A stretch of DNA of 64,000 nucleotides from Salinicola halimionae (GTDB taxonomy: Bacteria; Pseudomonadota; Gammaproteobacteria; Pseudomonadales; Halomonadaceae), in assembly GCF_003206065.1 (NCBI RefSeq), contig NZ_PZJQ01000002.1, positions 62,001-126,000 of the forward strand. Reading direction: 5' to 3'. The notes under the pieces were generated by a model. The model saw nothing but the letters and a program-made list of their open reading frames with translations. It did not search any database and was not told the origin of the DNA. The first letter of the stretch is position 1. Each line of letters starts with the position of its first letter. A program made the position numbers and the translations under genes. This document shows positions 1 to 64,000 of the stretch, in pieces.

Positions 1-356
1 ACTTCACCCAGGTCGTACGGATTGACACCTTCCAGACAGCCGATGTTGTAGCCGTACTGGTCGGGATTCGAACGTCGCTGGTGGTGGGTGTAGATCCCGC
101 AGTTGCCGCAGAAATAGTGTTTCGCCGTCATCGTATTGAACTGATAGCAGCGCAGCTCGGCTTCACCGGCGATGACGTGCAACGCGTCCAGCGGCACGCC
201 CGAAGTGATTGCCCCTTTGCGTTTGCATAGCGAGCAATTGCAGCGATGCGGGTCGACCACGCCATCGGGTAATTCAAGCTCCAGTACCACCGCACCGCAG
301 TGGCAACTCAAACGATGGCGCGGCTGGATGTCGGTATTGCCGATGCGCTTGATCAT
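1..356 (-). CDS. GFA-family protein (partial, C-terminus beyond window)
   Basis: Reads from an ATG at 356 leftwards off the window edge. The product starts MIKRIGNTDIQPRHRL and shows the cysteine pattern of the GFA/CENP-V fold: SCHCG near residue 18, CNCSLCKRKG near 40 and FCGNCGIYTHH near 80, which bind structural and catalytic zinc. Family members are small (about 120-150 residues) cytoplasmic proteins loosely annotated as glutathione-dependent formaldehyde-activating, though most have no proven substrate. An AGGA lies nine bases before the ATG. It is transcribed in the same direction as the YfcC gene but is separated from it by 175 bases, so it probably has its own promoter. Confidence 0.85.
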   Translation of the reverse strand, partial: MIKRIGNTDIQPRHRLSCHCGAVVLELELPDGVVDPHRCNCSLCKRKGAITSGVPLDALHVIAGEAELRCYQFNTMTAKHYFCGNCGIYTHHQRRSNPDQYGYNIGCLEGVNPYDLGE

Positions 357-531
357 GGGCTTGTCTTCCTGCAGAGGAGATTATCTTCAGCGTGACCTGA
401 CGATGCCAGGCCTAGGCTGCCGAGGCGCTCGTTCGAGCGCCACTTGCGCCTGACTCGCTGCATTCAAGGCTTGGACCCGCTGACGATAGAATAGCGCTTC
501 GACGCATCGTCATCTTGATAACTCACGCGAT

Positions 532-1977
532 TCAGTAACCCACGGCGGTGGCGAACAGTGCAAAACCGACTCCCAGCAAAATCCATAGCCCGATCAACGG
601 CATGGCGAATCGGAACCACTTTTGATAGGGAATGCCGGAGACCGCCAGACTGCCCATGAGCGCCGATGAGGTCGGTAAAATCATGTTAGTGAAGCCATCA
701 CCCATCTGAAATACCAGGACCGCCGACTGACGGCTGATATCGAGCAGGTCCGCCAGTGGCGTCATGATCGGCATCGTCACTGCCGCCTGGCCGGTGCCCG
801 ATGTCACGAAGACATTCATGATGACCTGGAACAAGAACATACCGACAATTTGCAGTACGTGGGGTAATTCGCCGACCACGTTGGCCAAGTAGTAGACCAC
901 CGAATCGATGATATTGCCCTCCTGAAACACCACCAGCACGGCATGCGCGATGCCGATGATCAACGCCCCAAACAGCACGGTCTTGGCGCCGGCCACGAAC
1001 TCCTCGGCGATGCGGCTGGCGCGGTAGGCGGCGAAGGCGCCAACCGCAATGCCCATGGTCAGAAACAGCGCTGCCAGTTCCTTGATGTACCAGCCATGAG
1101 CCATCACGCCCCAAATCAGACCGCTGAAACCGACCACCATGACCAGCAGAGTCGAGTAATGCCGCCTCTGGAGCCGGGGGAGTGAATCGAGCAACTCGAG
1201 CCGATCACCACACTGTTCACGCTCCAGCTCGGCAACCACGCTACGCGAAGGATCTCGGCGGACCCGCGCACCGTAACGCATGATGTAGGCGCTCGAGACG
1301 ACGAGCATCGCGATCAGCAGCAGCGTACGCATCCACATTCCCGAGAACAGTGGTACATGAGCGATGGCCTGAGCGACACCGACGTTGAAAGGGTTGAGCA
1401 GGCCGGCGGTAAAACCGCACGCCGCACCCAGCGAAATGATCGCCGTGCCAGTGATGGCATCGAACCCTAACGAGCGCGCCACGGCGATACCGATCGGCAC
1501 GAATACCATCACCTCGCTCGACATACCCATGGTGAAACCACCGATCGAGAAGAAGCCGAGGAACACCGGCACCACCAGCAGGCCACGATTGCCCAGCGCC
1601 TTGGCGATGCGTCCGGTCAACGCATCGATCGTCCCAGTCGATCGGATCACCTGGAACGCACCGCCGATGATGAGAATGAAGAAGATGACATCGGCCGCGT
1701 CGATCAGCCCTTCGACGATGGCCATGGGAATCTGGGTGATCCCCACCGGAGTCGACGCAATGGCGTGGAAGGAGCCCGGCACGATCAACTGTTTGCCGGA
1801 AGCTTCGTCCGCAACGCGGTCGAAAGCGCCGGCGGGAATCAGCCAGGTCATCACCGCCGCCACCAGTACCATGATGATTAGAATCACGTAGGTGTGCGGC
1901 ATGCGGAAAAGTTGCCGAAACAAGCCTGGCGTCGCTAGGGCTTGAGCAGATGCCCGAGAGTCATTCTCGTAAGCCAT
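532..1977 (-). CDS. YfcC/DcuC-family membrane carrier
   Basis: A 481-residue integral membrane protein with about twelve hydrophobic segments; the first begins near residue 30 (HTYVILIIMVLVAAVMTWLI) and is followed by the IPAGAFDR stretch typical of YfcC/DcuC (PF03606) proteins. These carriers move C4-dicarboxylates, short fatty acids or basic amino acids; the substrate cannot be read from sequence. CGGAG stands nine bases before the ATG. It lies 123 bases downstream of an M20 amidohydrolase on the same strand, so it probably imports the amide substrate or exports a product of that enzyme. Its leader carries an A-rich ARN motif (1992-2003). Confidence 0.85.
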   Translation of the reverse strand: MAYENDSRASAQALATPGLFRQLFRMPHTYVILIIMVLVAAVMTWLIPAGAFDRVADEASGKQLIVPGSFHAIASTPVGITQIPMAIVEGLIDAADVIFFILIIGGAFQVIRSTGTIDALTGRIAKALGNRGLLVVPVFLGFFSIGGFTMGMSSEVMVFVPIGIAVARSLGFDAITGTAIISLGAACGFTAGLLNPFNVGVAQAIAHVPLFSGMWMRTLLLIAMLVVSSAYIMRYGARVRRDPSRSVVAELEREQCGDRLELLDSLPRLQRRHYSTLLVMVVGFSGLIWGVMAHGWYIKELAALFLTMGIAVGAFAAYRASRIAEEFVAGAKTVLFGALIIGIAHAVLVVFQEGNIIDSVVYYLANVVGELPHVLQIVGMFLFQVIMNVFVTSGTGQAAVTMPIMTPLADLLDISRQSAVLVFQMGDGFTNMILPTSSALMGSLAVSGIPYQKWFRFAMPLIGLWILLGVGFALFATAVGY

Positions 1978-1991
1978 GTCGATGTCTCCGA

Positions 1992-2003
1992 ATTACTGTT
2001 GTT
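1992..2003 (-). promoter_or_regulatory. possible Hfq/Crc-type ARN motif in yfcC-like leader
   Basis: On the minus strand the leader reads AACAACAGTAAT immediately before the Shine-Dalgarno CGGAG, i.e. four consecutive A-R-N triplets. Such A-rich stretches next to the ribosome site are bound by the distal face of Hfq, with Crc in pseudomonads, during carbon catabolite repression. The same motif type recurs before lamB. Motif match seen; function inferred. Confidence 0.35.
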
Positions 2004-2100
2004 ATGAAGAGTCTGTTGCTGCTCGCTTTTGTTGGACCGACTCCTAACCAACGCCGTTGTCATTGGACGGCGTCTTGTCGCGATCCACGCTCTATCGGAT

Positions 2101-3285
2101 CTAGCGGTTGGCTCGCCAGCGCTCGAATTCACCTCGGACGGCAGCCATGGTCTCTGAAGAGATACAGAGCTCAAAAGCGGTCAGCGCCAACGCGCGAGTC
2201 GCCTGGCTGAGCGCCTGCATGCCAGCCTCCGAACCGGCCGCCTCGGCGAATTCCGGCGTATGCGGCACACAGTCACCAATGCGGATATAGGGATGAATCG
2301 TTGCTGTGATCTGACCGACATTGCCGATATCGGAGGAGCCGATTCCCCCTTTCGCGGTGGGCTCTTCTACTTCCAACCCCTGATCCTCGAGATGACGTCG
2401 AAAAATACCCGCAAGCGCATGGTTGTTATTGCGCTCGGCGTAGGTGAGACCTTCCTCGATCTCGAGCCTCGCACCGCTCGCCTCGGCGGCGCCGCGGGCG
2501 GCTGCGAACACCTTGTCGCGAACCATGCCCAACCCCTTGACGTCGGCGGCGCGCATCAGGAATTTCGCCTCGGCGTATGCCGGCACGATGTTGGTCGCCT
2601 CGCCGCCGTGAGTAATGATGCCGTGGACCCGCACATCGTCGGTCAGCAGCTGGCGCAGGGCATTGACCCCATTGAAGGTCTGAATCACTGCGTCGAGGGC
2701 ACTGATACCCTCTTGCGGCGCCGAAGCCGCGTGGGCCGCGCGACCGTGAAACCGAAAGACGGCGTCGACACAGGCCAGTCCTCCCCGCAGCACCATATTC
2801 TTGCTGCGCGGATGGCAGAGCATGGCCGCATCAACTTCGTCGAAAATGCCATGCTGACACTGAATGATCTTGCCGCCGCCCTCTTCTTCGGCCGGTGTGC
2901 CGATGACCAGAATCGTTCCCGGCAGATCGGGAAACGCTTTCTTGAGTGCCAGCGCCGCGCCGACGGAGGCCGTGCCGATAAGGTTGTGGCCACAGGCGTG
3001 CCCCATCTCCGGTAGAGCGTCGTACTCCGCCAGCAATGCAACCGTGGGCCCACCTTCGGCCCCCTGCCAGCGCGCGCGAAATGACGTCTCCAGCCCGGCG
3101 ACCCCCTCCTCGACCTCGAACCCGGCCTCACGCAGCGGGGCCGTCAGCCACGCCATGGCCTGATGTTCCTGGAAGCTGAGTTCTGGATTGGCGTGAAGCG
3201 TTAACGCCAATTCCCTTAGTTGCGCGTCGAGCCCGTCGACGACATCCGCCAAAATTCGTTTATCGCTGTGTTGAACCTGTGGCAA
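2101..3285 (-). CDS. M20-family amidohydrolase / peptidase
   Basis: Metallohydrolase of the M20 family (AbgB/amidohydrolase branch), cytoplasmic, cleaving an amide bond of a small acylated amino acid or similar compound. Metal and catalytic motifs are visible: GHACGHNL near residues 95-102 and the AEEEGGG stretch near 132-138, with HANPELSFQEH at the N-terminus. Start choice: the frame is open back to a TTG at 3327, but that start has no ribosome site, whereas the TTG at 3285 (reading MPQVQHSDKR) sits eight bases after AGGA and gives a normal length of 394 residues. Divergent from a LysR gene, as abgB is from abgR; with the YfcC-type carrier it forms an uptake-plus-hydrolysis unit. Confidence 0.85.
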   Translation of the reverse strand: MPQVQHSDKRILADVVDGLDAQLRELALTLHANPELSFQEHQAMAWLTAPLREAGFEVEEGVAGLETSFRARWQGAEGGPTVALLAEYDALPEMGHACGHNLIGTASVGAALALKKAFPDLPGTILVIGTPAEEEGGGKIIQCQHGIFDEVDAAMLCHPRSKNMVLRGGLACVDAVFRFHGRAAHAASAPQEGISALDAVIQTFNGVNALRQLLTDDVRVHGIITHGGEATNIVPAYAEAKFLMRAADVKGLGMVRDKVFAAARGAAEASGARLEIEEGLTYAERNNNHALAGIFRRHLEDQGLEVEEPTAKGGIGSSDIGNVGQITATIHPYIRIGDCVPHTPEFAEAAGSEAGMQALSQATRALALTAFELCISSETMAAVRGEFERWRANR

Positions 3286-3443
3286 AGGAGTATTCCTCGC
3301 GTATCGTTTATGGCACTGGATAGCCAATGAAAAGGGCTGTTCCGGTTATAAGGCCAGACGATGATGAGACACAAAGACGGATTTTTTGGCCGCTGACCGA
3401 CAGCCCCATAAAATATTTTTATGTGATAACAAGGGCGGCTCGA

Positions 3444-4304
3444 ATGAACGAACGCGACTGGCAAATTTTGCACACCGTCTTCGAGACGCGAAGCGTGACC
3501 GGAGCTGCCGAGAAGCTCTTCACTTCTCAACCGGCACTCAGCTATCGGCTCAAGCGCCTCGAGGAGCACTTCGGTGTGTGCCTTTTCGAGCGTGACGGTC
3601 GTAAATTGAATTTCACTCAGGAGGGTGAACATCTCGTCGATCATGCACGGCGTATGCTGCGGGAAGATCTGCGCATGCGAGAGGAACTGACCCGTATGCA
3701 GCAGCATCCACACGGTGAGATTCGGCTGGGCGTGTCGAGCAATTACGCTGCCTACCGGCTCCCCCGACTGCTCGCGGCATTCCAGGCACGCCATGGCGGC
3801 GCCAGCTTCTCGCTCGTGAGCGGTCTCAGCCATGACCTGTTCGTGCAGTTGCAGCGCGAAGAGATTCATCTCGCCCTGGTGCGTGATTCGTTCAATTGGA
3901 AGGAGCGCAAGTTCATCGTCGATGAGGACCCGTTTTACGTCTTCAGTCGCGAGGCGATCGACTTCGACGACCTGCCGCGCTTGCCTCAGATAGCGTTGGA
4001 TACGAGCACGTTTCAGAACCGACTGGTGGCCGACTGGTGGAATGCGCGCTTTTCGGAGCCGCCTCGTATCGCCATGAGAGTGGATAAGATCGAGGCTTGC
4101 ATGGCCATGGTGAGGCACGGCCTCGGCTACACCATCGTATCGAGCATCGCCTTGCAGGAAGCAGATCGTCTTTTCCGCTTCCCTATCGTTCAGGCGGATG
4201 GGCAACAGCTCACCAACAAGACCTGGCTGCTCTATCGCACGCAGAGCGAGCGACTCCCCCTAGTGGAAAAGCTGATCGATATGCTCAAACGACGAATGGC
4301 GTGA
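3444..4304 (+). CDS. LysR-family transcriptional regulator
   Basis: A 286-residue LysR-type activator. The winged helix-turn-helix is at residues 1-60 (MNERDWQILHTVFETRSVTG, then TSQPALSYRLKRLEEHFGV) and the effector-binding domain follows. The frame is open to 3327, but family alignment requires the ATG at 3444. It is divergent from the M20 amidohydrolase and carrier genes, and LysR proteins usually control the divergent unit from the shared intergenic DNA, here about 160 bases. Its inducer is probably the transported amide or its product (inference). Confidence 0.88.
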   Translation: MNERDWQILHTVFETRSVTGAAEKLFTSQPALSYRLKRLEEHFGVCLFERDGRKLNFTQEGEHLVDHARRMLREDLRMREELTRMQQHPHGEIRLGVSSNYAAYRLPRLLAAFQARHGGASFSLVSGLSHDLFVQLQREEIHLALVRDSFNWKERKFIVDEDPFYVFSREAIDFDDLPRLPQIALDTSTFQNRLVADWWNARFSEPPRIAMRVDKIEACMAMVRHGLGYTIVSSIALQEADRLFRFPIVQADGQQLTNKTWLLYRTQSERLPLVEKLIDMLKRRMA

Positions 4305-4365
4305 GATCGCCGCCAGATCCAGATCGATTACTGCCAGCGTGCGACTTTCCGCCGGTGCGACTTTC

Positions 4366-4394
4366 CTGACATAGCTTCACATCTTCGTCATTAG
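4366..4394 (+). promoter_or_regulatory. possible PhoB (Pho) box before phoD
   Basis: Three related heptamers at 11-base spacing, CTGACAT, TCACATC and TCATTAG, starting at 4366, 4377 and 4388, resemble direct repeats of the PhoB half-site CTGTCAT. They lie 58-86 bases before a phosphatase start, the expected place. The match is imperfect; phosphate control of phoD is well known in other bacteria. Confidence 0.4.
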
Positions 4395-4451
4395 CACCCC
4401 CTAATCTGTTGTCACGAGCACTATCGACAGCGGCCGCACGGGGACCACACG

Positions 4452-6041
4452 ATGACGACGGATCGAAAGCATTTTTCCAGGCGTGACTTTCTGACCACCG
4501 GTGGTCGTCTCGGCATCGGCCTTGGCTTGGCCAGCACCGGGCTTCTAGCCGCGCCGGCAATCATCATGGCAGAGGGGCGCCGCCCAACCGTCGAAGGCGG
4601 CGTAATGAGCGGCGATGCGCTGACCGACCGCGCCATGCTGTGGGGACGAGCGAGCATGCCGTCTCGGATGCTGGTCGAGGTCGCCGACAACCCGGATTTC
4701 CGCGGCGCGCGTCAGCTGCCCTGGGTCGATGTGCTGCCCAGCACCGACCTGATCGGCAAGATCGATGCGACCGGCCTTCAGGGTCTCGATGCCGTTCACT
4801 ACCGCGTGCGATTCGCGGCCCTGGGTGATCCACGGGCGATCAGCGAACCCGTCGTCGGACGGCTGCGGCTGCCGCCCTCTCAACCGAGAGACATTCGCTT
4901 CGTCTGGTCCGGTGACGTGGTCGGTCAGGGCTGGGGCATCGATGAGTCCAGAGGCGGCATGCGTACCTGGGAAACGATGCGCCAGGTCCGGCCTGATTTC
5001 TTCATCCACTCCGGCGACACGGTCTATGCGGACGGCCCTTTGGAAGCGGAAGCGGCTCTCCCCGACGGCGGCGTCTGGCGCAATATCGTCACGCCCGCCA
5101 AGCAGAAAGTCGCCGAGACGCTGGACGAATATCGTGGCCAACATACCTACAACCACCTCGACGCCAACTTCCGCCGCTTTGCAGCCGAAGTGCCGATGCT
5201 GGCCCAGTGGGACGATCACGAGACGACCAACAACTGGTATCCGCAGGAGCTCCTCGACAACGATCTCTATACGGAAAAGAACGTCGCGCTGCTGTCCGCC
5301 CGCGGTCGTCAGGCCTTTCTCGAATACATGCCGATTCGTCTGCCCTCCTCCGCGCCGCAGCGGATCTACCGCCGTTTTTCCTACGGGCCGGGGATGGAAG
5401 TGTTCATGCTGGATATGCGCAGCTATCGCGGCCCCAACAGTGCCAATCTGCAAGAGGAAGAATCAGCGGCCACCGCCTTCCTTGGCGAAAACCAGTTCCG
5501 CTGGCTGCGGCATGCGCTGAACGATTCCACCGCAACCTGGAAGATCATCGCAGCCGACATGCCGATCGGAATGGTGGTGCCGGATGGCGAACTGTTTGAG
5601 GCGATCGCCAACAATGATCCCGGTCAGCCGCTCGGGCGAGAACGGGAGATCGCCCGGCTGTTGCAGGCCATTCGCGATGACGATATCAGTAACGTCGTCT
5701 GGTTCACCGCCGACGTGCACTACACAGCCGCGCATCACTACGCCCCGGAGCGCGCCAGTTTCAAGGCGTTCAAACCGTTCTGGGAGTTCGTCAGCGGGCC
5801 GCTCCACGCCGGCACCTTCGGCCCCAGCGAGATGGACGCGACCTTCGGCCCTGAAGTGACATTCTTCAAGGCGCCGCCGGAGGGCCAGTCGAACCTGCCG
5901 CCGTCGGCGGGTTATCAGTTCTTCGGCCAGGCCGACCTGGACGCCGAGAGCAAGACGCTGACGATCCGCCTCAAGGACAGCGACGGCAAGACGCTGCATA
6001 CGCAAGTGCTGGAGCCCGAGGCCCGTTCCGCCAACGCCTGA
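4452..6041 (+). CDS. phoD: alkaline phosphatase D, Tat-exported
   Basis: A 529-residue PhoD-type phosphodiesterase/phosphomonoesterase that releases phosphate outside the cytoplasm. The N-terminus carries a twin-arginine signal (SRRDFLTTGG followed by a hydrophobic stretch to about residue 40), so it is exported folded with metal bound. Catalytic-domain motifs include HSGDTVYADG (near residue 190) and WDDHETTNNW (near 255), and a late VWFTADVHYTAAHHY block. Length and order match the PhoD family (N-terminal PhoD_N plus metallophosphatase domain). Monocistronic; a possible Pho box lies upstream. Confidence 0.93.
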   Translation: MTTDRKHFSRRDFLTTGGRLGIGLGLASTGLLAAPAIIMAEGRRPTVEGGVMSGDALTDRAMLWGRASMPSRMLVEVADNPDFRGARQLPWVDVLPSTDLIGKIDATGLQGLDAVHYRVRFAALGDPRAISEPVVGRLRLPPSQPRDIRFVWSGDVVGQGWGIDESRGGMRTWETMRQVRPDFFIHSGDTVYADGPLEAEAALPDGGVWRNIVTPAKQKVAETLDEYRGQHTYNHLDANFRRFAAEVPMLAQWDDHETTNNWYPQELLDNDLYTEKNVALLSARGRQAFLEYMPIRLPSSAPQRIYRRFSYGPGMEVFMLDMRSYRGPNSANLQEEESAATAFLGENQFRWLRHALNDSTATWKIIAADMPIGMVVPDGELFEAIANNDPGQPLGREREIARLLQAIRDDDISNVVWFTADVHYTAAHHYAPERASFKAFKPFWEFVSGPLHAGTFGPSEMDATFGPEVTFFKAPPEGQSNLPPSAGYQFFGQADLDAESKTLTIRLKDSDGKTLHTQVLEPEARSANA

Positions 6042-6065
6042 CGGACACGGGCGGTGAGCAGCCAT

Positions 6066-6140
6066 TCACACCACTTTGCCCGGATTCATGATGCCCAGCG
6101 GGTCGAGAGCGGCCTTGATCCAGGCTACTGGATAGCAAGT
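6066..6140 (-). pseudogene. remnant of FAD-linked dehydrogenase C-terminus
   Basis: The minus strand encodes PVAWIKAALDPLGIMNPGKV and one more V before a stop at 6066-6068. This is the C-terminal signature of GlcD/Dld-type FAD oxidases and closely matches the end of the intact gene at 14634 (AIKTALDPLGIMNPGKLV). No upstream body of the protein is present; MmgE/PrpD begins to end just beyond. It is therefore a leftover of a deleted paralogue or the scar of a recombination event involving the two loci. Confidence 0.7.
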
Positions 6141-6214
6141 CGCACGGACCCCACGAGGTCCTTGAGTGGATTGACCAGGGTCCAGACATCGATATTGATC
6201 TGCTTTCGTCTTTC

Positions 6215-7582
6215 CTACTTCGCAAGGGCCTGGCTCCAGACTCCGGCACCTTCCAGCATCTCCATTCCCATGCTCAGTCCCATCAGCGTCTCGCAGCGTC
6301 GTGGCGGCAAACTAAGCTCAGCGCCTTCGCGAAATTTTCTGAACAAGGCGTCATCGCTTAGCGGATTGAGCGGGTTACCCAGCGCCATATCGACGCGCAG
6401 AGTGCGGTGTCGGCCGTCTTGTGTAATCAGCGTCACCTCCGGCTCACCATCGCGAGGGCATTGGTCATCGACGATCAACTCCACCCGCAGCATGCAATCC
6501 CGTAACGCCGTCGCTTGCCGATTTTCGAGCGTGTAGGCGGAAAGGCCCGCGGAACCCAGTGTCGCCATCGCCGCCAGCGCATAGGGCAGGCTCATCTGAG
6601 CGCTGGCCAGTGAGTCGATGTCACGCGTGCTGCACATGTCGTTCAGAAAGGGGCTGAGTCGAACCTGGATTCGCTGGATGTTTGCTTCGGCGGCTTTCGC
6701 GTCGAGTTCGGCCTCGCGCATCAGGGCCGACAGCGCATCGATCGCCGCATGCGCACCGCGACAGGAGGCGTAGGGCTTGATCGAACAGCGCGACAGCTTC
6801 CAGGTTTGCCCCAGTTCCGCCGTCAGCGCGGCGGGCTCGGCATGCCCTGCCGCGAGCGTCGACAGATATCCGCCCCAGACGTCATCAAACAATTGGCTCG
6901 GCCCGACCACACCGGCGCGCGCCATCAGCGCGGCGTTGACACCGCCCTGCGCCGCCTGGCCGGCGTGCAGCTTCTTGCTCTCGGCGCCATCGTGAATGAA
7001 CGCCCACAGTCCGGAGCTAAAACTGCCGGACAGCGTAATGGCCGAGCGCAACGCCTCGAACTCCAGATTCATCAATTTAGCGCAGGCCGCGGCTGCTCCG
7101 AACACGCCGCAGGTGCCGGTAGAATGCCAACCATCGCCGTTGTGTTGGGCATAACCGCCACAGGCTTCCAGCACGCGACGCCCGACCTCGTAACCTACGA
7201 TCATCGCGGTGAGTAGCTCCGGACCGCTGATGCGACGTTCGATCAGCGGCAATATCGCAAGCAACGCGGGTATCACGACAGCACCAGAATGATCACAGCC
7301 ACCGGTATCATCCAGCTCCAATGCATGCACCGATACGCCGTTGACGAAGGCCGCCATTCGCGGAGATAAGCGCTGATCGGTTCCCCAGACGATGGCTTCG
7401 CCGCTCGGCTCATGCAGCCCGTTCATTATCTTGCGGCCAATATCGCTGGTTGCCCCGGCCAGACCGGCCCCCAGCGTATCCAGCCAGTGGCGCTTGGCCT
7501 GCGCCACCACGGCGGCGGGAATCTCCTCGAAACGCAGCGCGTGCAAAAAATGCACCAATGGACCGAGCGTGTGACGCGTCAC
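6215..7582 (-). CDS. MmgE/PrpD-family protein (iminodisuccinate epimerase-like?)
   Basis: A 455-residue MmgE/PrpD-fold protein: MTRHTLGPLVHFLHALRFEE at the N-terminus, then the all-helical domain with VHALELDDTGGCDHSGA near residue 85 and the GTCGVFGAAAA block near 155. The superfamily contains 2-methylcitrate dehydratase, cis-aconitate decarboxylase and iminodisuccinate epimerase. It is the last gene of a seven-gene operon, with its ATG overlapping the stop of the preceding deacetylase paralogue. The operon has no propionate genes, so PrpD function is unlikely; the company of an ArgH-family C-N lyase and an amino-acid ABC transporter favours an epimerase of an amino-dicarboxylate (inference). 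Confidence 0.85.
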   Translation of the reverse strand: MTRHTLGPLVHFLHALRFEEIPAAVVAQAKRHWLDTLGAGLAGATSDIGRKIMNGLHEPSGEAIVWGTDQRLSPRMAAFVNGVSVHALELDDTGGCDHSGAVVIPALLAILPLIERRISGPELLTAMIVGYEVGRRVLEACGGYAQHNGDGWHSTGTCGVFGAAAACAKLMNLEFEALRSAITLSGSFSSGLWAFIHDGAESKKLHAGQAAQGGVNAALMARAGVVGPSQLFDDVWGGYLSTLAAGHAEPAALTAELGQTWKLSRCSIKPYASCRGAHAAIDALSALMREAELDAKAAEANIQRIQVRLSPFLNDMCSTRDIDSLASAQMSLPYALAAMATLGSAGLSAYTLENRQATALRDCMLRVELIVDDQCPRDGEPEVTLITQDGRHRTLRVDMALGNPLNPLSDDALFRKFREGAELSLPPRRCETLMGLSMGMEMLEGAGVWSQALAK

Positions 7583-8469
7583 TGGGATTCACTTCTGTAG
7601 CGCTGGAACGCGCTGGCGGGATGATCAGGAGGAATGTCCGGACCATTGGCGGCCCACCAACGGGCGACGCCTTCCCCGGTAGCCACCCAGCGCGCAGGCT
7701 GATCACGTAAACCCGCCAGCAATTCACGGAGCAAATCGGCCCGCCCCGGCGTGCCGATAAGTTCAGGGTGCAGGCGCATCACGGCGCACAGGCCAAAACG
7801 GTGGAATCCATCGAGATCGGCCTGCCAGTTGGCCAGGGTTTCACGATAGCCGGCGATTCGCGATTGCCCGGGCGGTACCGGCGGCGACAGGTTGAACGCC
7901 AGATAGGCATCGTCATCGAGCTCGTAGTGCAGCGGTAGCTCGATAAGGCTCGGCGCTTCAGGGTGTCGATACGGCAGATCATCGCCGCGCCAGGATGACG
8001 ACCAGTGAAAACCGGCCTGCGTCAGTTCACGTTCGAATCCCGGCGCCCAGGCGCCCAATGGCAAACGAAAGCCGGTGGGCAGCTTACCGGTCCGCGCCGC
8101 CAGCGCATCGCGCCCACGCCACAAAACCTGAACCTGATCCTGCGGCGTCAGTGTCGAAAAATCCTCGTACTCGTAACCGGCACAGGCGATTTCATGACCT
8201 GCAGCGGCAATCTCATCGACCAGCGCACCCTGGGTCTCCGCAAGCCGGCCGGGCAAAAACCAACTGACGCGAAGCCCCGCATCATCCAGCCGAGCCAGCA
8301 GTCGTTCCACGCCACGCTGGCTGCCGTAGCGCCAGACCGACAGGCTTTTGTCGCGCCCGGCCATGGCGGGCACCTGCGCCAAAATACCCAACACATCGCT
8401 GTAGTCGACCGTTAGCACTACCGCGCTGCGCTTGCCCTCAGGCCAGATCGGATCGGTATTATCCTGCAT
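7579..8469 (-). CDS. polysaccharide deacetylase-like protein lacking zinc histidines
   Basis: A 296-residue NodB-fold protein, paralogous to the product of the gene just upstream. Where the active paralogue has HEVAYHGHRHELFW, this one has HEIACAGYEYEDFS (residues about 92-105), so the H-x3-H-type zinc ligands are gone; the first catalytic Asp region reads LTVDYSDV. RxP (GFRLPLGAW), SSWRGDD and the late LHPEL motifs remain. It is therefore probably a non-catalytic partner or a changed enzyme. Start at the ATG 8469 (AGGAG seven bases before); the frame's longer extension to 8568 overlaps the upstream gene. Overlaps neighbours by 11 and 4 bases: tight coupling. Confidence 0.82.
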   Translation of the reverse strand: MQDNTDPIWPEGKRSAVVLTVDYSDVLGILAQVPAMAGRDKSLSVWRYGSQRGVERLLARLDDAGLRVSWFLPGRLAETQGALVDEIAAAGHEIACAGYEYEDFSTLTPQDQVQVLWRGRDALAARTGKLPTGFRLPLGAWAPGFERELTQAGFHWSSSWRGDDLPYRHPEAPSLIELPLHYELDDDAYLAFNLSPPVPPGQSRIAGYRETLANWQADLDGFHRFGLCAVMRLHPELIGTPGRADLLRELLAGLRDQPARWVATGEGVARWWAANGPDIPPDHPASAFQRYRSESQ

Positions 8470-9340
8470 GACGGGGCTCCTGATCTGGAGACTGCCCCGG
8501 AGACTGAGCCGGCAGTTGCTGCCAGAATTCCGCCACATCACGACAGCGTGCGAACCACACATCTTCATGCGCCGTCATATGGGCCAGGAAAGCCTCCAGC
8601 AAGGCCATGCGCCCGGGTCTCGCTGAGACCTTGGGATGCAACAGCGTGGTCATCGACAACCCTTCTTCATGGCTGCCGTCGAATTCCGCGCACCAGTTGG
8701 CCAACACCTGCGCATAGGGTGCGGTGCGATCGAGCCCGCGGGGAAAGTCGGGCGCTCGTTGATAAGCGAGACTCGCGTAATCATCGAGTTCCCAGCGCGC
8801 CGGAATCTCGATCAGCCCCTGAGGATGGCCGTCGACCGCGACATGATAAGGGCGGTCATCACCGCGCATGCTGCTGGAATAACGCACACCGAATTCGTTC
8901 AAAATATCGGGCGTTTGTGCGCCCCAGTCACCGGAGGGCGTGCGAAAGCCCACCGGGCGAACACCCAGCAAATCGTGAAAAATCGCCTGACTTCGAGTCA
9001 TGATCTCGCGCTGCTGCGCGTCATCGAGCGTCCAGAAAAGTTCGTGACGGTGTCCGTGATAGGCGACTTCATGTCCCGCCTCGATAATCGCCCGGCACTG
9101 AGTGGGCCAGTGCTCAATCACCCAGGTGGGAACGAAGAACGTGGCCGGTAGGCGAAAGGTTTCCAGCATCGTCAAAATTCTGGGCAGAGCGCGATACGGG
9201 CCATAGGCGCCCAGCGTGAAATAGGCAGGATTGCCCTTCAGCGATCCATCGAGCATGGCATCACCGGTAGGGCCATCGAGATCGAAAGCCAGCGCGACAC
9301 ACGAACGTGCGCCGCCCGGCCAGGCAATGGAAGGTCTCAA
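8459..9340 (-). CDS. polysaccharide deacetylase-family amidohydrolase
   Basis: A 293-residue NodB/PgdA-type metal-dependent hydrolase. Motifs in order: ALAFDLDG (residues 16-23, catalytic and metal Asp), YHGHRHE (94-100, zinc histidines), GFRTPSGDWG (near 135) and LHPKVSARPGR near the C-terminus. No signal peptide, so it acts in the cytoplasm on a small molecule rather than on cell wall; this branch resembles PuuE-type allantoinases and Helicobacter PgdA. It follows the ABC substrate-binding gene by 51 bases and overlaps its degenerate paralogue. It likely removes an amide-linked group from an imported compound (inference). Confidence 0.85.
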   Translation of the reverse strand: MRPSIAWPGGARSCVALAFDLDGPTGDAMLDGSLKGNPAYFTLGAYGPYRALPRILTMLETFRLPATFFVPTWVIEHWPTQCRAIIEAGHEVAYHGHRHELFWTLDDAQQREIMTRSQAIFHDLLGVRPVGFRTPSGDWGAQTPDILNEFGVRYSSSMRGDDRPYHVAVDGHPQGLIEIPARWELDDYASLAYQRAPDFPRGLDRTAPYAQVLANWCAEFDGSHEEGLSMTTLLHPKVSARPGRMALLEAFLAHMTAHEDVWFARCRDVAEFWQQLPAQSPGQSPDQEPRHAG

Positions 9341-9391
9341 GAGTTTGACCTCATCAATCAGGTAGGCGGCGCGGACGCTGATGCCAGTAGC

Positions 9392-10216
9392 TCAGGTCCC
9401 GGCGTTGATACTCACTTTCTCTACCGCGGACTCCTGCAGCCCCCACTTTTCGATGATCTGCTCGTAGCTGCCGTCCTCGATCATCGAATCCAGCGCGGAC
9501 GAGAGCGCATCGCGCAGTGCCTCGTTGTCATTGGAGACCGCCATGCCGGTGTACTGATGGCTCAGCGGCTTGCCGAGAATGCGATAGGTGTCCGGTTCGT
9601 TGGATGCGAAATAGGGCAAGGTCTCGCTACCCTGCACGGCCGCGTCCAGTCGGCCCTGGCGCAGTTGAGCGCGGGCATCTGCCGAGCCTTCGGTACCCAC
9701 GAAAGTAATCGCCGGCTTGTCTGCAGCCTCACAGTTGGCAGCACTCCAGGCCTTGACCTCATCGGGGTAGGTCGTGCGCCGGCTACCACCGACGTTCTTG
9801 CCGCACAGATCCAGCGGGGCCTTGATCCCCTCGTTGCGCAGCATGGTGTAGAACTGCGGCCCGGTGCGCAGGTAATCGATGAAGTCCACTACCTCCTGGC
9901 GCTTCGGCGTGTCGGTCATGCCCGATAGCACCAAATCACTGCGACCCGTCTTGAGCCCGCTGATCATTTGCTCAAAGGCGGTCTCTTCCCAGCGAATCTC
10001 GATACCCAGTTTTTCACCCAGCGCGACACCGAGGTCGTAATCGAAGCCGGTGATCTCGTTGGTCGCCGGGTCCTTGAACTCCATCGGTGGATAGTTGGGA
10101 ACGATAGCCGCGCTGAGATAGCCACGGTCGACGATATCCTTTGGCAATTCGCTGGCCTGAACGACCTGGCACAGCGAGGTTGCGGTCAATGCCATCAGCA
10201 GTAGGGATTTCTTCAT
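9392..10216 (-). CDS. amino-acid-type ABC transporter substrate-binding protein
   Basis: A 274-residue periplasmic binding protein (family 3, SBP_bac_3). A Sec signal peptide covers MKKSLLLMALTATSLCQVVQA, with cleavage before SELPK. Typical motifs follow: PPMEFKDPATNEITGFDYDLG near residue 40 and FEQMISGLKTGRSDLV near 82. It delivers a polar amino acid or related anion to the permease and ATPase encoded just upstream. The leader after the ATPase gene is about 100 bases, perhaps allowing extra expression of the binding protein. Confidence 0.9.
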   Translation of the reverse strand: MKKSLLLMALTATSLCQVVQASELPKDIVDRGYLSAAIVPNYPPMEFKDPATNEITGFDYDLGVALGEKLGIEIRWEETAFEQMISGLKTGRSDLVLSGMTDTPKRQEVVDFIDYLRTGPQFYTMLRNEGIKAPLDLCGKNVGGSRRTTYPDEVKAWSAANCEAADKPAITFVGTEGSADARAQLRQGRLDAAVQGSETLPYFASNEPDTYRILGKPLSHQYTGMAVSNDNEALRDALSSALDSMIEDGSYEQIIEKWGLQESAVEKVSINAGT

Positions 10217-10317
10217 GGGATCATCTCTTGTGGTTGTCGTTGATGGATCTTGCGTTCATGGCATGAATGATTTTTTCAATTGCCAATGATGCGTTGAATA
10301 ATAGCGGCGGCGGTTCG

Positions 10318-11082
10318 CTAGTTGAGTACCGCGGAAATGAACCCGCGAGTGCGTTCGTTGCGCGGATACATGAGTATTTCTTCCGGTGCGCCGGTTTCGA
10401 CGATCTGTCCGGCATCCATGAACACCACGCGGTTGGCGACTTCACGCGCAAATCCCAGTTCATGGGTCACCACGATCATCGACATTCCGCTGCGGGCAAG
10501 GTCTCGCATCACCTGTAGCACTTCGCCGACCAGTTCTGGATCCAACGCTGAAGTCGGCTCGTCGAACAGCATCAAGCGTGGCCGCATGGCCAGCGCCCGG
10601 GCAATCGCCACGCGCTGCTGTTGTCCGCCGGAAAGCTCGACCGGGTAGGCATTGGCCTTGTCCGACAGGCCCACACGCTCGAGCAGCTCAAGTGCCTGCT
10701 CGCGACACTCTCGCGGTGAGCGCTTGAGCACCTGAATCGGCCCTTCGATGATGTTCTCCAGCGCGGTCATGTGTGGGAACAGATTGAAACGCTGAAACAC
10801 CATGCCGGTGGCTAATCGCTGGCGCGCGATCTGCCTGTCATCCAGCTCATGCAGGGCGCTGCCCTCGATGCGATAGCCAATCAGCTCGCCGTCGACCCAC
10901 AGCCCACCGCCGTCGATCTTTTCCAGCTGATTGATGCAGCGCAGTAGCGTGCTCTTGCCCGAGCCCGAAGGCCCGACGATACAGACGACTTCGCCGTTTT
11001 CGATATCAATGTCGACATGATCGAGGGCGACGAAATCACCGAATTTCTTGACGACGGACTGCCCCTGGACGATGAAACTCAT
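10318..11082 (-). CDS. amino-acid ABC transporter ATP-binding protein
   Basis: A 254-residue GlnQ/HisP-type ATPase. Walker [10 protein letters not shown] is near residue 38, signature LSGGQQQR near 150, Walker [15 protein letters not shown] near 172 and the switch histidine THELGFA near 205. It powers the permease encoded 15 bases upstream. A single permease gene implies a homodimeric channel. Confidence 0.93.
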
Positions 11083-11097
11083 GGCTTGTCTCGCTCC

Positions 11098-11970
11098 CTA
11101 GTGATCGACGCGGCCGGAACCGCGGGCGAAACGACGTTCGAGCTGTCTCTGGCCAAACGACATGATGGTCACCACGACCAGATACCAGATACCCGCCACG
11201 ATCAGCAGCTCCATGACGCGGGCATTGGCGTAGTAGATGTTCTGGGCGTTGTGGAGAATTTCCGAGTACTGAATGACGCTGGCCAGACTGGTCATCTTGA
11301 TCATGCTGATGGTTTCGTTACCGATCGGCGGCAGGATGACGCGCATCGCCTGTGGCAGTACGATTCGGCGCAGGCTCTTGAGCCGGGTCATGCCGATCGA
11401 CATGGCCGCCTCGTACTGCCCGTTATCCACCGATAGCAAACCACCGCGAACGACCTCTGCCGTGTAAGCCCCCTGATTGATACCCAGACCGAGTAGCGCC
11501 GCGACAAACGGCACCATGACATCCACGGTTCGTGCTTCGAAAACGCCCGGGACACCCAACGTGGGGAAGACCAGCGCGAGGTTGAACCACAGCAGTAGTT
11601 GAAGAATGATCGGCGTGCCGCGAAAGAACCAGATGTATCCCTTGGCGACATAACGCAGCACGGGATTGCTCGACATCCTCATGATCGCGAAGATAACGCC
11701 GAGGACCACACCGAGAATCATGGCCAGAATCGACATCAATACGGTGTTGCCCAAACCCCACAGAATCGCCTTGGCTGTTAGAAAGCGTCCGACGATGCTC
11801 CACTCGATATCGCCATTGGCAAACGCGTGTATCAGCGCGCCCAAAAGCCCCAGGATGATGATCGAGGAGACAAGGCGTCCGTAATGTCGGCGCGGCACGA
11901 TTTTATAATCGGAAAGTTTCGTCGACGAAGCTGACGGTGTCTGGTTCGACGTATGAGTCGTTGTCTGCAT
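11098..11970 (-). CDS. amino-acid ABC transporter permease
   Basis: A 290-residue HisM/GlnP-type inner-membrane permease with about five membrane segments and the EAA loop near residue 185-210 (GMTRLKSLRRIVLPQAMRVILPP). Start at the ATG 11970, seven bases after AGGA; the frame extends to 12015 but without a ribosome site. A hydrophilic N-terminal tail of about 40 residues precedes the first helix. First of the three transporter genes, directly after the ArgH-family lyase. Confidence 0.9.
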   Translation of the reverse strand: MQTTTHTSNQTPSASSTKLSDYKIVPRRHYGRLVSSIIILGLLGALIHAFANGDIEWSIVGRFLTAKAILWGLGNTVLMSILAMILGVVLGVIFAIMRMSSNPVLRYVAKGYIWFFRGTPIILQLLLWFNLALVFPTLGVPGVFEARTVDVMVPFVAALLGLGINQGAYTAEVVRGGLLSVDNGQYEAAMSIGMTRLKSLRRIVLPQAMRVILPPIGNETISMIKMTSLASVIQYSEILHNAQNIYYANARVMELLIVAGIWYLVVVTIMSFGQRQLERRFARGSGRVDH

Positions 11971-12020
11971 TGGAAAGTCCTGCACGATCAAGCGGTGGTC
12001 GGGAAACGCAAGCACGGCGC

Positions 12021-13451
12021 TCAGGCGACGCGTGGCCCCCGATAATCACTTAGCGAGCCCTGCTGCTGCTGGATCGCCACTCGCAGCCGCTCAAGCTGGC
12101 TACCGACCTGAGCCGGCGCGGTGCCGCCATATCCATCACGCGCTTCGAGAGCGGCCTCCAGCGTCAGCGCATCAAGCACACCGGCATCCAGACGCGGATC
12201 GATCGATTGCAACTGCGCCGCCGAGATCTCGCTGAGCTCGATGCCTTCCTGCTCGCACAAGCGCACCACCTGTCCGGTGATCTCGTGGGCTTCGCGGAAA
12301 CTGACATCGCGCATCGACAGCCAATCGGCAATCTCGGTGGCCAGCGTGAAGCCCAGCGGTGCCTGACGGCGCAGCTCATCAACGTTGACCGTCATCGTCG
12401 CGATCATGCCCGCCATTGCCGGCAGCACGAGATCCAGCGTTTCAAGCGCATCCAGCACCTGATACTTGTCCTCGCCCAGATCCCGGTTGTAGGAGAGCGG
12501 CTGGGCCTTGAGCGTCGACATCAGCCCGGTCAGATTGCCAATCAAACGGCCGGACTTGCCTCGGGTCAGCTCGGCAATATCGGGGTTTTTCTTCTGAGGC
12601 ATGATCGAGCTGCCGGTGGCATAACCGTCATCCAGCACGACCCACTGGAACTGTCGCGAGGTCCACAGACAAACCTCCTCACCCAAACGCGATAGATTGA
12701 CGCCGACCATGCTGGCGATAAACAGAAACTCGGCCACATGATCTCGGCTTGCCACCGCATCGATCGAATTCTCGCAGGCGCCCTCAAAGCCCATGGACTG
12801 GGCCGCACGCTCAGCGCCTCGGGTCACGGCCGAACCGGCCAACGCAGCCGCGCCCAGCGGCGAGAGCGAAAAGCGTCGATCCCAATCGATGATCCGCTGC
12901 ACATCACGCAGCAGCGACTGGGCGTGCGCCAGCAGCTGGTGGCCAAAAACGATCGGCTGAGCCTGCTGCAGATGGGTAAAACCGGGAGCCACGGAATGAA
13001 GGTGTACCTCCGCCTGTTCGGCCAGAGCGTTCATCAATTCATGAATCTGTGCCGCCAGCTGACGAATCCGATCCCTCAGCAGCAGCCGCATGTCGTTGGC
13101 TGCCTGGTCATTGCGAGACCGCCCCGCCCGTAGCTTTCCACCCAGCGCACTCAAACGCTCGGTAAGAAGTCGTTCGAGAAACGTATGGACGTCTTCATCG
13201 GCTTCGATAGGCTCGACCTTGCCCGCGCGGAAATCCTGATCAATTTCATTCAGTGTGGCCTGGATTTTGGTCGCCTCGTCAGCGGTCAGGATGCCGGCAT
13301 GTTGCAGCTCGACGCAGTGGGCCCGAGAGCCGGCAATGTCATAGGGGAGAAGATCGAAGTATCGGACGGGAGAGCGTGACAAACGCGCCATGGCATCACT
13401 GGGGCCGGTCGAAAACCGGGCACCCCAGAGTCGATCACTGGTGTGGCTCAT
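12021..13451 (-). CDS. ArgH-family C-N lyase (argininosuccinate lyase paralogue)
   Basis: A 476-residue member of the aspartase/fumarase superfamily, ArgH subgroup: GRSRNDQ (110-116), PGFTHLQQAQP (156-166) and the GSSIMPQKKNP signature (280-290) with the catalytic serine. The family cleaves a C-N bond to release fumarate. Residue 326 is Gly in YNRDLGEDK where true argininosuccinate lyases read QEDK, and THLQ is followed by Q rather than the usual R/K, so the substrate pocket differs. It heads an operon with amino-acid ABC genes and an MmgE/PrpD gene, not arginine genes. An EDDS-lyase or iminodisuccinate-lyase role is more likely than ArgH; which one is inference. Confidence 0.85.
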   Translation of the reverse strand: MSHTSDRLWGARFSTGPSDAMARLSRSPVRYFDLLPYDIAGSRAHCVELQHAGILTADEATKIQATLNEIDQDFRAGKVEPIEADEDVHTFLERLLTERLSALGGKLRAGRSRNDQAANDMRLLLRDRIRQLAAQIHELMNALAEQAEVHLHSVAPGFTHLQQAQPIVFGHQLLAHAQSLLRDVQRIIDWDRRFSLSPLGAAALAGSAVTRGAERAAQSMGFEGACENSIDAVASRDHVAEFLFIASMVGVNLSRLGEEVCLWTSRQFQWVVLDDGYATGSSIMPQKKNPDIAELTRGKSGRLIGNLTGLMSTLKAQPLSYNRDLGEDKYQVLDALETLDLVLPAMAGMIATMTVNVDELRRQAPLGFTLATEIADWLSMRDVSFREAHEITGQVVRLCEQEGIELSEISAAQLQSIDPRLDAGVLDALTLEAALEARDGYGGTAPAQVGSQLERLRVAIQQQQGSLSDYRGPRVA

Positions 13452-13456
13452 TGAAT

Positions 13457-13468
13457 ATTCCTGCTGTT
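13457..13468 (-). promoter_or_regulatory. A-rich ARN motif overlapping the lyase ribosome site
   Basis: The minus-strand leader reads AACAGCAGGAAT, four ARN triplets that contain the Shine-Dalgarno AGGA itself, five bases before the start. It would allow Hfq (with Crc) to mask initiation. Weaker than the repeats before lamB. Confidence 0.25.
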
Positions 13469-13675
13469 TGTAGTTGTCTTTTGTCGGTCGCCGCCGATTG
13501 AATTCGATAACAATGTTTTGGCAGCGACCTCATCTCAGGGCTGACACAAGCGGCTAATAACAGCTATCTCACGAGAGAAACGCGATGGGAAATATCAAAG
13601 ATGGAAAGTGAGCTTTCAAAAACGGAAAGTGCCCGCGCGCGCAACGGCCCCAGAGCGGGATTCCGCGTTGGCGCG

Positions 13676-14563
13676 ATGGAATTGAAATTGTTGAGAGTTT
13701 TCAAGACGGTGGTGGAATCCGGCGGTTTTTCGTCGGCACAGCATCCTTTGGGAATCAGCCTCGCCTCGATCAGCAAGCAGATTTCCGATCTGGAGGTCAG
13801 ACTGGGGATGCGCCTGTGTACACGAGGTCGGGATGGTTTCGAACTCAGTGAAGAAGGCGAAATTGTCTATCGCAATACGCTGTCACTTTTCCGCACCCTT
13901 GAGGATTTCAGCGATCGTATTACCGCCTCGGACGAGATCGTGGGAGAGCTGAGTCTCGCGGTGATCGATAACACCATTAGCGACCCGGAATCTCCGGTCA
14001 TTAATGCGCTGAACCAACTCAATATTTGCGCCCCAAGAGTGCGCGTTTCATTAAGCATTTCCTCTCTCGAGGAGGTCGAAAGAGGGCTACAGTCGGGTCG
14101 GTTTCATGGGGCAATTATGCCAAATTACGAAACCGATATCTCTGCCAACAGACCAGATCAGTTCGAGAAAATAGCGCTCTATGAGGAACACAGTGGACTT
14201 TACTGCGGCCTCAATCATCCGGTCTTCGGCAGTGCCGATCAGCAGACAATAAACACGTTGAAACCGTATAAATTCGTCACCCACAGTTACGTCAACAGTG
14301 AACAAAGAAGACAGCTAATAAGTCAGTTCGATAATCTTTCATCTGCCACGCAGGTAGAAGCCGTGGCCATGCTAATTCTATCGGGTGTCTACGTCGGAGT
14401 TTTACCACATCATTACGCTAAACAGTACGTTGAACAGCGTCGTATGGCACCACTGCTGACAGCCAATCCCCCGTTTTCCACATCAATGGAGTTAGTGTGG
14501 AATGCAAGAGTCGGATTCTCTCAGGCTCTCAATTGCTTTATCGATATCATACAACGCCACTAA
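13676..14563 (+). CDS. LysR-family regulator of the lyase operon
   Basis: A 295-residue LysR-type regulator. From MELKLLRVFKTVVESGGFSS the N-terminal helix-turn-helix runs to about residue 60 (GISLASISKQISDLEVRLG); the effector domain follows. The frame is open back to 13601, but family alignment supports the ATG at 13676 even though no strong ribosome site is seen. A short dyad GAAAG-TGAG-CTTTC at 13604-13617 lies in the intergenic space. It is divergent from the seven-gene lyase/ABC operon and is the obvious regulator of it. Base composition is lower in GC than its neighbours. Confidence 0.85.
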   Translation: MELKLLRVFKTVVESGGFSSAQHPLGISLASISKQISDLEVRLGMRLCTRGRDGFELSEEGEIVYRNTLSLFRTLEDFSDRITASDEIVGELSLAVIDNTISDPESPVINALNQLNICAPRVRVSLSISSLEEVERGLQSGRFHGAIMPNYETDISANRPDQFEKIALYEEHSGLYCGLNHPVFGSADQQTINTLKPYKFVTHSYVNSEQRRQLISQFDNLSSATQVEAVAMLILSGVYVGVLPHHYAKQYVEQRRMAPLLTANPPFSTSMELVWNARVGFSQALNCFIDIIQRH

Positions 14564-14633
14564 CGAGCACTCAGGCTCGGCCTGCTCTTGTGTGAGAGGG
14601 ATATTTCCCCCCAAAGTCTTTACATCAACCTGT

Positions 14634-16046
14634 CTAAACCAGCTTGCCCGGATTCATGATACCGAGCGGGTCGAGCGCAGTCTTGATCGCGCGCATCACC
14701 GCCCAGCCTTCACCGTGCTCGGCTTCCATATAGGCGCGCTTGCCGGTGCCGATGCCGTGCTCGCCGGTGCAGGTACCGCCGACGGCCAGGGCGCGCTCGA
14801 TCAAGCGCTGGTTGAATGCCGCCAACGTATCGAGCTCCTGCTCGCTATGGCGATCGACAGCGACGACCAGATGAAAATTGCCGTCACCGACATGGCCCAG
14901 CAGCGGCGCGATCAGGCCGCTCTCCGTTACGTCATGCTGGGTTGCTTCGATGCATTCCGCCAGCTTCGAAATCGGCACGCAGATGTCGGTGGCCAGGAAC
15001 TCCATCCCCGGGCGCAGCGCCTTGGCCGCGTAGGCGGCATCGTGACGCGCTTGCCATAGCGTCTGGCGATCCTCTTCCTTGGTCGCCCAGGCGAAGTCGC
15101 TGCCGCCGAACTCCTGGCACAGTTCGGCCATCGATTCAGCCTGCTCCTTCACCCCGGCATGAGTGCCGTGGAACTCCAGGAACAGCGTCGGCTTCTCGGC
15201 ATAGTCGAGCCGGGAGAACGCATTCACCGCGCGCATGGCGAGGGTATCCATCAGCTCGATCCGCGCCATCGGGATGCCGTACTGGATCGAGGCGATCACC
15301 GCATCGATGGCGCCGGCGACGTCGTCGAACGCGACCGTCGCCGAGGAGATCGCTTCCGGCAGCCCATGCAGCTTCACGTTCAACTCGGTGATGATACCGA
15401 GCGTACCTTCGGCGCCGATCATCAGATGGGTCAGGTCGTAGCCGGCCGCAGACTTGCGTGCCCGGGTACCGGTCTCGACGATGCGGCCATCCGGCATTAC
15501 CACGGTCATCGACAGCACGTTCTCGCGAATGGTGCCGTAACGCACGGTGTTGGTGCCGCTGGCGCGGGTCGAGGCCATGCCGCCCATGCTGGCGTCCGCA
15601 CCGGGATCGACGGAGAAGAACAGCCCGGTCGCGCGTAGATGGGTATTGAGCTGGGTGCGCGTCACGCCCGGCTGGACGGTGACGTCCATATCTTCCGGGC
15701 GAACCTCGATGACCGTATTCATCTGCGAAAGATCGACGCACAGCCCGCCCCGATCGGCGATCACCTGGCCTTCGATCGAGGTGCCAACGCCGTAGGGAAT
15801 CACCGGCACCCGATGCGTCGCACAGGCCCGCACCACGGCAGAGACTTCCTCGGTGGAATGCGGAAAGCAGACCGCATCCGGCGCCGCCGGATGATGCCAG
15901 GACTCGTCATGCCCATGCTGCTCGCGAATCCCCGCCGCCGTGGTAATCCGATCACCGAGAACCGGGTCGAGGCCGGCGACCAACGCCTGAATCGTGGCAG
16001 CGGAGGGGCGAGGGGAAAGATCGGTAGGCAGCGCGGCGAAAGACAT
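14634..16046 (-). CDS. FAD-linked D-2-hydroxyacid dehydrogenase (GlcD/Dld type)
   Basis: A 470-residue flavoprotein with an N-terminal FAD_binding_4 (PCMH) domain (VPVIPYGVGTSIEGQV near 80, DPGADASMGGMASTRASGTN near 135) and a C-terminal FAD-oxidase domain (GHVGDGNFH near 380, TGEHGIGTGK near 425, ALDPLGIMNPGKLV end). The family oxidises D-lactate, glycolate or similar acids and passes electrons to quinone or cytochrome. Start at the ATG 16046 with GAGG nine bases before; the upstream in-frame TTG at 16055 is unlikely. A remnant of a near-identical C-terminus sits at 6066. Confidence 0.9.
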   Translation of the reverse strand: MSFAALPTDLSPRPSAATIQALVAGLDPVLGDRITTAAGIREQHGHDESWHHPAAPDAVCFPHSTEEVSAVVRACATHRVPVIPYGVGTSIEGQVIADRGGLCVDLSQMNTVIEVRPEDMDVTVQPGVTRTQLNTHLRATGLFFSVDPGADASMGGMASTRASGTNTVRYGTIRENVLSMTVVMPDGRIVETGTRARKSAAGYDLTHLMIGAEGTLGIITELNVKLHGLPEAISSATVAFDDVAGAIDAVIASIQYGIPMARIELMDTLAMRAVNAFSRLDYAEKPTLFLEFHGTHAGVKEQAESMAELCQEFGGSDFAWATKEEDRQTLWQARHDAAYAAKALRPGMEFLATDICVPISKLAECIEATQHDVTESGLIAPLLGHVGDGNFHLVVAVDRHSEQELDTLAAFNQRLIERALAVGGTCTGEHGIGTGKRAYMEAEHGEGWAVMRAIKTALDPLGIMNPGKLV

Positions 16047-16127
16047 GAAAGACAACCTCGAATAGACCAGGAATGACAGACAGTGAGCAAGCTATCTATC
16101 ATCCCAGCATACCGGATATTGAACCTG

Positions 16128-16754
16128 TCAGTCCGTCACTCTTTCGCGAGCATCCCGGCTGGAGACAGTTTCCGCCTTACCGAAAACCCGCTCCAGATGC
16201 TCGCGGTACTCTGCCGTGTGCCGTTCGACGTCAGGCATCTTCATGACATCGTTGGCGATGAAGATGGGTAATCCTTCCAGCCCGACGAAGGTCTGCGATT
16301 TGTGGAACGCGAAGTAGACGCCGTCGACGCCACGTCCTTCGAAAAAATTGTCCGACTCGTCGAACGCCTCTCGCGGGGCGTTCCAGGTCAACGAGAGCAT
16401 GTAGCGTCGGCCCTGCAGCAACCCGCCGCTGCCGTACTGCTTGCTCGGGTCGTGACGCGAACGCCCATCGTTGGCGTAGAGCGAACCGTGGCCGGCGGTG
16501 AAGACTTCGTCGATATAGCGCTTCACGCTCCACGGCGTGCCCATCCACCAGCCGGGCATCTGATAGACGATGGTGTCGGCCCATAGATAGTTCTGCACTT
16601 CGGCGTCGACGTCGTAGCCCTGCTCGATGATCGTTTCGTGAACCTGATGACCCAGTTCCCGCAGCTCCTCCACGGCAACTTCGTGGAACGTATTGTTGAG
16701 TTCACCGCCGGAATGGGCAAACGGCTTACCGCCATTGATCAAAAGTATCTTCAT
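16128..16754 (-). CDS. mdaB: NADPH:quinone oxidoreductase MdaB
   Basis: A 208-residue flavodoxin-like FAD oxidoreductase matching MdaB: MKILLINGGKPFAHSGGELN at the N-terminus, VYQMPGWWMGTPWSVKRYID near residue 75 and LTWNAPREAF near 125. It reduces quinones by two electrons in the cytoplasm and limits redox cycling. The ATG at 16754 is the family start; the longer frame to 16862 runs into the promoter region. Divergent from a LysR gene, which probably controls it in response to quinone or electrophile stress. Confidence 0.9.
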   Translation of the reverse strand: MKILLINGGKPFAHSGGELNNTFHEVAVEELRELGHQVHETIIEQGYDVDAEVQNYLWADTIVYQMPGWWMGTPWSVKRYIDEVFTAGHGSLYANDGRSRHDPSKQYGSGGLLQGRRYMLSLTWNAPREAFDESDNFFEGRGVDGVYFAFHKSQTFVGLEGLPIFIANDVMKMPDVERHTAEYREHLERVFGKAETVSSRDARERVTD

Positions 16755-16913
16755 TATGTCGTCTCTCGATAAAAATAACGAAGCGGCCTTGCAGCGCAAG
16801 GCCACTGGTCGATGCAACGATTGTGACGCCTTCCCGCAAAAGAAAAACCCGACTGGCGACAAGTCACTTTTGATTTAAAATCAACAAACCTATCGAAAGG
16901 CGATCGGCACTCC

Positions 16914-17816
16914 ATGAAAAGCACCCTGGAAGAGCAGCAGGCCTTCATCGCCGTGGTCGACAGCGGCTCGATCACCGCCGCCGCCGAGCGGCTGGAAATG
17001 ACCGTTTCCGGCGTCAGCCGTTCCCTCAACCGGCTGGAGCAAAAACTGGCGACGACATTGCTGCGGCGAACGACGCGCCGGCTGGAGTTGACCGAAGAGG
17101 GCGAAACCTTCCTCGCTCATTGTCGGCGCATACTGGCTGCCGTGGAAATTGCGGAAGAGGCGATCATCGGTCACCATGATCAGCCCCAAGGTCGGCTGCG
17201 CATCAACGCCGCGCCGAGCTTCATGCAGCTCGTTATCGTGCCGGTGATCGGCGAATTTCGGGCCCGCTACCCCGGCATCACGCTGGAACTCGACACCCAC
17301 GACCGCTTCATCGATCTGCTCGAGCAGCGCGTCGACCTCGCCATCCGCATCGGCGAGCTGAACGACTCCTCGCTGCATGCCCGTCCGCTCGGCCACAGCC
17401 CGCTACGGCTTCTCGCCAGCCCCCGCTATCTCGAGCGCCATGGCGTGCCGCGACGCATCGAGGATCTCTCTCACCACAGCCTGCTCGGTTTCAGCCAGCT
17501 GGACCACCTCAACGACTGGCCGCTGCTCGACGCCCAAGGCCAGCCGTTTCACGTGAAACCTTCGCTCTCTGCCTCCAGCGGTCCGACCCTGCTGGAGCTG
17601 GTGACGGCCGGCGAGGGGATCGCCTGTCTGGCCGATTACATGACCCTTCGGCCCCGCCAACTCGGTACGCTCATCGACATACTACCCGATCAGACCCAGT
17701 TCCAGACCCAGCGCATCAACGTCGTCTACTATCGTCAGACCGCGCTCTCCCGTCGCGCCCGGCTACTGATGGATTTTCTTGCACAGCGGCTGCCGGGAGA
17801 CTATCTGAGTATCTGA
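16914..17816 (+). CDS. LysR-family regulator, divergent from mdaB
   Basis: A 300-residue LysR regulator of the CrgA/DsdC-like group (LEEQQAFIAVVDSGSITAAA at the N-terminus, TVSGVSRSLNRLEQKL recognition helix). The effector domain starts near residue 90 (GRLRINAAPSFM). The shared intergenic region with mdaB is 159 bases. Its codons for QPFHVKP contain a near-perfect parS sequence (17546-17559). Confidence 0.88.
   Translation: MKSTLEEQQAFIAVVDSGSITAAAERLEMTVSGVSRSLNRLEQKLATTLLRRTTRRLELTEEGETFLAHCRRILAAVEIAEEAIIGHHDQPQGRLRINAAPSFMQLVIVPVIGEFRARYPGITLELDTHDRFIDLLEQRVDLAIRIGELNDSSLHARPLGHSPLRLLASPRYLERHGVPRRIEDLSHHSLLGFSQLDHLNDWPLLDAQGQPFHVKPSLSASSGPTLLELVTAGEGIACLADYMTLRPRQLGTLIDILPDQTQFQTQRINVVYYRQTALSRRARLLMDFLAQRLPGDYLSI
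17546..17559. other. parS-like site inside LysR gene
   Basis: The palindrome GTTTCACGTGAAAC matches the inner 14 bases of the ParB-binding parS consensus TGTTTCACGTGAAACA; only the outermost base on each side differs (C instead of T and A). It lies in the frame encoding FHVK, a classical translation of parS. A 14-base perfect match is unlikely by chance in one window, and a second near-match lies at 52408. Confidence 0.55.
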
Positions 17817-17980
17817 GACCCATCGACGAGCACATTGCGACGCCCTGGGGCCTCTCGGCAATTTATATCGGTTCCTCCTTAACCTGGATCGAATCCTCGG
17901 GCCTCTCTTAAACAGTATCTTGTCGAGCATGAGCATGTGATGCGCCAAGGCGGGCGCAACGTTTTACGAAGGAGCGTACG

Positions 17981-19042
17981 ATGCCCCACCCCGATTGGCG
18001 GCGCACGCTGCGTCGGCTCCGTGCCGAGTGGGCAACACCGGCGGAAGAGCCTCAGACACTCGCGCGGCGTCTCAAAGAGTTGATTGCGCTGGAGCTCGAT
18101 CGACTGCCACGGCCGGCCGTGGGCGAGACTTTGACCCGCTGGGCGACGCTGGCAGACATTGCCGGCCTGGATCTCGCGCTGGTCAAACTGTTCGAAGGCC
18201 ACACCGACGCGCTGGCGATCATCGCCGAGCTGAGCGACGCCGATCGCTTCCCGCCAGCGGCGACATGGGCCGTGTGGGCGGCGGAACCGCCGTTTGCCAG
18301 GGTTGAAATCATACCCGTTGGCGCTGATACCGGGCCGCTGTCGGACCACCAGCGCGTACGCCTGAACGGTCGCAAGGCGTGGTGCTCCGGTGCCGCGACG
18401 GTCTCTCATGCGCTGGTCACCGCCTGGCATGAGCATATCCCTTATCTTGCCGCCGTCGACATGCGCGCGGCTGGCGTTCAGGTGACGAAAACCGGCTGGC
18501 ACGCCGTCGGCATGGCAGCCACGCAGAGCGTGGATGTGGATTTCGACGGTGCCGAGGCGTTTCTCGTCGGACCCGCCAAAGGCTATCTACAACGCCCCGG
18601 TTTCTGGCAGGGCGGCATCGGCATCGCCGCCTGCTGGTGGGGCGCTGCCGCCAGACTGGGCGACATACTGCGAGCGAGCGTCGCCAAGCGTGACGACCCT
18701 CACGCCCTGGCGCATCTGGGCGCGGTCGACATCGCGCTACGCCATGGTGAAGCGCGCCTGCGAGATGCCGCCCGCTGGGTCGATGAGCACCCCCTCGGCG
18801 ACGCCCGCTATCTGGCGTTGTCGGTACGCGGCGCCGTCGACGCCGTTGTCGAGGAAGTCATTCATCATGTCGGGCGCGGCGTCGGTGCCGGCCCTTACTG
18901 TCGCGATCCGGCCTTTGCCCGGCTGATCGCCGACCTGCCGGTATTCGTCCGCCAGTGCCACGCCGAGCGCGACCTGCAGGCGATCGGAGACTATCGCCGA
19001 CAGGATCACGAGGAAATATCGGAATGGAATCTATGGCCATGA
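17981..19042 (+). CDS. acyl-CoA dehydrogenase-like protein
   Basis: A 353-residue acyl-CoA dehydrogenase-fold protein: helical N-terminal domain, middle domain with GRKAWCSGAATVSHALVTAW near residue 125, and helical C-terminus. It is shorter than typical enzymes (380-400). First gene of a four-gene, translationally coupled operon with a PIG-L deacetylase, a methyltransferase and a family 2 glycosyltransferase. It probably introduces or removes a double bond in, or oxidises, a carrier- or CoA-bound acyl group for a modified glyco-compound (inference). GAAGGAG precedes the ATG. Confidence 0.8.
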   Translation: MPHPDWRRTLRRLRAEWATPAEEPQTLARRLKELIALELDRLPRPAVGETLTRWATLADIAGLDLALVKLFEGHTDALAIIAELSDADRFPPAATWAVWAAEPPFARVEIIPVGADTGPLSDHQRVRLNGRKAWCSGAATVSHALVTAWHEHIPYLAAVDMRAAGVQVTKTGWHAVGMAATQSVDVDFDGAEAFLVGPAKGYLQRPGFWQGGIGIAACWWGAAARLGDILRASVAKRDDPHALAHLGAVDIALRHGEARLRDAARWVDEHPLGDARYLALSVRGAVDAVVEEVIHHVGRGVGAGPYCRDPAFARLIADLPVFVRQCHAERDLQAIGDYRRQDHEEISEWNLWP

Positions 19043-19797
19043 TCGAAGACGAGCGGCGAATCGAAGGCGATGGCACGCCGCTGGACACCTGGCTTGGCTG
19101 GCCGGCGCTGGCGACATTGCCCACGTTCGATCTGGAAGCGCGAATCGCCAACGGTCGACGCGTAGTAGTGGTGGCGCCGCACCCCGACGATGAGATCCTC
19201 GGTTGCGGCGCCCTGCTGCAGCAGTGTCATGCCCTGGGTCGCGAGCTTTTGATGCTCTCGGTGACCGACGGCACCGGCAGCCACCCGGACTCGACACGCT
19301 GGCCACCCGAGCGGCTGGCCGCCACGCGACCCGAGGAGAGCCAGCGCGCACTGGCCTGCCTGGGGCTCGACGACATCGCGACGATTCGTCTGAGACTGCC
19401 CGACACGCAGGTCGCCACGGAAAAGGCGGAACTCGCCTTCCGGCTGCACCAAGTGCTGCGTGACGACGACGTCATCGTCACGACATGGCGCGGGGACGGT
19501 CATGCCGATCATGAAGCAGTCGGCGAGGTCTGTGCCAAGCTGCTGAAGGAGAGCCAGCGTACCCTGCTCGAGATGCCGATCTGGATGTGGCACTGGGCGA
19601 CGCCGGACGACCCGCGCGTGCCGTGGCATCGCGCTTGCCGGCTGCCCGCCGCCCCCGCCGAAATCGAACGCAAGCAACGCGCCATGCTCGAACACGTCAG
19701 CCAGTGCGAGCCAGACCCCTCGACCGGTCGGCCACCGATTCTCTCTGCCCAGGCGCTTGCTCGACTGATGCAGAATCACGAGGTGGTGCTGACATGA
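19024..19797 (+). CDS. PIG-L-family deacetylase
   Basis: A 257-residue LmbE/PIG-L-type zinc N-deacetylase. Zinc motif APHPDDEILG is near residue 56-65 and the second histidine in GHADHEAVG near 160. Family members remove acetyl from N-acetylglucosaminyl compounds, such as mycothiol, bacillithiol and GPI precursors. The start at 19024 follows GAGG at about nine bases and overlaps the end of the acyl-CoA dehydrogenase gene by 19 bases; later ATGs at 19033 and 19039 are alternatives. Its stop overlaps the methyltransferase start (ATGA). Confidence 0.85.
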   Translation: MESMAMIEDERRIEGDGTPLDTWLGWPALATLPTFDLEARIANGRRVVVVAPHPDDEILGCGALLQQCHALGRELLMLSVTDGTGSHPDSTRWPPERLAATRPEESQRALACLGLDDIATIRLRLPDTQVATEKAELAFRLHQVLRDDDVIVTTWRGDGHADHEAVGEVCAKLLKESQRTLLEMPIWMWHWATPDDPRVPWHRACRLPAAPAEIERKQRAMLEHVSQCEPDPSTGRPPILSAQALARLMQNHEVVLT

Positions 19798-20477
19798 GCG
19801 ACCGCGGCATGAAAGATTCCGGTACCAGCGCTGATTTTTTGACCTCCGTCGCCGAAGACCGCACTGGAGACGCCGCCGAAGCCGAAACCAGGCTCGAACT
19901 TCACGCACATTTCGAGCGCCTGCACGCCCATTCCAGCGATCCGTGGCACTACGATGCTTCCTGGTACGAACAGCGCAAACGGGCTCTGACGTTGGCCATG
20001 CTGACTCGCGCGCGTTATCGCCGCGCTCTCGAACCCGGCTGCTCGGTGGGCGCGCTCAGCGCCGAACTGGCGCCGCGTTGCGATGAACTGCTCTGTTGGG
20101 ATGTCAGCGCCAGCGCCGTTGCTCATGCCCGCCGACGACTCACGCCCTGGCCCCACGTGCGGATCGAACAACACGAGCTGTCGAACACGCCTTCCGAGGC
20201 ACTCCCCACAGAGACATTCGATCTCATCGTCTTCAGTGAACTGGGGTATTACCTGGAACCCGCAGCATTGCAGGCAACGATCAGAGGGCTCAAGCAAGCC
20301 CTGCACGAATCCGGCGAGCTGGTAGCATGCCACTGGCGACATCCGCTGGCCGATGGCCGGATGAGCGGCGATGCCGTACACGAACGGCTGCACGACATCC
20401 TCGAACTGCCCCGAGTCAGCACTCTGATAGAGCGCGATTTTCGTCTGGATCTATGGTCTGCCGAGGCCACGGCATGA
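19794..20477 (+). CDS. SAM-dependent methyltransferase (NodS-like)
   Basis: A 227-residue class I methyltransferase. The SAM-binding motif is RALEPGCSVGALSAELA near residue 80 and the acidic post-I motif CDELLCWDVSASAV near 100; FDLIVFSELGYYL near 145 matches the NodS group, which N-methylates aminosugars. That fits a free amine made by the PIG-L enzyme encoded just upstream. The ATG at 19794 overlaps that gene's stop, and its own stop overlaps the glycosyltransferase start. Confidence 0.85.
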   Translation: MSDRGMKDSGTSADFLTSVAEDRTGDAAEAETRLELHAHFERLHAHSSDPWHYDASWYEQRKRALTLAMLTRARYRRALEPGCSVGALSAELAPRCDELLCWDVSASAVAHARRRLTPWPHVRIEQHELSNTPSEALPTETFDLIVFSELGYYLEPAALQATIRGLKQALHESGELVACHWRHPLADGRMSGDAVHERLHDILELPRVSTLIERDFRLDLWSAEATA

Positions 20478-21124
20478 TCGGTGTCGTCGTGCCGGCCCAC
20501 AACGAGGAGACCTTGCTCGGCGCCTGCCTGGAGTCGCTGCAGGCGGCGGCGGGACACCCGGCGGTCATCGACGAAGGGGTACGTATCGTCGTCGTGCTGG
20601 ACGCATGCAGCGACGGATCCTACGCGGTCGCTCGCCAGCGGGGAGTGACGACGCTCGACGTTGCCTTCACCAACGTCGGCATGTCGCGCCATGTCGGCGC
20701 GCAATGGCTGATCGAAAACGGCGCGCGCTGGCTGGCCTTCACTGACGCCGACACGATCGTTCAGCCCGACTGGCTCGCCCAGCAACTCGGCAGTCGCGCC
20801 GATGCCGTGTGCGGCGGTATCCGATTGGAAGGCTGGGATCAGTTGCCACGGGATCTGCGCCGCCGCTTCGTCGCCTATCGCCGCGCCCTGCCCGATGGCC
20901 GCCACATCCACGGCGCCAACCTGGGCGTCTCCGTCGGCGCCTATCAAGCGGTCGGCGGTTTCGCCCCGCTCGCCTCCCAGGAGGACGTGCATCTGGTAGA
21001 CGCCCTGCAGCGGCACGGCTATACCATCGACTGGCGCGAAACCCTGAAAGTTCTCACCAGTACTCGTCAGGATGCCCGCGCTCCGGGCGGCCTCGGTGAA
21101 CGACTACGCACCCTTCAGCTCTAA
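20474..21124 (+). CDS. family 2 glycosyltransferase
   Basis: A 216-residue GT-A fold glycosyltransferase starting MIGVVVPAHNEETLLGACL, with the metal-binding FTDADTIV near residue 95. It is shorter than most and has no membrane segment, so it is a soluble enzyme. The ATG at 20474 overlaps the stop of the methyltransferase. Last gene of the four-gene operon; it would join the sugar or amine part of the product. Confidence 0.83.
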   Translation: MIGVVVPAHNEETLLGACLESLQAAAGHPAVIDEGVRIVVVLDACSDGSYAVARQRGVTTLDVAFTNVGMSRHVGAQWLIENGARWLAFTDADTIVQPDWLAQQLGSRADAVCGGIRLEGWDQLPRDLRRRFVAYRRALPDGRHIHGANLGVSVGAYQAVGGFAPLASQEDVHLVDALQRHGYTIDWRETLKVLTSTRQDARAPGGLGERLRTLQL

Positions 21125-21538
21125 ACACCCTGGCTTGTCGAACGGCTGCAGCGGGGCCCGGTCGGGGGCAACCTGGCGATGACCACCGGAGAGTCGGCAG
21201 CGCCCAGTCGTCGATTCGCCTAATGGCCGAAGGCAACCCATACTCGAAATGAATGGCGTACCTTGATGGCTTCTACGGGTCGACATGCCCTCACGATTCC
21301 AATGATGGGCACCGCTCACGACAGTGCGTCATGAGGTCACTTCACGACAGCATTTCATAACGAGCGCGCCTTTACTGAGCTTTTCCATCTCGCCGTGCCG
21401 TTTGCTGCTGCGTCATACTGCCTGCAGTCTCAGTGTTTACGGCTAACTGTTTACGTCTCACCGCTGACGCCTTACCCGTTCGAGCTGGCCACTGCCAGCG
21501 CCTTTTCGCTCTCGACAGGTTCGCCCGGAGATACCACT
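21125..21538. other. intergenic region without a recognisable gene
   Basis: About 410 bases between the glycosyltransferase stop and the transglutaminase start. Reading frames here are short and without ribosome sites. A short direct repeat, GTTTACGGCTAA / GTTTACGTCTC near 21434-21457, is the only pattern seen. Confidence 0.5.
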
Positions 21539-22348
21539 GTGAGAATTCAACTAGGCTGCGAGATGATCTATCAGTTCGCCGCGCCCACGCCGATGATCGC
21601 GATGCTCAACGTGCACCATTCGCGCTTTGCGAGCCTGGAGCAGCCCGATCATCTGACGACCTCCCCCATCGTCCCGCTATCGAGCTACCGCGATAGCTTC
21701 GGCAACTGGTGCAACCGGCTGGTGGCGCCGGCGGGCACGTTTTCCCTGGGCACCAACACCGTGTTGCACGACGATGGCGGCTACGATCCCGTCGATCTCA
21801 CGGCGCAGCAGCATCCGGTGGAAACGCTCCCGTCGGACACCCTGCAATACCTGCTCGGCAGCCGCTACTGTGAAACCGATCTGCTGAGCGAAATCGCCTG
21901 GCAGCAATTCCAGGGTACGCCGCCGGGATGGCAGCGAGTACAGGCGATCTGCGACTTCGTCCACGACCATATAACCTTCGGCTACGAGCACTCGCGCGCG
22001 ACCCGCACCGCGGCGGAAGCCTACCGAGAGCGGGTCGGCGTTTGTCGCGACTTCACCCATCTCGCCATCACGCTGTGCCGCTGCATGAACATTCCGGCGC
22101 GCTATTGCACCGGTTATGTCAGCGACATCGGTAACCCGCCACCCTACGCAGACATGGACTTCGCCGCGTGGATGGAAGTCTATCTCGGCGGGCGCTGGTG
22201 GACTTTCGACCCGCGCAACAATGCGCCCTGTATCGGCCGCGTGTTGATCGCCCAGGGCCGCGATGCCATGGACGTTCCGCTGACCCACACCTTCGGTCCC
22301 AATACACTGGGCGGCTTCAGCGTGTGGATCTACCAACTGGCGGAATGA
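21539..22348 (+). CDS. transglutaminase-like domain protein
   Basis: A 269-residue protein with a transglutaminase-like protease core. The catalytic Cys is in ERVGVCRDFTHLA near residue 165, the His in ADMDFAAWMEVYL (partly changed; usually a His-Ala-Trp) near 205, and the Asp in WWTFDPRNN near 222. Note that the canonical catalytic His position reads F-A-A-W here, so activity should be tested rather than assumed. The frame is open to 21395, but the GTG at 21539, eight bases after GGAG, gives the family N-terminus VRIQLGCEMIYQF. Confidence 0.85.
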   Translation: MRIQLGCEMIYQFAAPTPMIAMLNVHHSRFASLEQPDHLTTSPIVPLSSYRDSFGNWCNRLVAPAGTFSLGTNTVLHDDGGYDPVDLTAQQHPVETLPSDTLQYLLGSRYCETDLLSEIAWQQFQGTPPGWQRVQAICDFVHDHITFGYEHSRATRTAAEAYRERVGVCRDFTHLAITLCRCMNIPARYCTGYVSDIGNPPPYADMDFAAWMEVYLGGRWWTFDPRNNAPCIGRVLIAQGRDAMDVPLTHTFGPNTLGGFSVWIYQLAE

Positions 22349-22548
22349 GACCCGGGTCCTCAATGCATTGATTGAATAAACAAGAGCGGTTATTGACAAC
22401 TCTATCTATACTGTGATCCTCAACTGACGAAATGCCCATCAGGGAATCGCTGTGAGGATTGGAGCTAATCGCCAGCTTGGTCATTTTCCTCCATTTTCCG
22501 CCCGGGGCCGCCTTCCCCACGCCCCGAGCGTACTTAACGGTGGTTATC

Positions 22549-23934
22549 ATGAGCCAGCTTTCTCAACCCGTAATAGAGGAGTTCAAGGCCGATTTTCCGG
22601 GATCCGTAATTCTTCCGGATGATATGCAATATGAGGAAACGCGTCAGATTTGGAATGCCATGATCGATCGCAGGCCCTCCATGATTGCTCGCTGCACTTC
22701 ATCTTCAGAGGTTGCCCAGTCCCTGAACTTCGTACGGCGACACGACCTGCCCTTCTCCGTACGCGGAGGTGGTCACAACATTGCAGGCAATGCCGTCTGC
22801 AATGATGGGGTGATGATCGACCTCTCGCTAATGAAGAAAGTACTCATCGATCAGAAACGTCATCTAGGGTTTGTTGAGCCAGGCTGCACACTCGCTGATT
22901 TCGATGCCTCTGCCCAAGCGCACGGTCTCGCTACCCCTCTAGGCATCAACTCCACCACAGGTGTGGCAGGCCTGACCTTGGGCGGGGGATTCGGCTGGCT
23001 CAGTCGACGGTATGGCATGACCGTCGACAACTTGCTCGGCATGGACGTCATTATCGCCGATGGCCGTCAGTTACACGCCAGTGAATCAGAGAACCCCGAC
23101 CTGTTCTGGGGGCTTCGTGGTGGAGGCGGGAACTTCGGTATCGTGACGAGTTTTGAGTATCAGCTGCATTCCGTAGGCCCGAACGTTCTGTGCGGCCTCA
23201 TCGCCTTTCCCTTCGATCAGGCGAAATCGATCATTACGCAATTTGCCCGTTTCACTGAAACGATGCCGGACGACCTGAATGTTTGGATGATTGCTCGCAA
23301 GGCGCCACCTTTGCCTTTCCTGCCCGAAACGGTCCACGGAAAAGAAATCATCGCACTTGCCATTTGCTATGCGGGCGACCCCACCGAAGGCGAGAAACAT
23401 ATCGAACCGCTAAGAGAATTCGGTACTGCATACGGCGAGCATATCGGTGTTCAGCCATACACCGACTGGCAACGGGCTTTCGACCCACTGTTGAGCTCTG
23501 GGGCACGCAACTATTGGAAATCACATAATTTTTCCAGGATCGACGACGGGCCAATCGATGCCATCATCGACTCTGCTGGTGTACTACCGTCTTCCCAGTG
23601 CGAGATATTCATCGCAACGGTAGGCGGTCAAACGGGCCGAGTGAAACCAGAAGCGATGGCTTACTCGAACCGCGATGCCAACTACGTGATAAACGTACAT
23701 GCCCGTTGGGAGACGGCTGCCGATGACGAGCGTTGCATCGTCTGGGCGCGCGAATTCTTCACTCGGTCACAGCCCTACGCCAGTAATGGTGCCTACATCA
23801 ATTTCCTGACCGAAGATGAAACCAACCGAATTGCCTTCGCCTACGGTGCGAGTTATGAGCGGTTGGTGGAGCTCAAGAAGAAGTTCGATCCGGACAACCT
23901 CTTCCGCATCAACCAGAACATTCTTTCGAACTGA
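22549..23934 (+). CDS. FAD-binding oxidoreductase with berberine-bridge domain
   Basis: A 461-residue PCMH-type flavoenzyme. SVRGGGHNIAGNAV near residue 70 holds the histidine for covalent FAD, GLTLGGGFGWLSRRYG near 140 the FAD loop, and DPDNLFRINQNI at the C-terminus the BBE domain. The usual second covalent Cys is not evident. Relatives oxidise sugars, alkaloids or nicotine derivatives and reduce O2. The frame is open to 22459, but the ATG at 22549 fits the family start. Monocistronic. Confidence 0.87.
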   Translation: MSQLSQPVIEEFKADFPGSVILPDDMQYEETRQIWNAMIDRRPSMIARCTSSSEVAQSLNFVRRHDLPFSVRGGGHNIAGNAVCNDGVMIDLSLMKKVLIDQKRHLGFVEPGCTLADFDASAQAHGLATPLGINSTTGVAGLTLGGGFGWLSRRYGMTVDNLLGMDVIIADGRQLHASESENPDLFWGLRGGGGNFGIVTSFEYQLHSVGPNVLCGLIAFPFDQAKSIITQFARFTETMPDDLNVWMIARKAPPLPFLPETVHGKEIIALAICYAGDPTEGEKHIEPLREFGTAYGEHIGVQPYTDWQRAFDPLLSSGARNYWKSHNFSRIDDGPIDAIIDSAGVLPSSQCEIFIATVGGQTGRVKPEAMAYSNRDANYVINVHARWETAADDERCIVWAREFFTRSQPYASNGAYINFLTEDETNRIAFAYGASYERLVELKKKFDPDNLFRINQNILSN

Positions 23935-24006
23935 GTGTCCTGTGCGTGATAAAGCTCTGTTTTGGCCCATATTAGCCAGAAAGAGTTGATTAATATGGCA
24001 ATGCCG

Positions 24007-25806
24007 TCATCGAGCGGGCCTCTCCTCGATCATTCCCTCCAGCACCTTTCCGTCCAACGAATCGGTGGAAAGCCCGAGCAGCTTGGCAAAGGTGGCGCCA
24101 GCGCTGTCCATCCGCTGGATGCCGCGCACAGTGTCGAACGGCAGCTCGACGCCTGATCGAATCCCGGCACCGCGGAAAAACGCCACGCCGTGGTTGGAGG
24201 CAAAAGCGGTGCTGGCGGTGGGCACCTGCGGGCCGTGGTTGGCACCGGGCGTGGTGAGTTCGGCAACGGTATCGCCGCGCTGGTTGGTTCCCCAGACAAA
24301 ACCGGGAGCGTAGGCGAACAGCACGTCTCCCATGCGTTCGCCCCAGTAACCCAGCACGCTGGCATCCTGTTTCTTGACTGCCAGCGCGACCACGTTGCGC
24401 TCGCCGCTGGCTGTTTCGACGTACCAGGTGGTGAGCGCCTTGAAAATACGCGTCTGTACTCGCTCGATATCGTCGGGGGCAACCAGGTCGCGATTGACGA
24501 AGATTTCCAGTCCGCCGCGTTCGTCCTTGAGGAAGGCCTGGCTCGCGGAGACGTCGGGCTGGCCCTCGGCGTCGATCGTGCACAGGTCGAATTCGGCCAA
24601 CCGCCTGTGGATATCACAAAGATGGGAATTGGGTACGTCACCGTGATCGGAGGCGAGCACCAGCGTGGTGTCGTCGTCGCAGCCCGCCAGCGCCCGACCC
24701 ACCGCATCGTCGAGAATCCGATAGGAACGGCGGATCACCTCGAGATAACGCGCGTGATCGCCAGCCTGGTAGAACTTTGACTCCGGATCGCACTGGGCGA
24801 GACAGGTGTGATGCGTTTCGTCATTGAGCCGAAAAACGGTGGCAAATAGCGAGAAGCCCTCGTCGTTGAGCAGCGTCAGAGCGCTATCGACCAGCCACTC
24901 GAGCTGGTAGCGACCCTCTTCGAAACTGGTCTCGAAGTAGCGGGCATCCGGGTCGGCGGAGACCGCCCATTTGGAGAGGAACGGGCCATGGCGCTCGATC
25001 AGGCGGCGCGCCAAGCCCGGTCTGCCGCTGCTACCCGCCGGCGCGGTAATCTGCGACTGCAGCAGGTCGATCCTGCCGCTGGCGGCGTCGAATTCGAGCA
25101 GCTTGAAGCGTACCGCCGCCGGCTTGCCCTCGAGTGCATGTTCATCTGCCAGTGCCAGCCAGTCGCTCCAGTCACCGATACTCAGACTAGCCTCGGCTTG
25201 TGCCACCTGGAGTCGAAGACTTCCGCCCTCTAGACACAGCGTTATCGGCACCGGTTCGCCGCGATGGGCGGGAATCAGCGCGACGAAGCCATCATCCGTG
25301 CGCTCGATGGCAAAGCGATTGTGCTTCTGGTGATGCGCCAGCGTGCCGGTCGGCGGCCAGCCCAGCGCTTCGGTCGATGGCGTCGATGTCCACTGGTCGA
25401 GATGCGTGCTGTGAAGGCATGCCGGCGCCAGCTCCATCGGCGCGGGACCGTTACCGCTCCAGAACGGGGCGAAACAGAGATCGTTCTCGCCCTCGGGGAC
25501 GAGACTTTCCGGAAAATGGACCAGCGCCGCACGCTGGCCCGCCGTCGCCATCAATTCCAGCAGGTGCATTGTGCCGCGGGGCGACATGCGCTGACCGATC
25601 CAGCTGGTGCCCGGCGCCTGCCCGGTCAGGAAGGTCACGAAGTTGGTATCCCCCCAGGTCGAAATATACGGCAGCAGCCGCGTCGAACCGCCCTCGTCAC
25701 GTAGGCGCCGGATGTTCGGCAGCACACCCTCGGCGCAGAAGCGCTCGACGAGTTCGGGGATCAACCCATCCACGCCCAGCAGCAGGATTTTCTTGGCTTG
25801 ATTCAT
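24007..25806 (-). CDS. alkaline-phosphatase-superfamily phosphodiesterase
   Basis: A 599-residue type I phosphodiesterase/nucleotide pyrophosphatase-like protein. The N-terminal metal site is LLLGVDGL (residues 8-15), the nucleophile region STWGDTNFVTFLTG (near 48-62), the second metal block ASDHGDVPNSH (near 378) and a late GANHGPQ (near 520). No signal peptide, so it is cytoplasmic. It is the last gene of the Tct transporter operon, 30 bases after the enolase-superfamily gene. A phosphate-ester hydrolase in a sugar-acid uptake operon is unusual and may show that the substrate is a phosphodiester or sulfate ester (inference). Confidence 0.8.
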   Translation of the reverse strand: MNQAKKILLLGVDGLIPELVERFCAEGVLPNIRRLRDEGGSTRLLPYISTWGDTNFVTFLTGQAPGTSWIGQRMSPRGTMHLLELMATAGQRAALVHFPESLVPEGENDLCFAPFWSGNGPAPMELAPACLHSTHLDQWTSTPSTEALGWPPTGTLAHHQKHNRFAIERTDDGFVALIPAHRGEPVPITLCLEGGSLRLQVAQAEASLSIGDWSDWLALADEHALEGKPAAVRFKLLEFDAASGRIDLLQSQITAPAGSSGRPGLARRLIERHGPFLSKWAVSADPDARYFETSFEEGRYQLEWLVDSALTLLNDEGFSLFATVFRLNDETHHTCLAQCDPESKFYQAGDHARYLEVIRRSYRILDDAVGRALAGCDDDTTLVLASDHGDVPNSHLCDIHRRLAEFDLCTIDAEGQPDVSASQAFLKDERGGLEIFVNRDLVAPDDIERVQTRIFKALTTWYVETASGERNVVALAVKKQDASVLGYWGERMGDVLFAYAPGFVWGTNQRGDTVAELTTPGANHGPQVPTASTAFASNHGVAFFRGAGIRSGVELPFDTVRGIQRMDSAGATFAKLLGLSTDSLDGKVLEGMIEERPAR

Positions 25807-25835
25807 CTAGGACTCCGATGGCGATCAATGGGCGT

Positions 25836-26984
25836 TCAAGCGATGCGGTAATGATCAATAACCGACCGATCAATCTCGATTCCCAGCCCCGGCTTATCGA
25901 GTACATCGACGCAGCCGTTGGCGTTGAGCTGGAACTCGCCGCCGATCAGCTCCTGACGGAACGGGTGCGCCGATTGATCGTATTCGAGCATCGGTTCGTC
26001 CGGCGTCAGCGAGAGCGGCTGCGGCGGTAAGGTGGCGATCAGTTGGACCGCAGCGGCCAACCCGACACCGGAACCCCACACATGCGGAATCATCGGCACG
26101 TGCCAGGCCTGGGCCAGCGCGGCGATCTTGCGGCATTCGGTGAGCCCGCCAGCAGCACCGATGTCCGGCTGAATCACGTCCAGTGCGCCTTCGCTGATCC
26201 AGTCGCGATAGCCGAATTTGGAATACTCGTTCTCGCCGGCAGCGATCCAGGTACGCGAGACGCCCTTGAGCTCGCGGTAGCCGTGGCGGTTTTCGGGGCT
26301 CAGCGGTTCCTCGAACAGATGTACCCGCGTCTCCTCGAGCTCCATCAGGATGCGCCGCGCCGCCGGTACGCTGTAGGCGCAGTTGGCGTCCATCATCAGC
26401 GCGATGTCCTCGCCAACCGCCTCCCGTACCGCACGCATGTCGCGAATGTCCGCTTCGATACCGAAGCCGGTCTTGATCTTCATTGCCCGATAGCCGTTGG
26501 CCTGATGGCGCAATGCCTCCTCGACCACTTCCTCCGGATAGTTCCCTCCCTCGCGACGATAGAAGCCGGTGGCGTAGGGGCGGATCTCGTGGCGGAATGC
26601 CCCACCCATCAAGCGATGGATCGGCTGGCCCAGCGCCTTGCCGGCCAGATCCCATAACGCGATGTCGATCGCCGCGATGCCGAACAGCGCCGCGCCCTTT
26701 TGACCGTAGGGGCGGGTGTGGTTGTACATCGTCTCCCACAACACTTCACGCTCGAAGATCGAGCGCCCGATCACCAGCGGCTTTAGCGCATGCTCGACCA
26801 TCGCCTGGGCGACCTGCGGTGGCTGCAGCCCGTGGTTGACGCATTCGCCCCAGCCCACCAACCCCTCGTCGGTGTGGATTTCGACCAGCATGGCGGTGCG
26901 CTGATGCACCCAGCCCTGAGAAAAGGAGAACGACTGTTCCAGCGGCGCGGCGAGGACGTGAGTCTTTACATCGGTGATCTTCAT
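25836..26984 (-). CDS. mandelate racemase-family sugar-acid enzyme
   Basis: A 382-residue enolase-superfamily enzyme with all catalytic residues: K169-I-K171, metal ligands D199, E225 and E251, and the D274/H301 dyad (PHVWGSG). These abstract an alpha proton of a carboxylate and then dehydrate, racemise or cycloisomerise it. The KxK plus His-Asp arrangement fits the mandelate racemase subgroup, and the sequence resembles galactarolactone cycloisomerase and glucarate-type enzymes; the exact substrate is not readable. It lies 10 bases downstream of tctA, so the substrate probably enters through the Tct system. Confidence 0.85.
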   Translation of the reverse strand: MKITDVKTHVLAAPLEQSFSFSQGWVHQRTAMLVEIHTDEGLVGWGECVNHGLQPPQVAQAMVEHALKPLVIGRSIFEREVLWETMYNHTRPYGQKGAALFGIAAIDIALWDLAGKALGQPIHRLMGGAFRHEIRPYATGFYRREGGNYPEEVVEEALRHQANGYRAMKIKTGFGIEADIRDMRAVREAVGEDIALMMDANCAYSVPAARRILMELEETRVHLFEEPLSPENRHGYRELKGVSRTWIAAGENEYSKFGYRDWISEGALDVIQPDIGAAGGLTECRKIAALAQAWHVPMIPHVWGSGVGLAAAVQLIATLPPQPLSLTPDEPMLEYDQSAHPFRQELIGGEFQLNANGCVDVLDKPGLGIEIDRSVIDHYRIA

Positions 26985-26994
26985 GCATGATCCC

Positions 26995-28521
26995 TTATTC
27001 GGAAACGGGTTGAGCGGAGGAAGCCTCGCGGCGAGCCGCGACTTTCGCCCGCCACTCGAGCACGCCCGCCGCCACCGTCCAGATCAGAAACAGCGCGATC
27101 AACACGAACAGCGTGGTGGCGATACCGCTATGGGTGAAGAACGAGAAGAAGTCACCGCGCGAGATCAGCAGACCTCGGCGCAGCGAACTCTCCAGCGCCG
27201 GCCCCAGCACCATGCCGATGACCAGCGGCGCCAGCGGATAGCCACCGCGGCGTAGCACGTAGGCAAGAATCCCGGTCAACGCGGCGACCACCAGATCCAG
27301 CGGATTGCCACGCACCGAGACCGCGCCGATGAAGCTGAACATGACGATGCCGGCCATCACGAAGCCCAGCGGCAGCTTGAACAGGTAGCGGAACAGCCCG
27401 ATGGAAGGTTTGCTGAGGATCAGCATGGCGACGTTGACGATGATCAGCACCACGAACAGCGCGTAGACCGTCTGCGCCTGGTCCGCCATCAGGCGTACGC
27501 CCGGCGTGATGCCATGGATCACCATGGCGCCCATCATCATCGCCGTGACCACGTCGCCCGGGATGCCCAACGCCAGCGTGGGAATGAAGGCGCTGCCGGT
27601 CACCGCGTTGTTGGAAGACTCCGAGGCGATGATGCCATCCGGCTCGCCCTTACCCAGATTGGCCCGCCGCGGCGACAGTTTCTGCGCCGCGGCATAGCTG
27701 ATGAAGGCCGCGGCGGCCGCGCCGGTGCCCGGCAGTGCGCCGACGAAGCTGCCGATGAACGAACCCCGCACCAGTTCGATCAGACGACGGCCGATCTCGC
27801 GCCAGCTGGGAAAACGCAGCCGCGCCTCGGGAATGGTCGTCGCCTCTTCGTCTCGCGCCGAAAAGCGCACGAAGACTTCCGACAGGGCGAAGGCCCCCAC
27901 CACCACCGGAATCAGATCCAGTCCCGAGCTGAGAGCGTAGGTGCCAAAGGTGAATCGGTCGGCGCCAGTGATCGGATCGCTACCCACCATCGAGAAGAAG
28001 AAGCCCATCATCCCGCACACCAGCCCCTTGAGCAGACTGCCGCGAGAGATCCCGACGATACACAGCATCGCCAGACAGACCAGCGCGAAGACCTCGATCG
28101 AGCCGAAGTTGACGGCGAACTTGGCCAGCTGCGGCGCGCAGAAAATCAGCAGTACGCAGGAGAGCACGCCGCCGAAGAACGAGGCAAAGGTCGCCCAGCC
28201 CAAGGCTTCGTCGACCCTACCCTGCTGAGTCATCGGATAACCGTCGAAGACCGTAGCGGCCGACTGCGGCGTGCCCGGCGTGTTGATCAGGATCGCGGTG
28301 ATCGAACCACCGTAGACCGAGCCACAGTAGACACCGATCAGCAGCGCCATGCTGGTGATGACGTCCATGCCGAAGGTAAACGGCAGGAAGATCGTCAATC
28401 CGACCACCGAGCCAAGGCCAGGCAGCCCGCCGATGATGATGCCGGCCCAGGTGCCGATCACGATGGCGAGCAGCGCCTGCCAGGTGAAGGCATCGCCGAT
28501 TGCCGCCAGAATCACGTCCAT
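26995..28521 (-). CDS. tctA: tripartite tricarboxylate transporter permease TctA
   Basis: A 508-residue large membrane subunit of a TctCBA transporter with about twelve membrane segments. Family motifs: GGLPGLGSVVGLTIFLPFTF near residue 33, YGGSITAILINTPGTPQSAAT near 70 and a second GALPGTGAAAAAFISY near 255. It works with TctB and the periplasmic TctC to import carboxylates using the ion gradient. Its ATG follows the tctB stop by one base. Confidence 0.92.
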   Translation of the reverse strand: MDVILAAIGDAFTWQALLAIVIGTWAGIIIGGLPGLGSVVGLTIFLPFTFGMDVITSMALLIGVYCGSVYGGSITAILINTPGTPQSAATVFDGYPMTQQGRVDEALGWATFASFFGGVLSCVLLIFCAPQLAKFAVNFGSIEVFALVCLAMLCIVGISRGSLLKGLVCGMMGFFFSMVGSDPITGADRFTFGTYALSSGLDLIPVVVGAFALSEVFVRFSARDEEATTIPEARLRFPSWREIGRRLIELVRGSFIGSFVGALPGTGAAAAAFISYAAAQKLSPRRANLGKGEPDGIIASESSNNAVTGSAFIPTLALGIPGDVVTAMMMGAMVIHGITPGVRLMADQAQTVYALFVVLIIVNVAMLILSKPSIGLFRYLFKLPLGFVMAGIVMFSFIGAVSVRGNPLDLVVAALTGILAYVLRRGGYPLAPLVIGMVLGPALESSLRRGLLISRGDFFSFFTHSGIATTLFVLIALFLIWTVAAGVLEWRAKVAARREASSAQPVSE

Positions 28522-28522
28522 G

Positions 28523-28960
28523 TCAGATCACTCCATTCGTGAGCAATGCCGGCAGCCGAATCAGCAGCACATGGTGGAACAGGAACCACAGCCCGCCACC
28601 GATCACGATCGTGCCCACGAGCAGCGGCAACGGCCGACGGATACGGAACAGCCACAGCGTCAGCGCCACCAGTGGCAGCGCCGGGATCAGGAAGCCGAGG
28701 CTGGCCGTGGCGATGGCAGCGATCAGCACCGCCGCCATCAGCAGCGGCAGTGGTGACAGCTTCACGTTTTTCACCGGCACGCGGCGAACCAGCTCGCCGA
28801 TCAATATCGCCAGCGCTATCGCGCACCAGATCGTCAGCACGATGCGTGGCACCAGCATGGCGCTTCCCGGCCCCTGCCATGCCGAGACCGAAAGACCGCC
28901 ACCGGCCAGCAGCAGCGCCAGCGCGGTCAATATGCGGGGGTGGATCAAGGATGCGAACAT
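28523..28960 (-). CDS. tctB: tripartite tricarboxylate transporter small subunit TctB
   Basis: A 145-residue membrane protein with four hydrophobic segments, matching the small TctB subunit. The start at 28960 (MFASLIHPR) has AGGAG nine bases before it; the frame runs back to 29008. Lies between tctC and tctA in the usual C-B-A order. Confidence 0.88.
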   Translation of the reverse strand: MFASLIHPRILTALALLLAGGGLSVSAWQGPGSAMLVPRIVLTIWCAIALAILIGELVRRVPVKNVKLSPLPLLMAAVLIAAIATASLGFLIPALPLVALTLWLFRIRRPLPLLVGTIVIGGGLWFLFHHVLLIRLPALLTNGVI

Positions 28961-29025
28961 GAATCGCGACTCCTGGGAGATCGAGTGAGCCATAGCCCGA
29001 GCGAACAACAGAGCGGGAGACCGAG

Positions 29026-29955
29026 TTATTGCGTCAGGCCCGCGTCCTTCAGCACCTGCTTGTTGGCCTCGAAGCGCTTTTCCACAAACGCCTTGAAATC
29101 ATCCGGCCCGAGATAGGCGATACCTGCCTTGGCCTTGTCGGCAAAGGTCTTGAACTTGTCCGATTCGACCGTCGCCTTGCAGGCATCGGCGTACTGCTGG
29201 GCACGTTCATCCGAGATCCCCTTGGGCGCGACGACACCCTGCCAGACCGCGAAATCCAGTTCCGGCAAGCCGAGTTCCTCGATCGTCGGTACGTCGTCGT
29301 AACCCTCGAGGCGATGGCCGGCGAATACCGCCAGCGGGCGTAGGTCGTAGTTTTCGAGGATGGTCTCGGTATCGGCCATGATCTGAATCTCGTTGCCCGC
29401 CAGCGCATTCATCGCCGGCCCCGAACCACTGTAGGGAATGTGTTCGGCTTTCAGGTCGCTATTGACCACGGTCGCCGCCATGGCGAGATGCGGTAGCGTC
29501 CCCGGACCGGAGGAACCATAGAGAAACGGCTGATCCTGGGACTCCTTGACCAGCTGTTTGAACGAGGTGATGTCGGAGGATTTCGAGACCATCAGAAACA
29601 TCGGATTGGAAACGGTGCGGCAGATGTAAGTGAAACTATCCGGACCGTAGGGCAGCTTTTTCAGCGACGGCTGAATCGTCAACGCACCGGCCGGTTCGTA
29701 ACCGATGATGTTGGGATTGCCCTCGCTATTGGCGACTTCAGCCGTGCCGACCGTGGCGCTGGCCCCGGCGACGTTGCGCACCACCGAGGTGACACCTAGC
29801 TGCTGCGAGAAAGTCGGCTCGAAGCTGCGCGCGACGATGTCCGTGGCGCCACCCGCCGCGAAAGGCACGATGATGTCCAGATTATCGGCAGCCACGGCCG
29901 ACTGGGTCGCGCCGATCAGCGCGAGGGCGGCCAGCGAATAACGCAATGATGTCAT
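29026..29955 (-). CDS. tctC: tripartite tricarboxylate transporter binding protein TctC
   Basis: A 309-residue periplasmic binding protein of the Bug/TctC family. Signal peptide MTSLRYSLAALALIGATQSA with cleavage near AVAA-DNL; then the IVPFAAGGATDIVAR motif near residue 30, which binds the carboxylate of the ligand. The ATG at 29955 has GGAG six bases before; a TTG four codons upstream is less likely. First gene of the operon; a LacI-type operator overlaps its leader. Confidence 0.9.
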   Translation of the reverse strand: MTSLRYSLAALALIGATQSAVAADNLDIIVPFAAGGATDIVARSFEPTFSQQLGVTSVVRNVAGASATVGTAEVANSEGNPNIIGYEPAGALTIQPSLKKLPYGPDSFTYICRTVSNPMFLMVSKSSDITSFKQLVKESQDQPFLYGSSGPGTLPHLAMAATVVNSDLKAEHIPYSGSGPAMNALAGNEIQIMADTETILENYDLRPLAVFAGHRLEGYDDVPTIEELGLPELDFAVWQGVVAPKGISDERAQQYADACKATVESDKFKTFADKAKAGIAYLGPDDFKAFVEKRFEANKQVLKDAGLTQ

Positions 29956-29967
29956 GGTTAGCTCCAA

Positions 29968-29988
29968 TTTTCGTAGCGCTGCGAATAC
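29968..29988. promoter_or_regulatory. LacI-type operator, imperfect copy, in tctC leader
   Basis: TTTTCGTAGC followed by GCTGCGAATA: the same inverted half-site as the perfect palindrome at 30105, with 8 of 10 positions matching on the right arm. It lies 13-33 bases before the tctC start, where a bound repressor would block transcription or early elongation. Confidence 0.6.
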
Positions 29989-30104
29989 GGCGGAAAAAAG
30001 TGCTTTGCCGTCGTCGGCAGACTCGTATGCGATCTTCCCGCTATCAATCCTATTTCTGCCCTTATCTAAGCCTTTGGGCGAATAACAGGACCCGACGATT
30101 TGAA

Positions 30105-30130
30105 TTAAAATCGTAGCGCTACGATTTTAA
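30105..30130. promoter_or_regulatory. LacI-family operator, perfect 26-bp palindrome
   Basis: The half-site TTAAAATCGTAGC is followed directly by its exact reverse complement, centred on GC|GC as in LacI/GntR-type operators with a central CpG. It lies 150 bases before tctC and 233 bases before the lacI-family gene. Together with the site at 29968 it fits looping repression by the product of the gene at 30364. Confidence 0.75.
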
Positions 30131-30363
30131 CGAAACAATCTTCGCCTATCGTCCATTAGTCGCAGTACTAGACAAAAGGACTAGGGCTTGATCGCCATCA
30201 CCGAGCAACGACCTTCGCCACCCTGCCGGGCCAGCGGGGAAGACGAAACGTTACCACTGACCCGGTACACTATCGGATTGAGTCAAAGTCAGAAGGAAAC
30301 GTGATGTGGTTATCAGTGACAAATTCAGGAAATGATGACGCACGCGCATAAGGGACCGGAGTA

Positions 30364-31383
30364 GTGACCAGAAACAGACGCAGCTCACAGCGCGTGACCA
30401 TGGGAGAAGTCGCCCAGTTGGCCAACGTGTCACCCAGCACGGTATCGCTCTACCTGCGTCGACCCGACGAAGTCTCGTCCCGGCGTGCAGAGAAGATCCA
30501 ATCGGCCATCGACCGGCTGGGTTATCTACCCAACACCATGGCCGGCGGGCTGGCTTCGTCACGCTCCCATGTCATCGGCGTGCTGGTACCCACCATTACC
30601 AACTCGTTCTTTTCAGAGACACTCGAGACCCTCGAACGTCATCTGCGTAGCGCCGGTTACCAGCTATTGATCGGCAACACCGAATTCGATGATTCGCGGG
30701 AAGAGGAGCTGATCCGCTCGATCCTGAGCTGGAACCCCGCCGGGCTGGTACTGACCGGCTTCCTGCATAACCGCAAGTCGCTGTCGCTGCTCGCCAACAA
30801 CGACACGCCCATCGTCGAAATGTGGGACTACGGCCAGCCGGGCCTGGACATGGTGGTAGGGTTCTCGCATCACGCCTGTGGTCGCCTGGTCGCCGAGCAT
30901 ATGCTCCGTCAGGGCCGGCGCCGGATGGCCTTCGTCAGCACCAACTTCCAGCGTGACGTTCGCGCCGGGGATCGTTATCGCGGCTTTCGCGACACCGTCG
31001 AAGCCGCCGGCGGTACGGTCGAGCTCCGTGAACTGAGCGGGCGAAGCCATGCCGAAGAGACCGGCCGGCTCACGCAGGCGTTGATGCAGGACCACCCCGA
31101 AACCGAGGCTATCGCCTGTTCCAATGACATGGTCGCACTCGGCGTGATGATGGAATGCCAACGCCACAATTGGCCGATTCCCGGCCGTATCGCCCTGGCC
31201 GGCTTCGGCAATCTGGACTTCACCACCAGTACCGTGCCACCGCTGACTACCATCGAACCGCCGCGCCGAGAGATCGGCCAACACACCGCCCGGCTGCTGC
31301 TAGCCTGTCTCGCCAGCGAACTCCCAGAGGCGGAGAAACGCCTGGACCTGGGGGTGAGGCTGGTGGAGAGGGACAGTGCCTGA
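30364..31383 (+). CDS. LacI-family regulator of the Tct operon
   Basis: A 339-residue LacI/GalR regulator. The helix-turn-helix is VTMGEVAQLANVSPSTVSLY (residues 11-30), the hinge helix follows near 55 (NTMAGGLASSRSH), then the periplasmic-binding-like effector domain (IGVLVPTITNSFF), close to the GntR/IdnR gluconate group. Start is a GTG with AGGG nine bases upstream. Divergent from tctCBA; two matching operators lie in the 400-base intergenic region. Confidence 0.88.
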   Translation: MTRNRRSSQRVTMGEVAQLANVSPSTVSLYLRRPDEVSSRRAEKIQSAIDRLGYLPNTMAGGLASSRSHVIGVLVPTITNSFFSETLETLERHLRSAGYQLLIGNTEFDDSREEELIRSILSWNPAGLVLTGFLHNRKSLSLLANNDTPIVEMWDYGQPGLDMVVGFSHHACGRLVAEHMLRQGRRRMAFVSTNFQRDVRAGDRYRGFRDTVEAAGGTVELRELSGRSHAEETGRLTQALMQDHPETEAIACSNDMVALGVMMECQRHNWPIPGRIALAGFGNLDFTTSTVPPLTTIEPPRREIGQHTARLLLACLASELPEAEKRLDLGVRLVERDSA

Positions 31384-31535
31384 GCGATCTCGGGTCGAAG
31401 GTCGCACCCCGTAGCGCCGCCGCAGCGCGAGGCGCTCAGCCGGTTGCGAACGGTAGAAGCGATTCGAGCTCCCGGGTGGAGAGATGTCTCATCATCGGCC
31501 ATGCTGATAGCCTCGAATTCGGCAAGGAGGCCTGC

Positions 31536-31823
31536 ATGAAACCCCACACGCTCTGGACAATAATCGGCACTTCCTCGGCAATCATCTCGGGCATGGCGAC
31601 CCGCGAGGCGCTCAAGCACACCACCCGTCGTCACGCTTTCGAGCCGCCAATCAACCCGGACGATCCCGACGTACGCTGGCGCGAAGCGCTGGCGTGGGGC
31701 GCCGCCTCCGGCATCGCGGTGGGTGTGGGCAGGATCCTGGGCTGGAAGATGGCCTCCAGCGGCATGCGCCGCGCCCGTCGTACTCGCCGAGGCCAACGTC
31801 TGCTTTCGCGCATCGAAGACTGA
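31536..31823 (+). CDS. small membrane protein, DUF4235 type
   Basis: A 95-residue protein, MKPHTLWTIIGTSSAIISGM at the N-terminus and a second hydrophobic segment near residues 50-70 (WGAASGIAVGVGRILGW), ending in a basic tail. This is the size and layout of DUF4235 proteins, whose function is unknown. A strong ribosome site AAGGAGG lies five bases before the ATG. It stands alone downstream of the LacI gene. Confidence 0.75.
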   Translation: MKPHTLWTIIGTSSAIISGMATREALKHTTRRHAFEPPINPDDPDVRWREALAWGAASGIAVGVGRILGWKMASSGMRRARRTRRGQRLLSRIED

Positions 31824-31957
31824 AGGTCTGGCGGCAGCCCATATACCCACAGGGCGCTTGATGACGAGACGAAACGACCTCCATTCGCCGGTAGCGGAAG
31901 GAGGTCGTGGATAGCGGCCAACGATTGCCCGCAGGGATCAGGATGGCGCCCGGTGGC

Positions 31958-34150
31958 TCAGAACGAATACGTCAGCGTCGAGGTCACATTCATCGGCTCA
32001 CCGTAAACGCCATAGGTATCGAAATAGCTGTAGTACTTCTTGTCGAACAGGTTGTGCACGTTGACCTGTAGCGCCAGATCCGGCGTAAACCGATAACGCC
32101 CGAAAACATCTGCAATCGTATAACTGCTCTGCTCGAAGTCGCGAGTCCCGCTATCGGGTCCGACCTGATCGTCGACGAACGTATGGCTCTGCCATCTCAA
32201 ACCACCGCCTACCGTCAGTTGGCGCCACTGCGGCACGCGATAGCTGGCAAAGAGATTGGCCTGGGTACGAGGGCGATCGGTGTTGAATGAACCGTCGGAA
32301 GACGTCGCCGTATAGTGCGTGAAGCCTGCGATCATATCGAGATCTTCGGTCACGGCGCCGGTAATTTCGGCCTCGAAGCCTTCGCTGACAACACCGCTGA
32401 CCGGCGTGGCGGTAGTGATCAGTGAGCCGGGCGTGCTGACGATATCGGCCACATTGTCCTGCTCGAGTCGGAACACGGAGAACGAGGCATTGACCAGCCC
32501 GTCGAACCAGGCAGCTTTGACGCCGGTTTCGTAGTTCTTGCCCACAAGCGGATCGAGATAGCCGTTGCCTCCCTCCAGTCGATAGCTCTGCGGTTGGAAG
32601 ATTTCGGTATAGCTGACATAAGCGGACCAGACATCGTTGATGTCGTAGACCAGCCCTCCATAGGGCGTGATGTCGTCTTCGCCTTGCGAGTTGTTGCCCA
32701 GGCCAGTCGACCACGTCCTGCTACTCCAATCGGTGTAGCGCGCACCGACGATCAGCGTCAGCGGGTCGGTCAACGAGAATCGCGCCACACCGTAGACGGC
32801 CTGCTGACGAGTGCTCGCACGCTCCGAGGGCGCGAAATCCGGCCAGGCTTGAGTGGGCGTCGAGCCGTTCCAGTTATCGAAATCGTCGACATTGAACCCG
32901 TCGGTGTAGCGGTTTTCGTAATCGTTGGATTGGTCGTTGTAGCTGCCTCCAATGACCAGTTCGTGTTGGCGGCCGAAGAGTGTAAACGGTCCTTTGACAT
33001 AGCCATCCACGCCGTCCATTTTCCGTTCACCGGTATTCCACCCCGTGTAGTAGAAAACGCCCTGTCCCGTGCTTTTATCGGGAAAGCCGTACGGATAGGC
33101 GAGCCTGGAGTCCAGATCCGACTCTTCGTGTGTCGCCGTGCCATGTAATTCCCAACCGTTATCGAAGCGATGCTCGAGCTGGGCGAAAACCTTCTTGGAT
33201 TCCCAATCGTTGTAGGACCAATCCGGCGCCACGCTGAATGATCGGGTGTAATCCGTTTTGCTGCCATCGCTGTACCACAGCGGGAAACCGCCCCAGGTTG
33301 GGGAAGACGTGCGGCCGTGCTGATAGTCGTAGCCCAGCGAAAGGGTTGTGTCTTCGGTCACATCGGCATCGATCACCACGTAGCCATATTTTTTCCGCTC
33401 GCCGAAACGGTCGAGATAGGAATCACCATCCTCGTAGCCGCCGATGAAACGAGCACGTACGTCACCGGACTGCGTCAGTGGAGTCGTGACATCGACGACC
33501 CCACGAGCGTTGTCCCAGCTGCCGTAGGAACCCGTGACGGAGCCGGCCACCTCGCGACTATCGGCATGCTTGCGTACGAAGTTGATCGAGGCGCCGGGGT
33601 TACCTGCCCCCGTCATCAGCCCGTTGGCGCCACGCACCACCTCGACCCGATCGTAGATCGCCGTATTCAGCGCACCTTCGCCGAAGTACCAGCGGCTGTC
33701 CGTGTTGAGCGTAGGAATACCATCGTACTGATAGCTGTTGATACGGAAACCGCGCGAATAGAATCCCACCCGGCTGCTGTCGATCTTGCGTGCGGAGATG
33801 CCCGTCGTGTTCGAGAGAACGTCCTCGACATCCTCCAGATCCTGATCCTTGATTCGCTGCTCGGTGATGATGCTCACCGCCTGCGGGATCTCCCTGGGGC
33901 TCAGATCGAAACGCGTGCCGGCGGCGGTGGACTGCCGTGTGTAGCCGACGTTGTCATAGAGTCCCTGAGCGGTGATGGTCACCGTATCCAGCTGGGTAGA
34001 GTCACCGCTGGATTGGGCCAGCGCCGACGATGCCAGCAACAGGGAACCTGAGGAGAGCAACGCCAGCGACAGCGTTCGGTTGGATACGCAGCGAGATTCG
34101 GGCAAGACTTGGGCGCGGGCCTTGCTCGATGAGCATGACGACTTTTTCAT
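31958..34150 (-). CDS. TonB-dependent siderophore receptor (FhuE/FpvA-like)
   Basis: A 730-residue outer-membrane receptor. An unusually long signal region (to about residue 45, ending SSALAQ) is followed by the TonB box area (LDTVTITAQG), a plug domain (PREIPQAVSIITEQRIKDQD near 85, VEVVRGANGLMTGAGNPGASINFVRK near 170) and a 22-strand barrel ending in Phe (TSTLTYSF). The plug motifs are those of ferric hydroxamate/coprogen receptors of the FhuE type. No synthesis or ABC genes are adjacent, so it likely takes up siderophores made by others. A Fur-like box lies 95 bases upstream. Confidence 0.92.
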   Translation of the reverse strand: MKKSSCSSSKARAQVLPESRCVSNRTLSLALLSSGSLLLASSALAQSSGDSTQLDTVTITAQGLYDNVGYTRQSTAAGTRFDLSPREIPQAVSIITEQRIKDQDLEDVEDVLSNTTGISARKIDSSRVGFYSRGFRINSYQYDGIPTLNTDSRWYFGEGALNTAIYDRVEVVRGANGLMTGAGNPGASINFVRKHADSREVAGSVTGSYGSWDNARGVVDVTTPLTQSGDVRARFIGGYEDGDSYLDRFGERKKYGYVVIDADVTEDTTLSLGYDYQHGRTSSPTWGGFPLWYSDGSKTDYTRSFSVAPDWSYNDWESKKVFAQLEHRFDNGWELHGTATHEESDLDSRLAYPYGFPDKSTGQGVFYYTGWNTGERKMDGVDGYVKGPFTLFGRQHELVIGGSYNDQSNDYENRYTDGFNVDDFDNWNGSTPTQAWPDFAPSERASTRQQAVYGVARFSLTDPLTLIVGARYTDWSSRTWSTGLGNNSQGEDDITPYGGLVYDINDVWSAYVSYTEIFQPQSYRLEGGNGYLDPLVGKNYETGVKAAWFDGLVNASFSVFRLEQDNVADIVSTPGSLITTATPVSGVVSEGFEAEITGAVTEDLDMIAGFTHYTATSSDGSFNTDRPRTQANLFASYRVPQWRQLTVGGGLRWQSHTFVDDQVGPDSGTRDFEQSSYTIADVFGRYRFTPDLALQVNVHNLFDKKYYSYFDTYGVYGEPMNVTSTLTYSF

Positions 34151-34640
34151 TATGTTCCCTTGATGACGCGTCTAAGGCGTCGAATTTATTAGTCATTAAC
34201 GATGACGAATTGTGAAAACCTCCGATGAAAGTGTCAACGATTATGATAAATATTCGCATTCGCATGAATGGCATATGACCATTCGCCAGTTCTTCGCTAG
34301 AGAAGACGCGGGATCGACACGAGGGATCGTCTTGAGGGGGATGGCTCTTGCAGGAGATAACGATTAACTGATGGACTACCTTATCAAAGCGATGGCGCCC
34401 GGGTTTCGGTCGCTTCCCGTCTTAATGGTACGGCGGGTTCGCTTCGGCCATACTCGGGGGCACGCTGGCGCTGCTCCGTACGAGTGGTCATCTTCTGATC
34501 GGCAGATGGTTCGCCAACGGCTCGCTGGTCGCCATCCTCACGCTGAGAGCGAGCCTGCAGCTGGATCGCGAACTGGCGACCGGCCGGGAAGTTCATGAGC
34601 CGGTCGCCAAACGCTCCCTGTCGAGCTGAAAACCGCTCCC
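34151..34640. other. receptor promoter region and unassigned short frames
   Basis: The first 120 bases are the AT-rich promoter zone of the receptor gene. From 34371 to 34630 the plus strand has an ATG after AGGAG (13 bases, rather far) and a frame of 75 codons, and a second hydrophobic frame overlaps it (GGFASAILGGTLALLRTSGH). Neither is recognisable; a decayed small membrane protein is possible but not supported. Confidence 0.35.
34245..34263 (-). promoter_or_regulatory. Fur-box-like sequence before the siderophore receptor
   Basis: Minus strand GCGAATGCGAATATTTATC agrees with the 19-bp Fur consensus GATAATGATAATCATTATC at 13 positions by my count, and the region shows the repeated hexamers (GATAAA, TATTCG, CATTCG, CATGAA on plus) that Fur binds. 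It lies 95 bases before a siderophore-receptor start, where iron control is expected. Confidence 0.55.
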
Positions 34641-35903
34641 TTACAACGCGCCGTCGGCGATCGCCCGCGCCATGGTCGGTGACAGCGGCAACCGGGGTAG
34701 CAGCGTTGCCTGGTAGGCATGGTAAAGATCCGACTTGCCACTCCAGACTTCGCTGGAAGGATAGTTGTGGCGGTCGAGTTCCTGCCACCAGCTACCGCGT
34801 TCGCGATCGATCAGGTAGCGATCGATGTAATCCCAGAAGCGGCGATACCAACTTTCGTAGATCGCATCGCCGGTACGCTTGAGCAGTGCCGCCGAGGTCG
34901 CTGCAGCTTCCGCCAGCGTCCAGTGCATGCGCTCGTGCACGACCGGCTGGTTATCCCAGTCGTGGGTATAGACCAGGCCCGGTTCGCCATCGACGTGCCA
35001 GGCCAATTTGATCGCGCTATGGAAAAGCCCTTGGGCATCCTCGAGCAACCAGCCCGGTGTCTCTTCGCCATGGCGCAACAGCCCGCCTTCGAGATGCAGC
35101 ATCAGCCGCGACCACTCGAAGGCATGGCCCGGCGTGGCGCCGTAGGGGCGAAATTTATCCTTGGGGGTATCCTGATTGTAGTCGCGCCACTCGTTCCACT
35201 CGCTGTCGAAATGCTCGACGACGCGATAGTCGTTGGGCCTGGCGTGGGCGTGAATGATCCTGTCGACGATGGAGAGCGCCCGCGCCCGCCACTTGGGCTC
35301 GTCGAGCACGTCGGCCAGTTGCAGAAAGGCTTCGGTGGCGTGCATGTTGCTGTTGCCGCCACGATACGCTTCGTCTTCGCGCCAGTCGCGCGAGAACCCC
35401 TCACGCATGCGCCCTTCGTCTTCTGCCCAGAACCGCGTTTCGATCACACCGACGATGTCGTCGAGCAGTGGCTTGGCCTCCTCGTTACCGGCTTGCCAAG
35501 CACTGGCGGCCGCGAGTGCCACGAAAGCGTGGATATAGGCCTGCTTGGTTTGCGCTTCACCCGACTTGGGCCGTTCGCCATACCAACCGCCATGCTCGTC
35601 ATCTCTTAACGCGCCCTTCAGCGCCGCGACGCCGTGCGCCACCAACGGTGCCATGCCTGGCTCGCCACGCATGGCGGCCAAGGCGAAGCAGTGCGTCATG
35701 CGAGCGGTAATCATGGTGTCGGGGTTGGCATCACCGGGCAGTCGGCCATCCTCATCGAGCGCGGCGAAACCGCACTCGGGATGGCGCGAGGCGCGATAGA
35801 ATGCCAGCAGACGCTGGCCTTCACTTTCCAGCCAATGAAGATGCGCCGGTCGGTCCAGCCAGCTGTCCTGGCGTGGCGGCAGATTGGGAGTCGTACCTGG
35901 CAT
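34641..35903 (-). CDS. AGE-family aldose-ketose isomerase (YihS-like)
   Basis: A 420-residue (alpha/alpha)6-barrel protein of the N-acylglucosamine 2-epimerase family, closest in layout to YihS/mannose isomerase. Conserved blocks: YRGGNSNMHATEAFLQLAD near residue 185 (catalytic His), GATPGHAFEWSRLMLHLE near 255 (second His) and WTLAEAAATSAAL near 340. It interconverts mannose, fructose or related aldoses in the cytoplasm. It stands alone with no sugar transporter nearby. Confidence 0.87.
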   Translation of the reverse strand: MPGTTPNLPPRQDSWLDRPAHLHWLESEGQRLLAFYRASRHPECGFAALDEDGRLPGDANPDTMITARMTHCFALAAMRGEPGMAPLVAHGVAALKGALRDDEHGGWYGERPKSGEAQTKQAYIHAFVALAAASAWQAGNEEAKPLLDDIVGVIETRFWAEDEGRMREGFSRDWREDEAYRGGNSNMHATEAFLQLADVLDEPKWRARALSIVDRIIHAHARPNDYRVVEHFDSEWNEWRDYNQDTPKDKFRPYGATPGHAFEWSRLMLHLEGGLLRHGEETPGWLLEDAQGLFHSAIKLAWHVDGEPGLVYTHDWDNQPVVHERMHWTLAEAAATSAALLKRTGDAIYESWYRRFWDYIDRYLIDRERGSWWQELDRHNYPSSEVWSGKSDLYHAYQATLLPRLPLSPTMARAIADGAL

Positions 35904-36029
35904 GCTTTCTAGAGCCTCCTCAGCTCTGTCGTCTTTGTCGACGATATCTCATCGAGGAATCGTGCGCCTATTCACCCTGCCCAAGGCGTAAATGTCCATT
36001 CCACCTTCGCAGCTGCTGTCCGGAGGAGC

Positions 36030-36893
36030 TCATCCGTTGACGACCATACCGCCATTGGGATGCAGCGTCTGACCGCTGATGAAGGACGAATCCAGCGAGG
36101 TCAGGAAGACGTAGCACGGCCCCAGTTCTGACGGCTGCGCGGCGCGCCCCATCGGGGTATCGGAGCCGAAATCCTCGAGCATCTGCGGGTCGTGAGCGCC
36201 TAGCGTGGCGGGCTGAAGCGGCGTCCATACCGGCCCCGGCGCGATCGCATTGACGCGAATGCCACGTCCGACGACCTGGTTCGATAGCGAACGGGTAAAG
36301 CTGACGATCGCCCCCTTGGTCGCCGTGTAATCCACCAGAAAATCAGGACCGATGTAAGCGTTGACCGAGGTGGTATTGATGATCGTGTCGTCTTCGCCCA
36401 GATGAGGCAGCGCCGCTTTGGTAAGGTAGAACATGCCATGCATGTTGGTAGCGAACGTCTCGCGCCACTGTTCGTCGTCGAGCTCGGTGAGATCGGTACA
36501 CACCTGCTGAGTGCCTGCGTTATTGACCAGAATATTGAGCCCGCCGAAGGTCTCGATGACACGATCGAGCGCAGATCGGCAAAACGCGGCATCGCGGATG
36601 TCGCCGGCGATCAGCAGACATCGGCGCCCTTCCGCCTCCACCAGACGCTGCGTCTCTTTGGCATCGTCGTCTTCGCTAAGATACATGATGGCGACATCGG
36701 CGCCTTCGCGGGCGAAGTGAATGGACGCAGAGCGGCCGATACCACTGTCTGCACCGCTAACCAGGGCGATCTTGTCTTCCAGTTTGCCACTGCCCCGATA
36801 CCCTGGGCGAATGAACTCCGCCAGCGGCTGCATCAGGCTTTCCTTGCCTGGTAGCGACTGCTGCTGCGCGTGAATTTCGGTTTTCTTAACCAC
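36030..36893 (-). CDS. short-chain dehydrogenase, general-stress (GsiB/YhxC-like) type
   Basis: A 287-residue SDR. The nucleotide motif is VSGADSGIGRSASIHF near residue 45, NNAG near 125, and the catalytic Ser-Tyr-x3-Lys is TTSVNAYIGPDFLVDYTATKGA (Tyr near 187, Lys near 191). The N-terminal extension of 35 residues (PGYRGSGKLEDK) is typical of the YhxC/YdaD/general stress 39 branch, annotated as stress SDRs of unknown substrate. Start is GTG at 36893 with GGAG eight bases before it. Confidence 0.87.
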   Translation of the reverse strand: MVKKTEIHAQQQSLPGKESLMQPLAEFIRPGYRGSGKLEDKIALVSGADSGIGRSASIHFAREGADVAIMYLSEDDDAKETQRLVEAEGRRCLLIAGDIRDAAFCRSALDRVIETFGGLNILVNNAGTQQVCTDLTELDDEQWRETFATNMHGMFYLTKAALPHLGEDDTIINTTSVNAYIGPDFLVDYTATKGAIVSFTRSLSNQVVGRGIRVNAIAPGPVWTPLQPATLGAHDPQMLEDFGSDTPMGRAAQPSELGPCYVFLTSLDSSFISGQTLHPNGGMVVNG

Positions 36894-37261
36894 GTCGCGT
36901 TCTCCCTGTAACCGAATGAGATGAATCGAGTCACCTCCACTATCGTAACGAAGAGGAGTACGCCGGAAAGAGGCATAGCTCGATGTCTGTAAACTGACTA
37001 CGGCGTAGAATTAGTCCTAGTTCAGCTGCATCGATGGTGCAAGCCCGAACAGGCAAGTCGAAACAAGGCAACGGAAACCAGGGGGGGGCAGCGCCGGAGA
37101 GCACGTCTCAGCGCTGCGCGGCCATGCTGAATGACTTCGCTGGCCGAACGTTTCGGGCTGGCAGACGATCATGACTTCGCAGGCATGCCACGCTTCGGGA
37201 TCAGCGGAAGGGGCCGAGATGCGAGCGGAGTCGCGTTAGGGGAAACTTCGAAGTACGGGCA

Positions 37262-37500
37262 AGGGGAAGCGATCCGGCAAGTCGGTCCTCGACTCTATCG
37301 CTTCCTGCGATGCTACTCATCCTGAGCGTTACCGGACGGCCAAACGGTCCTTCGTTCTTTGGGTTCCCACCACCGCCTGACCTCAACCCGAGACGAGCTG
37401 AGTCATAGGTGGTCCGCCGAGGAGCGAGCATCCTGCTCGTTTCCGAGGGATCCTTCCCTCGCCGCGCCTTCCTGGCGCTTCCTCGCGGTAACGTCAAGAT
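37262..37500 (-). ncRNA. CsrB/RsmZ-type CsrA-sequestering small RNA
   Basis: Read on the minus strand, this gene-free stretch is a series of stem-loops whose loops present AGGA: GCGCC-AGGAA-GGCGC (37464-37478), CGAGGGA-AGGA-TCCCTCG (37444-37461), CGAGC-AGGAT-GCTCG (37425-37439), AACG-AAGGAC-CGTT (37343-37356), CTC-AGGAT-GAG (37316-37326), ATCGC-AGGAA-GCGAT (37297-37311) and AGTCG-AGGAC-CGACT (37280-37294); an alternative CGC-GAGGAA-GCG overlaps the first. Hairpins with A(N)GGA in the loop are the binding sites of CsrA/RsmA, and an RNA with many of them is the CsrB/RsmZ class that titrates CsrA under GacA/UvrY control. A -10-like TATCTT (37501-37496) with TTGTTC 15 bases before it would start the RNA near 37489. 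The 3' end is not clear; no good terminator is seen. The plus strand would show TCCT loops, so strand is assigned with confidence. Confidence 0.8.
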
Positions 37501-37591
37501 AGGCCGTTGATGACCGGAACAATAGATTCAAATGCCTTGACCCATCTAGTGCATTTGCCCGGACCCAGCCTTTAAATAACAAATAGTTACA

Positions 37592-39079
37592 TCAATTTTC
37601 CATGCGGCTATGAAACCCGCGCTGCCGCGCCCATACGATTGCCTCGCCGCGACTGTGCACCCCCAACTTCTGATAGAGCGATGCTACGTAGTTACGCACG
37701 GTGCTGTGAGCCAACTTCAATCGCCCGGCGATGCGTTTGTCCGAGAGCCCCTCGCAGATCAGACTCAACACGTCTCGCTCTCGAGCGCTGAGGCCCGCCA
37801 AAACAGTCTGCTCCGACAAGGAGGCATCGGTGTTGGTGTCGCGAACGTTGGCCAACTTCTCGACCAGGGTGCGCGTAAACCACGAGGCATCCTTCATCAC
37901 CGCGTCAATGGCGTCAGAAAGCTGACTCTCGTAACGTTTGCGCTCGCTGATATCGACCAGCGTCAGTAGCAGACAATCGCGCATGTTGATCTTGACCGCT
38001 TCGGCCGCCAGCAGATAACTCGCTGCATTGTTCTCGTCACCGGTGCCGTGCACCTCCATGTCTTCGACACGGTCAGCCGACTCCAGAGCACTCAGCAATT
38101 GTCGGCGGGTGTGCGGCGTGAACGGAGAGTAGTCCTCCAGGCTCGGCGGATCCGAGGCGTCGACTCGTCGCACCAGACCTTTCTCGAAGGCCGCGTTGGC
38201 TTCGATCAGCGTCAAACTATCGGCGGATACCAGCGCCGTTGGCACTGGCGACATCTGGAACGCCGTCGCGAACAGCGCTTCACTCTGACGCAAGGCATGC
38301 TGAGCCTGGCGGGCGGGTTCCAGATCGGTAAAGGTAAGCAACATGCAGGCCGTCCTGTCGACCTCGATCGGCTGCCCGGCAACGATCACACATTTGCTCT
38401 CGTCGCTGCGATTGCCGAGATGCAACAGCGCTTCCGTCTGCGGAATCGGCTGACCGGCGCACAGCCTACGGATCGCCGAATCGCGCTGAGGCGAATGCGC
38501 AAAGACGTCGAACTCGTAGATCGAGCGCTGCACGACCTCCTCGGCCGTCAGACCCATCATGTCCAGAAAGCCCTGATTGACCCGAATGAAGCGCTGGTTG
38601 TCGAGCCGACAGATCAGCGCCGGTGCCGGGTTGGCATTGAAGGAGCGCTCGAAACGCTCCTCGGCGCTCATCAGTTCCGTTATATCCTCGATGATCAACG
38701 CCAATGCATCGGGCCGCCCCTCCCGAATCAGCGTCTTTCCACGAACCCGATGATAGCGATTGGCCGCGTCGGCATCGGCAGGCCGCACCTCGAGAATCAC
38801 GTCGTCGAACGACTCGCCATCGAGCAGCCGTTCCATCGGAGATCGACCCTCGCCGACCTCGTGATGATTGCGATAATAAAGATCAAACCGTTCGCGATAG
38901 GCATCGACATCCGGCCCCAGTTCCTCGAGCGTCTCGACGCCGTGCATCTCGAGCGCGGCCGGGTTGGCCCAGCACAATGCCCCGTCGGGGTTCAGCAGCA
39001 CAATGCCATCGGAGAGATCAGCGATCAGCTGATACAGCGGCGAATGACTCGCGTAACGGTCGCTTCCCAGCTCTGACAT
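37592..39079 (-). CDS. PAS-domain LuxR-type regulator
   Basis: A 495-residue soluble regulator with three PAS-like domains (YQLIADLSDGIVLLNPDG near 15; ERSFNANPAPALICRLDN near 140; ALFATAFQMSPVPTALVS near 265) and a C-terminal LuxR/NarL helix-turn-helix (GLSARERDVLSLICEGLSDK, then TVRNYVASLYQKLGV near 460). It has no receiver domain, so it senses a small molecule or redox state directly. ATG at 39079 chosen; GTG codons at 39091 and 39088 are alternatives. The CsrB-like RNA gene begins about 100 bases after its stop on the same strand. Confidence 0.85.
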   Translation of the reverse strand: MSELGSDRYASHSPLYQLIADLSDGIVLLNPDGALCWANPAALEMHGVETLEELGPDVDAYRERFDLYYRNHHEVGEGRSPMERLLDGESFDDVILEVRPADADAANRYHRVRGKTLIREGRPDALALIIEDITELMSAEERFERSFNANPAPALICRLDNQRFIRVNQGFLDMMGLTAEEVVQRSIYEFDVFAHSPQRDSAIRRLCAGQPIPQTEALLHLGNRSDESKCVIVAGQPIEVDRTACMLLTFTDLEPARQAQHALRQSEALFATAFQMSPVPTALVSADSLTLIEANAAFEKGLVRRVDASDPPSLEDYSPFTPHTRRQLLSALESADRVEDMEVHGTGDENNAASYLLAAEAVKINMRDCLLLTLVDISERKRYESQLSDAIDAVMKDASWFTRTLVEKLANVRDTNTDASLSEQTVLAGLSARERDVLSLICEGLSDKRIAGRLKLAHSTVRNYVASLYQKLGVHSRGEAIVWARQRGFHSRMEN

Positions 39080-39213
39080 GTCACTCACCACTCTTGAGGA
39101 TGCCTTGTGTCATGAATGACATTAACTCTTTCCCAATCGCGCGCATTCACATCGGCACCATCGATCCATTCAATCACGCAGCAGGCTATTCAATCACCCA
39201 GCAGGCTATTCAA

Positions 39214-39912
39214 TCACCCAGCGGCCAAGCCGAAGGACCATCCCACCAACGCGGTAGTCCCCATTGCCAGAGCCCCCCAAAACGTGACTCGCAAGATGGC
39301 CACGCGCATGATCGAGCCGCCGACTCGAGCCGAGAGCGCACCGAGCAACGCCAGCGCCAATAGCGATCCCACCGCCACCACCGCGGAGGTCGTCATCGTG
39401 AAGGGCGCGAACAGGACGCAGATCAAGGGCAACGCCGCGCCGGACAAGAAAGTCAGCGCCGAGGCGATGGCCGCCTGAAGCGGCTTCGCCTGGTTGGTGC
39501 TACTGAAACCGAGTTCATCACGGGCATGGGCGGCCAATGCATCATGATGCATCAACTTCTCGGCAACTTCGTGAGCCAGTATCGGGGGCAGGCCGCGTTC
39601 TTCATAGATAACCGCCAGCTCGCGCACCTCGATGGCATAATTGGCGTCCAGCTCGCGCCGCTCGCGCGCCAGGTCGGCACGCTCGGTATCTTTCTGCGAA
39701 CTGACCGAAACGTACTCGCCCGCCGCCATCGACATCGCCCCGGCAACCGCCCCTGCCGCACCGGCAGTCAGTACGCCTACCAACGTCGCACCCGCCGTTG
39801 CCATGCCGATGATCAGGCTGGCGGTGGAGACGATGCCGTCGTTGGCGCCCAGTACCGCCGCCCGCAGCCAGCCCACACGGTCAGAATAGTGGCGCTCCTT
39901 GGGTATGGACAT
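39214..39912 (-). CDS. VIT1/CCC1-family iron/manganese transporter
   Basis: A 232-residue membrane protein of the VIT family. Motifs: ERHYSDRVGWLRAAVLGAND (residues 6-25), GIVSTASLIIGMATAG and MSMAAGEYVSVSSQKDTERAD near 65-85, then the cytoplasmic metal-binding helix domain (ELAVIYEERGLPP) and three C-terminal membrane segments. It exports Fe2+/Mn2+ or stores it elsewhere. The start at 39912 has AGGAG six bases before it and gives the family length; the ATG at 39942 is an alternative, and the long frame to 40272 is not coding. Confidence 0.88.
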   Translation of the reverse strand: MSIPKERHYSDRVGWLRAAVLGANDGIVSTASLIIGMATAGATLVGVLTAGAAGAVAGAMSMAAGEYVSVSSQKDTERADLARERRELDANYAIEVRELAVIYEERGLPPILAHEVAEKLMHHDALAAHARDELGFSSTNQAKPLQAAIASALTFLSGAALPLICVLFAPFTMTTSAVVAVGSLLALALLGALSARVGGSIMRVAILRVTFWGALAMGTTALVGWSFGLAAG

Positions 39913-39942
39913 GCCTGACTCCTGCCCCAGCTCCGATTTCAT

Positions 39943-42379
<2,437 letters not shown>

Positions 42380-42422
42380 TCCCCCATCGCGAGAGCCATG
42401 CTCGCGCTGTTTCGATCCTTTG

Positions 42423-42450
42423 GGCTCCGGCGGCTTACAGCCCCGGAGCC
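42423..42450 (+). terminator. hairpin between lamB and malM
   Basis: GGCTCCGG, 12-base loop, CCGGAGCC, then ATTTTCGG. It is a weak terminator or attenuator that would lower malM expression relative to lamB and protect the lamB 3' end. Confidence 0.55.
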
Positions 42451-42477
42451 ATTTTCGGTTCCAGCAGGAGTTCCCGA

Positions 42478-43410
42478 ATGTTGAGTTCGTATCGTCTAGC
42501 CGTGCCGTTGAGCACGCTTCTTTTCGCCCTGGCGGGATGCAGTACACCGCTGATGGCACCCCAGGCCCCTACCATTCCGGCGCAGGAAGGGCAGCAGGCG
42601 CTGATGCGCACGACGGACTGTTGCAGTTCTCTCGCCAGTTTGTTGTACCGCCCCATCACGGCGCAGGAGACGCTGACGCTGAATTTCACGCCGCAGTCCC
42701 CGGCCCATGATTTCAACGATGGCAAAAGTTTCTTCCAGGCGTTCGAGCTACCCCGGAACAACGGGCCGATCGCCTTGAGCGTCTCCAGCCCGATCCGCGA
42801 CGGCCAGGTCTTCGCACCGACGATTCTGGTGCTCGATGCAAACTTTCGGCCGGTCAGAAAGGTCTCGAGCGGGTCCCTCGCGGTCCATCGCCCCACCGGA
42901 TTTTCTGCCGCGCGTCTGGCGGGGGAATTCAGTGTCACGCCCGGCCCGGACGCCCAGTACGTCGTCATCTATACCAGCGATGAAGATCGCCGGGCATCGA
43001 CGACTTATGAATCGGAAGATAAAGCCTATGCCCGGGTGCGGGGACTCGCCGAACCCGCTGGGCCGGATCCTCGCGCCACGCACGCCGCGACTGGCGAAGT
43101 CGCGCTCGAGATCGCCTCGTTGACCCGCGATACCGGCATGGCGCCACTGCTTGGCAGCAATCCCGCGCCGATGCGTCAGACGACCGACTCCAGCCCGCAG
43201 CCCGGCGCGGCAACTCCCGCTCCGGCCACAGCGACTGCTCCTGCCACAGCGACCAATGCGCCGGACTTCGATTACCGCCGCATGATCGACGCCGCGCTCA
43301 AGGCGGGTGACGTCGAACTCGCGCTGGACCTTGCCGAACGGGCCGAGCGCAGCGGTCATCCCGGCACTCGTGCCTGGCTGGCAGAGCGCCTGCAAACCAA
43401 GACCCCCTGA
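42478..43410 (+). CDS. malM: maltose operon periplasmic protein MalM
   Basis: A 310-residue protein with lipobox LLFALAGCS (Cys near 21), so a lipoprotein, then the MalM domain: LMRTTDCCSSLASLLYRP near residue 42, FFQAFELPRNNGPIALSVSS near 85 and a C-terminal helical part (DFDYRRMIDAALKAGDVELA) after an Ala/Pro/Thr-rich linker near 240-260. MalM is linked to LamB in enterics but has no defined biochemical role. It follows lamB by 98 bases, with a hairpin between. Confidence 0.88.
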   Translation: MLSSYRLAVPLSTLLFALAGCSTPLMAPQAPTIPAQEGQQALMRTTDCCSSLASLLYRPITAQETLTLNFTPQSPAHDFNDGKSFFQAFELPRNNGPIALSVSSPIRDGQVFAPTILVLDANFRPVRKVSSGSLAVHRPTGFSAARLAGEFSVTPGPDAQYVVIYTSDEDRRASTTYESEDKAYARVRGLAEPAGPDPRATHAATGEVALEIASLTRDTGMAPLLGSNPAPMRQTTDSSPQPGAATPAPATATAPATATNAPDFDYRRMIDAALKAGDVELALDLAERAERSGHPGTRAWLAERLQTKTP

Positions 43411-43417
43411 GACCTCA

Positions 43418-43447
43418 CGCCGTGGTGCTGCAGGACGCACCACGGCG
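43418..43447 (+). terminator. terminator-like hairpin after malM
   Basis: CGCCGTGGTGC, 8-base loop, exact reverse complement (11 bp), then GATTGGTTTG. Strong stem with a short T-rich tail, placed 8 bases after the malM stop. Confidence 0.6.
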
Positions 43448-43473
43448 GATTGGTTTGAAGGCAATGCGCGATC

Positions 43474-43526
43474 CCGGCTTAAGTCAGCCCTATTAAGTCA
43501 GCCCTATTAAGTCAGCCCTAAGCCGG
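43474..43526. repeat. three 14-bp direct repeats inside an inverted repeat
   Basis: AAGTCAGCCCTATT occurs at 43481 and 43495 and as AAGTCAGCCCTA at 43509, all bounded by CCGGCTTA on the left and TAAGCCGG on the right. It lies between malM and the cytochrome gene, about 50 bases before the latter. Could be a regulator-binding array or a slippage product. Confidence 0.65.
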
Positions 43527-43573
43527 CGCCGACTAGGATGGATGTTGGCTCGTCCATCAGAGGATCGCATGTC

Positions 43574-44113
43574 GTGAACACCACGCCCATCAACCGATAT
43601 TCGGCAAAAGCCCGTCACTTTCACTGGACGGTTGCCGCACTGGTCGTGCTGGCCTACGCGCTCATCCTGTCGACGGATCTCTTCCCGCGCGATACCGGCA
43701 TACCGGATTTTCTGCTCCAGAGCCATTTCTGGGCGGGTATCGGCGTGCTCCTGTTGGCGTTCCCCCGCTTGATCGAACGCCTCCGGAAGTCTCCGCCACC
43801 CGTTTCGCCACCACTGCATCCGAAGCTCGAGCTGCTGTCGCGCCTCACGCACTGGGCGCTCTACGCGTTTCTGTTCGCGCAGCCGCTGCTTGGCATCTCG
43901 ACAGTGTGGCTAAGCAATGGCGCAATCCCGATTCCCGGTACGTCGCTGGCGGTGCCTTCGCCCTTCGGCGTGTTGCCGCATGTGGGCCACTCGCTGGAAT
44001 CGATCCACAAAACGCTGGGAACGGTGTTCTACTACGTGATCGGCTTGCATATCGCGGCCGTGGTCTGGCATCAGTTCGTGCGCAAGGACAACCTGCTCAA
44101 GCGGATGTGGTGA
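43574..44113 (+). CDS. cytochrome b561
   Basis: A 179-residue four-helix membrane cytochrome of the CybB (prokaryotic b561) family. Haem-ligand histidines are in ARHFHWTVAAL (near 15), QSHFWAGIGVLL (near 55), the late SIHKTLGTVFYYVIGLHIAAVVWHQF (near 145-170). It moves electrons to quinone or superoxide across the inner membrane. GTG at 43574 with AGAGGA nine bases before is the likely start; an upstream ATG at 43538 lacks a site. Confidence 0.87.
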   Translation: MNTTPINRYSAKARHFHWTVAALVVLAYALILSTDLFPRDTGIPDFLLQSHFWAGIGVLLLAFPRLIERLRKSPPPVSPPLHPKLELLSRLTHWALYAFLFAQPLLGISTVWLSNGAIPIPGTSLAVPSPFGVLPHVGHSLESIHKTLGTVFYYVIGLHIAAVVWHQFVRKDNLLKRMW

Positions 44114-44154
44114 AGTGATGGACGGCGCGAAAGCCCTCGCGCCGCCTCGGCGAA

Positions 44155-45327
44155 TCACTCGAGGACATGGAAGCCATCGAGGTAGCGCTCGTTGAGGGAA
44201 AGGCCTAACCCCGGCACATCGTCGGCAAGGTCGAGATGACCCTCGACCGGCTCCGGATCGCCTTCGAACAGGTAGTAGAAAAGTTCGTTGCCGATCTCGA
44301 CATCATGCACCGGAAAGAACTCCGACATTGGCGACGCCAGCGACGACATCGTCAGGTGATAGTTGTGCATCTGCCCGGCATGGGGAATCACCGGCACCTC
44401 GAAGGCCTCCGCCATGGCATTGATCTTGCGCGCCACGGTAATGCCGCCAACCCGGTTGGTGTCGTACTGGATCACCGATACCGCACGCTTCTCCAGCAGC
44501 TGACGGAATCCGTGCACAGTGAATTCATGCTCGCCGCCTGAGATCGGCATCGGCGCGATGCGATTGAGCTCCGCGTAGCCATCGATGTCATCGGCAATCA
44601 CCGGCTCCTCCAGCCAGCGCAGCTCGAAAGGCGCCAGCTTGGGCAACATGCGCCGGGCATAGTCGAGATTCCAGCCCATGTAGCAGTCGGCCATCAGGTC
44701 GATGTCCTCGCCGATCACCTCGCGAACCGCCGCGACGCTCTTTAGATTCTCGCGCATGCCTTTCGGCCCGTCCTTGGGCCCATAGCCGAAACGCATCTTC
44801 ATCGCCTGGAACCCCTGGTCGAGATAGCCCTGCGCCTCGGCCTGCATCACGTCGAGATCGTCGTGGTAGAGCTTGGAGGCGTAGCACGGGATCTTCTCCT
44901 TGGTACGACCGCCGAGCAGCTTGAACACCGGCTTGTCGAGCGCCTTGCCCATCAAGTCCCAGAGCGCGATATCGATGCCAGAGATCGCCGCCATGCCAAT
45001 GCCACGCCGCCCCCAGGCCAGCGTGGCGCGATACAGGCGCTGCCACAGGTATTCGTAGTCGAACGGATCCTGCCCCACGATCAGTGGGGCCAGATGCTGA
45101 TCGACGATGGTCTTGGCGACCCGTGGCGCCAGCGCCACGTTGCCGAGACCGACGAGACCGATGTCGGTTTCGATTTCGATCACCGCCCATCCATGAAAGC
45201 GAAAGCTCTGCATCGCATCGCCGCGATCCCACAGCGCATCCATGGCGTTGGTGCAGAAGTGCGCCTTGGGGGCTACCGTCTCGCCCTTCCATTCGAATAC
45301 GCGGGCGCGGACTCGAGTGATTTTCAT
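44155..45327 (-). CDS. enolase-superfamily acid-sugar dehydratase (rhamnonate dehydratase-like)
   Basis: A 390-residue enolase-superfamily enzyme. Catalytic set: K177-M-R179 ([15 protein letters not shown]), metal ligands D214, E240 and E266, dyad D289/H316 ([12 protein letters not shown]). It dehydrates an aldonate; overall sequence is nearest to L-rhamnonate dehydratases, but the KxR motif and the tetronate gene neighbourhood leave the substrate open. ATG at 45327 with AGGAG seven bases before; the longer frame to 45402 is leader. Last gene of the denD-gntP-dehydratase unit. Confidence 0.85.
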
Positions 45328-45398
45328 GGCGGGACTCCTGTTCGTTGATGGATGTCGTTTGGCGGATGTCGTTGATAGTTGTCGTTGACGAATGAGTC

Positions 45399-46787
45399 TC
45401 AACCCACGAACGCATTGGCGATCAGCAACGCCACCAGCCCGGTGGCCCAGCCCAGCGTGGTCGGCACCGACAGCACCAGCAATTGATGCTTGGCTGTCTT
45501 GACCCCGAGCAGACGGTTGACCACCCAGAAGTAGCTGTCGTTGAAGTAGCTGAAGAAGAGTCCGCCGAGACAGGCCGCCTGCGCCGCCAGCACCATGTTG
45601 ACGTCTGGCATCGACGCCAGGATCGGCGCCGAGATCGACGCGCCGGTGATCATCGACACCGTGCCGCTGCCCTGCACGAAGCGCACCAGCGTGGCGATGA
45701 TGAACGGGATCAACACCGCCGGCAGCGACAGCGAAGCAATGTGCTGGCCGATGTAATCTCCGGCGCCGCTGGCACGCAGCACGGCCCCCAACGCCCCCCC
45801 GGCGCCGGTCACCAGCAGGATGATACCGGCGCTTTCGACGCCTTTTTCCAGATGCGCCAGTACCTGATCCTTCGGCATTTTCGGCACCAGGCCGTAGACT
45901 GCCACCAGCACACCGATACCCACCGCGATCACCGGATGACCGACGAACTGGACCACCTGCACGAACAGGCCCGGTGCATCGCTATCGCCCACCACGGCGG
46001 TGACCAGCGTATTGAAAAAGATCAACAGAATCGGCAGCCCGATCGGCAACACTGACTTGAATAGCGTCGGCAGCTCGCTTTCGGACAGATTGGCCGCCAT
46101 CGGATCGTCTTCGGTATCGCGTTTCAGCGATCCCGGCACGTCACGCTCGATCATCGCCTCGATGCGCGGCCCCATGAAACGCGCGTAGAGCACCATCACG
46201 ATCAGCGCCGGCGCGGTGAAGACCAGGCCCCAGGCGATCATCAGGCCGATATCGACACCGAAGATCCCCGCGACGCCCAGCGGCCCCGGCGTGGGCGGTA
46301 CCGCACTGTGGGTGACCGCCAGCCCCGAGGCCAGCGCGATGCCCAGCGTCAGCACCGAGCGCCCGCTGTTGCGTGCCAATGCCCGCACCAGCGGGTTGAG
46401 AATCACGTAGGCCGAGTCGCAGAAGATCGGGATCGAGACGATATAACCGGTAATCGCCATGGCCCAGTCCTCGCGCTCCTTGCCGAGCAGCTTGAGGATC
46501 GAATAGGCCATGCGCTGGCCGGCGCCGGAGACCTCGAGAATCCTCCCCATCATCACACCGAAGCCGATTACCAGACCGATGGTGGAGAGCGTCTTGCCGA
46601 ATCCAGTGGTGATCGAATCGATTACCGCATTGGGCGACATGCCGCCGATCAGGCCGGCGATCGAGGCGGCGATGACCAGGGCTAGCAGTGCATGAACACG
46701 GGTCTTGAGCACCAGCGCGATCATCACGAAGATAGCGATACCCAGGCCGATGATGACCTGAGGGCCTGCGACAGTGGCGTCTGACAT
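45399..46787 (-). CDS. GntP-family gluconate/tetronate permease
   Basis: A 462-residue GntP-type H+ symporter with about twelve to fourteen membrane segments; [24 protein letters not shown] near residue 160 and [15 protein letters not shown] near 418 are family signatures. Placed between denD and an acid-sugar dehydratase and opposite the ltnD-otnKCI operon, it probably imports L-threonate, D-erythronate or a related aldonate. Confidence 0.9.
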
Positions 46788-46882
46788 GGTCTGAACTCCT
46801 TGTGGGCTTTATTGAGTGTTGTTGCCTGTCTGGTTCAAGGAACGGATCTGTCGGGTCCGGAGCGTCTCTTCGGGGGAACGGT

Positions 46883-47863
46883 TCAGTTGTCGAGTTCGTC
46901 CCCGCGCTCGTCGTCGAGATAGGCGTGAATAATGGCGTCGAAATCGCTGTCGGCCTGGAAGCCGAGACTCAGCGGCCGTTCCACCGCCAGCCCGCCCGGC
47001 CAGCTGGCGACGATGGCGTCGATGGCGGCATCGGGCTCGAACCGCACGAGATCACGCGCGGACGTGCCGGCCTGGCGCTCGAGCGCATCGAGCATCTCTT
47101 CGACCGTCACCGTCAGGCCGGGCAGGTTGAGCGTGCGCCAGTCGCCGAGTGTCTCTCCGTCGAGAGACAGCGCATGGACCAGATTGGCCACCACGGCCCG
47201 GGGCGAGGAGAGCCACAGCGGCAGGCCGGCATCCACCGGGCAAACCGCTTCGACGCCCGCGAGCGGCTCGCGGATGATCGAGCTGGCGAACGACGATGCC
47301 GCCTGGTTGGGCTTGCCGGGACGCACCACGATGGTGGGCAGGCGACAGACTCGGCCATCGACGAAGCCGCGCCGGCTGTAATCGTTGACCAGCAACTCAC
47401 CCATCGCCTTCTGCGCGCCGTAGGACGAACGTGGCTGCGGCCCGACGGCTTCCGGCACCGGCTGAGAGAGCCCCGGACCGAACACCGCCAGCGAGCTGGC
47501 GAACAGGAACCGCGGCCGTGCGGAATGGTGTCGGCAGGCTTCCAGCAGCGTGCGCGTGGCATCCAGATTGACCCGCATGCCTAGCTCGAAATCCGCTTCC
47601 GCCTGGGAACTCACCACCGCCGCCAGATGACAGACGGCGCCGGTGTCGTCGGCCAGCGCCTGCTGGATCAGCCCAGACTCTATGAAATCGGGATCGGCGA
47701 TATCGCCGGTCAGCGATTCGACCCGATCATCGGTCACCGGACACGGTGCCAGATCGATCGAGGTCACCCGCGTCACGGCCTGTCCGCCGACCTTTCCCGA
47801 GAGCAACTGCTGGATCAGCCTCGCGCCGAGAAAACCGGCGCCTCCCGTTACGATCACATGCAT
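46883..47863 (-). CDS. denD: D-erythronate dehydrogenase (NAD-dependent epimerase family)
   Basis: A 326-residue extended-SDR protein matching DenD. The Rossmann motif is MHVIVTGGAGFLGARL (1-16), HLAAVVSSQAE near 85, catalytic Tyr-x3-Lys SSYGAQKAMGEL near 147, and PTIVVRPGKPNQAASSFAS near 178, a block shared with DenD proteins. DenD oxidises D-erythronate at C2 to 2-oxo-tetronate, which OtnI isomerises to 3-oxo-tetronate for OtnK and OtnC, all encoded here. Divergent from the gntR-ltnD operon; a FadR-type operator lies 90 bases upstream. Confidence 0.88.
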   Translation of the reverse strand: MHVIVTGGAGFLGARLIQQLLSGKVGGQAVTRVTSIDLAPCPVTDDRVESLTGDIADPDFIESGLIQQALADDTGAVCHLAAVVSSQAEADFELGMRVNLDATRTLLEACRHHSARPRFLFASSLAVFGPGLSQPVPEAVGPQPRSSYGAQKAMGELLVNDYSRRGFVDGRVCRLPTIVVRPGKPNQAASSFASSIIREPLAGVEAVCPVDAGLPLWLSSPRAVVANLVHALSLDGETLGDWRTLNLPGLTVTVEEMLDALERQAGTSARDLVRFEPDAAIDAIVASWPGGLAVERPLSLGFQADSDFDAIIHAYLDDERGDELDN

Positions 47864-47953
47864 GGTGTGGCTCCTTTTAGGCGCCGCTTTCGCTCGCTGA
47901 ATGGCGCCGAAGTGACGAAAGGCGAATTGCGCTGGCGTTTGAGATTTAACATC

Positions 47954-47964
47954 TTGTCTGACAA
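47954..47964. promoter_or_regulatory. FadR/GntR-type operator
   Basis: TTGTCTGACAA, a perfect inverted repeat TTGTC/GACAA around one base, fits the FadR-subfamily consensus TNGTNNNACNA. It lies in the 276-base denD-gntR intergenic space, 91 bases before denD and 176 before gntR, and is the natural target of the GntR protein encoded at 48140. Confidence 0.6.
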
Positions 47965-48139
47965 ATTAGCCTAACAGGCAACACCGCCATTGGTCGGAGA
48001 GCATCGCCAATCGCCATCATGACGGCGTCCGCCGAGACGGATCTTCGACGAACGCATAAGGGGTTTTCAGCGTGAGTGACGACACGTGAGCCAAGAACTG
48101 GAGTCGAGAACTGTGAGTCAGCCCCATGAGTGAAAACAC

Positions 48140-49000
48140 ATGAATGAAAACGGGGAACAGCCATCACGCGGACCGCAGCTTTCCGAGCAGGTCGCCCAGC
48201 GCTTGAGCGAGGCCATCCAGGCCGGCGAATGGGGTCGCGGCGCGCGCCTGCCGACCGAAGCGGCACTGGGCGAGCGCTTCGGCATCAGCCGCTCGGTGGT
48301 GCGTGAAGCGATCTCGATGCTGCGCAACGGCGGGTTGGTCACCTCGCGCCGGGGCAGCGGCAGTTTCGTCGCCGAATCCCCGACGGTATCGCTGCGCCTG
48401 GCGATTCCCGATCCCGACATTCAGTCGGTGGTCGAGGTGCTGGAACTGCGCCGTCCGCTGGAAGTGGAGGCCGCCCGGCTCGCCGCCGAACGGCGAACGC
48501 CCTCTCAGCTGCGGCGGATTCGCAACGCCATGGTCGATATCGACGAAGCCGTCGAGGCGGGACTTTCCGGTGTCGATCAGGATCTCGCCTTTCATCGCAC
48601 TATCGCCGAAGCAGCCAACAACACGCATTTCACCGCCGTGCTCGATTTCTACAACCGCTTTCTGCATCACGCGATCCGCGTGACGCGCACCAACGAGTCG
48701 CTGCGCGAGACCTTCATGCTGCAGGTGGTCGGCGAGCATGAGGCCATTCTCGATGCCATCGCCGCTGGCGATGCCGAATCTGCCGCCCGCGCCGCGGCCA
48801 TTCATCTGGAACACGCCGAAACGCGCCTGCGTCAGGCGCCTACAGACCTTCTCAAGAGCGTGCTCGAGCGCGTGGAAGCGCAGCGCGGCTCGGTGGCCGC
48901 CACGCCTTCGGAATCGGGATCGGGATCGGGATCGGGATCGGGATCGGGATCGGGATCGGGATCGGGATCGACAGAACATACGGGAGACAACTCACGATGA
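48140..49000 (+). CDS. GntR/FadR-family regulator with Ser-Gly repeat tail
   Basis: A 286-residue FadR-subfamily regulator. Winged helix at residues 10-75 (LPTEAALGERFGISRSVVREAI), then an FCD ligand domain (DQDLAFHRTIAEAANNTHF near 148, GEHEAILDAIAAGD near 200). The C-terminus carries an added tail of about nine Ser-Gly pairs encoded by a perfect hexanucleotide repeat. First gene of the ltnD-otnKC operon (stop overlaps the ltnD start by 4 bases), so it regulates its own operon and divergent denD. Confidence 0.88.
   Translation: MNENGEQPSRGPQLSEQVAQRLSEAIQAGEWGRGARLPTEAALGERFGISRSVVREAISMLRNGGLVTSRRGSGSFVAESPTVSLRLAIPDPDIQSVVEVLELRRPLEVEAARLAAERRTPSQLRRIRNAMVDIDEAVEAGLSGVDQDLAFHRTIAEAANNTHFTAVLDFYNRFLHHAIRVTRTNESLRETFMLQVVGEHEAILDAIAAGDAESAARAAAIHLEHAETRLRQAPTDLLKSVLERVEAQRGSVAATPSESGSGSGSGSGSGSGSGSGSTEHTGDNSR
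48913..48966 (+). repeat. nine ATCGGG hexanucleotide repeats in the regulator gene
   Basis: Nine perfect ATCGGG units (plus a partial tenth) encode the (Ser-Gly)n tail of the GntR regulator. Six-base units keep the frame if copies are gained or lost, so tail length, but not expression of the downstream coupled ltnD, could vary between strains. Confidence 0.9.
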
Positions 49001-49962
49001 GTACGACACAACGACCGCGCGTCGGGGTCATCGGGCTGGGCTCGATGGGAATGGGCATGGCCACCTCGCTGGTGCGTGCCGGCTTCGAGACCTGGGGCTG
49101 CGATCTGCGCGAGGAACCGCGGACGAGCTTTGCCGAGGCCGGCGGCCATGCGGTGGCGACACCCGCCGAAATGGCTGCCGAGGTCGAGATCGTGCTGACC
49201 GTGGTGGTCAACGCCGAACAGACCCGAGCGGTGCTGTTCGGCGACGGCGGTCTGCTACCGGGGCTCGCGCCGGATAGCGTGGTCATCTCGTGTGCGACCT
49301 GCGCCCCGGACGACGTGCAAGCGTTGGGCGCCGATCTGGCGGCCCACGATATCCACCTGCTCGATGCGCCGATCTCGGGCGGGTCGGTCAAGGCCGCTGC
49401 GGGTCAGTTGACGATCATGGCTTCCGGTCCGGCGACGCTGTTCGAGCGCGCCGAAAACGTGCTCGATGCCCTCGCCGCCAAGGTGTTCCGCCTGGGAGGA
49501 GGGCTGGGTCAGGGTTCGCAGGTCAAGCTGGTCAACCAGCTGCTGGCCGGGGTGCACATCGCCGCCGCCGCCGAAGCGATGGCCTACGGCATTCGCGGCG
49601 GCTGCGACCCGCAGACGCTGTATGAGGTGATCACCCAGAGTGCCGGCAACTCGTGGATGTTCGAGAATCGGGTGCCCCATATCCTCGCCGGCGACTACAC
49701 CCCGCACTCGGCGGTGGACATCTTCGTCAAGGATCTGGGGATCGTTCACGATACCGCCCACCGCGAAAAATTTCCGCTGCCACTCACCGCCCAGGCGCTG
49801 AGCCAGTTCACGCTGGCCTCTGCACAAGATCTCGGTCGCGAAGACGACATCGCCGTGATCAAGGTCTATCCGGGTATCACGCTTCCCGGCACGGCCGCCA
49901 ACGATGCCGGATTCGGCGACGGCGGCCCCAACGCCGATCCCAATGACCACGGAGGGGCTTGA
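48997..49962 (+). CDS. ltnD: L-threonate dehydrogenase
   Basis: A 321-residue beta-hydroxyacid dehydrogenase. The NAD motif is GVIGLGSMGMGMATSLVRAG (10-29), the substrate loop LLDAPISGGSVKAAAG near 121-136, and the catalytic Lys is K177 in QGSQVKLVNQLLAG. It oxidises L-threonate at C2; the product enters the same pathway as that of DenD. The ATG overlaps the gntR stop. Confidence 0.88.
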   Translation: MSTTQRPRVGVIGLGSMGMGMATSLVRAGFETWGCDLREEPRTSFAEAGGHAVATPAEMAAEVEIVLTVVVNAEQTRAVLFGDGGLLPGLAPDSVVISCATCAPDDVQALGADLAAHDIHLLDAPISGGSVKAAAGQLTIMASGPATLFERAENVLDALAAKVFRLGGGLGQGSQVKLVNQLLAGVHIAAAAEAMAYGIRGGCDPQTLYEVITQSAGNSWMFENRVPHILAGDYTPHSAVDIFVKDLGIVHDTAHREKFPLPLTAQALSQFTLASAQDLGREDDIAVIKVYPGITLPGTAANDAGFGDGGPNADPNDHGGA

Positions 49963-49965
49963 GCG

Positions 49966-51288
49966 ATGGCGAATTTCGTTCCGAATGCGGGCGAACGACG
50001 GACCCGATCCCGACCGATTCTCGGCTGTATCGCCGACGACTTCACCGGCGCTACCGATCTGGCGAGCCAGCTGGTCAGCGCCGGCATGCGTACGCTGCAG
50101 ACCATCGGCATCCCCGAGACACCGCTGGAAGCGGGCGTGGACGCCGTGGTGGTGGCGCTGAAATCGCGCACGATTCCTGCCAAGAACGCCATCGAACAGT
50201 CGATTCAGGCGCTCGACTGGCTGCGGGAACAGGGCTGCGAGCAGTTCTACTTCAAGTACTGCTCCACCTTCGATTCGACGCCGGCCGGCAATATCGGCCC
50301 GGTCACCGAGGCGTTGATGGACGCACTAGGCACCGACTTCACCGTCGCCTGCCCGGCACTGCCGGCCAACCGCCGTAGCGTATTCAACGGCTACCTGTTC
50401 GCCAACGGCGTGCCGCTCAACGAAAGTGGCATGCAAGACCACCCGTTGACGCCGATGACCGATGCCAATCTGGTGCGGGTGCTCGGCGCGCAGACGACGC
50501 GCAAGGTGGGTCTGATCGACTACGCCACGCTGCGCCAGGGCGACGCTGCCGTTGCCGCACGCATCGACGCACTCAAGGCCGAAGGCATCGGTATTGCGAT
50601 CTGCGACGCCATCGATAACGACGATCTGTTCATACTGGCCCGCGCCTGCCGCGATCTGCCGCTGGTGACGGCGGGTTCCGGCCTGGCGCTGGGGTTGCCT
50701 GCCAACGTCACCGAACGGCTCGACCATCAACAGGATGCCGCGCGGCTCGACTCGATCGGCGGACGCGAAGCCGTACTCAGCGGCAGTTGCTCGCGGGCCA
50801 CGCTGGCCCAGATCGAACATGCCCGGCAGCACATGCCGAGCGTTCACCTCGATGCCCAGGCGCTGGACGATGACTATCAAGGCGTCGTCGATGCGGCGCT
50901 GGAACACGCCGAAGCCCATTTCGACTCCCAGAACGCCGCCGGCCCCATACTGATTTTCGCCAGCGCCTCGCCGGAGGAAGTGCGCCGTGCGCAACATCGG
51001 CTCGGCGTGCAGCAGGCCGGCGAGCTGGTCGAGCGCGCCATGGCCGAGATCGCCAGCGAGCTGGTCGGCCGCCTCGGCGTGCGTCGGCTGCTGGTTGCCG
51101 GGGGCGAAACCTCCGGTGCCGTGGTTAGCGCGCTCGACGTTCAGGGGCTGCGGATCGGCGACAGCATCGATCCCGGCGTGCCCTGGACGGCCACGCTGGG
51201 TACCCAAGAACCGCTGGCGCTGGCGCTCAAGTCGGGCAACTTCGGCGCCCCCGATTTCATGACCAAAGCCTGGAAACTGATGCCATGA
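49966..51288 (+). CDS. otnK: 3-oxo-tetronate 4-kinase
   Basis: A 440-residue four-carbon acid-sugar kinase (DUF1537). LGCIADDFTGATDLASQLVSAG near residue 20 holds the acid-sugar site with the DDFTGA motif, and the C-terminal nucleotide domain has LLVAGGETSGAVVSALDV near 380. It phosphorylates 3-oxo-tetronate at O4. It lies three bases after ltnD and overlaps otnC by four. Confidence 0.92.
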   Translation: MANFVPNAGERRTRSRPILGCIADDFTGATDLASQLVSAGMRTLQTIGIPETPLEAGVDAVVVALKSRTIPAKNAIEQSIQALDWLREQGCEQFYFKYCSTFDSTPAGNIGPVTEALMDALGTDFTVACPALPANRRSVFNGYLFANGVPLNESGMQDHPLTPMTDANLVRVLGAQTTRKVGLIDYATLRQGDAAVAARIDALKAEGIGIAICDAIDNDDLFILARACRDLPLVTAGSGLALGLPANVTERLDHQQDAARLDSIGGREAVLSGSCSRATLAQIEHARQHMPSVHLDAQALDDDYQGVVDAALEHAEAHFDSQNAAGPILIFASASPEEVRRAQHRLGVQQAGELVERAMAEIASELVGRLGVRRLLVAGGETSGAVVSALDVQGLRIGDSIDPGVPWTATLGTQEPLALALKSGNFGAPDFMTKAWKLMP

Positions 51289-51950
51289 CCGCGATCCACA
51301 CCTCGACATCCGCCACCGAAAATCGCCTGCGCGAAGAGATCGCCGAGATCGGTCGATCGTTTCGCAACCTGGGCATGGCGCCGGGCACCTCCGGAAACAT
51401 CAGCGCCAAGCTCGAAGACGGCTGGCTGATGACGCCGACCAACGCCAGCCTCGGCGCGCTGGATCCGGCGGAAATTTCCAAGCTCGACTGGGACGGCAAT
51501 CTGCTGGCCGGCAAGCCGCCGACCAAGGAGTCGTTTCTGCATCGCGCCTTCTATGAACAGCGCCCGGATACCGGCGGGATCATTCACCTGCACGCAACGC
51601 ACTCGGCGGCAGTCTCGTGTCTCAACGGGCTCGACGAACACTCCTGCCTGCCGCCGATCACGCCCTACTTCGTGATGCGTGTCGGCCGCCTGCCCTTGGT
51701 GCCCTACTACCGCCCCGGTGACGCCGCGCTGGGTGACGCCGTGCGCGATTATGCCGCCGATCATGCGGCGGTATTGCTGGCCAACCACGGCCCGGTGGTC
51801 GCCGGCAAGACGCTGGAAGCGGCGCGCAACGCCATCGAAGAGCTGGAGGAGACCGCCAAGCTCTATCTGCTGCTGCGCCACCACGATGTACGCACGCTGA
51901 ATGAGAACGAGATCGACGAGTTGCGCGATGCGTTTGGCGCCCAGTGGTAG
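51285..51950 (+). CDS. otnC: 3-oxo-tetronate 4-phosphate decarboxylase
   Basis: A 221-residue class II aldolase-fold protein. GMAPGTSGNISAKLEDG near residue 28, IHLHATHSAAVSCL near 97 with the zinc histidines, and VLLANHGPVVAG near 163. It decarboxylates 3-oxo-tetronate 4-phosphate to dihydroxyacetone phosphate, which enters glycolysis. Coupled to otnK (ATGA overlap). Confidence 0.92.
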   Translation: MTAIHTSTSATENRLREEIAEIGRSFRNLGMAPGTSGNISAKLEDGWLMTPTNASLGALDPAEISKLDWDGNLLAGKPPTKESFLHRAFYEQRPDTGGIIHLHATHSAAVSCLNGLDEHSCLPPITPYFVMRVGRLPLVPYYRPGDAALGDAVRDYAADHAAVLLANHGPVVAGKTLEAARNAIEELEETAKLYLLLRHHDVRTLNENEIDELRDAFGAQW

Positions 51951-52030
51951 CCGGAACCGCGCATCCGAGAACCGCGGCGCTACTGCGCCTTTCTGCGCAC
52001 TATTGATGGGATAACCGAGGAATTCAGGCC

Positions 52031-52864
52031 ATGCCGCGCTTCGCCGCCAATCTCAGCATGATGTTCAACGAAGTCCCGTTCATGGAGCGCTTCGCCAAGG
52101 CCGCCGCCAACGGCTTCGAGGGGGTCGAGTTCCTGTTTCCGTACGACTTCGAGCCCGACGCCATCGCCGCCGAGCTCAAGCGCCACGGGCTCGAGCAGGT
52201 GCTGTTCAATCTGCCGCCGGGTGACTGGGCTGCCGGTGAGCGCGGGTTGGCAGCCCTGCCCGGCCGTGAAGCGGAGTTCCGGGAGAGCGTCGATACCGCC
52301 ATTCGCTATGCCAAGGCGTTGAACTGCCCGCGCCTGCACGCCATGGCCGGGCTCATTGCCGAACCGGTACGGGAGTGGGAGTCAGCGCCAAAGCCGGCTT
52401 CGGAAAATGTTTCCCGTGAAACATTTTCCGATAACCATCGGATTTATCTGGAGAATTTGCGCTTCGCCGCACGGAAGCTTGCCGAGCACGACCTGACGCT
52501 ACTGATCGAGCCGATCAATACTCGCGACATGCCAGGCTACTTTCTCAACCACCAGGCCGAAGGCCACGCGATCATTGCCGAGCTGAACGAACCCAACGTC
52601 AAGGTGCAGATGGATTTCTACCATACCCAGATCATGGATGGGGATATCTGGAAGACGTACGAGCGCTATCGCGATGGCGTGGGCCACATCCAGATTGCCG
52701 GCGTGCCCGAGCGGCATGAACCGGACACCGGAGAGGTCAACTATCCATGGCTATTCGCCGAACTCGACCGATCCGGTTATGACGGCTGGCTTGGCTGCGA
52801 GTACAAGCCGCGCGGTGATACGGAGGCAGGATTGGGGTGGTATCGCGCCTGGCAGCAGCGCTGA
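52031..52864 (+). CDS. otnI: 2-oxo-tetronate isomerase
   Basis: A 277-residue hydroxypyruvate isomerase-family TIM barrel: [20 protein letters not shown] at the N-terminus, [20 protein letters not shown] near 58-77, [18 protein letters not shown] near 155 and the C-terminal [16 protein letters not shown]. It converts 2-oxo- to 3-oxo-tetronate after DenD/LtnD. It is about 19 residues longer than the usual 258; the extra part (about 117-136) contains NVSRET, encoded by a parS-like palindrome. It follows otnC by 80 bases with GAGGAATTC before the start. Confidence 0.9.
52403..52430. other. parS-like palindrome inside otnI
   Basis: Arms GGAAAATGTTTC and GAAACATTTTCC flank CCGT; the core TGTTTCCCGTGAAACA (52408-52423) differs from the parS consensus TGTTTCACGTGAAACA at one base. 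In frame it encodes NVSRET, the known protein reading of parS, and accounts for an insertion relative to usual OtnI proteins. The one mismatch breaks the central CACGTG, so binding may be weakened. Confidence 0.5.
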
Positions 52865-52874
52865 CAGGCGGGGA

Positions 52875-53570
52875 TCAATCGCCCTCGATCAGCCGGATCC
52901 CTGCGTCTTCGATGACGATCCGGCGCTGCTTGTAGAGCCGGCCGATGGCCTGCTTGAAAGCGTTCTTGCTGACGCCGAGCCGGGCCTTGATGGCATCGGC
53001 CGAACTCTTGTCGCCGAGGGCCAGGAACCCGTCGTTGGCGCTCAGCGCTGCCAGCACCTTGTCGCCGACCACGTCCAGGCGTGCCTGCCCCGGCGGCAAT
53101 AGCGAGAGATCCAGGCGAGCGTCGTCGCGCACACGGCGGACATAACCGTCCATGCGGTCGCCGCGACGCAGCGGGCGCGACATATCGTCGTGATACAGCA
53201 ATCCCCAGAACCGGCTATTGACCACCGCCTTGGCGCCTAGATCAGTGAGGTCGGCGATGGTCAGCGACACCCGATCGCCCGCCTTCAGGCCTTCCGACTC
53301 ATCCTGCAGGAACTTGTCGATCTTCATGCTCGCCACCGGACGCATGCGATCATCGACGTAGATCATCACCAGCACCCGCTTGCCCGCGTCCGGGCGGAAG
53401 CGCTGCTCGCCGAACGGCAGCAGCAGATCCTTGGGCCGACCCCAGTTCAAGAACGCACCGATATCGGTGACCTTCGTCACCCGTAGATACGCGACATCCC
53501 CCACGTTGACCTGGGGCTCGGCAGCGCGTGGCGATTCGACGGGGGCGTTATCCCGAGGCGGGCGGGTCAT
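52875..53570 (-). CDS. cvfB: CvfB-family S1 RNA-binding protein
   Basis: A 231-residue protein with S1-like OB folds (GDVAYLRVTKVTDIGAFLNWGRPKDLLLPF near residue 24 and a second AGDRVSLTIADLTDLGAKAVVNS near 97) and a C-terminal winged helix (IKARLGVSKNAFKQAIGRLYKQRRI). Family members bind RNA and affect virulence or stress gene expression post-transcriptionally. ATG at 53570 reads MTRPPRDNAP; upstream ATGs at 53612 and 53624 are possible. Convergent with otnI. Confidence 0.85.
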   Translation of the reverse strand: MTRPPRDNAPVESPRAAEPQVNVGDVAYLRVTKVTDIGAFLNWGRPKDLLLPFGEQRFRPDAGKRVLVMIYVDDRMRPVASMKIDKFLQDESEGLKAGDRVSLTIADLTDLGAKAVVNSRFWGLLYHDDMSRPLRRGDRMDGYVRRVRDDARLDLSLLPPGQARLDVVGDKVLAALSANDGFLALGDKSSADAIKARLGVSKNAFKQAIGRLYKQRRIVIEDAGIRLIEGD

Positions 53571-53877
53571 AGGGCGTTCTCTGCTGGCAAGCGATGAATG
53601 AGGTGGCGCCATTATGGGGGGCATGACGGTAACGAGCAAAGCACCCCCGCAAGCCCGTTCGAACCGGGCGGCGCGAATGAAGAACCGGGGCGAAATTCCT
53701 CCTCAGTGGAAAGAAGGTTTACACTCCCGCGATCTCGCATGACTTAGACCTTCGTATCAATCCCATCGATAGTCGAATTCACTATGCGTGATTAGCAGCC
53801 TAAAGAGTTGGCTCCCATAATGTCGTCACAGGTTGAGGCCGAGAGGCCATAAAAAAGACATTATTGGAGGCAACACC

Positions 53878-54249
53878 ATGAAAACTCGTATTCTCGCAGC
53901 CATCGCAATCGCCGTCGCACTGCCTACCGTCGCTCAGGCCAACAGCGTCGTCGAACAGCGTCACTTCGATCAGCAGAGCGAAGCGCTCAGCATCGAGCAG
54001 ACCGCGCAGTATCACGCGCTGCCGACTCGCTACAGCGTCGACACCGTCGATGGCGGCCACAGCAATGCCGCCGACCAGTCTCTGAAGAACGTGGCCGAGT
54101 CCACTCAGCTGGGCACCGACGTGCAGCCGTCTCGCAACGCCCTGATCGGTGAAGGCCAGAGCGCCGCTGCCGGCCAGGCGCTGCAGAACGCTACGCAAAC
54201 TGTCAGCAATGACAAAGGCAACGTCGAAGTGAACTTCGCCAGCCTGTAA
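53878..54249 (+). CDS. small exported protein, copy 1 of tandem triplication
   Basis: A 123-residue protein of no family I recognise. Signal peptide MKTRILAAIAIAVALPTVAQA with cleavage before NSVV; mature part about 102 residues, polar and acidic, with HFDQQSEAL, IEQTAQYHALPTRYSVDTV and a C-terminal NATQTVSNDKGNVEVNFASL. GGAGG lies seven bases before the ATG and a strong terminator follows. First of three tandem paralogues at exact 608-base intervals, each with its own leader and terminator. Likely periplasmic; role unknown. Confidence 0.85.
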   Translation: MKTRILAAIAIAVALPTVAQANSVVEQRHFDQQSEALSIEQTAQYHALPTRYSVDTVDGGHSNAADQSLKNVAESTQLGTDVQPSRNALIGEGQSAAAGQALQNATQTVSNDKGNVEVNFASL

Positions 54250-54282
54250 GTCTTCGCCTCCGGGCACCGTCACAGCGCTAGA

Positions 54283-54313
54283 CCAAAAAGGGAGCCACTG
54301 GCTCCCTTTTTGG
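54283..54313 (+). terminator. terminator after copy 1
   Basis: Stem CCAAAAAGGGAGCC / GGCTCCCTTTTTGG with loop ACT; symmetrical A/T tails could stop transcription from both sides. Confidence 0.85.
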
Positions 54314-54485
54314 TTCTATGCGCTATAAAATCGAATAGACGCAGAGACTCCACCCATCATCATTCCTATCGATAGTTTATTTCGCGCCATTCGATTTCTA
54401 TTAGACGGCTAACAGAACGACAATGACGTCACCGGTTGAGGCCAAGAGCCCAACACCAAAACAGATGATCATTGGAGGCAACACC

Positions 54486-54857
54486 ATGAAAACTCGCATT
54501 CTCGCCGCTATCGCCATTGCCGTTGCTCTACCCACCGTCGCCCAGGCCAACAGCCTCGTGACCGAGCGTCACTTCGACCAGCAAAGCGAAGCGCTCAATA
54601 TCGAGCAGACCGCGCAGTATCACGCACTGCCGACTCGCTTCAACGTCGACACGGTTACCGGTGGCCACAGCGCCGCGGCGGACCAGGCTCTACAGCAGGT
54701 CGCCAACGCTTCCCAGCTGGCAACCGAAGTCGAAGCGTCCCATAGCAGCTTGATCGGCCAAGGCCAGAGCGACGCCGCCGCCCAGGCACTGCAGAACGCT
54801 ACGCAAACTGTCAGCAATGACAAAGGCAACGTCGAAGTGAACTTCGCCAGCCTGTAA
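54486..54857 (+). CDS. small exported protein, copy 2 of tandem triplication
   Basis: A 123-residue paralogue of the previous protein. Signal peptide identical; the mature N-terminus reads NSLVTERHFDQQSEALNIEQ; the middle (residues 55-95) diverges most (GGHSAAADQALQQVANASQL, EASHSSLIGQ), and the last 20 residues are identical to copy 1, as is about 45 bases of 3' untranslated DNA. That pattern indicates recent duplication or gene conversion with selection on the middle. Own ribosome site ATTGGAGG and own terminator. Confidence 0.85.
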   Translation: MKTRILAAIAIAVALPTVAQANSLVTERHFDQQSEALNIEQTAQYHALPTRFNVDTVTGGHSAAADQALQQVANASQLATEVEASHSSLIGQGQSDAAAQALQNATQTVSNDKGNVEVNFASL

Positions 54858-54890
54858 GTCTTCGCCTCCGGGCACCGCCACAGCGCTAGA

Positions 54891-54925
54891 CCATCAAGGG
54901 AGCCCTCGGCTCCCTTGATGGTTTT
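54891..54925 (+). terminator. terminator after copy 2
   Basis: Stem CCATCAAGGGAGCC / GGCTCCCTTGATGG, loop CTC, followed by TTTTATAT. Confidence 0.88.
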
Positions 54926-55093
54926 ATATCCTGCAAAAACGAAAGGTTTCAGACGCTGCAACCACCATCATTCCTGTCGATAGTTTATTTCGCGCCATTC
55001 GATTTTTGTTAGACAGCTAACAGACTGATAATGACATCACCGGTTGAGGCCAAGAGCCCAACACCAAAACAGATGATCATTGGAGGCAACACC

Positions 55094-55468
55094 ATGAAAA
55101 CTCGCATTCTCGCCGCTATCGCCATTGCCGTCGCTCTACCCACCGCCGCCCAGGCCAACAGCCTCGTGACCGAGCGTCACTTCGACCAGCAGAGCGAAGC
55201 GCTCAATATCGAGCAGACCGCGCAGTATCACGCGCTGCCGACTCGCTACAGCGTCGACACCGTCACCGGTGGCCACAGCGCTTCTGCAACTCAAGCGTTG
55301 GAGAACGTGGCCGATGCCACTCAGCTGGCTACCAATATCCCGGCGAGCCACAACGCCCTGATCGGCCAAGGCCAGAGTGAAGCTGCCGCCCAGGCGCTGC
55401 AGAATGCCACACAGAGTGGCGGCAACGACCGCGGCAATGTCGAGATGGACTTTGCCAGCAACAGCTAA
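55094..55468 (+). CDS. small exported protein, copy 3 of tandem triplication
   Basis: A 124-residue paralogue, nearly identical to copy 2 for the first 46 residues; the middle and the C-terminus differ (SGGNDRGNVEMDFASNS). The leader from about -80 to the start is almost the same as that of copy 2, including a CCGGTTGAGGCCAAGAGCCC block also kept, with changes, before copy 1. Function unknown; an envelope or stress protein is plausible but unproven. Confidence 0.85.
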   Translation: MKTRILAAIAIAVALPTAAQANSLVTERHFDQQSEALNIEQTAQYHALPTRYSVDTVTGGHSASATQALENVADATQLATNIPASHNALIGQGQSEAAAQALQNATQSGGNDRGNVEMDFASNS

Positions 55469-55797
55469 GCTGCTGATTGACGTAAAAAGAGGGCCTGCGG
55501 GCCCTTTTTTTGTGGGCGGTTGTAAGGGGCATGGACGGGTGAGGAATTATTGAGTCGGCGAGCCCAGTAGGATTCAATAATGATATCTAGACATCTGTTT
55601 TGGTTGGAAATTATCCAAGTTCGATAATCTAGATATACCATCCGATATACCTCTCAGCTTCAAAAGCTGGCTGTATGGTTGCGCATCGCACGACCAAGTA
55701 GCCACGGCTCCACGTCGCCAAGCCAGCTCATTGTGGGCACGGTGCGCCTACAATGACCGCCCATGGGGCTGTCAATCACTGCTAAGGGTATCAATCC
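55469..55797. other. intergenic region with terminator of copy 3
   Basis: The terminator GGGCC-TGC-GGGCCC followed by seven T lies at 55484-55511. The remaining 280 bases, AT-rich near 55570-55660, hold no supportable gene; they lead to the GNAT start. Confidence 0.6.
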
Positions 55798-56250
55798 ATG
55801 CCAATTCAAGTGAGAGAAGCGAGAGAGACAGACATTGGGGAGATCTTCGCCATTCGCACCAGCGTGGCGGAGAACCACCTTTCGCTCGAGCAGCTCGCCG
55901 AAATTGGCATCACGCCGGAGGCCGTTGCCACTATGATCGCCGAGGGCCCTTGTGTCTGGGTTGCGGAGATTGACCGAGTACCCGTGGGCTTTTCGATAGT
56001 TCGCAATGAGACCGGGTGCGTATTTGGACTGTTCGTCCGCGCCGACCATGAAGGGCGAGGTGCAGGCCGCTTACTCCTCGAGAGAGCCGAGCGCCATCTA
56101 TTCGCCAAATTCGATGAAATTTGGCTGGAAACCGAGATTGGCAGTCGAGCCTATACATTCTACGAGCGTGCTGGCTGGCTTCCCGTTGAGAAGCGGGATC
56201 GTGGCTTGATGAAATTTGTCAAAGCGCGATCCGTAGCGAGTGACTCGTGA
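55798..56250 (+). CDS. GNAT-family N-acetyltransferase
   Basis: A 150-residue acetyltransferase. IQVREARETDIGEIFAIR opens the fold, the acetyl-CoA loop is VRADHEGRGAGRLLLERAERHL near residue 80-100, and TEIGSRAYTFYERAGWLPVEKR is the C-terminal motif. Substrate unknown. Stands alone. Confidence 0.88.
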   Translation: MPIQVREARETDIGEIFAIRTSVAENHLSLEQLAEIGITPEAVATMIAEGPCVWVAEIDRVPVGFSIVRNETGCVFGLFVRADHEGRGAGRLLLERAERHLFAKFDEIWLETEIGSRAYTFYERAGWLPVEKRDRGLMKFVKARSVASDS

Positions 56251-56367
56251 GTGGCAGCGTCCGGCCAGAGAGGGGTATTTTATCTATGCTCATTTAACGC
56301 GGACTTTGCGACAACCTGAAGCCCCGAAGCAGTTTAAAATGGTGTAGCAATAGCATCCCATCAACCC

Positions 56368-57093
56368 TTAAAATTTTAGATAAACATTAAGTATTAACAT
56401 CTCAATATGTGCAGCAACCATACTCTCGCCAATTGCCAAGGAGTTAGGATGACCACAAGAATTTCGTCTCGCCAAGCAATCTTGAAGCTCTTTTTTACAA
56501 TTCTTTCCTATGATGGAAATAACCTCTAACACTTCCAAAAAACTGAATTCTTTCATCTTACATAAGTCGTCTTGATTTTTTGCAAGCTTCCACTTGGCAT
56601 CACGACGCAAAGCTTCAGCATTGAATTCTTGCAGCTTATTGGCTACTACATAATCATAAAGCGTTGATGCAGCACCCACCCAGCTTAAGACAATAGCGGA
56701 ACGTACTAGGCCGTGTTCTAACGCGGCGATCGCCTCGCTCACAAAGGCATGAGTATTTTTCTCGCTAATGTTGAAAAGACTGCCTCGCAAACTTGAGTTC
56801 GCCATGACTAAAGGACTTTGTGCCAAAAGCCCTGTGGCCGAAAGCTCATGAATCCCTTGAGGAGTAACCTCCCACCCCTCATCCAAGCGAACTGCTTTAT
56901 CACCTAGGTCTTTCAGAACTTGCGAAATGTTCCATTTTTCTATTCGTCGGAGCCCATGAGATTTTGCTAAACTTTTTATTTCTAGCACTCTTTTGATTGA
57001 ACATTCGTTGAATGCCAATATAAGAAGAATTGCGTTCCGTCTACTCAGATCAGGAGAAGCGAGCAATTTTTTTAAATCATGAGAACTAAGCAA
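56368..57093 (-). CDS. HEPN-like protein with winged-helix N-terminus
   Basis: A 241-residue protein, not a named family to me. Residues 1-90 look like a winged helix (NAILLILAFNECSIKRVLEI, then SQVLKDLGDKAVRL and a wing EGWEVTPQGIHEL). Residues 110-240 are helical and end with the HEPN-type R-x4-H motif R210-NSCG-H215 (ARRNSCGHPNS), the RNase active-site pattern of HEPN toxins. Starts with TTG, seven bases after GGAG, overlapping the previous gene by eight bases. AT-rich compared with the rest of the window, pointing to transfer. Candidate effector of a small defence or toxin system. Confidence 0.72.
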   Translation of the reverse strand: MLSSHDLKKLLASPDLSRRNAILLILAFNECSIKRVLEIKSLAKSHGLRRIEKWNISQVLKDLGDKAVRLDEGWEVTPQGIHELSATGLLAQSPLVMANSSLRGSLFNISEKNTHAFVSEAIAALEHGLVRSAIVLSWVGAASTLYDYVVANKLQEFNAEALRRDAKWKLAKNQDDLCKMKEFSFLEVLEVISIIGKNCKKELQDCLARRNSCGHPNSLAIGESMVAAHIEMLILNVYLKF

Positions 57094-57580
57094 GCTGAGA
57101 CTCCAAAGTCTTCAACATGTCAGCTTTCAGTGCGTAAGTATCTTTAGCACGTTCAATGAATCGATGATCTCCCACTAGAGTACGAATTGTTTTTGATAGG
57201 TTAGACCCATAGGACGACTTGTAGTATTGAGTAGCATTCTGCATTTCTTGGAGAAGCTGTTTTCTATTAAATTGCTCAAGACCAGTACCGAGAACAAGCC
57301 TTGCGGCAGCTGCTATTGCTAGCTCTGATCCGGTTTTCGCACTCAACTTTGCAGCAATTGAATTGGTCGTCCCAAGGTTGCTTCCATCAAATGCCGCCGC
57401 CGTTTTTGAACTCGCAGCGGAGTCTGATTCAGGTACGTTGGTTGGCAGAGAGCCCCCAGCCTCTTTGTGCAGAGCTGTTACCGCTTTCAGAAGATCGGGA
57501 AGTTCTTCCTTAAGAAACTCTTCCGATCCTTCGTATTCAATCTCAATTTGACCGATACGAATTTTTATTTTACTTGTCAA
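57086..57580 (-). CDS. hypothetical protein, partner of HEPN-like gene
   Basis: A 164-residue protein. The N-terminal strand-rich part KIKIRIGQIEIEYEGSEEFLKEELPDLLKAV is followed by a polar linker (residues 40-75) and a helical C-terminal domain (GSELAIAAAARLVLGTG, QNATQYYKSSYGSNLSKTIR). I know of no assigned function; this N-terminal layout occurs in accessory-region proteins. The TTG start follows AGGGAG by eight bases and overlaps the stop of a 50-codon frame upstream, and its own stop overlaps the HEPN-like gene: three coupled genes. Confidence 0.72.
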   Translation of the reverse strand: MTSKIKIRIGQIEIEYEGSEEFLKEELPDLLKAVTALHKEAGGSLPTNVPESDSAASSKTAAAFDGSNLGTTNSIAAKLSAKTGSELAIAAAARLVLGTGLEQFNRKQLLQEMQNATQYYKSSYGSNLSKTIRTLVGDHRFIERAKDTYALKADMLKTLESQLA

Positions 57581-57729
57581 AATACTAACTCCCTATAGCG
57601 ATTTAATTTAACAACCGTAGATAGCGCACCAATTTCCTCTCTTGACGCGTAGGCAGCCTCTGCCATTACGTCTGCTTTGGGTCGGAACCTGTCAGCTCTC
57701 TTGAGCACTGCCAAGAATACTGTTTGCAT
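57577..57729 (-). CDS. small upstream ORF of the HEPN-like operon
   Basis: A 50-codon frame from ATG 57729, beginning MQTVFLAVLKRADRFRPKAD and ending RYRELVF. Its TGA overlaps the TTG start of the 164-residue gene, and that gene's Shine-Dalgarno lies inside it, the layout of translational coupling. No clear ribosome site precedes its own ATG. It could be a short regulator or antitoxin, a leader peptide, or the end of a decayed gene. Confidence 0.45.
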   Translation of the reverse strand: MQTVFLAVLKRADRFRPKADVMAEAAYASREEIGALSTVVKLNRYRELVF

Positions 57730-57863
57730 CAATTTTACACGTTTCGTTTCATAACTCTATCTAACGCTTCCCCGTCTTTCGTCGGATAAGAGTCAAAACG
57801 CATCATTTTCCGGGTCTATAAAATCGCCCGTAACTCCAGTAATCGCGCGGCTTGGCGTTCGCT

Positions 57864-57959
57864 TCAAAACCGGCCCATTTAGCGCGCAGGCAGGGCGGGG
57901 AATCGACAGCGCGCCGAGGGGTAGCAGAGCGATGTCGAGCCGAGTGGTGGCCACAAGGG
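57864..57959. repeat. direct repeat copy A flanking AraC-cupin genes
   Basis: Begins TCAAAACCGGCCCATTTAG and runs to GTGGCCACAAGGG. It is about 80 percent alike, by eye, to 59449-59542, with the first 55 bases nearly identical and containing two GCGCGC blocks that can pair. The two copies bracket the AraC and cupin genes. Kind of element unknown. Confidence 0.7.
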
Positions 57960-58057
57960 CAACGGGGCTAGTGTTGCATTGTGTTAGCCCCCTCTGAAGC
58001 GCTCACAGTCGGGGCGGTATGCTTCCGTGGTGGACGTTGACACTTGAGGAGCTGATC

Positions 58058-58867
58058 GTGACGGATACTGCTGGAGATTGGTGCGTCATTGCACCCTCGT
58101 CTCGTATCGAGCGACTAGAGGCGAGCTTTCAAGGTCACGCCTATAGCATGCACCGCCACGACACTTTCGCTATAGGTATCACCCTGAGCGGCGTACAAAG
58201 CTTCCATTACCGTAGGGATCACCGGCACAGTCTCCCCGGTACGGTCATGGTGCTTCACCCGGACGAAGCACACGATGGCCATGCCGGTGATGAGCGTGGC
58301 TTTCACTACCGTATGCTCTATGTGCCGCCGTCGCTCATTCAAACTGCGCTGGGCGGCAAGGCACTTCCCTATGTCGCTGGTGGTCTATCGATTGAGCCTC
58401 GCCTAACTCAAGCGGTGCGGTCCCTGTTGTTCTCGCTTGACTCACCACTCGACTTACTTGAAGAAGAAGACGGCATCGCGGATCTTGCCGCCGCGATAGA
58501 GGCCAACGGCGATAATCGCTTCTCCCACCGACGGCTAACAGTCGACTACCGCGCCGCGAGCCGAGTGCGAGATTACCTCGACGCGCACCGCTGCGAAATT
58601 GTCGCTATGGAGGATCTCGAGATGATATCAGGGCAAGAGCGCTGGACGCTTTCTCGAGACTTTCGTGCGCTATTCGGCACCAGCCCTTATCGCTATCTCA
58701 CACTGCGCCGGCTGGACCAGGCTCGGCAGCATATTTCGACCGGCGTCAGCCTAAGCGACGCGGCATTCTCGGCGGGTTTTGCCGATCAAAGCCATATGAC
58801 TCGCGCTTTCGGACGCGCCTTCGGTGTTACCCCGTCGCGCTGGCGTTCGCTACTGCGTCAGGGTTGA
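58058..58867 (+). CDS. AraC-family regulator with cupin sensor domain
   Basis: A 269-residue regulator. An AraC-type N-terminal cupin domain (HAYSMHRHDTFAIGITLSGV near residue 30) and a C-terminal double helix-turn-helix (HISTGVSLSDAAFSAGFADQ, SHMTRAFGRAFGVTPSRWR). Start is GTG at 58058 with GAGGAG six bases before; the frame is open to 58019. It is followed by a cupin gene that it probably regulates. Confidence 0.87.
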   Translation: MTDTAGDWCVIAPSSRIERLEASFQGHAYSMHRHDTFAIGITLSGVQSFHYRRDHRHSLPGTVMVLHPDEAHDGHAGDERGFHYRMLYVPPSLIQTALGGKALPYVAGGLSIEPRLTQAVRSLLFSLDSPLDLLEEEDGIADLAAAIEANGDNRFSHRRLTVDYRAASRVRDYLDAHRCEIVAMEDLEMISGQERWTLSRDFRALFGTSPYRYLTLRRLDQARQHISTGVSLSDAAFSAGFADQSHMTRAFGRAFGVTPSRWRSLLRQG

Positions 58868-58944
58868 TGCGTCTGCAGGATCGTTCAAGACGAGTGAGAG
58901 GCAGGAATCTACAGTCGGCAGCTCTATCGAGACGGAGTTCCAGC

Positions 58945-59319
58945 ATGAACTCACAGCGCCCCTCCCAGGCCATCCATCCACTAAGTAAAAGCGCCTTGAT
59001 TGACGATCTATGGTCGCCACACGTCATCGCCGAGATGAACGACTACCAGTTCAAGGTGCGGATCGAAGGTGATTTCGTCTGGCACCGTCACGCCGACACC
59101 GATGAGGCGTTCTATGTCATGGATGGCGAGTTGCGTATTGATTTCCGTGATGGCGCAGTCACATTGCAGGCCGGCGATCTGTACGTCGTGCCAAAGGGTA
59201 TCAAGCACAAGCCGTACGCTGCACAGGAGGTTCGCTTGATGCTGATAGAACCCAAAGGCGTAAAAAACACCGGTGATGAAGGTGGAGAGCTGACTGCCGA
59301 GAACAATCGCTGGATCTAA
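58945..59319 (+). CDS. small cupin-domain protein
   Basis: A 124-residue single-domain cupin. Motif 1 GDFVWHRHADTDEAFYVMDG (near 44-63) has the metal histidines and Glu, and motif 2 LYVVPKGIKHKPYA near 82 the third His. The ATG at 58945 has GGAG seven bases before. Cupins of this size bind a metal and a small ligand; function unknown. Lies 77 bases after the araC gene. Confidence 0.85.
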   Translation: MNSQRPSQAIHPLSKSALIDDLWSPHVIAEMNDYQFKVRIEGDFVWHRHADTDEAFYVMDGELRIDFRDGAVTLQAGDLYVVPKGIKHKPYAAQEVRLMLIEPKGVKNTGDEGGELTAENNRWI

Positions 59320-59448
59320 CTCATTCGAGTAAGACGAGCTCGAGGGAGTTGCGGATTCGCTTTGTCCGACTCATACCCGAGATGGCGGCCTTTACTTCGC
59401 CCCGCAGCATCAGCGACGGCAGGAGTTGAAGTCCTCTGCAACGCTGCA

Positions 59449-59542
59449 TCAAAACCGACCCATTTAGCGCGCAGGCGGGGCGGGGAGTCGACAGCGCGCC
59501 GGCAGGTTGCAGCGAGATAAGGGCAGGATGGTGGCCACAGGG
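59449..59542. repeat. direct repeat copy B flanking AraC-cupin genes
   Basis: Begins TCAAAACCGACCCATTTAG and ends GTGGCCACAGGG; partner of the copy at 57864. It fills most of the space between the cupin and MerR genes. Confidence 0.7.
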
Positions 59543-59565
59543 ACGTGGCCACCCATTCGTCGCTG

Positions 59566-59964
59566 TTACCGCGACAGCGACTCGATGATTTTGCAGTCGG
59601 CTACCGTATCCGCCTGGCAGCATTGCTCGAGCCGGTCGAGTTCCCGTTCTAGCTGCTGTAGATCCTTGAGCCTCGACCTGACCCGCTCCAGCTGCTCATG
59701 GATGATCGAGTCGACCTGTCGGCACGGTGCGTTCTCGTCATCGGCGAGCCCAAGTAGCGATTTCACATCCTCCAGGCTCAGCCCCAAGTGGCGCGCGCGC
59801 TTGATGAAGATCAGGCGATCTCTCTCCCGATCCGTATAGAGCCGATAACCGCCCTGTGTTCTGGTCACCGGCGAGAGTAGCCCCGCGCTTTCGTAATAGC
59901 GGATGGTTACCGCCTTGGTGTCGGTGGCCTTGGCAAGCTGACCGATCGTGATCCGCGCATCCAT
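59566..59964 (-). CDS. MerR-family metal-responsive regulator (CadR/PbrR-like)
   Basis: A 132-residue MerR regulator. Helix-turn-helix ITIGQLAKATDTKAVTIRYYESAGLL (5-30), then a dimer helix, and metal-ligand cysteines C81, C115, C116 and C124, the CadR/PbrR pattern for Cd2+, Pb2+ or Zn2+. Start ATG at 59964; the frame continues to 60009 into the promoter. Divergent from the CDF efflux gene, whose promoter has the 19-bp spacer MerR proteins need. Confidence 0.88.
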   Translation of the reverse strand: MDARITIGQLAKATDTKAVTIRYYESAGLLSPVTRTQGGYRLYTDRERDRLIFIKRARHLGLSLEDVKSLLGLADDENAPCRQVDSIIHEQLERVRSRLKDLQQLERELDRLEQCCQADTVADCKIIESLSR

Positions 59965-59969
59965 GATGC

Positions 59970-60000
59970 TTGACCCTATAGCGGCTAGAACCTTCATGCT
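59970..60000 (+). promoter_or_regulatory. MerR-type promoter of the CDF gene
   Basis: -35 TTGACC (59970-59975), a 19-base spacer containing the dyad CTATAG-CGG-CTAGA, and -10-like CATGCT (59995-60000). The long spacer and dyad match cad/pbr promoters, which MerR proteins untwist when metal is bound. Confidence 0.65.
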
Positions 60001-60029
60001 ATCAGCCAATCATTTGATGAGGCACTGGC

Positions 60030-60731
60030 ATGGATTCCTGCTGCGAGAACAAGGCTGGCGAGCTGGCGCAATTGCGAGGCGCGCAGGCCAAGGTGCTGTA
60101 CTGGGTACTCGGTATCAACGGCTCGATGTTCGTGATCGAGTTCGTGGCGGGTTGGCTGATCGGGTCGACGGCGCTACTGGCGGACTCGCTCGATATGTTC
60201 GGCGACGCCACCGTCTACATACTGACGCTATACGCGCTGAACCGAAGTGATCGAACGAGGGCTGGGGCGGCGTTGGTCAAAAGCCTGTTCATGTTCGTCT
60301 TTGGTTTGGCGGTCATTGCCGAGGCCGTCCATAAGAGCGTGGTAGGCAGCGTGCCCGAGGCCGGCGCGATGGGCATCATGGGAATGCTGGCGCTGGCCGC
60401 CAACACGGTCTGCTTCATCATGCTGCTGCGCTACCGCTCGGCGGATCTCAATATGCGTTCGACATGGCTTTGCTCGCGTAACGATCTCATCGCGAATACC
60501 AGCGTGGTGCTGGCTGCCATAGCCGTCGGTGTGACCGGCACGGTTTGGCCGGATGTGGTGGTCGGTCTGGCCATCGCTGCGCTCTTTCTGCATTCGGCCT
60601 GGCAAGTTTCGACCGAGGCGATTGTCGAATGGCGAGGGACAGGGCAGCTCAAGGCGGATGTTTCCTCGCCGCCTTCCAACACAGAAAGCACTGGGTCTTG
60701 CTATGGATCGAAATCGTCATGCTGTGACTAA
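60030..60731 (+). CDS. CDF-family metal cation efflux protein
   Basis: A 233-residue cation diffusion facilitator with about six membrane segments. It carries the metal-site motif LLADSLDMFGDA (near 50), cysteine pairs at both ends (MDSCCENK; GSCYGSKSSCCD) and lacks the usual cytoplasmic domain and His loop. It exports the metal sensed by the divergent MerR protein; terminal cysteines suggest a soft metal such as Cd or Pb. Confidence 0.87.
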   Translation: MDSCCENKAGELAQLRGAQAKVLYWVLGINGSMFVIEFVAGWLIGSTALLADSLDMFGDATVYILTLYALNRSDRTRAGAALVKSLFMFVFGLAVIAEAVHKSVVGSVPEAGAMGIMGMLALAANTVCFIMLLRYRSADLNMRSTWLCSRNDLIANTSVVLAAIAVGVTGTVWPDVVVGLAIAALFLHSAWQVSTEAIVEWRGTGQLKADVSSPPSNTESTGSCYGSKSSCCD

Positions 60732-60822
60732 TGGGGATTCAAACGCGTCACGGAGGGCATCCGATCTGTTGCGAATACCGGATCGAGACGATGACGGACA
60801 AAAACGACCGCTGAATATAAAC

Positions 60823-61500
60823 CTACTCGATCAGTTTGAGCTCGAGGACGTGGCGAATGCGCTCGCCATCCCATTCGTAGCCCAAATGGCGCCCCTGCCG
60901 CGTGGCGGACATGACGGGGGGTCGCAACACCGCCGCGCATTCACCATCAGGATCCCTCACGCTGGGATAGACGATGCCATCCGCGTGGGCTTCCCAGGCT
61001 TGCCGGCCAAAGGCCTGGCCCGCATGCCAATTTTCGGGATCGAGCAATGGTATGGCTGCAGGATCGTCCCGCAGATCGTGCAGACTGCCTTCCAGATCGG
61101 ACAGATAAACCCGTTGCTGTAGCTGCATGGGCGGCTCGCTGGAGTCGCGCAGGAAGCGTTCGGCATGGTATCGCGTCTCGGCAATGGCCGTGGCCTCATC
61201 CAGGGCGCAGTAGTAGACCCCGAAAGCCCCATCGCTGAAACGTGAGCCCTGACCCGTGAAGTGGCAAAAAGCCGCCATGACGGGCGTCCAGCCTGGGCCG
61301 TAGCGGCGGTCTTCCTCCCGGACCATGTGGATCGCGCCGGCTTCCTCCCGTAACCGGGTGGAGGTCTGCCCTTCCAGCCGATTGAGAAGATCCCAATCGT
61401 CGGGCGTCGCCACACGCTCGAAGAGATCGATCGGCGGAAACCGGGAAGGCACGACGCGATAGCTTGGCCGCCAATGTACCTTCGAGCGCGGAAACGTCAT
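60823..61500 (-). CDS. RES-domain toxin
   Basis: A 225-residue RES-domain protein. It has the N-terminal YRVVPSRFPP, the conserved GAFGVYYCALDEATAIAE with Tyr and Glu, and a C-terminal GRHLGYEWDGERIRHV. RES toxins degrade NAD+ and stop growth until bound by the Xre/MbcA-type antitoxin. The start overlaps the antitoxin stop (ATGA). Similar tail words occur in a non-coding stretch near 59320-59390 (minus: RHLGYESDKANPQLPRA), perhaps a remnant of a second RES gene. Confidence 0.88.
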   Translation of the reverse strand: MTFPRSKVHWRPSYRVVPSRFPPIDLFERVATPDDWDLLNRLEGQTSTRLREEAGAIHMVREEDRRYGPGWTPVMAAFCHFTGQGSRFSDGAFGVYYCALDEATAIAETRYHAERFLRDSSEPPMQLQQRVYLSDLEGSLHDLRDDPAAIPLLDPENWHAGQAFGRQAWEAHADGIVYPSVRDPDGECAAVLRPPVMSATRQGRHLGYEWDGERIRHVLELKLIE

Positions 61501-61898
61501 GCGTGGCTGCCACCGCGTGCGGCGTCGAGATACTGCCGCACCACGTAGAGATCGGACACCAGCCCGCTACGCAACCGCTCGAGAGGCGCTTGCCCCGAGA
61601 ACAAGGGATTACGGTTCGGCCGGCGCAGCCAGCTATCCGCCGCATCACTGCGAGGCAGCAGGATCTGCAACGCCTTGTAGATCCCCAGGATTAGGGACAT
61701 GCGCTCGAGCTGATTCACATCCAGAGCCGCTTTCTCGGGATGTTTTTGCCAGCGACGGTAGGTCGAGCCGGGCACGCCGAGCAAAAGCGCAGCCTCCTGC
61801 TCCTTCAACTGCCAGTCTCGGACGATGTTGGGATAGGAGCGCATGGCAGCGGCACTCATATCCTGGCGCTGATCATGTGACATCATGGCGATGGCCAT
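61497..61898 (-). CDS. Xre/MbcA-type antitoxin
   Basis: A 133-residue antitoxin: Xre-like N-terminal part (DWQLKEQEAALLLGVPGSTYRRW) and a C-terminal MbcA/ParS toxin-binding domain (RLERMSLILGIYKALQIL in outline, PNRNPLFSGQAPLERL). Start ATG 61898, six bases after GGAG. First gene of the pair; its promoter has ATGGCG/CGCCAT half-sites at 61911 and 61933. Confidence 0.86.
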   Translation of the reverse strand: MAIAMMSHDQRQDMSAAAMRSYPNIVRDWQLKEQEAALLLGVPGSTYRRWQKHPEKAALDVNQLERMSLILGIYKALQILLPRSDAADSWLRRPNRNPLFSGQAPLERLRSGLVSDLYVVRQYLDAARGGSHA

Positions 61899-61910
61899 AT
61901 CGCTCTCCAA

Positions 61911-61938
61911 ATGGCGATTTAAATTGATTATCCGCCAT
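61911..61938. promoter_or_regulatory. possible operator of the RES-Xre pair
   Basis: ATGGCG and CGCCAT face each other across 16 AT-rich bases directly upstream of the antitoxin gene, where Xre antitoxins bind to repress their own operon. Confidence 0.4.
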
Positions 61939-62077
61939 ATGGTTTATGTTGTCACGCTCGTAGAACACTCTTTGTTGTCGAGTGGCGAAAAGGATCAGTC
62001 GGGTCGCCCGGCTATCAAGGCCTTTCCATAAGCCGTGCCATCGAGGAGCACAGCAAAGAAACCTCAAACGCCAGACA

Positions 62078-62118
62078 AAGAAAAAGCCGCCGTTCGAAGC
62101 GTCTCGAACGGCGGCTTT
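62078..62118 (-). terminator. terminator of tRNA-Arg
   Basis: Minus strand: AAAGCCGCCGTTCGA, loop of six, exact reverse complement (15 bp), then TTTTCTTT. A strong intrinsic terminator 12 bases after the tRNA. Confidence 0.92.
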
Positions 62119-62129
62119 CGTAGAATTCT

Positions 62130-62206
62130 TGGCGCGCCCAGTAGGATTCGAACCTACGACCCCTGCCTTCGGAGGGCAGTACTCTATCCAGCTGAGCTAT
62201 GGGCGC
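62130..62206 (-). tRNA. tRNA-Arg (anticodon CCG)
   Basis: Minus strand: acceptor GCGCCCA pairs with TGGGCGC, discriminator G, encoded CCA. D-arm AGCTCAGCTGGATAGAGT, anticodon arm CTGCC-CTCCGAA-GGCAG with anticodon CCG, T-arm TAGGTTCGAATCCTA. All arms pair. Confidence 0.97.
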
Positions 62207-62453
62207 GTAATGACATGACGTCGTGCCGGCAGCGGCGATGACCAGGGTGGCCGGGGGAGCTGCCGCAAACAGCGCGGCCATCCTAACCGCTCGGCCATGG
62301 GCTGTCCAGACATGGCGTCGTTGCCACCAGGGCGGCTTTCGCAATGACAGGGTGTGATTATACTGAGGACGTGGCGGCACTCGGATCCGACGCCAAACCG
62401 ACGATGAGATTGACGCAGTCATCAATGACATACTCGATAAAAGCGCTAATGCC

Positions 62454-63290
62454 ATGACAGAAGTGCAGCCTCTGACGAGCGAGTGGCAACAACGCCTGTT
62501 GGCGACCCGCGAACGCCTGCGCAAGCGGGCGCCGCTGGTGCATTGCCTCACCAATCAGGTCACCGTCAATTTCGTCGCCAATGCGTTATTGGCAGCGGGC
62601 GCCTCCCCGGCGATGACCGATCATCCCGAGGAAGCAGCGGGTCTGGCCAGTGCGGCAGACGCCGTGCTGATCAATCTCGGCACACCCAGCGTGGCGAGCC
62701 TGGACGCGATGCGACGAGCGAGCCAGGCCGCCAGTGCGGCAGACAAACCCTGGGTACTCGATCCGGTCGGGGCGGCGGCGCTGCCCATGCGGCGAACGGT
62801 GAGCCTCGAGTTGATGGCGCACCGGCCGGCGGTGATTCGTGGCAACGCGTCGGAGGTCATGGCCTTGGCGGAAGCCGGTACTCGCGGGCGCGGGGTCGAT
62901 ACGCAGCACGAAACGCAGGATGCGCTCACGGCTGCCGCTGGCTTGCTGACTGATGCGGAAGGCGTCGCGATTTCCGGCCAGATTGACCGCCTGCTGGGGC
63001 GTTCCAGCGCTGCCACTGTTCCCGAGACGATCGATCTTGACGGCGGGAGCGCTTGGCAGCCCCGCGTGACCGGAACCGGCTGTGCGCTGGGGGCGCTGAT
63101 CGCGGCCTATCTCGCGGTCGCCGAGACACCGCTGGACGCCATGGTCATCGCCCATGCACACGCCGCCGCAGCCGCCGAACAGGCCGAACGAGCCGCTCGC
63201 GGCCCGGGGAGTTTCGCAATGGCGTGGCTGGATGCGCTGGATAGCGTCGATCTGGCGGCCTTTCTCTCGGATCGCCTGACGCCGAGTTAA
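62454..63290 (+). CDS. thiM: hydroxyethylthiazole kinase
   Basis: A 278-residue ThiM. PLVHCLTNQVTVNFVANALLAAGASPAMTD (28-57) is the substrate site, DPVGAAALPMRR near 102 and RGNASEVMALA near 128, with the late VTGTGCALGALIAAYLAV near 205 carrying the catalytic Cys. It phosphorylates the thiazole moiety for thiamine salvage. No thiD or thiE neighbour and no TPP riboswitch motif seen upstream. Convergent with rep. Confidence 0.93.
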   Translation: MTEVQPLTSEWQQRLLATRERLRKRAPLVHCLTNQVTVNFVANALLAAGASPAMTDHPEEAAGLASAADAVLINLGTPSVASLDAMRRASQAASAADKPWVLDPVGAAALPMRRTVSLELMAHRPAVIRGNASEVMALAEAGTRGRGVDTQHETQDALTAAAGLLTDAEGVAISGQIDRLLGRSSAATVPETIDLDGGSAWQPRVTGTGCALGALIAAYLAVAETPLDAMVIAHAHAAAAAEQAERAARGPGSFAMAWLDALDSVDLAAFLSDRLTPS

Positions 63291-63300
63291 CGAAATGACG

Positions 63301-64000
63301 TTAGCCCAACAGGGAACGTAGCCCAGCGATGGCGCTCTGCCCGCGCTCCTGCTTCCTCTCGGGGTTTTCCTTATCGGCGCGCCCTTCCCATTCCAGATCG
63401 TCCGCCGGCAGTTCGTCGAGGAATCGGCTCGGGGTGCAGTCGAGCAGCTCGCCGTAGGCCTTGCGTTGGCGGGCGAGCGTCAGCGTCAGCGTGCGCCGGG
63501 CACGGGTGATACCGACATACGCGAGACGCCGTTCCTCTTCCACGGTGCCGGATTCGATCGAGTTGCGGTGCGGCAGCAGCTCTTCCTCCAGCCCCATCAG
63601 GTAGACATGGGGGAATTCGAGGCCCTTGGAGGCATGCATGGTCAGCAGCTGAACGCGGTCGGAGTCGTCCTCTTCGGCCTGCTGCTCGAGAATGTCGCGC
63701 AGTACCAGCCGCGAAATGGCCGACTGCACGTCGTCGGTCTCCTCGGAGGCTTCGCCGTCCTCATCGTCGCGATGCATCGATTTTTCGAGCTGGTCGATCA
63801 GCGTCCAGACGTTGGCCATGCGGCGCTCGGCGATGGTCGGCGCGCTGGCGTTCTGATAGAGCCAGGCTTCGTAATCCATGTCGCGGATCATCTCGCGAAT
63901 GGCAGCGATGGCGTCGCCCTGGTCCATGCGTTTGCGCACGCCGTCGATGAAGTGGCCGAAGCGCCCTAGCCGCTCGACGGCGCGAGTGGGTAGCACTTGT
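63301..64000 (-). CDS. rep: ATP-dependent DNA helicase Rep (C-terminal part, partial)
   Basis: The frame is open to the window edge; about 233 residues of the C-terminal half are present. Helicase motif V LLTMHASKGLEFPHVYLMGLEEELLPHRNS and motif VI RRLAYVGITRARRTL match Rep of the UvrD/Rep superfamily I 3'-5' helicases, as does YGELLDCTPSRFLDELPADDLEWEG. The end is RSLLG. Rep clears protein roadblocks ahead of replication forks. It stops 10 bases from the thiM stop. Confidence 0.93.
   Translation of the reverse strand, partial: QVLPTRAVERLGRFGHFIDGVRKRMDQGDAIAAIREMIRDMDYEAWLYQNASAPTIAERRMANVWTLIDQLEKSMHRDDEDGEASEETDDVQSAISRLVLRDILEQQAEEDDSDRVQLLTMHASKGLEFPHVYLMGLEEELLPHRNSIESGTVEEERRLAYVGITRARRTLTLTLARQRKAYGELLDCTPSRFLDELPADDLEWEGRADKENPERKQERGQSAIAGLRSLLG

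Follow-up and report, generated by a model that had tools for sequence, protein, structure and literature searches.

A stretch of 64,000 nucleotides of the Salinicola halimionae genome (hereafter, the window) carries on its minus strand, from 37489 to 37265, an unannotated array of GGA-loop hairpins that would encode a small RNA sequestering CsrA, under the control of the PAS-LuxR regulator encoded by the adjacent gene; from the sequence comparisons given below, we assign a probability of roughly 0.63 to this reading. The putative 5' end of the RNA was placed by its -10 sequence, and the 3' end by the loss of conservation. A minus-strand RNA of the CsrB/RsmZ type had been proposed at this place in a preliminary description of the window, and the proposal gained support from the conservation of the GGA loops, compensatory base changes, the lack of a kept reading frame, and a model match across genera.

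GGA hairpins were counted as stems of at least 4 pairs with a loop of 5-8 bases and GGA within the loop. The minus strand of 37495-37264 (232 bases, 13 GGA) has seven such hairpins without overlap in a span of 198 bases, in agreement with the seven AGGA-type stem-loops in about 200 bases of the preliminary description; the plus strand of the same interval has none. Dinucleotide shuffling (2000 shuffled sequences) gave 1.39 hairpins on average and 6 at maximum, and seven or more were reached in 0/2000. When both strands of the whole window were scanned (230-base windows, step of 10), the minus strand of 37264-37495 ranked first. The runner-up, with 5 GGA hairpins on the plus strand near 48830-48910, was rejected as a Csr RNA; it is a Gly-Ser coding repeat that mimics GGA hairpins. 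The plus strand at 48830-48980 contains a run of this Gly-Ser repeat that ends the gene for a regulator, GntR-like by eye.

The hairpins are laid out in two closed domains, in each of which a closing stem surrounds three hairpins, and one linker hairpin. Domain I (37414-37488, minus strand, as for all features below) includes hairpin 1 (37464-37478; loop, AGGAA), hairpin 2 (37444-37461; loop, AAGGAT; three pairs changed on both sides among the relatives), and hairpin 3 (37425-37439; loop, AGGAT). Hairpin 4 (37343-37356; loop, AAGGAC) lies in the linker and has 4 pairs, of which one is replaced by A-C in the relatives. Domain II (37272-37337) has a closing stem of 9 pairs, three of them changed on both sides, around hairpin 5 (37315-37327; loop, AGGAT), hairpin 6 (37297-37311; loop, AGGAA), and hairpin 7 (37281-37293; loop, AGGAC). 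Folding of the minus strand, as proposed in the preliminary description, agreed with this layout only in part: at minimum energy, the window RNA forms domain I but lacks the closing stem of domain II, which speaks against the layout as a whole. Whole-strand fold energy did not discriminate between the two strands at the locus (z = -1.64 for the minus strand; z = -2.84 for the plus strand).

By DNA search, the element was found in 5/18 Salinicola genomes, the window genome included. The nearest named relatives at the locus, among the matches listed, were Salinicola species with 80-82% identity of the neighbouring protein. In the alignment of the five sequences, conservation is good from the operator (see below) through domain II and poor beyond it. 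GGA is kept in six of the seven loops in 5/5 Salinicola (hairpins 1, 2, and 4 to 7), the exception being hairpin 3, which has GGC in the four relatives. The stems vary around these loops: 8/51 pairs are changed on both sides, and 96.5% of the pair cells are paired, versus 31-44% when the partners are slid. Kept GGA loops with varying stems had been anticipated for related genomes, and the alignment agrees with this. Because fold energy could not tell the strands apart, G-U and A-C cells at the paired positions were counted: Salinicola had 10 and 4, respectively, and g15, another genus of the family, had 28 and 4. The excess of G-U favours the minus strand, with the caveat that the choice of this strand for drawing the pairs itself favours G-U.

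These changes bear on two other explanations of the locus. An open frame of 98 codons (TTG start, 37497-37201) runs over the RNA and could be a gene for a small protein; however, in the four relatives it is interrupted by a stop after 44, 44, 1, and 1 codons, and base-paired changes are seen instead. The frame was thus largely refuted as a gene, and we consider this explanation to have almost no chance of being correct. The array might also be silent, namely inverted repeats that resemble a Csr RNA by chance, and the searches that found neither a consensus sigma-70 promoter before the RNA nor an intrinsic terminator at the locus would agree with this. Against it, the element is a single copy in the window genome by DNA search, its promoter and place are conserved in other genera, and the GGA loops are kept as the stems vary; a silent array is therefore very improbable.

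As to the RNA class, Rfam at the gathering threshold found only a tRNA in the window and nothing at the RNA locus. At relaxed thresholds, CsrB (RF00018) matched the RNA twice, with 24.2 and 12.3 bits (gathering score, 71), and no family besides CsrB matched up to an E-value of 10 among 4227 families. Families of the RsmX/RsmY/RsmZ type gave no match to the RNA among these 4227. A covariance search had been suggested in the preliminary description; CsrB was indeed the sole family matched, but the score stayed below the Rfam threshold. The RNA is thus not a CsrB member by the Rfam cut-off, but judged by its anatomy it looks as if it works like CsrB/RsmZ. It shares with CsrB/RsmB the many stem-loops with AGGA or AAGGA loops, the intergenic place, and a partial match to the covariance model; it differs in its score, which is far under 71, in the two closed three-hairpin domains, in the PAS-LuxR-linked operator at the promoter, and in that no intrinsic terminator was found.

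The gene in front of the RNA on the minus strand (37592-39091; putative start codon) encodes a regulator of 499 amino acids, in which Pfam detected PAS_8 in three stretches and GerE (7.4e-17). A protein search with this PAS-LuxR regulator found the gene in 16/201 genomes of the family at 1e-60, and the same 16 among all 275 genomes (5 Salinicola, 8 of genus g15, 2 of genus g16, and 1 of genus g9). Between the gene and the RNA lies an operator, GCAAATGCAC-N13-GCATTTG (37529-37558; about -69 to -40 from the putative start), which we propose as the site of the PAS-LuxR protein. It is followed by a weak -35-like CTATTG (37520-37525), 18 bases before the -10 sequence TATCTT (37501-37496). The latter immediately precedes the first closing stem (37488), in accordance with the preliminary description, which had placed a -10-like TATCTT before the first hairpin. 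TATCTT is found 18 bases after CTATTG or CTATGG in 5/5 Salinicola. CTAT is at an equal distance from the operator in 16/16 loci of the family (CTATTG in 8/16). Genus g15 has TATATT in 8/8 loci, after CTAT with a spacer of 18 bases in 6 and 19 bases in 2. TATNTT was absent from the expected promoter position in the g16 and g9 loci.

The operator was examined in 92 PAS-LuxR loci, namely the 16 of the family and 76 of Pseudomonas, Burkholderia, and Rhodanobacter among the 80 matches listed. Behind the LuxR gene, at least 9 of the 12 letters of the first half-site are present in 91/92 loci and at least 11 in 73/92; in 460 random segments of those loci, some of which overlap the operator itself, the numbers were 65 and 16, respectively. 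The second half-site stands at one constant distance in 89/92 loci, and the GC dinucleotides of the two half-sites are 23 bases apart. One locus outside the family (L058) has no good match (8/12), and in another (L025) the best-scoring place differs from the real repeat. Upstream of the LuxR gene, scores of at least 11 were obtained in 3/75 loci and at least 10 in 11/75. Within the family, the operator is behind the PAS-LuxR gene in all 16 genomes that carry the gene (of 275). In the window genome, the only perfect copy is that at the RNA promoter; when up to 3 mismatches were allowed, five matches were obtained, two of which are the RNA-promoter site on both strands (backward control, one match).

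Outside the family, the operator stands before protein genes in the loci read. The sequence GTGCAAATGCACTA-N-GTGCAAAT, or a near form of it, precedes CsbD-like or DUF1652-like genes in Rhodanobacter, Burkholderia, and Pseudomonas. As far as the loci were read, a CsbD-like gene is behind the operator in Rhodanobacter (L012), Burkholderia (L013), and Pseudomonas (L066 and L073), as it is within the family in genus g16 (L137), and a DUF1652-like gene is there in Pseudomonas (L015 and L077); Pfam confirmed CsbD in L012, L066, and L137 and DUF1652 in L015, and the remaining loci were assigned by eye. The 76 loci outside the family have 0-2 GGA hairpins in 73 cases and 3 in 3 cases. A cruder measure, the number of ANGGA downstream of the LuxR gene (23 loci), was discarded as a sign of the RNA; Burkholderia L013 has 8, versus 8-9 in Salinicola, and fewer than 3 when hairpins are counted. 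Since the operator is present with PAS-LuxR genes that lack the RNA, it accompanies the PAS-LuxR gene and does not depend on the RNA. The operator is probably the DNA site of a widespread PAS-LuxR regulator family and probably older than the RNA, and its copy at the promoter probably belongs to the neighbouring PAS-LuxR sensor. The preliminary description had noted that the RNA is directly behind the PAS-LuxR gene, which might tie sensing to CsrA control; the linkage of the operator gives this suggestion strong comparative support.

The window genome also has candidate parts for a different mode of control. It has one CsrA gene (one match to PF02599, 94.6 bits), and a GacA-like response regulator gene adjoins uvrC (46% identity to E. 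coli UvrY; 242 bits to the NCBIfam UvrY/SirA/GacA model, below its cut-off of 280). The palindrome TAAC-N5-GTTA, possibly a second regulator site, was confirmed at 37577-37589, upstream of the operator and just behind the LuxR stop codon; it is a candidate GacA/UvrY site. Only the window has an exact copy; each of the four other Salinicola has one mismatch in the 8 letters. The RNA might hence sequester CsrA under the drive of GacA/UvrY, like CsrB/RsmZ, with the operator belonging to something else, and both the regulator beside uvrC and the presence of the palindrome in 5/5 Salinicola with 0-1 mismatches favour this. On the other hand, the sequence before the operator in 11 loci from other genera matches the palindrome at best with 2-4 mismatches in the 8 letters, and the element that is shared across the genera, also behind PAS-LuxR genes without the RNA, is the operator. 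We consider control by GacA in place of the PAS-LuxR protein to be unlikely.

For the distribution of the RNA in the family, a model was built from the five Salinicola sequences. The search of 201 family genomes gave matches in 24 genomes at an E-value of 0.1, of which only those in the 5 Salinicola and in 2 g15 genomes were full-length and strong; note that the genome searches with this model and with the g15 model (see below) both missed known members. When the 16 PAS-LuxR loci were searched directly, 13 matched the Salinicola model; 5 of these had been used to build the model, and hence the result is 8/11 among the others. The two g16 loci and the g9 locus gave no match in this search, and they have few GGA hairpins (2 and 2 in g16 and 3 in g9; these counts were reached by 37, 40, and 11 of 300 shuffles, respectively), in g16 barely above chance. 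The GGA hairpin counts were unremarkable in 3/8 g15 loci. Covariation within g15 was evaluated on its own with 7/8 genomes (G106 was omitted as too different), which were also used for the g15 model: 8/51 pairs are changed on both sides, including a G-C to A-U exchange in hairpin 1, and 96.6% of the pair cells are paired. RNAalifold for g15 alone recovered the closing stem of domain II with its three hairpins and paired domain I otherwise than in the proposed model. The pairing of hairpin 2 is ambiguous in this genus. The model built only from g15 matched the window RNA with 32.1 bits (E-value, 1.7e-6), the sole match in the window genome at an E-value of 0.01. The other four Salinicola were not recovered in the genome search with this model, and two weak matches were obtained in genomes without the LuxR gene (G158, 22.0 bits; G034, 20.1 bits). 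Weak matches of the Salinicola model (L096, L097, L099-L112, and L114-L116) were dropped as coding DNA or unclear by eye, and L113 is of the same type as L102. A long, clear, and different Csr-type RNA (L098, G126:C32:6756-6837) is present in another genus of the family; its GGA hairpins are strong, and by eye it has a terminator.

In genus g16 (L137 and L138), the operator is followed by few GGA hairpins and then by a CsbD gene (CsbD checked in L137), an arrangement that may stand midway between CsbD leaders and free sponge RNAs. The element upstream of CsbD in g16, and the operator itself before CsbD in Rhodanobacter and Burkholderia, would suit a leader or attenuator RNA of the downstream gene, rather than a free sponge. 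We regard this as improbable for the window RNA: about 370 bases separate the conserved RNA from the start of the next gene on the minus strand (short-chain dehydrogenase, 36893-36030), the next gene in one g15 locus (L130; thioredoxin) is in the opposite orientation, and conservation stops at domain II.

Further Csr-type RNAs were found in the genus. The search of the 18 Salinicola genomes with RF00018, in which the window RNA was not listed at an E-value of 1, gave other Csr-like stretches in 4 genomes. These led to L119, which matches 14/18 Salinicola genomes by DNA search and with which at least two further Csr-type RNAs were found in the window genome, outside the window: L153 (G000:C7:24817-25001) and L163 (around C7:857399-857448). 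L153 and L163 (relatives among L146-L164) resemble the window RNA in that they are single intergenic RNAs with GGA hairpins; by eye, they differ in their upstream sequences and in that their 3' ends carry an inverted repeat, accompanied in L153 by a T-run, and they are on contig C7, whereas the window RNA and the PAS-LuxR gene are on C4. Two other genomes have tandem Csr-like stretches about 1 kb apart (L118/L121, G007:C7:380671-381909; L123/L120, G002:C31:104160-105409). The second stretch of these pairs is very rich in GGA hairpins by eye, and in G002 it stands before a tRNA-Leu gene.

The best-known role of Csr sponge RNAs is as an output of the GacS/GacA (BarA/UvrY) two-component system. 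For the window RNA, we propose that a stand-alone small RNA is transcribed from the minus strand (about 37489 to 37265), and that the PAS-LuxR protein would bind both half-sites of the operator and help RNA polymerase at the weak -35. Since the operator is in front of a poor -35, activation is more likely than repression. The PAS domains would sense a signal, upon which the PAS-LuxR protein would most likely activate the RNA; the RNA would then sequester CsrA through six or seven GGA hairpins in its two closed domains and take it off mRNA targets. The result would be an input to CsrA that is separate from GacS/GacA, the route by which the other Csr-type RNAs of the genome are probably controlled; in Salinicola, a second input of the GacA type may act through the palindrome. 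Of this scheme, the hairpins, their covariation, and the operator with its linkage are observed, and transcription, the binding of CsrA and of the PAS-LuxR protein, and activation are inferred. A more specific form of the proposal is that the PAS-LuxR protein is a dedicated one-component regulator whose main or only target is a CsrA sponge, bypassing GacS/GacA, and that the sponge was placed under an old PAS-LuxR operator that precedes CsbD or DUF1652 genes in Pseudomonas, Burkholderia, and Rhodanobacter; on this form, we hold the odds to be nearly balanced, slightly on the side of doubt.

The class of the RNA is known, and sponges independent of Gac are known in P. aeruginosa: according to the relevant part of a 2020 review (PMC7366521), RsmV and RsmW sequester RsmA independently of GacS-GacA and are seemingly specific to P. 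aeruginosa. The window RNA would share the sponge role with them; the independence from Gac is what the review states for RsmV and RsmW. A table of the same review gives the small RNA partner in Halomonas anticariensis as unknown (PMC7366521). In Pseudoalteromonas fuliginea, a non-model marine bacterium, the Csr RNAs Pf1-Pf3, two of which were found by GGA motifs, have rho-independent terminators and a common upstream sequence, and LuxR is not named in the main text of that report (PMC11882849). In the open-licence literature, we found no sponge RNA tied to a PAS-LuxR operator and no paper on DUF1652 together with LuxR; the combination of CsbD, PAS, LuxR, and Pseudomonas gave only unrelated work by title, and 'gtgcaaatgcac' only human or other animal cell work by title.

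If the proposal is true, the locus would show how CsrA regulation can acquire a further sensory input when a different transcript comes under an operator that already exists. It would also predict where a widespread family of PAS-LuxR regulators binds DNA and add three predicted Csr-class RNAs to the genome of a halophile.
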